In this document: positions 1-35,554 of the stretch, in pieces
How the letters are laid out: every line of letters starts with the position of its first letter
Position numbering within the stretch: the stretch's first letter is position 1
From: a virus
Length of the DNA: 35,554 bases
Strand: one strand, 5' to 3'
IMG/VR virus record: IMGVR_UViG_3300028920_000173
Location: 1-35,554 of that record
Program-made: the position numbers and the translations under genes
The notes under the pieces: generated by a model
The model's input: the letters and a program-made list of their open reading frames with translations, nothing else
Told to the model about the DNA's origin: nothing
The model's database searches: none

Positions 1-381
1 ACAATTTAATAAATCGTAACCAGCTTCTATTTTAGTCATTATTTGACTTTTGTAAGTACTTATTCCAAGCCCTAAATAATAAACTTTAACTGGACTTCCA
101 TAATCCTTAGGATTACCGTCATAACGAATTATCGGGATTATAATCTTAGATGTCGGTTTACCTAATAATTCGGATGTCTTTTGTTCTTGGTTAAAATAAA
201 CATATCCTGTTTTAGGGTGGTAATGTAAATCTAAAACTTTCATTTCTGATGAAATGATACTAATTACCTCCGAACCTTTTTCTACTGCTTTATACCTCTG
301 AATACCTTTATATTCAATTTCAGATCCTAATTTAATTGTAGAATTAGGATCATAAGGATTATAATTTTGTTGATTTTCCAT
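1..381 (-). CDS. Hypothetical protein, 3' end outside the window
   Basis: An open frame of 127 codons reads leftward from ATG at 381 and is still open at base 1, so only the N-terminal part is present. The start is supported by AGGAG about 8 bases upstream (near 390-394). The start lies 23 bases inside the end of the thymidylate-kinase-like gene, so the two are probably translationally coupled. The protein begins MENQQNYNPYDPN, then runs into beta-rich sequence with many K, E, Y and G residues and no transmembrane segment. The context (kinase and replicase just upstream) suggests a DNA-metabolism role, and a single-stranded-DNA-binding protein is one possibility, but I recognise no diagnostic motif. 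Function unknown. Confidence 0.75.
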   Translation of the reverse strand, partial: MENQQNYNPYDPNSTIKLGSEIEYKGIQRYKAVEKGSEVISIISSEMKVLDLHYHPKTGYVYFNQEQKTSELLGKPTSKIIIPIIRYDGNPKDYGSPVKVYYLGLGISTYKSQIMTKIEAGYDLLNC

Positions 382-883
382 AAATGGTATCTCCTATAAA
401 TTGTATTTGTTTTTTTAAGTTCTGATCGGTACTATTGACCGTATAGAACCGAATATTTGCTTTATCTAAATAATTTAAATAAGCCTTATGTAATTTATTA
501 AGTTTATCAAATTTAACAAACTTATCTTTAAAATCATTTCTATCATAATTTTTATAAATATAAAAACCTATTGTATTTCTTTCTGAAAGTATTTTCTCCA
601 ATTTCCAAAAATAATTTTCATCAATTCGTTTATCTTTATAAACCTTACTGTATGCGAATTGAGATATAAACCAACGATCCAATACAATGTTATCCAAATC
701 AGTATTATGTAAAATCATATTCAAATAAGAAAATTCAACGAAAGGAATTATATTTTTGTCGTTTCCAAAGTAATAATTATTAGGTAAAGGATTTTTAACA
801 TAAAATAAATTATATTTTTTACATAATTCTTTTGCTATTGTAGTTTTACCGCTTTTATCTATGCCTTCAATTATGATTATCAT
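359..883 (-). CDS. Thymidylate (deoxynucleotide) kinase-like protein
   Basis: A 174-residue P-loop kinase. The N-terminus MIIIIEGIDKSGKTT carries the Walker A motif in the EGxDxxGKTT form typical of dTMP kinases (residues 6-15), and a DRW at 69-71 matches the family's DR(Y/H/W) substrate-site motif. The length is slightly below cellular dTMP kinases (about 200-210). The family makes deoxynucleoside diphosphates for dNTP synthesis in the cytoplasm. It lies between the replicase gene upstream (67-base gap) and a partial gene that overlaps its 3' end, so all three are likely one leftward operon. AAAGGA precedes the ATG at 883. Other deoxynucleoside kinases share this fold, so the exact substrate is not certain. 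Confidence 0.8.
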   Translation of the reverse strand: MIIIIEGIDKSGKTTIAKELCKKYNLFYVKNPLPNNYYFGNDKNIIPFVEFSYLNMILHNTDLDNIVLDRWFISQFAYSKVYKDKRIDENYFWKLEKILSERNTIGFYIYKNYDRNDFKDKFVKFDKLNKLHKAYLNYLDKANIRFYTVNSTDQNLKKQIQFIGDTIYGKSTKL

Positions 884-949
884 ATATAATTCCTTTCGTG
901 ATAATTTTAGTAAGGAGATATTATATATATCGTAAGAAAATACAAAATT

Positions 950-3900
950 TTATAAAAGTTCTTCTAATAAAACATTATATCTTTTTAAATTCATATCCTG
1001 TTTAGCTTTACGAGTGTTCTTATTTTTTTTATACTCAAAAATTTTATCTCTATGTTTAAGTCGAAATTTACTTAAATTGACTTCTCTTCTGTCTTTATAA
1101 TCTTCTAAATTCAAATTATTTTTAATTTCTTCTATATCTATATATATACCTTTCTTTTTAAATATCTTTTTTATTTCTTTATCAGACTTTAATTTTACAT
1201 ATAAATCAATATAAAGTGCCGATCCTTTTTTATACATATCATTTTTGCTTACTTCTTTCATATCTTTTTGTAAGTTTAAATTTATTTGTATTAATTCGAT
1301 CAATTTTTCTAATACATTAGAACCATCTTCTATGAATTCACTGCTACAATAATCTAATGCTAATTCGTTAACACCGGAATTATTTTTCATAAAATATAAA
1401 TCTTGTGAATCAACACAATTTTCAACAATTGCTACTTTATAAGCATTTTTATTATCAGAACGGCAAATTCTACCAACGTTTTGATTAACATATGTTAATC
1501 TTTGATTACTAATTTTAGTTTTTATATCATCAGAATTTAAATTCTTATCTGCTGTATCTATACCTAAATGACGAGGTTTATAAATATCAGCATCCACAAT
1601 AGCGATATCATAAGGCTTAAAATCATATCCACGAGCATAAGCAGTAAGAGAACCCATCACAAACATACTATACTTATTCATTATCTCATCATCGAAACTG
1701 CCATCCATCCCTCTTGTATAATCTTTAGTACCTTTTCCTGTTAATTCCGCAATATCCGTAAAATTATGCTGTTTTTGTATTTTGTTGTATAACTTTGTAG
1801 CGCCCTCTGCCGTCGGTGTAAATTTTAACATTTTTAAATTAATGTTGTTTAACATCATATTCAACATTGACAAATCATTAACTGACAAATTCCCATTAAT
1901 TCCAATATAAGTTATTTTTTTAATACGCTGTTCCGAATTGTCAACTTTAATCAATTTAACTTTATTTTCCATGACTTTATATACCGCATTTTTAATTAAT
2001 TCCTCTAAATGCCAAGTAGCAGTAAATCCAATAACTTTCACTTTAGTGCTTTTAAATAACAATAAAGGTAAACAATCATAGACATCTAACATTTGTGTAT
2101 TACAAGAATAATAAGGAAATTTAACCAACTCTTTTCTTTCTTTAATTTCCATTTCTCTAATATCATTCAAATCAATTTCAAGTCCTTCTTTATATGTAGG
2201 ATAAAACCTTATCAGTTTAGGATTATAACCAGTTTTAATAATGTCTTTTATAAAATCGTTTACATCATAAATTTTATTCTCATCATCCACAAATTCTCTT
2301 TCTGATATATCAATCTGTTTCAAAAAGTGTTTCGAATTATTAATATTAGTATAAGACGTATTTAAATCTGTCAGTTTGATTTCACTTTCTAACAAATTAT
2401 TAAAAATATTTTGATCTATTCCTTGTTTTTGATTAAAACGCCTGTTAGTGCTATAATCTCTAATTATATTTTCATGAAAAAATTCGTATATATTATCAAT
2501 TTCATTGTAAGTGTATATTGAATTATTGCCGTTGATACACTGGTCGCAAGTTACTTTGTAACATCCTTTTTTAGTAGCGTGGCATTTTCTTAATTTTGTA
2601 TAAACGGTTGTATCTTTTTGCCCTTTATCCACTGCTTTTTTATATCTTTCTTGTAAATTAATACTTATTATATTACTGTTTAAAAAGTAATCAATTTCAT
2701 CAATCAAAACTAATGGTTTATACGTGTCTATATACTTCCATAATGAAAATATGAATGCTGAATGTCCTTTTCTTTTAATATAAGTGTGGTGTGTAATTAT
2801 TAATTTAATTTCTTCTAAATTATACTCAGATAAATTTGTTCCCGCTTGTAAAACAAGAATTCTTTCGTCCTCTAAAAAATTTATATCTTCAGATTTTAAC
2901 CTTTCTTTTAAATTTTCAATATGTTTTTTGTTTTGACTTACCAAAATTGTTGGTTTATTGTTATTAAGCCTATTAATCGCCGTAAATATCATCTCATACG
3001 TTTTTCCGCTTCCCGTCGGTGCTATAATATTCACAAAATTTTCTTTTGATTGTAAGGCATCATTCACTGCGGTTTGTAAATCTTCAGTGGAACTTCTTTC
3101 CATAAAATATTTTGGTTTGATTGATCTTTTATATGTATCGAATAAATTTTGAATATGTGGAAGTTTATCTGTTAATATATCTTTACAATGTTCATGGAAA
3201 CAATTATGATAAACCTTCCAACCAGAATGAGTATAAGATAAATATATATTATATTCTGTATTAGAACCATCTTTATGATCATAAAAAGGGTCTTTTCCAA
3301 TTAATTTTTCTTGTGCTGAACCTTTCATTTTCACTCTTTTGTAATTCCAATTAAAATCTGTTGTCATCACATGTTCTAAAAGATTTAACATTTCAGAGTA
3401 TTCATCAATATCATAATCAATATTAACTTCATTTTTTCTATTCTTTTTTAAAATTTCTTTAAATTGTTTAAAATCTTTTTCAGAAAGTTCATTTAACTCG
3501 CCAACAATATTATATTTTTCTTTCCCGTCATAATCTCCATACACAGAAATAGAGGTAGCGCCATATTGTATCTCAAATCCAAAATTCTTTAAATTTTCTG
3601 CTTTACTGCTTAGATAGTCCGGATTAGAAAATAAATACAATGCTTTAAATTTTATTTTCTTTTCAATTAGTTCTTTTATTGTATATTCTTTAAATTCATT
3701 AGTAGGACAATGATACGACACCATAGTGTCATCAATTTCAAAATCTACCGGTAATTTATCATAATTGTCAATATCGACTGACAACAAATTAAATTTATAG
3801 CCTGTCCTAAGCCCGATTGTCGGGTATTCTGAAAATAAATAATCTTTAGCCCGATCCCATTTGCTACTCATATTGTCATTTTTTAAATTTCTTTTTCTAT

Positions 3901-5959
3901 ATTTAGGGATCGGCTCTAACCCCATATTCCTAAGTTTATCTACAATTTCTAAAAAATTATCATTTTTTTTTATGTCAAAAAGTGAATATTGATTAGGATC
4001 GTCTTTTTTCTTTGACTTCTTTTTTTCTTCTTTTTCAACACTATCTATTAATTTCCAGCACTCTTCTATATAGTAATTATAATCTAAATTATCGGGTATG
4101 CTGTTATTTTCGATATTGTTTACAATAATAGCATTATCCGAGTTAGCAAGCGAAATATAACCTTTCTTTTTACCTTTTATTTTATTTTCAGGGATTATTT
4201 CCTTTTTTCCGTTCTTACCGCCCCACTTCTTTATCACAGCACCGCCTGTTCCCTGTTTAGCAACATACCAACGGACAAAATCATCCACTTGTAAATCATT
4301 TTGGCTATAGATAAAATCTTTGGAAGATTTAGAATAATATAAAAATTCATGTAAATCTTTACAATTTTTAATTGTTTTTTCAGGTTCTATTCCCTTTGTG
4401 AAATAATCAATTAACGCCAATTTAACAATATTTATCTGACTTTTTGCAGCAATATAATCGTCTGTATTGATTGTAAAAATACCTTTTAACTTTAATTTTC
4501 CGTTAAAATCTTCCGATAAATAATTATTAACATCTCTTCTTACATAAGTTTTATATTCGCTTTTCTCTAATCCGAAACCTGTGGCCTGTTCCCATTCTTT
4601 TATTATGTTATCGAACTCATTTAATTTTGTTTGTTTAACTTTACATAAAACACCATCAGTATTAGCGGATATAATCTCAAATCCTTTTTCTGTAAACATT
4701 TCAATAAGTTTTAATAAATATAATTGCCCATTTATCGTTACTTGTAAAGTACATAGAGGATCATAAAGAAAAGAATATTGATCGTTTAATTTTCCGAAAG
4801 TACTGTTAAGAACGATTTTTAAACCGTTGGAAGTATTTTTATCTCCGCTTTTCTTTGCTTTAACTCTCATATCGAAAATTTCTTTATAAGTTGTTAAGTA
4901 TTCCTCACCTAAATTTGAAGGGTAAATATTTTTATTAATCATTATAGAAGGGTAATAAGAAGTTACATCTACGTCTATTAATTTGTATTCTTCATTAGAA
5001 TAAAATTTACCTTGTTTATCAACACTATGTAAACCGCCAATACCAAAGTCATATTGTTTTCCATTAAATTCAATTCTTTGTTTCACATTCTCATATTGTA
5101 AATTTTTACTAACTTCATCAATAGTTATAAATTTTTCAAGTAAATTATTCAAAAATGTTTGTAATTCTTTACTTTTAAATTCAATATCTTTGAATATTAC
5201 TTGCCGCATTTGTATAATTTCACGTTCAGAACGTATTTTTTTAATTTCCCATATTTTTTTGCCTGTTTTTTCAGCATATCGATTAGCAAGAATTTCCTCT
5301 GCTACTTTCGGATTTTTAATCGTTGTTAATTCAGAACCAACATTAAATAAATTTTCTAATGTCAATTTACTCTCAAAACTACTTTTAACCATAGGCATAT
5401 TATAAGCAATTAAAGTAATATTTATGTCATGTTGGTTATATTTAATTACTTCATCAAATTCTTTTTCTGTTAAATAGGTATCAAATTGATACGGTAAACT
5501 TTGGAGTGTTTTATAGTGTTTTTTAATTCCAAGTTCTTTTAACGAAATTCCACGTTGTGCATAAGAATTAAATATATCATAACTCTTTTTCCATGTATGA
5601 GGAGTATATTTCAGCCTATTATATTCATTTCGGCGATCTCCGTTTATAATTCCATAACTACATTCGTATAAAAGCGAGTTAGTTATTATTATATTATTAT
5701 ATTGTATATCTCCATCTTCGCTTATAGCAAAAGGAATTTGTATATATTTTAATATAATGTCGTCATACGAATAATTGTTATAACCTATTAATTCTAAATC
5801 TTTTTCTAATAAGAATTGTTTTAAATCCTGTATAGAACCATAATTTTTATAATCTTTATTATTAAATAAAGCGAATTCTTTTTTAATGGAACGATCAGGG
5901 TTAATGAACGTTACAAAGAAGGCATTAGGATAGATTTCTATATCATATACATATCTCAT
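950..5959 (-). CDS. Fused family-B DNA polymerase / primase-like / SF2 helicase replicase
   Basis: One uninterrupted 1669-codon frame. Residues 1-190 hold a 3'-5' exonuclease: D6/E8 (ExoI), N61-D67 (ExoII), Y174-x3-D178 (ExoIII). Residues 327-480 hold the family-B palm: motif A DVTSYYP (331-337), motif B KIVLNSTFGK (381-390), motif C ANTDG (432-436), KTY (470-472). A Lys/Glu-rich linker carries QYSLF (657-661), a beta-clamp-binding-type peptide. Residues about 668-840 resemble a PrimPol/AEP primase: DID at 729-731, a possible SYH at 748-750, and the family-like strand FEIQYG at 795-800. H918/C920/H922/H924/C925 form a metal-binding-type cluster. The SF2 helicase follows: APTGSGKT (980-987), DEID (1087-1090), TAT (1313-1315), QNVGRICR (1493-1500), with four extra cysteines at 1126-1141. 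The C-terminus is basic. AGGAAA precedes the ATG at 5959. The polymerase and helicase calls are strong; the primase call is moderate. Confidence 0.88.
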   Translation of the reverse strand: MRYVYDIEIYPNAFFVTFINPDRSIKKEFALFNNKDYKNYGSIQDLKQFLLEKDLELIGYNNYSYDDIILKYIQIPFAISEDGDIQYNNIIITNSLLYECSYGIINGDRRNEYNRLKYTPHTWKKSYDIFNSYAQRGISLKELGIKKHYKTLQSLPYQFDTYLTEKEFDEVIKYNQHDINITLIAYNMPMVKSSFESKLTLENLFNVGSELTTIKNPKVAEEILANRYAEKTGKKIWEIKKIRSEREIIQMRQVIFKDIEFKSKELQTFLNNLLEKFITIDEVSKNLQYENVKQRIEFNGKQYDFGIGGLHSVDKQGKFYSNEEYKLIDVDVTSYYPSIMINKNIYPSNLGEEYLTTYKEIFDMRVKAKKSGDKNTSNGLKIVLNSTFGKLNDQYSFLYDPLCTLQVTINGQLYLLKLIEMFTEKGFEIISANTDGVLCKVKQTKLNEFDNIIKEWEQATGFGLEKSEYKTYVRRDVNNYLSEDFNGKLKLKGIFTINTDDYIAAKSQINIVKLALIDYFTKGIEPEKTIKNCKDLHEFLYYSKSSKDFIYSQNDLQVDDFVRWYVAKQGTGGAVIKKWGGKNGKKEIIPENKIKGKKKGYISLANSDNAIIVNNIENNSIPDNLDYNYYIEECWKLIDSVEKEEKKKSKKKDDPNQYSLFDIKKNDNFLEIVDKLRNMGLEPIPKYRKRNLKNDNMSSKWDRAKDYLFSEYPTIGLRTGYKFNLLSVDIDNYDKLPVDFEIDDTMVSYHCPTNEFKEYTIKELIEKKIKFKALYLFSNPDYLSSKAENLKNFGFEIQYGATSISVYGDYDGKEKYNIVGELNELSEKDFKQFKEILKKNRKNEVNIDYDIDEYSEMLNLLEHVMTTDFNWNYKRVKMKGSAQEKLIGKDPFYDHKDGSNTEYNIYLSYTHSGWKVYHNCFHEHCKDILTDKLPHIQNLFDTYKRSIKPKYFMERSSTEDLQTAVNDALQSKENFVNIIAPTGSGKTYEMIFTAINRLNNNKPTILVSQNKKHIENLKERLKSEDINFLEDERILVLQAGTNLSEYNLEEIKLIITHHTYIKRKGHSAFIFSLWKYIDTYKPLVLIDEIDYFLNSNIISINLQERYKKAVDKGQKDTTVYTKLRKCHATKKGCYKVTCDQCINGNNSIYTYNEIDNIYEFFHENIIRDYSTNRRFNQKQGIDQNIFNNLLESEIKLTDLNTSYTNINNSKHFLKQIDISEREFVDDENKIYDVNDFIKDIIKTGYNPKLIRFYPTYKEGLEIDLNDIREMEIKERKELVKFPYYSCNTQMLDVYDCLPLLLFKSTKVKVIGFTATWHLEELIKNAVYKVMENKVKLIKVDNSEQRIKKITYIGINGNLSVNDLSMLNMMLNNINLKMLKFTPTAEGATKLYNKIQKQHNFTDIAELTGKGTKDYTRGMDGSFDDEIMNKYSMFVMGSLTAYARGYDFKPYDIAIVDADIYKPRHLGIDTADKNLNSDDIKTKISNQRLTYVNQNVGRICRSDNKNAYKVAIVENCVDSQDLYFMKNNSGVNELALDYCSSEFIEDGSNVLEKLIELIQINLNLQKDMKEVSKNDMYKKGSALYIDLYVKLKSDKEIKKIFKKKGIYIDIEEIKNNLNLEDYKDRREVNLSKFRLKHRDKIFEYKKNKNTRKAKQDMNLKRYNVLLEELL

Positions 5960-6031
5960 AATAAATTTCCTTTTTTTTTGTTTATTATGAGATATATCGA
6001 ATTTAATAAACGGAAAACAAAGAAATTAAAT

Positions 6032-6289
6032 TTATTTTATTTTTAAATTATTATTATTAGATATTTTAGAAGTAGGAACAATTTTATTATATTCTTTCAT
6101 TATTTTTTTTAGGTCTGTATATATTTCGTGATAATCCATACTTGTTGTAATTGGTTCTTCTGAACCGTCGGTTCTATGCGTTTCAAAAAAAATTGAAACG
6201 CATACATAATCAATATTTTCCTTAAAACCATAAATTTTAATCTTTCTGGAAAGAAGATTAGGCGAATATACTATAAATAAAACAGATTT
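6032..6289 (-). pseudogene. Antirepressor (AntA)-like fragment lacking a start codon
   Basis: This leftward frame is open for 86 codons from just after a stop at 6290-6292 to TAA at 6032-6034. Its text includes RKIKIYGFKENIDYV and, further on, TTSMDYHEIYTDLKKI. This resembles the AntA antirepressor pattern in which ...YGFxENxDY is followed by a KDYHLTLDMAKEL-like segment. No ATG, GTG or TTG occurs in frame before the late Met of TTSMDYH, and the upstream side is the 19-bp inverted repeat, so it reads as a decayed N-terminally truncated gene. Two inverted repeats lie inside it. An unusual start codon, or a structured non-coding region that is open by chance, remain possible. Confidence 0.4.
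6175..6204. repeat. Perfect 12-bp inverted repeat
   Basis: TATGCGTTTCAA (6175-6186) pairs exactly with TTGAAACGCATA (6193-6204) around six A residues. Just to its left, GGTTC (6153-6157), GAACC (6162-6166) and GGTTC (6170-6174) alternate, so two mutually exclusive short hairpins can form next to this one. It lies inside the antirepressor-like remnant. There is no T-run on the expected side, so it does not look like an intrinsic terminator. Confidence 0.8.
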
Positions 6290-6332
6290 TTAGCTATTAC
6301 CAATTAAATTATAAATTGGTAATAGCTAAAAA
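6287..6332. repeat. Perfect 19-bp inverted repeat
   Basis: TTTTTAGCTATTACCAATT (6287-6305) is the exact reverse complement of AATTGGTAATAGCTAAAAA (6314-6332), with an 8-base loop. The T-tract is on the 5' arm and the A-tract on the 3' arm, the opposite of a bidirectional intrinsic terminator, so another role is more likely: protein-binding site, origin hairpin or structured RNA. It separates the antirepressor-like remnant from the rightward small frame at 6339. Confidence 0.85.
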
Positions 6333-6338
6333 ATAAAC

Positions 6339-6488
6339 ATGAAAGGATTAAAAAAGTGTTTTAGAGTAATCAATATTGGAGTATTGATTACTCCTTTAAC
6401 AACACGCAATTTAATAAAACTTAAATTAAAGATAATAAAAATAGCTGTAAAAGTCAAATTTTTAAAAAGTTTTTATAATTCTGTTTAA
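6339..6488 (+). CDS. Possible small basic, hydrophobic peptide (49 aa)
   Basis: ATG at 6339 opens a 49-residue frame ending in TAA at 6486-6488. The product starts MKGLKKCFRV. Its C-terminal half alternates Lys with Ile, Leu and Val (for example KLKLKIIKIAVKVK), giving a strongly cationic, amphipathic peptide without acidic residues. No clear ribosome-binding site is seen; the 19-bp hairpin ends only 6 bases before the ATG. A perfect 12-bp inverted repeat lies inside it. The frame could be chance in A-rich DNA, or a small membrane-active peptide. Coding status is uncertain. Confidence 0.25.
   Translation: MKGLKKCFRVINIGVLITPLTTRNLIKLKLKIIKIAVKVKFLKSFYNSV
6364..6393. repeat. Perfect 12-bp inverted repeat
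   Basis: GAGTAATCAATA (6364-6375) pairs exactly with TATTGATTACTC (6382-6393) around TTGGAG. Outer bases GTGTT and AACAC can extend the stem imperfectly. No T-run follows. It is the third of four hairpins in this region. Confidence 0.8.
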
Positions 6489-6610
6489 AAATCCGATATA
6501 ATATAATACAGTAAAGAAATTATAACTAATTTGACTTGTTATTTATATATCATAAAGGCATTACAGATTTCCTTGTTCCTTAAATCGGGTAAAGTTATTA
6601 CATAACATTA

Positions 6611-6639
6611 TTGAATTTTCTTTGTAATTTATTTATAGA
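6611..6639 (+). promoter_or_regulatory. Possible sigma-70-type promoter for the HTH gene
   Basis: TTGAAT (6611-6616) and TATAGA (6634-6639) are 17 bases apart. A start near 6646 would place the 16-bp inverted repeat (6668-6708) in the early transcript and the HTH start at 6833. In DNA this AT-rich, such matches also occur by chance. Confidence 0.35.
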
Positions 6640-6667
6640 AAAGATATATAATTTTAAATTTAAACCT

Positions 6668-6708
6668 TGTAGTCATTTTTTGCTATATATAAGCAAAAAA
6701 TGACTACA
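6668..6708. promoter_or_regulatory. Perfect 16-bp inverted repeat, candidate operator for the HTH gene
   Basis: TGTAGTCATTTTTTGC (6668-6683) is the exact reverse complement of GCAAAAAATGACTACA (6693-6708), with a 9-base AT loop. The half-site AAAAAATGACTACA recurs at 6794-6807, about 25 bases before the HTH start. The octamer AAACCTTG occurs beside both sites (6662-6669 and 6807-6814). Repeated half-sites upstream of an HTH gene suggest autoregulation; this is inference. Confidence 0.5.
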
Positions 6709-6793
6709 GAATAAAAAGAAAAATTCCAATATAATTGTTAACTGGAAATGACACAAGGAGTAGAAGCGAGATTACAAAGATTTAACTTCATAA

Positions 6794-6807
6794 AAAAAAT
6801 GACTACA
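6794..6807 (+). promoter_or_regulatory. Third copy of the AAAAAATGACTACA half-site
   Basis: Exact 14-base copy of the right arm of the 6668-6708 inverted repeat, followed by AACCTTG. It lies just upstream of the Shine-Dalgarno sequence of the HTH gene, where a bound protein could block transcription or initiation. Confidence 0.4.
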
Positions 6808-6832
6808 AACCTTGAAAAGGAGTATCTATTCA

Positions 6833-7249
6833 ATGTTTATATCTATTTTACGTGAATGTTTACTTTATAAATTAGTTAAAAAATCAGAAATTTCAAAACA
6901 CTTAAAAATTTCTATTAGGTTTTTAAATTATGCTATTAGAGAACAAAGAGACCTAAAAAAATTTGAAAAAAAGTTAGTCAAATACCTTAAAAAACAAAAA
7001 AATTTGATTGAAAAATTGAATTTTGAATTAACAGAAGATAACATAAATTATATTTATAATTGCTTTATAGAAAACAAATTAACCGATAACAATGAATTAT
7101 TAGAGTATTCCGATAACCGCTTATCTTTATCGACTATAAAAAATTGGAATAAAAAGAAATGGCATACAGAGGAGAGTAAAAAAACGATGTATAACACTTT
7201 AAAACACTTATTAGTTACAAAAAAGATAAGATTTAATAATATTTTATAA
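6833..7249 (+). CDS. Helix-turn-helix-type regulator, paralogue A
   Basis: A 138-residue basic protein starting MFISILRE. I place the start at ATG 6833 because AAGGAG (6817-6822) lies 10 bases upstream; the in-frame TTG at 6812 has no such site. A first HTH-like segment (VKKSEISKHLKISIRFLNYAIREQ) lies near residues 17-40, after the start. A second near the C-terminus reads LSLSTIKNWNKKKWHTEES. The C-terminal part aligns with the gene at 7913-8347 (LSIGTINRWNEMRHSKET), so the two are paralogues. Its 3' end overlaps the convergent sigma factor gene by 6 bases. A DNA-binding regulator of phage transcription is likely; its target is unknown, although the half-sites upstream are candidates. Confidence 0.7.
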   Translation: MFISILRECLLYKLVKKSEISKHLKISIRFLNYAIREQRDLKKFEKKLVKYLKKQKNLIEKLNFELTEDNINYIYNCFIENKLTDNNELLEYSDNRLSLSTIKNWNKKKWHTEESKKTMYNTLKHLLVTKKIRFNNIL

Positions 7250-7855
7250 ATAACTTCTTAACTGTTTTGCTTCTAATAAACGCCTTAATTCTATCTTATG
7301 CTGGTTTAATAAACTTGTAATTTTATTTTCAGACACTTTCAAAACCCTTGAAACTTCATTTAGCGTTAAGTTTTCAAGAAAATAAAGAATAAAAATTTTA
7401 GAAACGAGATTAGAAAAATTATTTTTTAAAGTATCTACTATTGTTTCTGTTATATAATTAGAATTATCTTCATAACTTGGGTCATGTTCTATTCGGCATT
7501 CCAATAAATCAATAATTTCAACATCTTGATCTACTTTAACATTAAGACTATTTTCTATAAAATAAATAGGATCTCTTTTTTTACTTACTTTACGTAGATA
7601 ATCGAGAATAGACCCTTTCAGCCTGCTATAAACAAAAGCACTAAAAGAAGTATTAAACTTTAGTTTGTACCGGTCTATCTGCTTATTTAGTTCCATTAAG
7701 GCAATTTGATACAAATCGGATTTATCTATAAAGTTTGGCAGTGTTGTTTTAACATCTTTTACTGCCTTTATACATAGATGCTTATAAGTGGCTACCAAAT
7801 TACCTTTAAGTTTTTTATTTTTTTTATATTTTTTCCATAAGTTTTTATCTTTCAT
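7244..7855 (-). CDS. Phage sigma factor of the sigma-70 family, FliA/sigma-28-like
   Basis: A 203-residue protein with a conserved sigma layout. The N-terminus NLWKKYKK (5-12) resembles the sigma-28 opening. Region 2 includes FIDKSDLYQIALMELNKQID (42-61) and FSAFVYSRLKGSILDYLRK (71-89), matching the region 2 pattern in which a YA-type -10 helix is followed by R-(I/L)-(R/K)-G-(A/S)-(I/M)-L-D-x-LR. Region 4 (about 163-198) carries a terminal HTH, LTLNEVSRVLKVSENKI. Region 3 is short. It should redirect host RNA polymerase to phage promoters, probably those of late genes. AAAGGA precedes ATG 7855. It is transcribed away from HTH paralogue B and towards paralogue A, which makes a compact regulatory island. 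Confidence 0.85.
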   Translation of the reverse strand: MKDKNLWKKYKKNKKLKGNLVATYKHLCIKAVKDVKTTLPNFIDKSDLYQIALMELNKQIDRYKLKFNTSFSAFVYSRLKGSILDYLRKVSKKRDPIYFIENSLNVKVDQDVEIIDLLECRIEHDPSYEDNSNYITETIVDTLKNNFSNLVSKIFILYFLENLTLNEVSRVLKVSENKITSLLNQHKIELRRLLEAKQLRSYL

Positions 7856-7912
7856 TTCGACTTCCTTTATACGATATATATATAAATATACTAAAATTTT
7901 GGAGAATTACAT

Positions 7913-8347
7913 ATGATTAAAGATTTAGTAAATGATGTTATAAAAACGGATTTAATTAAACAAGCTATTTTTTTAGATAAACTGAATATTACAAAACAGT
8001 ACTTTTATAAGTTTAGAAAAGGGGATTATGATTTTTCTTTACATAAAGAAAAAATTAAGCAGCTTGTAATTGAAATTTATTTCCAATTACAAGATATTTA
8101 CTTATTATATTCTAACGAAAGCAAGGAAAAGATATTAGCCTTATTATTAAATCAAAATCTGACGACCTTAAGAGAATTATCTTTTTATTGTGGATTGTCC
8201 ATTGGAACTATAAACAGATGGAATGAGATGAGACATTCGAAAGAAACTCATAAAAAATTAAAAGTAGGAATAAAAAATTTGTTAATTTACAAGATAAACA
8301 CCTTTAAAGAAATCTTTAATCTAAGAGGTTTAAAGGTATCAAATTAA
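7913..8347 (+). CDS. Helix-turn-helix-type regulator, paralogue B
   Basis: A 144-residue protein starting MIKDLVNDVIK, with TTGGAG 8 bases before the ATG. An N-terminal HTH-like segment reads LDKLNITKQYFYKFRKGDY (about 22-40). A C-terminal one reads TLRELSFYCGLSIGTINRWN (about 84-103). The latter and the following KETHKKLKVGIKNLL align with the C-terminus of paralogue A at 6833-7249. It is divergent from the sigma gene with only 57 bases between the two start codons, so their promoters must face or overlap each other. A 10-bp inverted repeat (8063-8072/8084-8093) lies within the coding sequence. Probably a transcriptional regulator; no ligand domain is visible. Confidence 0.7.
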   Translation: MIKDLVNDVIKTDLIKQAIFLDKLNITKQYFYKFRKGDYDFSLHKEKIKQLVIEIYFQLQDIYLLYSNESKEKILALLLNQNLTTLRELSFYCGLSIGTINRWNEMRHSKETHKKLKVGIKNLLIYKINTFKEIFNLRGLKVSN

Positions 8348-8401
8348 AGACTTTTATCATTTCGAGTATAATTCTATTACTTTTAATAAAAAGGTGCTTA
8401 A

Positions 8402-10051
8402 ATGAAAGATATTTGCTTACGAAAATATCAGATCGAATGTATCGAAAAAATTCAACAGCATTTAAAAAGTAATAACTCTTGTATAGTTACTTTACCGACA
8501 GGAGCGGGTAAGACGATTGTTTTTACAGCATTATCCAAACAAACTTTTAATCGTGTTTTAGTAATATCACACAGGGATGAGCTTGTATTTCAAACCATAG
8601 AAAAAGCAAAATATTTTTATAAGGATAAAGATATCGGTATTGCTAAAGCGGATTTATGGGACGTGGACGGTAAAAAGATTATAAGTGCTTCGATACAGAC
8701 TTTATATAATCGATTAAATCAATTAAAATTCACTAAGAATTTAGATGCGATAATTATCGATGAAACTCACCATTTTGCTAAAAACACTTATTTAGAAGTG
8801 TATAATAGTATTAAAAAATTAAATCCGAATGTAAAATTAATCGGATTTACTGCTACACCTTTTAGAAGCGATAAACAATCATTAATTCCATATTTTGGAC
8901 AGTTGGTATATAATAAAGACATTAGATTTATGTTAAAACATAATTACTTAGTAAACCCTTTATTTGTTAGGATTGGTTTAGGAAAGAAAACAGAAGATTA
9001 CTTTAAAGATATTCGTAAATTTAAAGTAAATGAGGATTATTATAAGTTAAATTCCACTATTGATTTAAATAAAATATTTGTAAATACTTTGTTGGATCGT
9101 TGTAAAGAAAGGCAATGTATTGTTTTTTGCGAAAGTGTGGAACATTCTATTCTTATAAATCGGTTGTTGAACGAAATTGGAGTAAAAAGTGAACATATAG
9201 ACGGAACAACAGATAAATTTTTACGTAAACAAATAATTACTAATTATAAAAAAAATCAAATACAATATTTAACTAACTATGCTGTTTTGACAGAAGGTGT
9301 TGACTTGCCTAATACTTCTTGCATTGCTATTATAAGAAAAAGTGATAATTTACTTTTATATACCCAAATGATAGGTCGAGGTTTGCGGTTAAGTTATGAA
9401 ACAGATAAAGTTGATTGTAAAATATTAGAATTTTATCAAACACCGAGAAATCGATTAGGGAATTTCGGAAAGTTATTTAAGATTAACAAACTTATTAAAG
9501 AAATGAATATTACATCAAAAGATTTGGAAGAATTTGAAGAGATTAAATTAGATGTAAATGACGAACTAAGCAATGATTATGAAGATATTATTTTAAAATT
9601 CAAGAAAGAGGATGAAGTTGGATTTATAGATGATGAAAAAGTAACTTTTTACAAACTAATTTTTAGGATGTTAAATTCCAATATTATGTTATGTAATTTT
9701 GAGAATAAGTTTATTATTATGGAAGAAAGTAAAATTAATTTATATAATGTCGCTGTTATACAGAAAGAAGGCTATAACTATAACCTTCTTAAATTAATAG
9801 ACGACTTGGATAAAGACATTGCTTATTCAACAATGCTGGATTTGTACCATCAAGAACAAACTCACGATTTAAGTAAATTAAAATCTATGATTTACAAAGA
9901 GATTACAAATAAACAAATAGAATTAATTCGTAAATTTCCATTTAGGAATTTCTTAAATAAAAAAATTCAATTAAATTCTTTAAACCGTTATGACGCTTCT
10001 GCTCTCATATCTTACTTATTTTATATGAATTATAGATTAAAAAAATTATAA
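8402..10051 (+). CDS. SF2 DEAD/DEAH-box helicase
   Basis: A 549-residue protein with a full SF2 motif set: LRKYQ (6-10), Walker A LPTGAGKT (31-38), DETH (120-123), TAT (150-152), LTEGVDLP (296-303) and QMIGRGLR (322-329). This order is that of RecG/UvrB/YeeB-like phage DEAH helicases that unwind duplex or branched DNA with ATP. The last 200 residues are acidic and lysine-rich with no motif I recognise. It starts the rightward replication genes and is separate from the helicase fused to the polymerase, so the phage encodes two SF2 helicases. Candidate roles are origin opening, fork remodelling or recombination. AAGGTG lies shortly before the ATG. Confidence 0.88.
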   Translation: MKDICLRKYQIECIEKIQQHLKSNNSCIVTLPTGAGKTIVFTALSKQTFNRVLVISHRDELVFQTIEKAKYFYKDKDIGIAKADLWDVDGKKIISASIQTLYNRLNQLKFTKNLDAIIIDETHHFAKNTYLEVYNSIKKLNPNVKLIGFTATPFRSDKQSLIPYFGQLVYNKDIRFMLKHNYLVNPLFVRIGLGKKTEDYFKDIRKFKVNEDYYKLNSTIDLNKIFVNTLLDRCKERQCIVFCESVEHSILINRLLNEIGVKSEHIDGTTDKFLRKQIITNYKKNQIQYLTNYAVLTEGVDLPNTSCIAIIRKSDNLLLYTQMIGRGLRLSYETDKVDCKILEFYQTPRNRLGNFGKLFKINKLIKEMNITSKDLEEFEEIKLDVNDELSNDYEDIILKFKKEDEVGFIDDEKVTFYKLIFRMLNSNIMLCNFENKFIIMEESKINLYNVAVIQKEGYNYNLLKLIDDLDKDIAYSTMLDLYHQEQTHDLSKLKSMIYKEITNKQIELIRKFPFRNFLNKKIQLNSLNRYDASALISYLFYMNYRLKKL

Positions 10052-10057
10052 AAATAC

Positions 10058-10086
10058 TTGACTTTTTTTATAATTTTTATTACCTT
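10058..10086 (+). promoter_or_regulatory. Promoter P1 of the repeated promoter-leader family
   Basis: TTGACT (10058-10063), a 17-base spacer and TACCTT (10081-10086), followed by the shared leader TTATTTATAAGTTTTAAG and an A-run. It begins only 7 bases after the helicase stop. Unlike the other copies it is not followed by GAGGTAA and ATG, but by a coding remnant and then the acidic-protein gene at 10176. Confidence 0.65.
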
Positions 10087-10114
10087 TTATTTATAAGTTT
10101 TAAGAAAAAAAAAA

Positions 10115-10165
10115 GCTAATTGGGATGATGTAGAAGCGCATATATTAGAAAATTTTAAAAAGTAA
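10115..10165 (+). pseudogene. Short coding remnant between P1 and the acidic-protein gene
   Basis: The frame reads ANWDDVEAHILENFKK and stops at 10163-10165, with no start codon upstream in frame before the A-run of the leader. It looks like the 3' end of a gene whose front was lost when the promoter segment was joined here. It ends just before GGAG, the ribosome-binding site of the next gene. It may also be non-coding. Confidence 0.3.
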
Positions 10166-10175
10166 GGAGAAAATC

Positions 10176-10568
10176 ATGTTAGCACACATTTTAGAAAGAA
10201 TAGGAAAAAACATTAAAGATTTTGACGACCCGACATGGGGCTATTATTTCCCTGTTGTAGATTGGAAAAACAACATAATTGACTTTGTAGATATATCAGA
10301 GCCGGTTATGAGAAAGATAAGACAACATAAGCATTATAAGAATGCTTATTATTACCCTAAGTTCTTAGGTGATGACGAGCTATTGGATAAATATAAGGAA
10401 TGGGTTGAGGATTTTGATATTGATGAATATGAATATGAAGCATATAACCATCAATATCAAATATCTTTGTTTATGGATTCTATTGATTATGATATAACAG
10501 AAAAACAAGAAAAATTATTAAAAGAAAGCTCTGAGGAGCTGGTCTATAATATTTTTAATGAGGTGTAA
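10176..10568 (+). CDS. Small acidic protein with a clamp-binding motif
   Basis: A 130-residue protein, rich in Asp, Glu and Tyr. AAGGAGAAAATC precedes the ATG, a strong ribosome-binding site. I do not recognise the family. Residues 95-99 are QISLF, which fits the bacterial beta-clamp-binding consensus QL(S/D)LF and follows an acidic stretch (DFDIDEYEYEAY, 79-90). The gene ends 2 bases before the clamp gene, so the two are almost certainly co-translated. I infer that it binds the phage clamp, or the host clamp, as a loading aid, adaptor or inhibitor. The coding sequence contains a 9-bp perfect inverted repeat (10327-10335/10341-10349). Confidence 0.75.
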   Translation: MLAHILERIGKNIKDFDDPTWGYYFPVVDWKNNIIDFVDISEPVMRKIRQHKHYKNAYYYPKFLGDDELLDKYKEWVEDFDIDEYEYEAYNHQYQISLFMDSIDYDITEKQEKLLKESSEELVYNIFNEV

Positions 10569-10570
10569 AA

Positions 10571-11467
10571 ATGAAAGATTTAAATAAAATCTTAAAAATT
10601 TTAAACAAGATAAGTAAAGATAGTAAAAAATTTTACTATCTTGAAAATGATAAAATACTTTTTGTATCTAAAAATGATAATAATTATTGTGTTATTTCTT
10701 CTGATTTGGAATTAACAGAAGAAATAACAAAATTTTTAGATTATTATGAGTTTAAACAGGAATCAGAGCAGATTCCTGAATTTGAAAGTTCTTTATTTAT
10801 AGAACAGAACGATCTAAAAAGTACTTTAAAAAGAGTTTTACCGGCGTGCAGCAAAGATGAAACTCGCAAGTTTTTACAAACCTGTAAGCTGGAGATTACT
10901 AATAATAATTTTCGATTAATCGCTACAGATGGGTATAGAATCCATATTGACGAATTTTATTGTGATAGTAAAATGGAAAGAGAGCTCGTAATAGATAAAA
11001 AAATATTAAATATTATTAAAACTACTTGTAAGAAAGGAAATTTAGAAATAAAATTTTTAAAAAATAATTTTGTGGAATTTAAAATTGATGGTATCTCTTT
11101 TATATGTCCGGATCAGACCGATAATAATTTTTTAGAATACAAGAAGATTATGCCTGATTATAATAAGTTTATAGAAATAGATCGTAACGACTTTTTTGAA
11201 GCTTTGAAAAAAATTGTAATGGACACTATTGTTTTGGAGATAAAAGAAAATTTAATAATTTCAGATGAAATTTTAAAATTAGAAGTTCCAATTTTAAATG
11301 GGGATTCAAATCATTTAAAAATTGGAATTTGTAAAAAATTTTTGATGGATGTAATCAAAAATTTGAAAGATAATAAAATTAAAATTGAGTTTACAAACGG
11401 TGTTACCCCCATTACTATAATACAAGATAATTTTTATAGTGTGATTGGACCTAGACGAATCGATTAA
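10571..11467 (+). CDS. dnaN: DNA polymerase III beta-like sliding clamp
   Basis: A 298-residue clamp. Residues 77-125 match domain 2 of beta clamps: FIEQNDLKSTLKRVLPACS, then DETRKFLQ and ATDGYRIH, the clamp ATDxHR signature. PDYNKFIE corresponds to the FPDYxxxIP motif at the domain 2/3 boundary, and the C-terminus VIGPRR resembles the usual (M/L)P(M/V)R ending. At 298 residues it is shorter than the usual 366 or so; the loss seems to be in domain 1, which has about 75 residues instead of about 120. The clamp tethers polymerase and partners to DNA. Several perfect inverted repeats lie in its coding sequence. The gene ends 8 bases before a strong palindrome. Confidence 0.82.
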   Translation: MKDLNKILKILNKISKDSKKFYYLENDKILFVSKNDNNYCVISSDLELTEEITKFLDYYEFKQESEQIPEFESSLFIEQNDLKSTLKRVLPACSKDETRKFLQTCKLEITNNNFRLIATDGYRIHIDEFYCDSKMERELVIDKKILNIIKTTCKKGNLEIKFLKNNFVEFKIDGISFICPDQTDNNFLEYKKIMPDYNKFIEIDRNDFFEALKKIVMDTIVLEIKENLIISDEILKLEVPILNGDSNHLKIGICKKFLMDVIKNLKDNKIKIEFTNGVTPITIIQDNFYSVIGPRRID

Positions 11468-11475
11468 AAAAAAAT

Positions 11476-11515
11476 AAAAAAGTCAAGTATTTTTATAAAA
11501 ATACTTGACTTTTTT
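11476..11515 (+). terminator. 40-bp perfect palindrome, terminator overlapping promoter P2
   Basis: AAAAAAGTCAAGTATTTTTA (11476-11495) is the exact reverse complement of bases 11496-11515. It starts 8 bases after the clamp stop codon and ends in a T-run, as an intrinsic terminator does. It is symmetrical, so it can act in both directions. Its right arm contains TTGACT, the -35 box of promoter P2. Confidence 0.7.
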
Positions 11516-11533
11516 TATAATCTTTATTATATT
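11505..11533 (+). promoter_or_regulatory. Promoter P2 of the repeated family
   Basis: TTGACT (11505-11510), 17 bases, TATATT (11528-11533). It is followed by the shared leader TTTATTTATAAGTTTTAAG, an A-run, GAGGTAA and ATG at 11572. Near-consensus spacing and repetition before other genes make this a convincing sigma-70 promoter. Confidence 0.75.
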
Positions 11534-11571
11534 TTATTTATAAGTTTTAAGAAAAAAAAAGAGGTAATATT

Positions 11572-12246
11572 ATGAAAAAATTTTTAGAAATTTTTAAAAT
11601 TAGACAAGAAGATATTAAAGAAATCAAAGAGTATATAAAAGAAGAACTCGATATTTGTAGAAATGAAACTCAAGTTATAGTAAGAGATGATTTGGAAAAG
11701 GTAATCGATAAAATCTATTATGATAAAGCACTTAACATTTACAATTACGATAAAATAGAGGATCTGTGGGATACAAACCACATCATAGAGAGCGATCTAT
11801 TCACAGAACAGGAGCAGGTTAATATAAGAAAATACATCCTAAATAATTTAGGATATGAAGAACTTGATGATTATGATGATGGAGATATACCGGGTCTGAA
11901 TAGGATAAGAGAACAGTTAGAACAACTTATAATGGATGCGATTGAAGAGTGGCAGGAGGAGGAGATTAGAAAATTTGATAGTGAAGATAAAGAATTAAAA
12001 GAAAAATATAAGAACAAAAGAAATTTCATAACTGAATATTTAAAGGAAGGGCAGATTGAAACTAATGCCGATATACAATTTGGTTCTTATAAGCATTGGA
12101 GTTCCGTCCCTTATATCGAGATAAATGGAAAAGATAAATTGTTTTTAGCATATACAAGTACCACGATTAATTACTCACAATACATAACCACAGCAGGAGA
12201 ATGGACGTATGCGGAACTAAGAAGATTTTTAGATCATAGAATTTAA
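11572..12246 (+). CDS. Hypothetical protein, 224 aa
   Basis: Starts MKKFLEIFK behind GAGGTAATATT, the same start context as the two following cassette genes. It is highly charged: about 130 residues rich in Glu, Asp and Lys, with predicted helices such as DLEKVIDKIYYDKALNIYNY, then an acidic segment (DDYDDGD near 103-109), and a C-terminal part with more aromatic residues. I recognise no family. It has its own promoter (P2) and no overlap with neighbours, so it seems an independently expressed accessory gene. A 9-bp perfect palindrome lies at 11836-11854. Confidence 0.7.
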   Translation: MKKFLEIFKIRQEDIKEIKEYIKEELDICRNETQVIVRDDLEKVIDKIYYDKALNIYNYDKIEDLWDTNHIIESDLFTEQEQVNIRKYILNNLGYEELDDYDDGDIPGLNRIREQLEQLIMDAIEEWQEEEIRKFDSEDKELKEKYKNKRNFITEYLKEGQIETNADIQFGSYKHWSSVPYIEINGKDKLFLAYTSTTINYSQYITTAGEWTYAELRRFLDHRI

Positions 12247-12300
12247 TTTTTTATAATCTTATTATATTTTATTTATAAGTTTTAAGAAAAAAAAAAGAGG
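12247..12300 (+). promoter_or_regulatory. Leader repeat copy 3 with a degenerate promoter
   Basis: Starts directly after the stop codon of the preceding gene. It keeps TATATT (12263-12268), the leader TTTATTTATAAGTTTTAAG, the A-run and GAGG of the repeat family, but the TTGACT box is lost and the spacer is one base shorter. Transcription of the methyltransferase gene from here is probably weaker, or depends on read-through from P2. Confidence 0.55.
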
Positions 12301-12309
12301 TAAAATATT

Positions 12310-14982
12310 ATGAAAAAGTTTATCGATAAAATAAAAAGAATTATTGAAATAAATCCGGATGCAAAAAAAGCATTCGACGATTTTTTGGAAGGACTTCAAA
12401 AAAATATTAATCCGTCGCTTAATCAAGATGAAGCGATAGAAATGTTGGCACAGCATGTTATTACAAAACCAGTTTTCGAAGCTCTGTTCAAAGGTTATTC
12501 TTTTGTGAAGAATAATCCGGTTTCCGTATCAATGCAGAATATTATGACAATATTAGACGAAAACGCTATCGAAAAAGAAACAGAGCAATTACAAAAATTC
12601 TATGAATCAGTAAGGAAAAGAGCAGAGGGCATTGACAACGCCGAAGGAAGGCAAAAAGTCATTATCGAATTATACAATAAGTTTTTTAAAACAGCTTTTC
12701 CTAAATTAGTCGAGAGACTCGGTATTGTTTATACGCCTGTTGAGTTGGTCGATTTTATCATAAATTTTGTTAATGAAATACTCAAAAAGGAATTCGGGCG
12801 AACTATTTCCGATGAAAATATCAATATTTTAGAACCGTTCGTAGGTACGGGAACATTTATTACAAGATTATTACAAAGCGGATTGATAAAGAAAAAAGAT
12901 TTGAAAAGAAAATACGAAAAAGAAATACACGCAAACGAAATTGTTCTTTTGGCTTATTATATCGCCGCCGTGAATATTGAAAACGCTTATCACGATATCA
13001 TAGGCGGAGATTATGTCGATTTTAACGGCATTTGCCTGACCGATACTTTTCAGCTGTATGAAAGCGATGATGACTCTGAAATGTTCGAACATTTCAAAGA
13101 AAATTCAGAAAGAATACGCAAACAAAAAAAGAAACCGATACAGGTTATCATAGGTAATCCGCCTTATTCTAAGAATCAAAAATCAGCTAATGATAATGCA
13201 CAAAATCAAACATATCCGAAATTAGAACAAAAGATACGAGATACTTATGCAGAAGCATCTTATGGGAAAGGACAAGGTTCCGGTCAAGATTCTTATATAA
13301 AAGCATTTCGCTGGTCTACGGACAGATTAAACCCGAACGAAAACGGAATTATATGTTTTGTCTCGAATAGCGGATGGCTGGACAGTATAAGTCTTGACGG
13401 TTTCCGAAAAACAATAGAGGAAGAATTCTCTAAAATATATGTTTTTAATTTAAGAGGAAATGCGAGAACAAGTGGAGAATACCGTAGAAAAGAAGGCGGC
13501 GGGATTTTTGACAGTGGTTCTCGAGCTTCCGTAACGATAACTTTATTAATAAAAAGCAAAGAGATTAAAAAAGAGAAAGCTGAAATATTCTATTATGATA
13601 TAGGCGACTACCTGAAAAAAGAAGAGAAATTAAAGATTATCAAAGATTTTAGCAGAGACCCTTTAAATATGAAATGGAAACTGATTAAACCCAATAAATT
13701 CGGGGATTGGCTGAATCAAAGAGGCGATGAATTTTATAATTTTACAACAATTAAACCCGAAAAATTATTTGTGGATAACAGTAAATCTTATTTTAGTATT
13801 AGCTCAACAGGTATATCTACAAGCAGAGATGTATGGGCATATAATTTTTCTAAAAAAGAATTATCAAAAAATATGAATAATATGACTGATTTTTACAATA
13901 GCCAATTGGATGCTTTTAAGGAAAATTTTGAAGAAAAAAAGAGAAAAAGTAAAAAAAATTACAAATCTGATGAGAAAATGAAATTAATTAAAGATTTTAT
14001 AGATTATGATGACAAGAAAATTAGTTGGTCACGTAAGTTATGGAGACAAATAAGAGCTGATAATAAATCAAAATTTACGGAAAAGAACATAAGAGTAGGT
14101 GTTTATAGACCTTTTTGTAAACAATATTTGTATTTTGAAGAAATAATGACAGACGCATTCGCAGAATTTTTTAAGATATTCCCAAATGACAATTTAGAAA
14201 ATTTTGTTATTTGTGTAAGTACTAAGGGTTTTAAAAAAGAGTTCACACCATTATTTACAGATAATTTTACAGATACTCATTTATTAGATAACGGAACACA
14301 ATGCTTCCCGCTTTATTATTATGAAGAGTCGTCAAAAGAGCAAGTCGATCTTTTTGAAGGAAAAACCAAATACGAACGTAAGGACGGCATCTCCTATTTT
14401 ATTCTGAATAAGGCTCATCGTCAATACGGCAAAAATGTTGGTAAGGAGGATATTTTTTATTATGTTTACGGAATTCTCCATTCAAAAGATTATGTCGAGA
14501 CTTTTAAAAACGATTTGAGGAAAAGTTCTCCGCATATTCCTCTTGTTGACGATGTGAAGGCTTTTTGGAAATTCAGCAAAGCCGGTCGGCAATTAGCCGA
14601 GTTGCATATAAATTATGAAAAAACCCCGCCGTATAAAGATTTGGTCGTTACGGGAGACGACAGCGGATTTTATACCGTTAAAAAAATGAAGTTCGTTAAG
14701 AAAGATAAAAAAGATAAGATAATTTATAATAGCAAAATCACAATCTCGAATATTCCTGATAAAGCTTATGAATATGTAGTAAATGGAAAATCAGCAATTG
14801 AATGGATCATGGATCGGTATCAATTGAAAACCGATAAGAAAAGCGGGATTACTAACGATCCTAATCTTTGGTGTGAAGAGATCGGCAATCCGAGATATAT
14901 CCTTGATTTGTTGATGAGCATCGTAACCGTCAGCGTGAAAACCGTCGATATAATTAATAGTCTGCCTGGATTGAGGTTTTAA
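12310..14982 (+). CDS. Solitary type ISP-like DNA adenine methyltransferase
   Basis: An 890-residue N6-adenine methyltransferase. Residues 1-135 are helical and match the coupler region that precedes the methyltransferase in type ISP enzymes. GIVYTPVELVDFI (138-150) is the motif X region, EPFVGTGTF (175-183) the AdoMet-binding motif I and NPPY (283-286) the catalytic motif IV. The conserved stretch KEIHANEIVLLAYYIAA (204-220) is typical of the LlaGI/LlaBIII and COG4889 group. The C-terminal half would hold the target recognition domain. Type ISP enzymes are about 1500-1600 residues with nuclease and helicase domains first; both are missing here, so it should modify but not cut. GC content and codon use (CGG, GCC, CCG near the 3' end) look higher than in its neighbours, which suggests transfer. 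QVDLF at 678-682 fits a clamp-binding peptide. Confidence 0.85.
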   Translation: MKKFIDKIKRIIEINPDAKKAFDDFLEGLQKNINPSLNQDEAIEMLAQHVITKPVFEALFKGYSFVKNNPVSVSMQNIMTILDENAIEKETEQLQKFYESVRKRAEGIDNAEGRQKVIIELYNKFFKTAFPKLVERLGIVYTPVELVDFIINFVNEILKKEFGRTISDENINILEPFVGTGTFITRLLQSGLIKKKDLKRKYEKEIHANEIVLLAYYIAAVNIENAYHDIIGGDYVDFNGICLTDTFQLYESDDDSEMFEHFKENSERIRKQKKKPIQVIIGNPPYSKNQKSANDNAQNQTYPKLEQKIRDTYAEASYGKGQGSGQDSYIKAFRWSTDRLNPNENGIICFVSNSGWLDSISLDGFRKTIEEEFSKIYVFNLRGNARTSGEYRRKEGGGIFDSGSRASVTITLLIKSKEIKKEKAEIFYYDIGDYLKKEEKLKIIKDFSRDPLNMKWKLIKPNKFGDWLNQRGDEFYNFTTIKPEKLFVDNSKSYFSISSTGISTSRDVWAYNFSKKELSKNMNNMTDFYNSQLDAFKENFEEKKRKSKKNYKSDEKMKLIKDFIDYDDKKISWSRKLWRQIRADNKSKFTEKNIRVGVYRPFCKQYLYFEEIMTDAFAEFFKIFPNDNLENFVICVSTKGFKKEFTPLFTDNFTDTHLLDNGTQCFPLYYYEESSKEQVDLFEGKTKYERKDGISYFILNKAHRQYGKNVGKEDIFYYVYGILHSKDYVETFKNDLRKSSPHIPLVDDVKAFWKFSKAGRQLAELHINYEKTPPYKDLVVTGDDSGFYTVKKMKFVKKDKKDKIIYNSKITISNIPDKAYEYVVNGKSAIEWIMDRYQLKTDKKSGITNDPNLWCEEIGNPRYILDLLMSIVTVSVKTVDIINSLPGLRF

Positions 14983-14990
14983 TTTTTTAT

Positions 14991-15033
14991 AAAAAAAGTC
15001 GAGTTTTTTTTATAAAAATACTTGACTTTTTTT
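14991..15033 (+). terminator. Imperfect palindrome after the methyltransferase gene
   Basis: An A-run plus GTCGAGT on the left and ACTTGAC plus a T-run on the right can pair with one G-T wobble and a few mismatches in the AT part. It is a diverged version of the 11476-11515 palindrome, begins 8 bases after the stop and overlaps the -35 box of P4. It probably acts as a terminator. Confidence 0.5.
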
Positions 15034-15050
15034 ATAATCTTTATTATATT
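15022..15050 (+). promoter_or_regulatory. Promoter P4 of the repeated family
   Basis: TTGACT (15022-15027), 17 bases, TATATT (15045-15050), identical in boxes and spacing to P2, followed by the same leader, A-run, GAGGTAAAATATT and ATG at 15091. Confidence 0.75.
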
Positions 15051-15090
15051 TTATTTATAAGTTTTAAGAAAAAAAAAGAGGTAAAATATT

Positions 15091-15354
15091 ATGAAAAAGT
15101 TTAACGATTATAAATTAACTAAAAAGTTTTTAAAAGAATGTTTAGAAAAACCCATGGTATGTAATTACTATGTGGACGAGAAAATCAATAGACTTGTGCA
15201 TTTTGCTTATAATAAATTGGATCTGTGTGGTTTAACGAAAAAAGAAAAAAATCAGGAAGTAATCAATTTTATTTACTCGCATTTGAGCGAGTATGACGAC
15301 ATTGAACATGGGGTCGCCGAGGTAAACGACTATTTAGAAAACAATATATTTTAA
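15091..15354 (+). CDS. Hypothetical protein, 87 aa
   Basis: Starts MKKFNDYKL behind the family leader and GAGGT. It is a small soluble protein, basic at the N-terminus and acidic at the C-terminus (HLSEYDDIEHGVAEVNDYLE), probably helical. No family is recognised. It has its own promoter (P4) and is followed by a run of three hairpins before the pentapeptide-repeat gene, which may share its transcript. Confidence 0.65.
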   Translation: MKKFNDYKLTKKFLKECLEKPMVCNYYVDEKINRLVHFAYNKLDLCGLTKKEKNQEVINFIYSHLSEYDDIEHGVAEVNDYLENNIF

Positions 15355-15365
15355 AGTTTAATATT

Positions 15366-15437
15366 TATGCCTTCTTTTTAGAAGGTATATTTAAAGGCTT
15401 ATACTTAGTAAGTCTTTAAATATGCTTTTTAAGCATA
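15366..15437 (+). other. Three consecutive hairpins in the leader of the pentapeptide-repeat gene
   Basis: Hairpin 1: TATGCCTTC (15366-15374) with GAAGGTATA (15381-15389). Hairpin 2: TATTTAAAGGCTTA (15388-15401) with TAAGTCTTTAAATA (15409-15422), 14 pairs with one G-T. Hairpin 3: TATGCTT (15421-15427) with AAGCATA (15431-15437). Neighbouring stems share two bases, so not all can be complete at once, and ATTTATGC upstream can also pair with GCATAAAT downstream. This allows alternative folds, as in an attenuator or other cis-acting RNA. It takes the place that promoter copies hold in the other cassettes. Confidence 0.55.
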
Positions 15438-15468
15438 AATAAAAATAAAAAAAAAGAGGTAAATTATT

Positions 15469-16299
15469 ATGAGAAAAATAAATAAAAAAGAATTAAAAGA
15501 AATTATAGAAAACCACAATATGTGGCTAAAGAGCGAAGGAGCGGAAGGACAGCGGGCGGATTTCTCAAATGCGAATTTAAGCCATAGGGATTTATCAGGT
15601 GCGAATTTGGCAGGTGTGAAATTTACAGGCGCTGACGCAACATGCGCTAACATATCTGAATGTGACTTAAGATATATCGATTTTTCAAATTCGGATTTAA
15701 ACTATACCGACTTTACGAATTCGAATTTGACCGGTGCGAATTTTACGAATTCCAATCTTAACAATGCGCATCTGACCGGTGCGAATTTAGAAGGTGCGGA
15801 TTTAGAAGGTGCGGATTTAAGACATGCCGAGTTCAACTTTTCCGATTTGAGTAGTGCTAATTTGACACGAGTTAAATTTTCTCGTGTAAAATTAAATTTA
15901 AATTGGCACGAGGAGTATCCCGCTTTCTTGAATTGCGGTAGCAAGTTTAGAAGTATAAGTTTATCCGATCCGGATTGGACGGATAAAGTAAAACGACAGA
16001 TAGATAAAATTTTATCTGCCTATAATTTCGAAGCCTTAACAATAATCCCGCCAAGCTCGGCTGCAATGGCGTCATATACGAGCATTTATCTTACAAAAAA
16101 GATAAAGGATATCAAACTACAGATTACAAAAAAAGTCGAAGGTGAGTATAAACTCGGCGAAGTTGTCGATTTCAACAAAGAAACAGAAGTGGAAAACCCA
16201 TTTGACTACAGTCATTGTTCTAATTGCCGATACGGAAATTTCCTCGACGCCGGCGGTTGGCACTGCCGATACAGGAACTACATAGATGCTGGGTGTTGA
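15469..16299 (+). CDS. Pentapeptide-repeat protein with Cys-rich C-terminus
   Basis: A 276-residue protein. Residues about 25-140 consist of A(D/N)(L/F)xx repeats (for example ANLEGADLEGADL), which form a right-handed quadrilateral beta helix. A different domain of about 110 residues follows, ending with SHCSNCRYGNF and GGWHCRYRNY, a possible metal-binding pair of CxxC and CR motifs. GAGGTAAATTATT precedes the ATG, as in the cassette genes. Some pentapeptide proteins mimic DNA and protect gyrase, but many have no known function; this one cannot be assigned. The stop is TGA. Confidence 0.8.
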   Translation: MRKINKKELKEIIENHNMWLKSEGAEGQRADFSNANLSHRDLSGANLAGVKFTGADATCANISECDLRYIDFSNSDLNYTDFTNSNLTGANFTNSNLNNAHLTGANLEGADLEGADLRHAEFNFSDLSSANLTRVKFSRVKLNLNWHEEYPAFLNCGSKFRSISLSDPDWTDKVKRQIDKILSAYNFEALTIIPPSSAAMASYTSIYLTKKIKDIKLQITKKVEGEYKLGEVVDFNKETEVENPFDYSHCSNCRYGNFLDAGGWHCRYRNYIDAGC

Positions 16300-16396
16300 T
16301 CAATTTTTAGCTTCTTACGAGGCGATAGAAACGTTTCAGGACTTTATAGAAAGAGGGATCCGAAAAAATCATAAAAAAGCTGCAGGAAAGAGGTAA
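16286..16396 (+). CDS. Possible small protein, 36 aa
   Basis: ATG 16286 lies in another frame inside the end of the pentapeptide gene and opens MLGVDQFLASYEAIETFQDFI..., ending with a basic tail (KNHKKAAGKR) at TAA 16394-16396. AGGA precedes the ATG by 8-9 bases. It fills the gap to the next gene almost exactly. The predicted product is a helix with a basic end, but it could be chance. Confidence 0.35.
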   Translation: MLGVDQFLASYEAIETFQDFIERGIRKNHKKAAGKR

Positions 16397-16401
16397 TTAA
16401 G

Positions 16402-16545
16402 ATGGAAGAAGTAAAAGAATTTATACAAAAAGCGAAAGAATTTTCAGAAAAAAAAGAATTTAAAAATTTCAAAATTTTAGAAAAAGAATTGGATTCTATG
16501 ATTTTATTGGTTAATAAAATCATAGAAAATTTGGAGGAATTATGA
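16402..16545 (+). CDS. Small coiled-coil protein, 47 aa
   Basis: ATG 16402 follows AGGTAATTAAG. The product (MEEVKEFIQKAKEF...) is a single Lys/Glu-rich amphipathic helix with heptad-like Leu and Ile spacing. Its stop TGA overlaps the next gene's start (ATGA at 16542-16545), so the two are translationally coupled. A perfect 15-bp hairpin lies in its last third. Function unknown; a partner of the Gp157-like protein is plausible. Confidence 0.6.
   Translation: MEEVKEFIQKAKEFSEKKEFKNFKILEKELDSMILLVNKIIENLEEL
16494..16527 (+). repeat. Perfect 15-bp inverted repeat before the Gp157-like gene
   Basis: TTCTATGATTTTATT (16494-16508) is the exact reverse complement of AATAAAATCATAGAA (16513-16527) with a 4-base loop. 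It lies inside the small coiled-coil gene and ends 4 bases before the TTGGAGGAATT ribosome-binding site of the next gene. It may control translation. Confidence 0.65.
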
Positions 16546-16949
16546 ATAATATAACTAAAGTTTTAGAAAGTTTTTATGAATTTAAACAAAAAGAAGAAAA
16601 AAAATTAGAAGAAATTAAACAAAAAGAAAAAAAATTAAGAGAAAATAAAAAAGAAATTTCCAATAATTTGGAAAAAAGAAAAAATGAAATTCTTCTTTTA
16701 ATGAAAGAAAACAATATGGACAGTATTTTGACAAAGGATGGTGTTGAGTTTACAATCTCCAAGTCAAGAAGGGCTGTTGAAATTATTGATGAAGAGAAAT
16801 TAAAAAAAAATGAAAATTTTATTAAAATCGAAATTATGAAATCTAAAATTCAGGCGTATGCCAAAGAACATGATGGCAAGTTGCCTGATGGAGCAGAATG
16901 GAAAGAAACTGAAAATTTAATTGTAAAGCGACATAATCTTATAGAATAA
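16542..16949 (+). CDS. Gp157-like phage protein
   Basis: A 135-residue protein. Residues 1-60 form a Lys/Glu-rich coiled coil. The second half, DGVEFTISKSRRAVEII... then KLPDGAEWKETENLIVKR, matches the Gp157 family pattern (RxVEIIDEExxP ... VPGAExxxxxSLxIR). Gp157 proteins are found in early modules of siphoviruses; their biochemical role is unclear. TTGGAGG precedes the ATG, and the start overlaps the previous stop. It is the last gene before a strong terminator and the change to the virion operon. Confidence 0.72.
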   Translation: MNNITKVLESFYEFKQKEEKKLEEIKQKEKKLRENKKEISNNLEKRKNEILLLMKENNMDSILTKDGVEFTISKSRRAVEIIDEEKLKKNENFIKIEIMKSKIQAYAKEHDGKLPDGAEWKETENLIVKRHNLIE

Positions 16950-16976
16950 CCTCTTTTTTTATTTCATAAAGATTAT

Positions 16977-17021
16977 AAACCAGTTTTCAAATTTGAAATT
17001 TTTGAAAACTGGTTTTTTTTT
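16977..17021 (+). terminator. Rho-independent terminator closing the early/accessory operon
   Basis: AAACCAGTTTTCAAA (16977-16991) pairs perfectly with TTTGAAAACTGGTTT (17001-17015), and the stem runs into a T-tract to 17021. Stem, loop and T-run are those of a strong intrinsic terminator. It separates the accessory genes from the terminase. Confidence 0.9.
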
Positions 17022-17049
17022 AAGCCTTCCTTTTGAAATTCGACGATAA
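17021..17049 (+). promoter_or_regulatory. Possible sigma-28-type late promoter
   Basis: GACGATAA (17042-17049) differs in one base from the sigma-28 -10 consensus GCCGATAA, and TAAG (17021-17024) resembles the TAAA -35 box, with 17 bases between instead of the usual 15. It follows the terminator and lies 8 bases before the terminase ATG. The phage sigma factor at 7244-7855 could use it. Only one such site was found by eye. Confidence 0.4.
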
Positions 17050-17057
17050 TAAATTTC

Positions 17058-18482
17058 ATGAATGAAATCTTTAAAAAATATAATAAAATTTCAGATTTGA
17101 AAAATGAAATTCTTGAAAACTTTTATATATTTGTTCACTTTATGAACATTAGAAAAGAAAATAAAATTTTAATTCCAAAAAATGGACTTTATAAAAATTT
17201 ATGTTATAACCTACAAAATTCCGAATCCGACACTATGATTTTACTTCCAAGAAGGCATTTAAAGACTTTAATCGCTTCGCTGTATGTTACTTGGTATGTT
17301 ATTAAACATCCAAATAAATCCGTCCTAATCATGACTGACACTCGCCGTAAAGGTATAAAATTATTAAATGGGATTAAATCTTTTTTTATGCGGCATGATG
17401 CTTTCAAGTTTTTATTCCCTGAACACAGTTTGAGTTATAAAGGTAATAATGAAGACACTCTAACTTTAAATTCGAGGACTACTTATGCCAAAGAGCCGAA
17501 TGTGGCTGTTTATGGTATATTACAGCCAATTCAATCCGCCAGAGCTGATTTCATATTATTGGAAGATATCGTGAGTGATGAATTTGTAAGGTCTGAAGCT
17601 AATCGAGAAATGGTAAGATATAATTTAGAAAGTTTAAATGCTATTTTAGAAAAGGATTCTAAGAAAGTTGTTACAGGCACACGGTATACGATAGACGATC
17701 CGTATCAGGACATTATAGACGAAAACGATCAATTTGGCGGTTGGAATATAATCCAGGAAGGTGTTTATAAAGAAGACGGCACGGCTTTGTGCGAAGAGGT
17801 TATGTCTTTGGAAGAAATAAAAACTATACAAAGAAAACATTCAAAATTTTATTTTTCTTCTCAATATTTAAATGACCCTATCACAAACGATATCAATATT
17901 TTTGAGTTAGACAAATTCGGCTATTATGAACAAATTCCGACTTACGATTATGTTGTCATGGGGGTGGATTTAAGCGACGGGATAGGAAAAGATAGTAATG
18001 CTTTATCTATAATAGGATATAAGAACGACACTTATTATCTATTGGATTGCTATGCCAATAACAGAATAGACGCCGAAACTTTTTATTTTAAAATTCGTTA
18101 TTATTTTGAAAAATATCCACGAGTTTTAAAAGTTATTGTGGAGGCTAATCGTTCTGGGAGATCTATTTTAAGAGATACTTTTTTAAGATTAGATCAAAAT
18201 TTTAATTCCAAAATTCCATTTGAAGGAATTTATAATTCCGAACCAAAAAATGTTAGAATTCATAAACTTCTTCCGCTTTTAAATTCTCAAAAATTGCTAC
18301 TTCGAAAAACTTCCGATAACTTTAGTAAGCTCGAAAGTGAATTTTTACATTTTAGTTACTTAGATAAAAATAACAAGGATGATTTACTAGATAGTGTTAC
18401 TTTTAGTATAAATTATTTGGAAAGAGTTAACACTGTTAAAAATAAAGATCATAAAGGATTTAAAATATATGGCAGATTATAA
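17058..18482 (+). CDS. terL: Terminase large subunit
   Basis: A 474-residue packaging ATPase and nuclease. The ATPase has a Walker A-like LPRRHLKT (63-70), lacking the second glycine but like the PRGHxKS variant of many terminases, and a Walker B ILLEDI (166-171). The nuclease half begins with VMGVDLSDG, where D304 is the expected first metal ligand of the RNase H-like fold. It cuts genome concatemers and pumps DNA into proheads. The ATG at 17058 has no Shine-Dalgarno sequence, and the putative -10 lies 8 bases upstream, so the message may be leaderless. No small-subunit gene is evident upstream. The next gene overlaps by 14 bases. Confidence 0.88.
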   Translation: MNEIFKKYNKISDLKNEILENFYIFVHFMNIRKENKILIPKNGLYKNLCYNLQNSESDTMILLPRRHLKTLIASLYVTWYVIKHPNKSVLIMTDTRRKGIKLLNGIKSFFMRHDAFKFLFPEHSLSYKGNNEDTLTLNSRTTYAKEPNVAVYGILQPIQSARADFILLEDIVSDEFVRSEANREMVRYNLESLNAILEKDSKKVVTGTRYTIDDPYQDIIDENDQFGGWNIIQEGVYKEDGTALCEEVMSLEEIKTIQRKHSKFYFSSQYLNDPITNDINIFELDKFGYYEQIPTYDYVVMGVDLSDGIGKDSNALSIIGYKNDTYYLLDCYANNRIDAETFYFKIRYYFEKYPRVLKVIVEANRSGRSILRDTFLRLDQNFNSKIPFEGIYNSEPKNVRIHKLLPLLNSQKLLLRKTSDNFSKLESEFLHFSYLDKNNKDDLLDSVTFSINYLERVNTVKNKDHKGFKIYGRL

Positions 18483-19875
18483 ATCGTTATTACAGGAAGG
18501 TTTGCAGATTGGTGTTGCTAATACTTCTCCTGCTATGGATGGAGAGGTTTTAACCGCACAAGATTTAAAAGATATGGTAGAATATACAAATACCAAAGGA
18601 AACAAGCCTTATATCGCAATTGGACACGACGGTGTATTTGGTAATGGGAGAGAAAAAGCGGTAGGTTGGATCGATCCGAATTCTTTGGAATTTAGAGAGA
18701 ACGAAGGTATTTTATACGTAACACCTGAAAGCGTTTCAGACGAGACAATACGATCAATTGAGAACGGCGAGTATAGCAAATTAAGCATTGAATACTCATT
18801 TACAAATCCAAAAGATATTGAAATATACGATAGCACAGGAAATAGATTGAGTGATATTGAAGGAATTTCTCGGTACTACATGAGCAAGTATGCTGACGAT
18901 ACGGGGTATATAGAGACTATTTTTGAAAGTTATGATACTAACATATATGATAAATTAGGAGATAGATTAGAACATAGAGATGTTTTTAAAGCTTTTCTAA
19001 ACGGGGTTGCTATACTTGGTAGGAAAACCCCAGCTTATCCACAATTTAACATATCAGAAAAAATTCGGCATTTTAAAGATAATTTAATAGTAAGATCGAA
19101 TTCAATTTCGATAGAAAGTTTTATAACGGAGGGAAAAGAAGTGCTTATAAAAGAAGAAAAAAAAGATAATTCCGAATTAATAGAACAAAAAGCACAAAAA
19201 ACTGCTGTAGCAGAGAAAAAGAAAACAAGTTCTATTAATAGTGGTTTGAGAGACGTATATGACGATAAAATCGAGGCTTTAACGAGAACCATAAAAGAAA
19301 AAGAAAAAGAATTAGAAACTTTGCAAGTTAAGAATGAAAATTTAAAAGAAGAAAAATTAGAACTCGAAACAAAAGTTAAAAATTTAGCATTTGATTTAGA
19401 TCAAGAAAAAGTTTTTAACTTATGGCTTCATTACCGTTCCACTGGGCAATTAAAAAGAGAAGAGTTAATTTCTAATGATTTTAATTTCGATAAAGAATAT
19501 GAGGAATTGAGAAGTATTGTAGACCCAGCAGAAAAGGCGATTAGAGAACATGAATTGAATAAAAAAGCTATTTGTTCGGGGAGTTTTTTCCAAGATTTCC
19601 ATCAAGGAAACTCCGAAATTAAAAGAATTATGGTTAGAAATATCGAAAGAAAAGAAAAAGTAATTCCTGAACAATATAGATACGGTAAAGCGCAGTCTGA
19701 AATAAATAAAATAGTAAATTTAAACAATAATGCTGATAATACTTACGATTTAATATATAGAACATCGAGAGAAATGGCTAAGAAAGAAGGTATAAATATC
19801 AAATCGGCTGATTTCGATGTTGAGTATTGGAGAGCAAAAGCAAGAAATAAGTTAAGAAAGGAAGGTAGAATATGA
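18469..19875 (+). CDS. Mu I-like prohead protease fused to scaffold
   Basis: A 468-residue protein. Residues 1-150 resemble the Mu gpI protease family: an early LTAQDLKDMVEYTN, then IAIGHD with KAVGWI, and GEYSKLSIEYSF, where the small/Ser-Glu part is the conserved catalytic region of the family. Residues about 255-310 form a long coiled coil (for example KEKEKELETLQ), as expected of a scaffold, and the C-terminus is basic. So it probably shapes the prohead and then cleaves itself and the capsid proteins. It overlaps the terminase by 14 bases, and its stop overlaps the next start (ATGA). Confidence 0.72.
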   Translation: MADYKSLLQEGLQIGVANTSPAMDGEVLTAQDLKDMVEYTNTKGNKPYIAIGHDGVFGNGREKAVGWIDPNSLEFRENEGILYVTPESVSDETIRSIENGEYSKLSIEYSFTNPKDIEIYDSTGNRLSDIEGISRYYMSKYADDTGYIETIFESYDTNIYDKLGDRLEHRDVFKAFLNGVAILGRKTPAYPQFNISEKIRHFKDNLIVRSNSISIESFITEGKEVLIKEEKKDNSELIEQKAQKTAVAEKKKTSSINSGLRDVYDDKIEALTRTIKEKEKELETLQVKNENLKEEKLELETKVKNLAFDLDQEKVFNLWLHYRSTGQLKREELISNDFNFDKEYEELRSIVDPAEKAIREHELNKKAICSGSFFQDFHQGNSEIKRIMVRNIERKEKVIPEQYRYGKAQSEINKIVNLNNNADNTYDLIYRTSREMAKKEGINIKSADFDVEYWRAKARNKLRKEGRI

Positions 19876-20243
19876 GTTACACAGGGAACAGTTCTGCAAC
19901 AGTTGTAAGAACTTTTTTAGCTGCAACAGCTGCTATAACACAAGGACATGCTGTAGCGACAGCGGGAACAGCGACTGCTTCGGGAGTTGGAGATATTAAA
20001 GGTATCGCTGCGGCGGATTTAGAAATTGGAGATGAAGTAGTTTTATATCCAATTAACGAAGTTAGACCTGTTATAGCGGGTCAAGACAGTGTTACAGTTG
20101 GTATGAAATTAACTTCGGATGATGGTAAACTAATTGCTGCTACAACAGCGGGCGACGTGGTTATAGCTATTGCTATGGAAGCGGGCGACGATGGAGACGA
20201 AATAGAAGCATGGATAGTAGCACCATACGAATTAGGAGCTTAA
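19872..20243 (+). CDS. Capsid decoration (cement) protein, DUF2190-like
   Basis: A 123-residue protein rich in Ala, Gly, Thr and Val with no Cys or Trp-rich core, predicted all-beta. The pattern (VATAGTATASG ... GIAAADLEIGDEV ... GMKLTSDDGKL) fits the DUF2190/RecD-like family of small phage capsid-stabilising proteins. It is coded between protease/scaffold and major capsid, the usual place for a decoration protein. Its sequence aligns with the N-terminal 120 residues of the large fibre at 22955-25882. The start overlaps the previous stop. Confidence 0.7.
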   Translation: MSYTGNSSATVVRTFLAATAAITQGHAVATAGTATASGVGDIKGIAAADLEIGDEVVLYPINEVRPVIAGQDSVTVGMKLTSDDGKLIAATTAGDVVIAIAMEAGDDGDEIEAWIVAPYELGA

Positions 20244-20255
20244 TAGGAGGAATAA

Positions 20256-21302
20256 ATGGGAACAATTACAACTTTAGATAAATTTAAAAGTATCGCCGAT
20301 CCTGATCTAAGTAGTATATCTACTAAATATGTTGGTTATGGATCGCAAATTTTAAGAGCTGTTGCACCAATTTTTATAAGTAATAAAGATATGATTACGG
20401 ATAAAAAGTTTGTAACAGATAGTTTAGACGGTCAAAATGTTATCAGACCGAGATTGGCAAAAAGTGGATTTTCCACCATCACAAACGAAAAAGTGTTTAT
20501 AAATTTAGAAGAAAGAGTTCATGAAAGTCGAATGGACCATCGAGAATATGATGAAGATCCTGACGAAATTGAAAGTGTTGCTATACAAGCATGTGCTTAT
20601 CCGCCAATTCAGAGTATGATTTACGAATTAAATGCTTTAATGCAAGACGATAGTAATTATGTTACAGCGAGAGAAGTCGATGTAGACGCTACAGGAACTG
20701 CTGCTAACGATTGGACAGCGCCTACTACATGTACACCTTTAACTAATATTAGATCTGCTTTTACAAAATTTATTGCTTCGGCAAGAGTTTTAGAAAGCGA
20801 TCCTAACATGAAATTAGTAATAAGCCCTTATTTGGCGGGTTTAGTAGTCAATTCAGACGAGTATAAAACAGAAGTAGCAGCGAGAGACATTTCCGAGCCA
20901 ACATTATTAAAAGATAGATTAGAAGCAGTATTAAATAGATCTGTTATTTTAGCAGAAGGTTGGTATTACGGTGAAAATGGTTCTGTTCTCTTTACTACAG
21001 ATGCAACTTGCCACGTAATATATGTTGATGAACCAGTAGGTGGACTTTCCAACATTACGAGATTTAGAACGAACGAAAGTACTTTCCTAACAGGAATGAG
21101 AGACTTAGAACTCCCTATGCCTCCTGTTATGCAAAGAATAGGAGAGGATGAGATATTTAATGTTTCTGCTCCTATTATAGCAACTTGGAAATATGCGGGT
21201 AGAGACGGCGTAACAGAAATCAACATGGCTTCTCTATTAAGAGGAACTGTTTGGATACACGATTTAAGCAAATTGGTAAGACTAAAAGACATAGTAGCGT
21301 AA
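20256..21302 (+). CDS. Major capsid protein
   Basis: A 348-residue protein with AGGAGGAATAA before the ATG, the strongest ribosome-binding site of the operon, as suits an abundant structural protein. Position after protease/scaffold and decoration and before the portal, length, and composition (high Asp, Glu, Pro; segment NEKVFINLEERVHESRMDHREYDEDPDE) fit an HK97-fold major capsid. The N-terminus is not obviously a long delta domain, in keeping with a separate scaffold. I see no signature motif, so the call rests mostly on context. Confidence 0.8.
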   Translation: MGTITTLDKFKSIADPDLSSISTKYVGYGSQILRAVAPIFISNKDMITDKKFVTDSLDGQNVIRPRLAKSGFSTITNEKVFINLEERVHESRMDHREYDEDPDEIESVAIQACAYPPIQSMIYELNALMQDDSNYVTAREVDVDATGTAANDWTAPTTCTPLTNIRSAFTKFIASARVLESDPNMKLVISPYLAGLVVNSDEYKTEVAARDISEPTLLKDRLEAVLNRSVILAEGWYYGENGSVLFTTDATCHVIYVDEPVGGLSNITRFRTNESTFLTGMRDLELPMPPVMQRIGEDEIFNVSAPIIATWKYAGRDGVTEINMASLLRGTVWIHDLSKLVRLKDIVA

Positions 21303-21307
21303 GCATT

Positions 21308-22705
21308 ATGACAATAAAAGAGATTTTCTCAAAAATCAAAAATATCTTCATAAGGGAAGCTGACAGCGAAATGCTGTCGGTTTCCGATTTAAAACCTGAA
21401 TATAATGTAAATAGACAACAAATTAAAAATATAAGATATGTGTTTAATCCTAATATCTATATTAAAACCGAATTAGGTTATTTTATTGATTGTCCCGACC
21501 GTTACAGAGAGATATACAGAAGTAATTATCAATTTAGATCGGCATTAGATCAACGAATTCGTAGGGTTAACTCTTTGGATATTGAGTTCCAAGAGGCATT
21601 TGAAAAATATAACAGTAATAAAAAATTGAAAGTTAAAAGAATAAATAGATATATAAAAAAACAACTCGAACGTATAGCCGGTTATAATCACAGAACGGGT
21701 TTGTTAGAAGGTTTTAATAATACAATAGAACAGTTATGCGACGCTTTTATAGTTGGTAAATCTATACTCCAAATAATATATAAGACGGATCAGGATGGTA
21801 ATTACGACCTTGAAAGCGGATATTTCGAAGTAGAAGAGTTGCAGTTTTGTAATTCCGATTATTTTGACTTTCTTTCTGACACCAATGAATTGGTTTATAT
21901 AGACGAATATGGAAGTTATGAAATTCTTAATCCATTCCAATTTTTAGTTTTTGCGAATAAAGGAAACTATGTAAATCCGCATGGGTTAAGTGAAATAGGC
22001 GAAAGCGGGTTTGATTTACATGTTAGGCTGTTACAATTATGGGACAAGTATGACGAATATAGCGAACGAAACGCTTATAATTCTTATGAAGTTGTAGCAA
22101 AAGGTTATGAGAACAAATTGACGGGTGTTAGAGAAAGTCCTGATTATCGATTGGTTGAAAATGCGATAGAAATGGCAAAAGAGATAAGTAATGGCTGTGC
22201 TATTGGACATTCTGATGATATTGAAGTAAAACAAATTCCGAATTCTAATAATAATTTTAACTTTACAAATTCGATTGAATTGATTGAGAGAGCAATAACC
22301 AAACAGATTTTAGGTAACACAACGGCTTTACAGAATTCCGAAACATACAGCACACAAGGCGTTGGTTCTATTCATGAACAAGCTACTGATGCGATAATAG
22401 AGGATAGTGCTAAAAATATTCAACAAGTTTTAAATGAGCTGATAGTTAAGTTATTAAAACTTAACGGTTTATATGATGAAGATATTGAATTGCCTAAGAT
22501 AAACATCAAATATCAAGAAGATGTTTTAAATTTGAATGAATTGGAATATGCTTTAAAATTGGTTGATAAAGGTGCGCCGGTTAACATTTATGAACTTATG
22601 AAAAAAGCTAATTTATCTGTTCCAAATGGATTTGACGAAACTTTAACATTTAATAATTTGAATTTAAGGAGTAATAATGATGATGAACAAGAAGCAATTA
22701 ATTGA
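21308..22705 (+). CDS. Portal protein, DUF935 (Mu gp29)-like
   Basis: A 465-residue protein starting MTIKEIFSKIKN. I prefer ATG 21308, 5 bases after the capsid stop, to the in-frame TTG 21251, which lies inside the capsid gene. It carries portal features: DQRIRRVNSLDIEF, a central GKSILQIIY-type strand, and the DUF935-like segment LGNTTALQ ... GSIHEQATDAIIEDSAKNIQ in the C-terminal third. It forms the dodecameric ring at one capsid vertex through which DNA passes. Its place downstream of the capsid gene is unusual; most phages code it before the protease. No good Shine-Dalgarno sequence is visible. Confidence 0.82.
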   Translation: MTIKEIFSKIKNIFIREADSEMLSVSDLKPEYNVNRQQIKNIRYVFNPNIYIKTELGYFIDCPDRYREIYRSNYQFRSALDQRIRRVNSLDIEFQEAFEKYNSNKKLKVKRINRYIKKQLERIAGYNHRTGLLEGFNNTIEQLCDAFIVGKSILQIIYKTDQDGNYDLESGYFEVEELQFCNSDYFDFLSDTNELVYIDEYGSYEILNPFQFLVFANKGNYVNPHGLSEIGESGFDLHVRLLQLWDKYDEYSERNAYNSYEVVAKGYENKLTGVRESPDYRLVENAIEMAKEISNGCAIGHSDDIEVKQIPNSNNNFNFTNSIELIERAITKQILGNTTALQNSETYSTQGVGSIHEQATDAIIEDSAKNIQQVLNELIVKLLKLNGLYDEDIELPKINIKYQEDVLNLNELEYALKLVDKGAPVNIYELMKKANLSVPNGFDETLTFNNLNLRSNNDDEQEAIN

Positions 22706-22952
22706 CCGCTTAAAACAGCGTGGATATTGGCAAGGTAAAATTAATTATGTGAAAAAAGTTATTGATGATTTTGTTGATAATAAGAAAAAAAATCGTTATA
22801 ATTTAACAGAAGAAGATTATAATAAAATTATAAAATTATGTGAAAGACAATTAAAGAAAAAAGAAGTAAAGAAAGTAGAGAAAAAAGAAGAAAAGAAAAA
22901 AGAAGAAAAGAAAGAAGAAGTAAAACCAATATTTAAAAATAAAAAGGCTTAA
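22677..22952 (+). CDS. Small Lys/Glu-rich protein
   Basis: A 91-residue, very basic protein. AAGGAG lies 5-11 bases before three consecutive ATG codons (22677, 22680, 22683), so the exact start is uncertain. The N-terminal half has a compact helical look (LIDRLKQRGYWQGKINYVKKV), while the last 35 residues are almost only Lys and Glu (KKEEKKKEEKKEEV). It overlaps the portal gene by 29 bases and ends 2 bases before the fibre gene. Function unknown; the tail could be disordered. Confidence 0.6.
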   Translation: MMMNKKQLIDRLKQRGYWQGKINYVKKVIDDFVDNKKKNRYNLTEEDYNKIIKLCERQLKKKEVKKVEKKEEKKKEEKKEEVKPIFKNKKA

Positions 22953-22954
22953 CT

Positions 22955-25882
22955 ATGGGTTCGGGAAATAATTACAGTCCATATATACAACTTTTTACAG
23001 TTTCCAATACAAGAATTCCGAAAGGATATGTTATAAATGAGGATGGAGACGGTTTAGCAGATACAACCAACGGCGTTTCGGGAATAGCACCTTATGATAT
23101 TGAAATTGGAGAGCCTATTATTGTAGTTAGAGATTATGAATTCACGGTTGGTTATGCTTCTGCTAATATAAATAAAAATTCTATTGTTACTGTAGATACA
23201 GATGGCAAAATAACTCCATATATAGGCGTTGGAGATAAAATAGGGTTAGCCACACAGTATATCGCAGCAGATACTTACGGCAAAATTTATACTTTTCCTA
23301 TTTTCAGAATTTCAAGCTCTGGCGGTGCTGGATCTACTGCTTTTTTAGGTCTGGACGACACCCCAAGTTCTTATGTAGGAGATGGTGGTAAAACATTAGT
23401 CGTTAATGCAGCAGAGGATGCGGTAGAATTTGTAGCTACTCCATCAGGAGAGAATAATACCGCTTCCAATATTGGAACATCGGGTGTAGGTTTATTTGAT
23501 GGAAAAGTTGGTATTGATTTACAATTTAAAAATATTAATTCGGTTCAATCATCTATAAGCCTCACTGATGATGTGGTTAATAATGAAGTAGATTTGGATG
23601 TAGATATAAACTCACTTTCTTTAAAATCTGATTTAATTTTAGCTGATGAATTTATAATAAGTGATACTGAAGATACAAATTTATTAAAAAAGACAAATTT
23701 ATTTTCTATACAAAAAGATAATATTATTACAGTAACGGAATTAGATTTTTCAGGCGGCGAATACACTGTTCCTGCGGCGGATATGGGAAAATTCATAATC
23801 GTAGATTTGGCTGCAAGTGCGGGCGATAGAACTATAAAAATTCAAAATGCTTCTTCTGCTACAAAAGGTTTATCTACTATAATCGCATATTGTAATGGGT
23901 CTGTTAATTTAACTATTACAACTGTCGGTGGTACGCAATTGATTTGTAGTCTCACTTCCCAAGAATTTAAAAAGAGTTTAGAAGCAATAACCGTTACTGA
24001 TAACGAAACCGAATATATAATAAAGCAAGATAGTCGTATTAATAAGAATTCGGTTGATGTTTTGGCTTGGAATGAAGGCGTTACAGAGGTTTTGACATTA
24101 GAAGATGAAAGCAAACATTTTTTTAGCAGTACTAAACTTAGTGGAAGCAGTATAACAAAAAATGAAGTTGCGGGAACTGTCGATATCGCACAAGGGGAGT
24201 GGTATTTAAGATCAACAGATACTTTGGATGGTGATCTTAAACCCGCCGTTGTATCAGCCACATCTGGTCTGTCTATACCTAACAATAGTACTCGTTATAT
24301 AATAGCCGATTATAATGCTGGAACACCAAACCACAATATAGCATCTGACATCGACACTATCCCGTGTCAATCTACTTGTGTTGATGCTGTTGTAAGTCGA
24401 GTTAATAGCAATCTGGATGTTGTGGAGTTAGGCAATTACGCTGTCGATTTTTTTGGAAGATATGCACGTAAAGAGGCTGCAACTAATTGGTTTGAATATG
24501 GCGGCGGTTTACAATTAAGCGACGAAGGGAGTAGGCAATTCAAACTTACGGCTGGTGCTTTATACATAGGAATTAAGCGGTTTGATATCCCTGAATTCGA
24601 TATGACTGGTTCTGATACATTTACTTATTATTATAGGGATGGTTCTGGGGGTTGGACAGAACAAACAGCACAAACACAAATTAATAATACACAGCATGAT
24701 GATGGTTCTGGAGTATTACGAACAGGAACTACGGGTAAATTTTACACTCACCACATTTATGTTAGAGTTAATTCACCGACGGAATTAGCAGTTATTTTTC
24801 CTCAAACGGAATATGAGACACTTTCAGAAGCGAGGGCAAATTCAGGTATTCCTGGTGTTGTGCCTTCATTTGGTAATTCTTTTTCAACCGGACGATTTGT
24901 AGGAACAATAATAACAAGATATAATACTGTGCCTATGGAAGCAAGAACACCGTTTGGCGAAGTTTTAACCTGTTCTACTCCTATCGAACATAATGACTTA
25001 AGTGCTATTCAGCTGGCTAATACATCTGTTACTTACGGACATATAGACGACCAAGCACAAAGTATTTATGGTTTAAAATCTTTTAATGACGGAATAGCCA
25101 CTAAAGGCTCTGCGACGGCACCTTTGTCTGTTTTAGCTAACGATGTTGGTGCCACAAGTGCTTATCTGATTGGTCGAACTGCGGACGATTTATCTAATGT
25201 CTATTTTAGGAATAACGCTAACACTTCTTCAACTGGTGCTATAGAAGGCGGAGATGGTACTTTACGATTTTATTATAGCGATGGAACTCTTACAGAAGGC
25301 ATTAGGCTTGATGATAATGGTAGAGTAGGAATAGGAAGAATACCCACAACAAATGCTTTAGAAGTAGAAGGAACAATTGGAGCTACAAATGCTTTTAACA
25401 CAGGGTCGGCTGCGCCGGGTACGAGTAGTTATGGAACACTTATAAGATCTTCTGATCCTTTTTTATGTTCTGTTGAAACTACAAGTGCGGTTGCTCCTTA
25501 TAAAATCGCTCATTTTTATGGGGATCAAGGACAGATGATTATTCGTGGAGATGGCGATATAGAAAACACTAACGGGAATTACGGCACTATTTCGGATAAA
25601 AGACTAAAAGAGAATATCACACCGGCAAGAAGGAATTATCTTGATGATTTAATGCGATTGGAATTAGTTAATTTTAATTTTAAAGGTAAAACTCAAAAAA
25701 ATATTGGTTTAATTGCTCAGGATGTTGAAAAGATATTCCCTTCTTTAGTTAAAACGGGTTCGTGCATGGAAGATGGCATTAAAGATAAAAAGACAATTAA
25801 ACAATCTATTTTTATTTATTTACTTATAAGTGCTGTTCAGGAACTTAATAAAAAAATTGAAAACTTAGAGGCTAAAAAATGA
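22955..25882 (+). CDS. Head fibre with S74 intramolecular chaperone
   Basis: A 975-residue fibre. Residues about 20-118 align with the decoration protein at 19872 (VSGIAPYDIEIGEPI against IKGIAAADLEIGDEV; TDGKI against DDGKL), so this end probably docks on the capsid lattice. The middle is beta-rich with Ser/Thr/Gly-rich segments. The C-terminal 95 residues are an S74 chaperone: SDKRLK with Ser880 and Lys885 at the positions of the endosialidase Ser-Lys pair, then IGLIAQDVEKIFP. S74 domains trimerise the fibre and cut themselves off. The gene lies between portal and connector, among head genes, not after the tape measure. It may bind the cell surface or polysaccharide. Confidence 0.8.
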   Translation: MGSGNNYSPYIQLFTVSNTRIPKGYVINEDGDGLADTTNGVSGIAPYDIEIGEPIIVVRDYEFTVGYASANINKNSIVTVDTDGKITPYIGVGDKIGLATQYIAADTYGKIYTFPIFRISSSGGAGSTAFLGLDDTPSSYVGDGGKTLVVNAAEDAVEFVATPSGENNTASNIGTSGVGLFDGKVGIDLQFKNINSVQSSISLTDDVVNNEVDLDVDINSLSLKSDLILADEFIISDTEDTNLLKKTNLFSIQKDNIITVTELDFSGGEYTVPAADMGKFIIVDLAASAGDRTIKIQNASSATKGLSTIIAYCNGSVNLTITTVGGTQLICSLTSQEFKKSLEAITVTDNETEYIIKQDSRINKNSVDVLAWNEGVTEVLTLEDESKHFFSSTKLSGSSITKNEVAGTVDIAQGEWYLRSTDTLDGDLKPAVVSATSGLSIPNNSTRYIIADYNAGTPNHNIASDIDTIPCQSTCVDAVVSRVNSNLDVVELGNYAVDFFGRYARKEAATNWFEYGGGLQLSDEGSRQFKLTAGALYIGIKRFDIPEFDMTGSDTFTYYYRDGSGGWTEQTAQTQINNTQHDDGSGVLRTGTTGKFYTHHIYVRVNSPTELAVIFPQTEYETLSEARANSGIPGVVPSFGNSFSTGRFVGTIITRYNTVPMEARTPFGEVLTCSTPIEHNDLSAIQLANTSVTYGHIDDQAQSIYGLKSFNDGIATKGSATAPLSVLANDVGATSAYLIGRTADDLSNVYFRNNANTSSTGAIEGGDGTLRFYYSDGTLTEGIRLDDNGRVGIGRIPTTNALEVEGTIGATNAFNTGSAAPGTSSYGTLIRSSDPFLCSVETTSAVAPYKIAHFYGDQGQMIIRGDGDIENTNGNYGTISDKRLKENITPARRNYLDDLMRLELVNFNFKGKTQKNIGLIAQDVEKIFPSLVKTGSCMEDGIKDKKTIKQSIFIYLLISAVQELNKKIENLEAKK

Positions 25883-26028
25883 AAGAATTTGAGTTAAAAT
25901 TAACAGAAAATGAACTTAATTATGTGTTCTCATTACTTAGTGAGAAACCATTTAAAGAAGTTTACAGTTTAATTAATAAAATTCAAAATCAATTTATAAA
26001 ACAACAGGAGGAAAAAAATGGCAGTTGA
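25879..26028 (+). CDS. Small conserved phage protein, 49 aa
   Basis: ATG 25879 overlaps the fibre stop (ATGA). The product MKEFELKLTENELNYVFSLL ends at TGA 26026-26028, 11 bases into the next gene. The pattern FxLTxxELNxxLxxLxxxPFKEVYxLIxKIQxQ is one I associate with small conserved proteins of tailed phages, often close to tail genes, with no known function. Overlaps on both sides support translation. Confidence 0.65.
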   Translation: MKEFELKLTENELNYVFSLLSEKPFKEVYSLINKIQNQFIKQQEEKNGS

Positions 26029-26338
26029 TCCAACAAGTTTTTATATCTCTCAAACAGAGATAGACGCAAGAATTGACACATTAGTGAGTGGTTTACATAC
26101 TAAGATAGATGCAGCAGCTTTACTTTTAACAGAAGATAGTAACGGTTTTGTATCTGTTACAAGCGGTTCAGCAAGTCAATTCAATAACAATTTAAATTTA
26201 ATTAAAAATGATTTTAAATGGTATAAAGATTTGAGTAATTTAGGTGAAGTCTTTCGTTTGAAAGGAGCTTATGCTGATGACTACTCTTATTCGGCAAAAG
26301 AATGTTATATTTTAGATAAAGCGGAGGCACAGCAGTAA
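26018..26338 (+). CDS. Hypothetical virion-module protein, 106 aa
   Basis: AGGAGGAAAAAA precedes ATG 26018, a strong ribosome-binding site. The N-terminus MAVDPTSFYISQTEIDARIDTL and the middle are helical; Tyr and Asp are frequent, and there is no signal or membrane segment. The family is not recognised. The strong site and position among head genes suggest an abundant structural or assembly protein. It ends where the next gene begins (TAATG). Confidence 0.65.
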   Translation: MAVDPTSFYISQTEIDARIDTLVSGLHTKIDAAALLLTEDSNGFVSVTSGSASQFNNNLNLIKNDFKWYKDLSNLGEVFRLKGAYADDYSYSAKECYILDKAEAQQ

Positions 26339-26577
26339 TGAATAAATTTTTACTTATAATTATGATTATTTTATGTGTTTTTTCTATCGCAACTGTGATT
26401 ACGGCACAAGATACAAATAGTGAAGATACAGAAGAGACTGAAAACTTTTTCGATTGGAAAGAGATTATTGGTTATATAATATCTATTATTGTCATAATAG
26501 CGACTCAAATTTTTGGAATAAAAATTGGATTTGATAATAAAAAAAGATTAACAGAATTAAATTCTAAGATAGGTTAA
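26338..26577 (+). CDS. Small membrane protein, holin candidate
   Basis: A 79-residue protein with two hydrophobic segments: residues 4-22 (FLLIIMIILCVFSIATVIT, followed by AQD, resembling a signal-peptide end) and about 46-64 (IGYIISIIVIIATQIFGIK). Between them is an acidic region (NSEDTEETENFFDW), and the tail is charged. Size and topology fit a class II holin, or a one-pass protein after signal cleavage. No endolysin is seen in this window, so a lysis role is only a suggestion. Its start overlaps the previous stop. Confidence 0.6.
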   Translation: MNKFLLIIMIILCVFSIATVITAQDTNSEDTEETENFFDWKEIIGYIISIIVIIATQIFGIKIGFDNKKRLTELNSKIG

Positions 26578-26580
26578 CAT

Positions 26581-26955
26581 ATGTATTGTAGTATAGAAGA
26601 TGTTAAAAGATACGATTATAACGACATAACAGAAGATGTTAATGATGATGAATTGTTAATACATATTGATATGGGATCGGCGGAAATTGATTATTATTGT
26701 AAGAGAACATTTGATGTAAACGCCGTCCCTTCTTCTGTTATGAAAGCTAATGCTTTATTGGCTATTTTGTTTTTAGATCGTACTTATAATGCTTTTACAA
26801 ATGCACAAATAAAAAGAGAAAAAATTCAAGAGATCGAAACTGAGTATTTTCAATCGAATTCGGAAGATACAAGTGAACGAATTCCGTTGTCTATAACAAG
26901 ATTATTAGATCCATACGTTAAACAAAACAAAAGTTTTTTTGTTAAGGAAGGGTAA
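26581..26955 (+). CDS. Head-tail connector (adaptor), gp6/DUF1320-like
   Basis: A 124-residue helical protein starting MYCSIEDVKRYDYND, the (Y/M)xxxxD(V/L) opening of gp6/gp15/Mu gp36-type connectors. Next comes HIDMGSAEIDYYCKRTFD, the pattern in which two helices are linked by a loop with conserved D-Y-x-x-R/K-T-F. It should form the ring beneath the portal. The place after head genes and before the neck and tail genes agrees. Confidence 0.72.
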   Translation: MYCSIEDVKRYDYNDITEDVNDDELLIHIDMGSAEIDYYCKRTFDVNAVPSSVMKANALLAILFLDRTYNAFTNAQIKREKIQEIETEYFQSNSEDTSERIPLSITRLLDPYVKQNKSFFVKEG

Positions 26956-26959
26956 GAAC

Positions 26960-27181
26960 ATGAGCAAAGATTTTATTTTTGAAAAAGAAGAAAAAAAAGA
27001 AGAAAAAAAGAAAGAAAATAAACAAAAAAAATATTTAATTACAGGAATTAAATCTTTTTCTTATAGGAAAAAAAATAAAACTTTTTCTATAAAAAAGGGA
27101 GAGAGCAAAGAAATCGACGATAACTTATATAAGGAATTAAAAAAAATTAAAAATTTCCAATTTTTAGTAATGGAAAAATAA
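26960..27181 (+). CDS. Small Lys-rich protein, 73 aa
   Basis: I start it at ATG 26960, with GGAAGG about 8-14 bases upstream; the TTG at 26939 is less likely. Its N-terminal third is a Lys/Glu tract (EKKEEKKKENKQKK) like the tail of the gene at 22677. The rest (YLITGIKSFSYRKKNKTF...) looks like a small beta domain, as in some head-tail joining or tail proteins. Function unknown. Its stop shares one base with the next start. Confidence 0.55.
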   Translation: MSKDFIFEKEEKKEEKKKENKQKKYLITGIKSFSYRKKNKTFSIKKGESKEIDDNLYKELKKIKNFQFLVMEK

Positions 27182-27498
27182 TGAACGAAACTTTATTTAA
27201 TAACAGGAAGCAGTTAATTACGATTAACAATTCTTTTAACATATATGCGATTGAAGTAAGAGGGAGCGGGCTTTTTTTTATGCCGAATGATAGAATTGGT
27301 GAAAATTCGGATAAAAAATATTTTTACATTAAGTTGGAAGATAAAGATTTGATTAATATAGAAGATGAAATCACAAGTTTAACGGATAATCTGTATCTAA
27401 TAGAGAAAATAGATGATAATAATGCTGTTTTTACAGGTTTAGTTAGAATAACAGCACAAAGTAGGAAAATGTTAAACACGGGACATTATGGAATATGA
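27181..27498 (+). CDS. Probable head-closure (stopper) protein
   Basis: A 105-residue beta-rich protein. It lies between the connector and the gpG-like gene, the place of the head-closure (stopper) protein in most tailed phages, and its size and beta character fit. I recognise no motif, so the call rests on synteny. It overlaps both neighbours by a few bases. Confidence 0.5.
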   Translation: MNETLFNNRKQLITINNSFNIYAIEVRGSGLFFMPNDRIGENSDKKYFYIKLEDKDLINIEDEITSLTDNLYLIEKIDDNNAVFTGLVRITAQSRKMLNTGHYGI

Positions 27499-27956
27499 TT
27501 AATATACAAATTGATAAAAAAAAATTAACATCTTATTTAACTCGACTGATAAAATATTTTGACAGTAAACAACTAAAAACTTTATCTAAAATTGGAGATA
27601 GGAATACGATTAATACTTTACAAAGACTTAACATTACAAAAAAAACTCCAGATGGAAGCCCGTTCGCTCCTCTATCGCCAAAATATGCGGAGTGGAAAAT
27701 TAAAAAATTTGGTTCTGCTAATATTGGTATATTAAGCGGTAGGATGAGAAATTCCTTAGGTTTTAGTGTAATGAATGAAGGAAAAGAAAAAATAATAAAT
27801 GTTTACAATGTTGCTTTTAATTCTAAAGGTTTCCCTTATCCTTATGTATTTCAAGAAGGAAGTGTAAAACAACCCGATAGACCGTTTATGGGTTTTTCAG
27901 AGAGGGAAAGTAATATCTATGTGGATTGGTTAATGGAAGGAATTAAGAATGCCTGA
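27495..27956 (+). CDS. Phage virion morphogenesis protein, gpG/HK97 gp10-like
   Basis: A 153-residue protein with the conserved pattern of this neck family: TPDGSPFAPLSPKYAEWK, then IGILSGRMRNSL, a middle FPYPYVFQEG, and the PDRPFMGFSE segment near the C-terminus. The family (PF05069 in my recollection) joins head and tail or completes the tail in Mu-like phages. It overlaps the next gene by 8 bases. This family is one of the strongest clues to the Mu-like character of the module. Confidence 0.82.
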   Translation: MINIQIDKKKLTSYLTRLIKYFDSKQLKTLSKIGDRNTINTLQRLNITKKTPDGSPFAPLSPKYAEWKIKKFGSANIGILSGRMRNSLGFSVMNEGKEKIINVYNVAFNSKGFPYPYVFQEGSVKQPDRPFMGFSERESNIYVDWLMEGIKNA

Positions 27957-28551
27957 AATTGATGATATAAAATTACAAAATATTTTTGATTTTACAGTAC
28001 CGGAGACACACGAAGAAGAAATATTAAAATATATTTATTCAAAATTAAGTGAATTAGGGTTTACTGAAACAAGTTATTTTCTTATTGATGATGAAGGCGT
28101 TTCTATACAAACATATAAAGCTGATATGTTGCCATTTGCTACAGTTGAAAATGATAATTCAGTATTCACAAAAATAGGAAATAAAAAAACTGAATGGAGA
28201 GAAGTGGTTAAAGTTAATCAATCTTTTATTGTTAGATTTTTTAGTAATGATATTAGACAACTTTTTACAATTAGAGAAAACTTTTTAAGATCGCTTGTTG
28301 ACTTCGGTTTTATGAGTGAAATAAGCAACGATAAGGCAGAAAATTATTTTTTCTTGGATATTGAAGCTGGCGGTCTTTTTAGTTATCAGAACATTTTTAA
28401 GATAAGGCAATTGAGAGCTTTGGCTTTCAAATTAAATTTTAAGTATAGAATTTTAAAAGAAGATACAGAACCGATTATAATTGTGGATGTCGCTCGTATT
28501 AATTCAGATCAACATAGCGACTTTGATTATGCGGTTGTGGAAAAAGATTAG
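27949..28551 (+). CDS. Probable tail terminator / tail completion protein
   Basis: A 200-residue protein with alternating beta and helical segments (FIVRFFSNDIRQLFTIRENFLRSLVDFGF). Its place between the gpG-like gene and the sheath is that of the tail terminator, which caps the growing tube and joins it to the head. No motif is diagnostic. The stop is 8 bases before the sheath start. Confidence 0.55.
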   Translation: MPEIDDIKLQNIFDFTVPETHEEEILKYIYSKLSELGFTETSYFLIDDEGVSIQTYKADMLPFATVENDNSVFTKIGNKKTEWREVVKVNQSFIVRFFSNDIRQLFTIRENFLRSLVDFGFMSEISNDKAENYFFLDIEAGGLFSYQNIFKIRQLRALAFKLNFKYRILKEDTEPIIIVDVARINSDQHSDFDYAVVEKD

Positions 28552-28559
28552 GAGGAATT

Positions 28560-30275
28560 ATGGCAATACAAGGTTTTCCTGCAGTTAATTTTACAATTAC
28601 AGGAAAAAAGCAAATAACACCTGCAAATTTATTTAAGTCAGTTCTTTTCTTATTGGAAGGACAAGACGGCTATATATCTGCAGTAACAGAAACTAAAACA
28701 GGGACAGGAACTGTAACACCGGATGGAGACGTTTATGCTGATCTTGATGTTATTATAGAAATAGTATTAGGCGGCGATCCAGGAACAGCTACTTTCAAAT
28801 ATAGCATAGACAATGGTGTTACATATTCGAGTACTATAACAACGGTTGCTGGTTCGGCTATGAGTTTAGATAATTATGTAACAGGCGAAAGCACAGGTTT
28901 AGAAGTAACATTTGGCGGAACAGGTAATATAGCAGGGGATAAGTTTGAATTTTTTGTTAAAGCTGGTTTCAGAAAGAATGTTATAACAAAACTTACTGCT
29001 AATGATTTTGACACATTAGTAACACATAAACAATCACAAGAGTATCTAAATGCTTTTTTTAATGCTGATTTAGAAGCGAGTGAATGTTACATGATAGCAC
29101 CACCGAACGATACAGCAGGAAGCATTACTGATACAACAGGAACAGTTTCGGGCGATGGTTCTATTGTTGTAGATGGCGATCCAAACCAAACAGCAGAATT
29201 AAAAATAGAATTTATTGAAAGTGGTGATATAGGAACAGCTACTTATTTATGGTATATCGACGATGTACAACAAAACAATACTCCTTTAACTTTGGCAGAA
29301 GTAGTATATTTTGACGCTCTAAATGTAACAGCTACTTTCACGGACGGTACACCTACAAGTAGTTTTGTAGCAGGCGATGTAAATACATTTGACTTAGTAC
29401 CTACAAGTGCTTCGAATATTTTATTAAGTTTGACTGACAGTGTAGCAACTTTAACGCCGACGATTTTAAATAATGTAAAAAATAGCAATTTGTTTACTCA
29501 TATTGTAATCCCAACATCAATTACAGCCGATGATCAAACTCGATTATCTTATTTGATAGATCAAAGAGAAGCTGTTAATAATTTTACTCAATTTGTAATG
29601 CAAGCAGAGGAAAGAGGCACATTATCGGTAAGTGCGTATGAGACGGCGTTACTGAATAAAATATTATATTTTAAAGATTACAGAGGTGCTATTACTTTAG
29701 ACTATCTCAACACAGGAACAGCGTTAAATCCTATATGGACGCCTTCGAGTGTACTTTTCGCACAAAGAATTGCGAATTTAGAAGTAAATGTCGATCCGGG
29801 TAAACGTTCTTTGGGTGCTATGGATGTATTAGCACGAAAAGATGAAGAAAATTTACAGTTGATTGAATTAGCTTTAAACAATGCTGGTTATATAGTAACT
29901 CGATACACACCGAACAGTAACGGAACTTTTGGCTATTTCTTTGAAAATTCCCATGTATTAAGCGAAAGCGATAGTTCTTTTGTGAATTATATAGATGTAA
30001 GAGCTTTCTATTACGCTTTATATATAACAGCTTGGAAACTTTATAATCAACTTAATAATTCTATCGCCGCAACAGACGGCGTTCTAAGTGCCTTAGGTGA
30101 GACAATCAACGGGCAAGTGAGTGATGAAATAGGAGATAAGGTAGAAAGTTATTCCTTTAGTGTGTTATCAACAGCGGCAGAATTTATAAGTAATGGCTAT
30201 ATAGATTGTGATTTAACTGTAAACGGGTTAAACTTGATTAAGAGATTTGATGTAAATGCTCAATTTGTAAATTAG
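28560..30275 (+). CDS. Contractile tail sheath protein with tandem inserted domains
   Basis: A 571-residue protein after TAGGAGGAATT. The C-terminal two-thirds fit a sheath: a Rossmann-like stretch (DDQTRLSYLIDQREAVNNF), NVDPGKRSLGAMDVLA, SSFVNYIDVRAFYYALYI, and a terminal beta strand DLTVNGLNLIKRFDV that would join the sheath mesh. The best family guess is the DUF2586 type. Residues about 45-136 and 190-286 are two copies of one beta domain (GDPGTATFKYSIDNG against GDIGTATYLWYIDD; AGDKFEFFV against AGDVNTFDLV), inserted near the N-terminus and likely exposed on the tail surface. A sheath makes this phage a myovirus. Confidence 0.78.
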   Translation: MAIQGFPAVNFTITGKKQITPANLFKSVLFLLEGQDGYISAVTETKTGTGTVTPDGDVYADLDVIIEIVLGGDPGTATFKYSIDNGVTYSSTITTVAGSAMSLDNYVTGESTGLEVTFGGTGNIAGDKFEFFVKAGFRKNVITKLTANDFDTLVTHKQSQEYLNAFFNADLEASECYMIAPPNDTAGSITDTTGTVSGDGSIVVDGDPNQTAELKIEFIESGDIGTATYLWYIDDVQQNNTPLTLAEVVYFDALNVTATFTDGTPTSSFVAGDVNTFDLVPTSASNILLSLTDSVATLTPTILNNVKNSNLFTHIVIPTSITADDQTRLSYLIDQREAVNNFTQFVMQAEERGTLSVSAYETALLNKILYFKDYRGAITLDYLNTGTALNPIWTPSSVLFAQRIANLEVNVDPGKRSLGAMDVLARKDEENLQLIELALNNAGYIVTRYTPNSNGTFGYFFENSHVLSESDSSFVNYIDVRAFYYALYITAWKLYNQLNNSIAATDGVLSALGETINGQVSDEIGDKVESYSFSVLSTAAEFISNGYIDCDLTVNGLNLIKRFDVNAQFVN

Positions 30276-30284
30276 GAGGACTAA

Positions 30285-30743
30285 ATGGCATCACCACAAA
30301 GTTTTAAGAATACAACTATTTTAATTGGAACAGAAGGAAATGTAAAGGAATATAACGCTTTAATTAGTGCTACAAGATCGGAAGTAAGTACCACACAAGA
30401 TAAATTTTATAATTATCGTGGTGAAGAATTGGAAACAGGCGGGGGCACTATTGAATACGGTGATATGACACTTGTTTTTGCTGAAAGAGAGTTTGATCAG
30501 TTAAGAATAGATTTGGGAGCTGTCGATGGAGACGGTTTCTATCTAAACGATTTGACTGATTATCCTTTCACAATGACTTTGAGAATAGAGCCTGACAGCA
30601 CATTCCCAACTGCTTCTAAAGAAACAGTGTATGAAGAATGTAGAATTAAAGGTTTTTCACATACAGAAATAGTAAAAGATAACGTTTATTTTACAACATC
30701 AACAACTATTTCAGTAAAAAATGTTAAGGAAAGACAACTTTAA
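30285..30743 (+). CDS. Tail tube protein
   Basis: A 152-residue protein with TAGGAGGACTAA before the ATG. It lies directly after the sheath, is all-beta, and has the layout of tube proteins (early TTILIGTEGNVKEYNAL, middle GGTIEYGDMTLVFAEREFDQL, late ECRIKGFSHTEIVKDNVYFTTSTTISV strands). It should polymerise in hexameric rings inside the sheath. Named from position and overall character. Confidence 0.7.
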   Translation: MASPQSFKNTTILIGTEGNVKEYNALISATRSEVSTTQDKFYNYRGEELETGGGTIEYGDMTLVFAEREFDQLRIDLGAVDGDGFYLNDLTDYPFTMTLRIEPDSTFPTASKETVYEECRIKGFSHTEIVKDNVYFTTSTTISVKNVKERQL

Positions 30744-30746
30744 TTT

Positions 30747-31217
30747 ATGGCAAATATAAAACAGATAACTAACAAAATGATAGATAAGATTAGAGGAAGG
30801 TTAAGCAATTCCTCTGATACTTATCTATTCATTAATTTAATACCATTTGAGGGAATAATATCTTTTCAAGAACCTGATATTGAAATTGAATATGAAAAGA
30901 TATACTCACAGCATAACACATCGCCATTAGCAATTGTTGAAAAAAATAGAACTATAGGTGATGGTTCGCTTACAATTTTAGAAAGTTCTCTTTTATTAGC
31001 AAAGGCAGAAGGTTATGCTTTAAATTCTGAAATGGTAATTACAAAATTAATTGCTGGCGACCTTGTTAAACAGGATTTAAGGCAGTTGAAAGTATATACG
31101 GGAGTAATCCCAAAAGCAGAAAGCAGAAGTGAATTAATGGAAGGTCATAACGCTTTCACAGTCGATGTAACGTTAGAGTTTACAAGAGAGCCTTTCATTG
31201 TCGCTTTACCTATATAA
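30747..31217 (+). CDS. Tail protein between tube and assembly chaperone
   Basis: A 156-residue protein starting MANIKQITNKMIDKIRGRL only 4 bases after the tube gene. It is mostly beta after a helical N-terminus and ends with VDVTLEFTREPF, a typical last strand of tube-like folds. It may be a second tube or tube-initiator-like protein; I do not recognise the family. Confidence 0.55.
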   Translation: MANIKQITNKMIDKIRGRLSNSSDTYLFINLIPFEGIISFQEPDIEIEYEKIYSQHNTSPLAIVEKNRTIGDGSLTILESSLLLAKAEGYALNSEMVITKLIAGDLVKQDLRQLKVYTGVIPKAESRSELMEGHNAFTVDVTLEFTREPFIVALPI

Positions 31218-31242
31218 AAATTAAACATTTGGAGAGTTAAAT

Positions 31243-31614
31243 ATGATTAAATTAAATGAAGAATTTATAAAAAAAGATGAAATTGAAGAAGCTAAACAAA
31301 AATTTAAAGATAATCCTAATAACAAGTTTAGAAGACTTGTTAGAGTGGAATTAAAAGACGAAAGCGATCCTGATATGTCTTTCGTAGGTTATTTTTCTAA
31401 TGCACAAAGAACACAGATGAAAAGACTAAGAGAAAAATTTCCTGATGACGGCGGCGAACAGAACTGCGAATTAGCGGTTATGAATGCTGTTTACCCAGAT
31501 AGACATGAAATGGCAGAATTTTCTGAAAATTATTATTTGATCATGATTAAAGCAGGATCGGAATTACTTAAAAATTCTGGATTAGAGACAGAGGGTAACT
31601 CAAAAAACTTATAG
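31243..31614 (+). CDS. Tail assembly chaperone (short, G-like product)
   Basis: A 123-residue charged, helical protein upstream of the tape measure gene. GGAGAG precedes the ATG. It ends at TAG 31612-31614, and the slippery heptamer A AAA AAC lies just before that stop, so a minor fraction of ribosomes should shift -1 and make the longer product. Chaperones of this type coat the tape measure and bring in tube subunits. Assignment comes from position, frameshift site and composition. Confidence 0.75.
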   Translation: MIKLNEEFIKKDEIEEAKQKFKDNPNNKFRRLVRVELKDESDPDMSFVGYFSNAQRTQMKRLREKFPDDGGEQNCELAVMNAVYPDRHEMAEFSENYYLIMIKAGSELLKNSGLETEGNSKNL

Positions 31615-31799
31615 AACAATATAAAGAAGAATGCCCGTTAACCGATCTGTTAATAATGAAATATTTAGGTTTTTATTTGAAAGAAAAATATGGAACGATT
31701 GACATTTTTCAAATTGAGTTATCCGACGATGAATATTTAAAGTTAATAGCATGGACGGAGGTATTAAGAGAAGAAAGTAAACTCTATCCAATTTTATAA
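31243..31799 (+). CDS. Tail assembly chaperone, -1 frameshift (GT-like) product
   Basis: After the slip at 31602-31608 the frame continues LIEQYKEECPLTDLLIMKY for 63 codons to TAA 31797-31799, giving about 185 residues. The second part has no ribosome-binding site and no start at its beginning; its first Met (MKYLGFYLK) is 19 codons in. The extension is acidic and helical, and it ends 14 bases before the tape measure ATG. This is the classic G/GT arrangement of tailed phages. Coordinates span both frames. Confidence 0.72.
31602..31608 (+). other. Slippery heptamer A AAA AAC for -1 frameshifting
   Basis: In the chaperone frame the codons are TCA AAA AAC TTA TAG, so the bases read A AAA AAC, an X XXY YYZ heptamer, followed after one codon by the stop. 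Slipping back one base joins the frame to the 63-codon extension. No strong downstream hairpin was seen by eye. Confidence 0.75.
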
Positions 31800-31813
31800 A
31801 ATTGAGAGGATTT

Positions 31814-34800
31814 ATGGCAAATAATTCAAGACAGTTTTCTGTTAATGTTCATTTTAAAACGATTGACGACGCAAGTAAAACAATTGATAAAATTAATAAA
31901 AGTTTAAAGAATTTAACAATGCCTAAAATGGATTATTCCAAATCCTCTCAAAGTCTTATCAATCTTGCCAATGCTAACAATAAGAATAACATAGCAACTA
32001 AAAAACACAGTACGTTATTAGATCAGTTAAGACCTCGACTTTCTAATCACGTAGAAGGTTTAGGAAATGTAGCGGTAACTTTAAACGGTCTTACGGCTGG
32101 AATTACATTAGCGGCTAATGCTGCTGTTAGTTTAGGTAAAAGTTTAGGCGAAGCGGTAAAAGGTGCCGGCAATATAGAAATGGCATTAGTGGAAGTATCT
32201 AATGTTACAGGGAAAACAGGCGACGAGTTGCAAATACTTAAAGAGATTGCGGTTGAGGTTGGAGAGGCAAGTAAATTTACTACTCGTGAAATGTTAAACG
32301 CTCAAAGAAATTTAGGTCAATTAGGCTTAATTACTGCTAAAACTACAACAGAAGCTATTAAAGAAATGACCCAAACTATTGCTGATTATGCTGTTGCTAC
32401 AAATCAAACTATAGAAATAGCGAGTAGAGATGTAAGTGCTTTAAATCAAGCATTAGATGAACCAATCGGAGAAATAGCTGATAAAATGGTGTGGTTAGCT
32501 AATAATACTCAAATTGCTTATAAAGACATGCAAAATTTTTCTAAATTCGGTGGTTTAGTAAAAGGAATGAACCAAAATACAGATAGTTTATTATCTTTAA
32601 CTGCTGCCTATCGTAAATTCACACCGTCGACAAGGTTAGCAACTACACATATAGTTAGTTTTGGTAATGCTGTTGGATCGGTTTTAAAAAATCAAAATAA
32701 AATGGCTGAAATGAGAACAATAGCAGAAGCGATTGGAAAGACTAACATCATAACTGACGCTAACGGCGATATTAGAGATATGGTAGACATAATTAATGAT
32801 TTACAAAAGAGTTACACCGCATTAGGTTATACACAAGAGCAGATACAAGTTTCGTTAAGAACAATGTTTAATGCTCGTGCTGTTGGAGTATATATGGGTG
32901 CTGTTGGAGAAGGAATTGAAACGATACGATCCGAAAGAGCAAGGATGCAGATGGAAGCAGAAGGCGGTTTAAGAGACATGTCTCAACAGATGGCAGATAC
33001 TTTTAATGGGTTAATCGCACGAATTGGCGGTATTTTAGAGAACATGCGGGATCGAATTGGTGAATATTTACTTCCTGAAATAAAAGAAATAGCAAAAAGT
33101 TTTATAGATACTTTGAATTCAATCGATATTGAGCAATTAGCTTCTTTTATTTCCACTGCTGTTCAGCCTGTGTTTAATGCTTTTGAACGCTTAGTTCCGT
33201 TATTAAACGATAAAATTATTCCTATTATTATGGATATTACAGAACGATCCACACCTATAATAGAAACGATAACAGATATTATTGAAACAATAACACCTCA
33301 TATTGCCGATTTAATTAGCCAATTAACACCGTTAATAACGATTATTGGAGAAGTTATATCTACTGTTTGGAAAGGGTTAAAACCGGTTATAGATAATATT
33401 TTAACCTTACTTATCCCTGCGATTGGAGAAGTTGTAAACTTATTTAATATGGTATGGGACGCTGTTAAACCTATTGCGGATGTTTTTTTTACAATGCTAA
33501 ACGACAGTATAAATCCGATTGTAAGTGAATTATTACCAATTTTTGTAGATAGTATAAAAACAATTTCGACTATTTTAAAACCCATTCTTAGCGTGATTAG
33601 TTCCATAAATAAAATTGTATCGCCTATGTTAACGATGATTACAAAACTATTAGGTAAAAAAATTGGAGCTGATTTAAAATTAATTGGGTTATTATTACAA
33701 GGAATAGGAAAAAGTTTAGAACCTATAGTATGGCTTATAGAGAAAGCAACACAAGGTTTTGAAATGTTGGCTGATCAATTATCCGGTGTGAGTGAAGTAT
33801 TTGAGGACGGATTTTTTAAAGTATTTGATGAAGGCTTTAATTCGATGTTTGGGAAAGTTGGAGAGTTTTTTGGAATTATAGATAATACTAATGAAAAAAT
33901 GAAAGAAAGTTTAGAACCAATTTTCGGGCAGGAACAAATCGAAAAAAGTGAAAGCAACTTAACAAAATTTGTAACTAATGCCGGTGATATAATTGGAAAA
34001 GCATTTAAAGGACTTTCTAATGCTATAACAGAATATAATGAACAAAATCTATTAAAAATGTTAACAAAAGTCGACAATGTTTATGCTGAGTTAGAAACGA
34101 AAATAGAAGATATTAATAATAAACAAATCCAAATTGGTTCAGATATGGGTAAAGCAAGTGAAACTTTCTATAAAGAGACTTCTAAACAATTAGAAGAAGT
34201 TGTAATGATAGAAGAGAAAATAGCAGACAAGAGAGCTGAGATAAGAAAAGATTGGCAAAGTAAAGTAATGAAAGCCGAACAGGGCGTATTTGAAGCACAA
34301 AAGAAATTGGAAGATTTTAGATCGGAATGGTACGATAAGCAAGCACAAAAAATAGCAGATTTGAATGATAAAATAGCTATGGAAACAGAAGAAGTAATGG
34401 ACGATATGTTAAAACCACGTTCTATTTTAGAAAGCGAATTCGAAACATTATTTGACGGGCTAAGTACGGAACATTTTAAAGATCAGTTGTTTGACGATTT
34501 AAAAAGTGTTGAAAATCAGATCGGAGATGGATTATCTTTCTTAGAAAAGGCATTTACAAAAGATATACAAAATATCTATAGCAAATTAGAACAGGAAGTC
34601 GCTAAGGAAACTGATAAGCTATTTAAAACCTATTTATCAGACGAAGAATTATATGTTTTCGGAGACCTTGAAAGCCGTAAGGAAGCTATAAAGAATAAAT
34701 TTCCAAGCATGGCGAATGATATATTTGCTGAATTAGACGATGTTGCACAAAAAGCAAAAATAAAAACAATAAAAGATTTAACATCTGATGTTAATTTAGT

Positions 34801-35554
34801 AGATGATAGTAAATTAAAACAGCTTGAAAAAGATAAATCAGATTTGATGAAAATGAATATCAAGGAAGATAAACAATATCAAAAATTAGCAAAATCTGTT
34901 GATGAATATCAAGATGAATTAGAAAAAATCTCTTCTGAAAAGTTTTTAGAAGAGTTAATTAAACAAGATAAAACGTTACAAGATTTGGAAGGTCAATATG
35001 CGGATTTAACAAGCCAATTGAGCTTACTAAACGTTAATTTCAATGCTTTAAATTCTAATTTTGAAAAAGCTGGTGATATAAATGAGTACATGAAGTCTTT
35101 GGAAGATTTTATAATGTTAGAAATTGATAAGACTAATCTGTCTACAAATCAGGATGCTTTATCGAACTTTATGAATATGTTTAGCGGCACTACTTCTAAG
35201 AATAGCATAAGCAATTTAACAATTTTTCAAAAAACATTAACAGAACTTAATACGACTTTTGGAAACTTGGCTGGGTCGAAAGAAAACGCTGAAGAAGGAT
35301 TGAAAACATTAGTTAAAGTTAGAGAAGCTGTTATGGATGGAAATATTCAAACAGCCATTAAATCTATTTTTGAAGATACAAGCGGGTTTTTTGATGACTT
35401 TAATAACGTTATAAAAACAGGATTAGGCGAAATTGAAGGATTTAAAAAGGCAGTTACAAGTTTTACACCAGAAGATTTAAAAGCATTATCAGAACCTTTA
35501 AAAGAAGCATTGTCTGATGGAAATGTTTTAGATGATTTTTATAAAAGTTTACAA
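31814..35554 (+). CDS. Tail tape measure protein (3' end outside the window)
   Basis: Open for 1247 codons from ATG 31814 to the window end without a stop, after GAGAGGATTT. From about residue 119 it matches the TP901-type tape measure core: NIEMALVEVSNVTGKTGDEL, then EVGEASKFTTREMLNAQRNLG. Residues about 435-560 are strongly hydrophobic with Pro and Ile (IIPIIMDITERSTPIIE), typical of the membrane-crossing part. Later parts are long Lys/Glu coiled coils. It sets tail length; at the usual 1.5 angstrom per residue the tail is at least about 185 nm. The first 90 residues are Asn/Ser/Lys-rich. Confidence 0.9.
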   Translation, partial: MANNSRQFSVNVHFKTIDDASKTIDKINKSLKNLTMPKMDYSKSSQSLINLANANNKNNIATKKHSTLLDQLRPRLSNHVEGLGNVAVTLNGLTAGITLAANAAVSLGKSLGEAVKGAGNIEMALVEVSNVTGKTGDELQILKEIAVEVGEASKFTTREMLNAQRNLGQLGLITAKTTTEAIKEMTQTIADYAVATNQTIEIASRDVSALNQALDEPIGEIADKMVWLANNTQIAYKDMQNFSKFGGLVKGMNQNTDSLLSLTAAYRKFTPSTRLATTHIVSFGNAVGSVLKNQNKMAEMRTIAEAIGKTNIITDANGDIRDMVDIINDLQKSYTALGYTQEQIQVSLRTMFNARAVGVYMGAVGEGIETIRSERARMQMEAEGGLRDMSQQMADTFNGLIARIGGILENMRDRIGEYLLPEIKEIAKSFIDTLNSIDIEQLASFISTAVQPVFNAFERLVPLLNDKIIPIIMDITERSTPIIETITDIIETITPHIADLISQLTPLITIIGEVISTVWKGLKPVIDNILTLLIPAIGEVVNLFNMVWDAVKPIADVFFTMLNDSINPIVSELLPIFVDSIKTISTILKPILSVISSINKIVSPMLTMITKLLGKKIGADLKLIGLLLQGIGKSLEPIVWLIEKATQGFEMLADQLSGVSEVFEDGFFKVFDEGFNSMFGKVGEFFGIIDNTNEKMKESLEPIFGQEQIEKSESNLTKFVTNAGDIIGKAFKGLSNAITEYNEQNLLKMLTKVDNVYAELETKIEDINNKQIQIGSDMGKASETFYKETSKQLEEVVMIEEKIADKRAEIRKDWQSKVMKAEQGVFEAQKKLEDFRSEWYDKQAQKIADLNDKIAMETEEVMDDMLKPRSILESEFETLFDGLSTEHFKDQLFDDLKSVENQIGDGLSFLEKAFTKDIQNIYSKLEQEVAKETDKLFKTYLSDEELYVFGDLESRKEAIKNKFPSMANDIFAELDDVAQKAKIKTIKDLTSDVNLVDDSKLKQLEKDKSDLMKMNIKEDKQYQKLAKSVDEYQDELEKISSEKFLEELIKQDKTLQDLEGQYADLTSQLSLLNVNFNALNSNFEKAGDINEYMKSLEDFIMLEIDKTNLSTNQDALSNFMNMFSGTTSKNSISNLTIFQKTLTELNTTFGNLAGSKENAEEGLKTLVKVREAVMDGNIQTAIKSIFEDTSGFFDDFNNVIKTGLGEIEGFKKAVTSFTPEDLKALSEPLKEALSDGNVLDDFYKSLQ

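Follow-up and report, generated by a model that had tools for sequence, protein, structure and literature searches.

Replication enzymes joined in one polypeptide have been described in viruses and mobile elements. In HelPrimPolB, a viral family-B DNA polymerase (PolB) carries an SF3 helicase and a PrimPol domain N-terminal to the polymerase (PMC7544198). AEP-SF2 fusions with UL9-like relatives are known from the all3500 family (PMC5862659), and PolB-helicase fusions have also been published (PMC12721341). These precedents mean that the original prediction for the phage protein analysed here, that a single chain combining exonuclease, PolB, primase and SF2 helicase lacked a well-described phage counterpart, overstated the novelty of combining such activities.

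The window, meaning the whole stretch of DNA analysed, is the complete IMG/VR entry IMGVR_UViG_3300028920_000173 of 35,554 bases. It belongs to a low-GC tailed phage and is cut at both ends, where its first gene and the one for the tape measure run past the record; its other genes include terminase, a Mu-type portal and tail fibre. The fusion gene lies on the minus strand, a detail that the original prediction had left out, with its ATG at 5959, its stop at 950-952 and no stop across 1669 codons, while the plus strand of the same interval has stops throughout. The predicted single frame of 1669 residues is present, the residues singled out by number (D6/E8, Y174/D178, D331, D435, D729/D731 and K986) are each correct in the translation, and the order exonuclease-PolB-PrimPol-zinc-SF2 holds, including the PrimPol part, which was the weakest by eye and is backed by relatives. 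The features discussed below are as follows.

950..5959, minus strand: fusion gene, 1669 amino acids; exonuclease-PolB, clamp-type peptide, PrimPol-like domain, zinc-finger-like module, SF2 helicase, C-terminal tail
4004..5959, minus strand: exonuclease and PolB, residues 1-652; phrog_1252, invariant residues and PDB PolB matches
3977..3991, minus strand: QYSLF, residues 657-661; beta-clamp-binding-like peptide where PolB ends and PrimPol starts
3425..3976, minus strand: PrimPol/AEP-like domain, residues about 662-845; motif I D729/D731, motif III E796, K772 at motif II
3140..3385, minus strand: zinc-finger-like module, residues about 859-940; alignment with relatives L012 and L094
1370..3079, minus strand: SF2 helicase, residues 961-1530; Pfam DEAD and conserved motifs
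2537..2584, minus strand: cysteine cluster within the helicase (C1126, C1133, C1138, C1141), three of the four kept in L012
953..1369, minus strand: C-terminal tail, residues 1531-1669; no known family; 98 residues align with L012 at 34% identity
10571..11467, plus strand: DnaN-like sliding clamp; PF02767 at 1.5e-12, phrog_947 processivity factor at 1.6e-18

Residues 2-652 match the phrog_1252 DNA polymerase profile far beyond chance (E 2e-147), and a profile search of the PDB returned PolB structures (best E 1e-9). The 3'-5' exonuclease residues (D6, E8, N61/D66, Y174 and D178) are accompanied by polymerase motif A (D331), motif B (K381/N385/G389) and motif C (NTDG, D435); across eight aligned phage PolBs, D6, E8, D66, Y174, D178, D331, K381, N385, G389 and D435 are among the invariant positions. 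On the strength of these motifs and profiles, the PolB assignment is secure. The closest relatives found by tblastn are stand-alone PolBs of approximately 28-32% identity, which align with the N-terminal 38-40% of the fusion protein and no further. Another kind of PolB fusion was seen among the loci searched, in which about 240 amino acids follow PolB as an additional C-terminal domain (L015:9980-12604, and also L026 and L056); in L015 this domain weakly matches HHH_6, a helix-hairpin-helix family.

Relatives of the whole protein were sought with an alignment of PolB sequences, which yielded 80 IMG/VR loci, and then with one of PrimPol. Among those 80 loci the C-terminal half was matched only in L012, an IMG/VR contig of 12,176 bp with a 29-bp exact terminal repeat that, when joined at the repeat, contains one frame of 1605 codons (1588 amino acids from the Met). 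A single match to L012 spans residues 4-1513 of the window protein (29% identity over 1579 columns, 463 bits, E 2e-140), with identities by segment of 40% (PolB), 31% (PrimPol), 25% (zinc region) and 28% (SF2). The third member, L094, is truncated: its 3.6-kb contig, found in an Erysipelotrichaceae MAG, carries PolB-PrimPol-Zn-Walker A in one frame that ends at a TAG directly after GSGKT, 18 bases before the end of the contig, where L012 has TAT. L012 and L094 are 75-76% identical to each other and the window protein is diverged from both, so at least two lineages, well separated from each other, have the three-part order; the PolB tree did not resolve whether the window and L012/L094 form a clade.

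The source is a metagenomic contig that is incomplete at both ends, and the long frame might on that account be an artefact of assembly or gene calling that joined neighbouring genes. We regard such an accident as extremely improbable, because L012 and L094 carry the same order at low identity; homology also continues through the junctions, and the frame is uninterrupted. The fusion is thus confirmed as genuine, unless one artefact recurred in separate contigs. The searches brought to light only three members. Phage and plasmid records gave nothing significant for the C-terminal 1009 residues, scanning IMG/VR and GTDB genomes with single sequences uncovered no relatives, and tblastn of parts of L012 against phages gave no matches. 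A search for the DNA pattern of motif VI returned chance matches only, profiles run against 395 and 392 bacterial genomes gave one weak match that had no primase neighbour, and a profile search of the retrieved loci revealed no neighbouring gene for an unfused PrimPol-SF2 protein. One further candidate, L093, was rejected as a generic SF2 helicase match. The L012 record contains, besides the fusion, genes for terminase, an ERCC4 nuclease and an MT-A70 methylase, with no recognised capsid gene, and may represent a satellite or an incomplete genome.

The PrimPol-like domain is suggestive from the window alone and is supported through its relatives. An hhhDhD motif I and an acidic motif III are present in all three members, so that the metal-binding acids D729, D731 and E796 are retained despite overall identities of 28-30%. 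Taken alone, the window segment falls below the thresholds for PF09250 (no match) and phrog_1156 (0.04). The L094 domain reaches PF09250 at 22.9 bits against a cut-off of 22.8 (E 1.3e-4), and the phrog_1156 DNA primase profile matches both L094 (4e-12) and L012 (7e-7). Weak phage matches of the L094 domain, individually non-significant at E values of 4-6, are all annotated as primase or polymerase. When the family was compared by hhalign with four annotated Rep/PrimPol proteins (three of these weakly matching phage primase/polymerases and a plasmid replication ATPase), the one comparison gave a probability of 95% and an E value of 2e-8, somewhat favourable because the partners were chosen by weak similarity, and the acids of motifs I and III aligned. 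A PDB profile search with the PrimPol part gave no credible match, and AlphaFold models built from shallow alignments (pLDDT 35 and 39.5) were too poor for residues 660-850 to be compared with the AEP fold.

The motif II histidine is missing from all three members, its place being taken by K772 in the window and by Thr in L012 and L094, and the primase centre may for this reason be altered or dead. H750, which is invariant in the three members, was considered as the motif II residue and rejected, as profile alignment places motif II at 771-776. A domain that is not a primase might instead bind DNA or nucleotides, or couple the polymerase to the helicase, leaving priming to another primase of the phage or host; the loss of the first zinc ligand in the window and the sub-threshold scores of the window segment would fit such a role. 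Retention of the three metal-binding acids at so low an identity argues otherwise, as does the absence of any other recognised primase in this incomplete phage record. Furthermore, the motif II histidine is not universal in AEPs, natural examples having Gln, Lys or Arg, and an AEP that lacks it, PolpTN2, can be active (PMC5862659). On balance, a dead or non-primase domain seems unlikely, if far from negligible, and a PrimPol-type primase is the preferred reading.

Following PrimPol in L012 and L094 is a C-P-x-x-H...C-F-H-x-x-C pattern. The zinc-type motif of the original prediction is found as a module, but it is incomplete in the window, which retains three ligands (C920, H922 and C925) and has Asp in place of the first Cys. 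The helicase that comes next contains motif I (APTGSGKT, 980-987), motif II (DEID, 1087-1090), motif III (TAT, 1313-1315) and motif VI (QNVGRICR, 1493-1500), and these motifs, with K986, are conserved among the relatives at 28-30% identity. The expectation that all main SF2 motifs would be present is borne out for I, II, III and VI (QNxGRIxR) but not fully for motif V, a region in which only an Arg-Gly is shared. Scores against Pfam DEAD lie just above the 26-bit cut-off (27.1 bits for the window, 26.1 for L012), and a PDB profile search with the helicase part gave no credible match; as judged from its conserved motifs, the SF2 assignment is secure. The cysteine cluster within the helicase is a possible metal site.

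What the helicase does is a separate question. SF2 enzymes rarely act as fork helicases, and another SF2 helicase is encoded elsewhere in the phage, at 8402-10051. The helicase of the fusion may be of an initiation or origin-binding type rather than a fork type, such that the protein would start replication and PolB would then proceed mainly by strand displacement or with a host helicase. UL9-like AEP-SF2 fusions, for which such a role has been suggested, are described (PMC5862659), but neither the window nor L012 matches PF02399, the UL9-like family. An 850-bp non-coding stretch (5960-6811) between divergent genes borders the upstream end of the fusion gene, with several perfect inverted repeats of up to 19 nt. 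It is a possible origin or regulatory region, and the GC skew flips sign beside it, at approximately 6-8 kb, which would suit an origin-type helicase, but the skew also tracks the divergent orientation of the genes. We give this assignment a substantial chance, somewhat short of even, and it would refine the main explanation given below more than oppose it. At the same end of the gene, the start codon sits within a 17-bp RNA hairpin (5951-5995; -16.2 kcal/mol, z -6.6) with an AGGA-type ribosome site in its loop, which suggests translational control of the fusion gene; no such hairpin was seen in L012 or L094.

Between PolB and PrimPol, the QYSLF peptide resembles the clamp-binding motifs of Bacillus subtilis PolC and DnaE (QLSLF/QMGLF; PMC12309361). 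Several related PolBs end at this place in QLSLW, QLTLF, QLALF or QLNLF, with L059 terminating in DPNQLNLFG. A C-terminal Qxx[LMI][FWY] occurs in 10 of 86 related PolBs as against 1.65 expected, five of the ten being near-identical sequences. The DnaN-like clamp of the phage is a possible partner of QYSLF, and a clamp gene adjoins related PolB genes in Alteromonas, Rhizobium and Hafnia phages. L012 has no clear clamp motif at the junction and no clamp gene in its record. Just upstream of the clamp gene in the window, a 130-aa protein of no known function (10176-10568) contains a second clamp-type peptide, QISLF.

Taken together, these features make it likely that the gene encodes a protein for phage genome replication that covalently links a proofreading PolB, a PrimPol-type primase with a zinc-finger-like module and an SF2 helicase; its activities, primer hand-over, clamp binding and helicase role we infer. 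Most likely, DNA would be opened or remodelled by the SF2 part, either at an origin or in front of the polymerase. The PrimPol part would synthesise a short primer and pass it on internally to the active site of PolB, which would extend and proofread it while the sliding clamp tethered PolB to DNA through QYSLF. A bolder reading, which we hold only tentatively, is that all parts are active in a self-priming, self-unwinding and proofreading one-chain replicase that hands over primers directly and is tethered by the clamp; the protein would then define a distinct PolB-PrimPol-SF2 family. The earlier image of something close to a replisome in one chain is a hypothesis that presupposes activity of each part. 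Were the protein active, primer hand-over and helicase-polymerase coupling could be tested in one purified protein, and the enzyme might copy DNA without added primers.

Elsewhere in the record, a 108-nt intergenic element occurs in four copies (10043-10150, 11490-11597, 12225-12332 and 15007-15114) that have a AAGTCAAGTATTTTTATAAAAATACTTGACTT-like palindrome and a leader in common, possibly a family of phage promoters or operators. A Type ISP restriction-modification protein (12310-14982) has coupler and specificity domains and no nuclease or helicase part, and is probably a lone methyltransferase. The phage also encodes a Sigma-70 region 2/4 protein (7244-7855), and pentapeptide-type repeats (ANLSHRDLSGANLAG...) were seen by eye at 15469-16299.

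Comparison with known systems places the fusion among several partial counterparts. Its PrimPol domain shares with the Prim-Pol family PF09250 the DxD motif I, the acidic motif III and a downstream G..v..hp.G.eY pattern, and differs in the missing motif II histidine. In the AEP-SF2 proteins of the all3500 family, which are encoded by mobile elements, an SF2-type helicase likewise comes after an AEP, but no polymerase is attached (PMC5862659), and the fusion shows no sequence link to PF02399. Crass-like and small phage PolBs (phrog_1252) share the exonuclease and polymerase motifs at 29-37% identity and, in some, a clamp-type C-terminal peptide, but are stand-alone proteins of about 600-740 amino acids, with primase and helicase as separate genes. 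The Helicase SF1-pPolB of an Oxyrrhis polinton-like virus and Tlr1 are also long viral PolB-helicase fusions, but with a protein-primed PolB, an SF1 helicase and no primase domain, in eukaryotic viruses (PMC12721341).

HelPrimPolB is a viral counterpart that likewise unites PolB with PrimPol and a helicase in a single chain, and both proteins belong to the crAss-like/HelPrimPolB branch of the EpsilonN-like clade (PMC7544198). The shared activities, a PolB of the same neighbourhood and the NTDG motif C might suggest that the fusion is simply a member of the described group. This is very improbable: the order is reversed, with PolB starting at residue 2 and no PrimPol or SF3 domain before it, and the helicase, at 961-1530, is SF2 rather than SF3. 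A HelPrimPolB-like SF3-PolB fusion with its 5' end missing (L014), found among the searched loci, clusters in the PolB tree with L002 and L013, not with the window or L012. A literature search whose scope took in few subscription papers returned no report of PolB-PrimPol-SF2, and the PolB-PrimPol-Zn-SF2 order appears to be a new arrangement of parts that are fused elsewhere in viruses. There is thus more than one way in which polymerase, primase and helicase have become fused, with SF3 and PrimPol before PolB in HelPrimPolB and with PolB first, followed by PrimPol, a zinc-like module and SF2, here.
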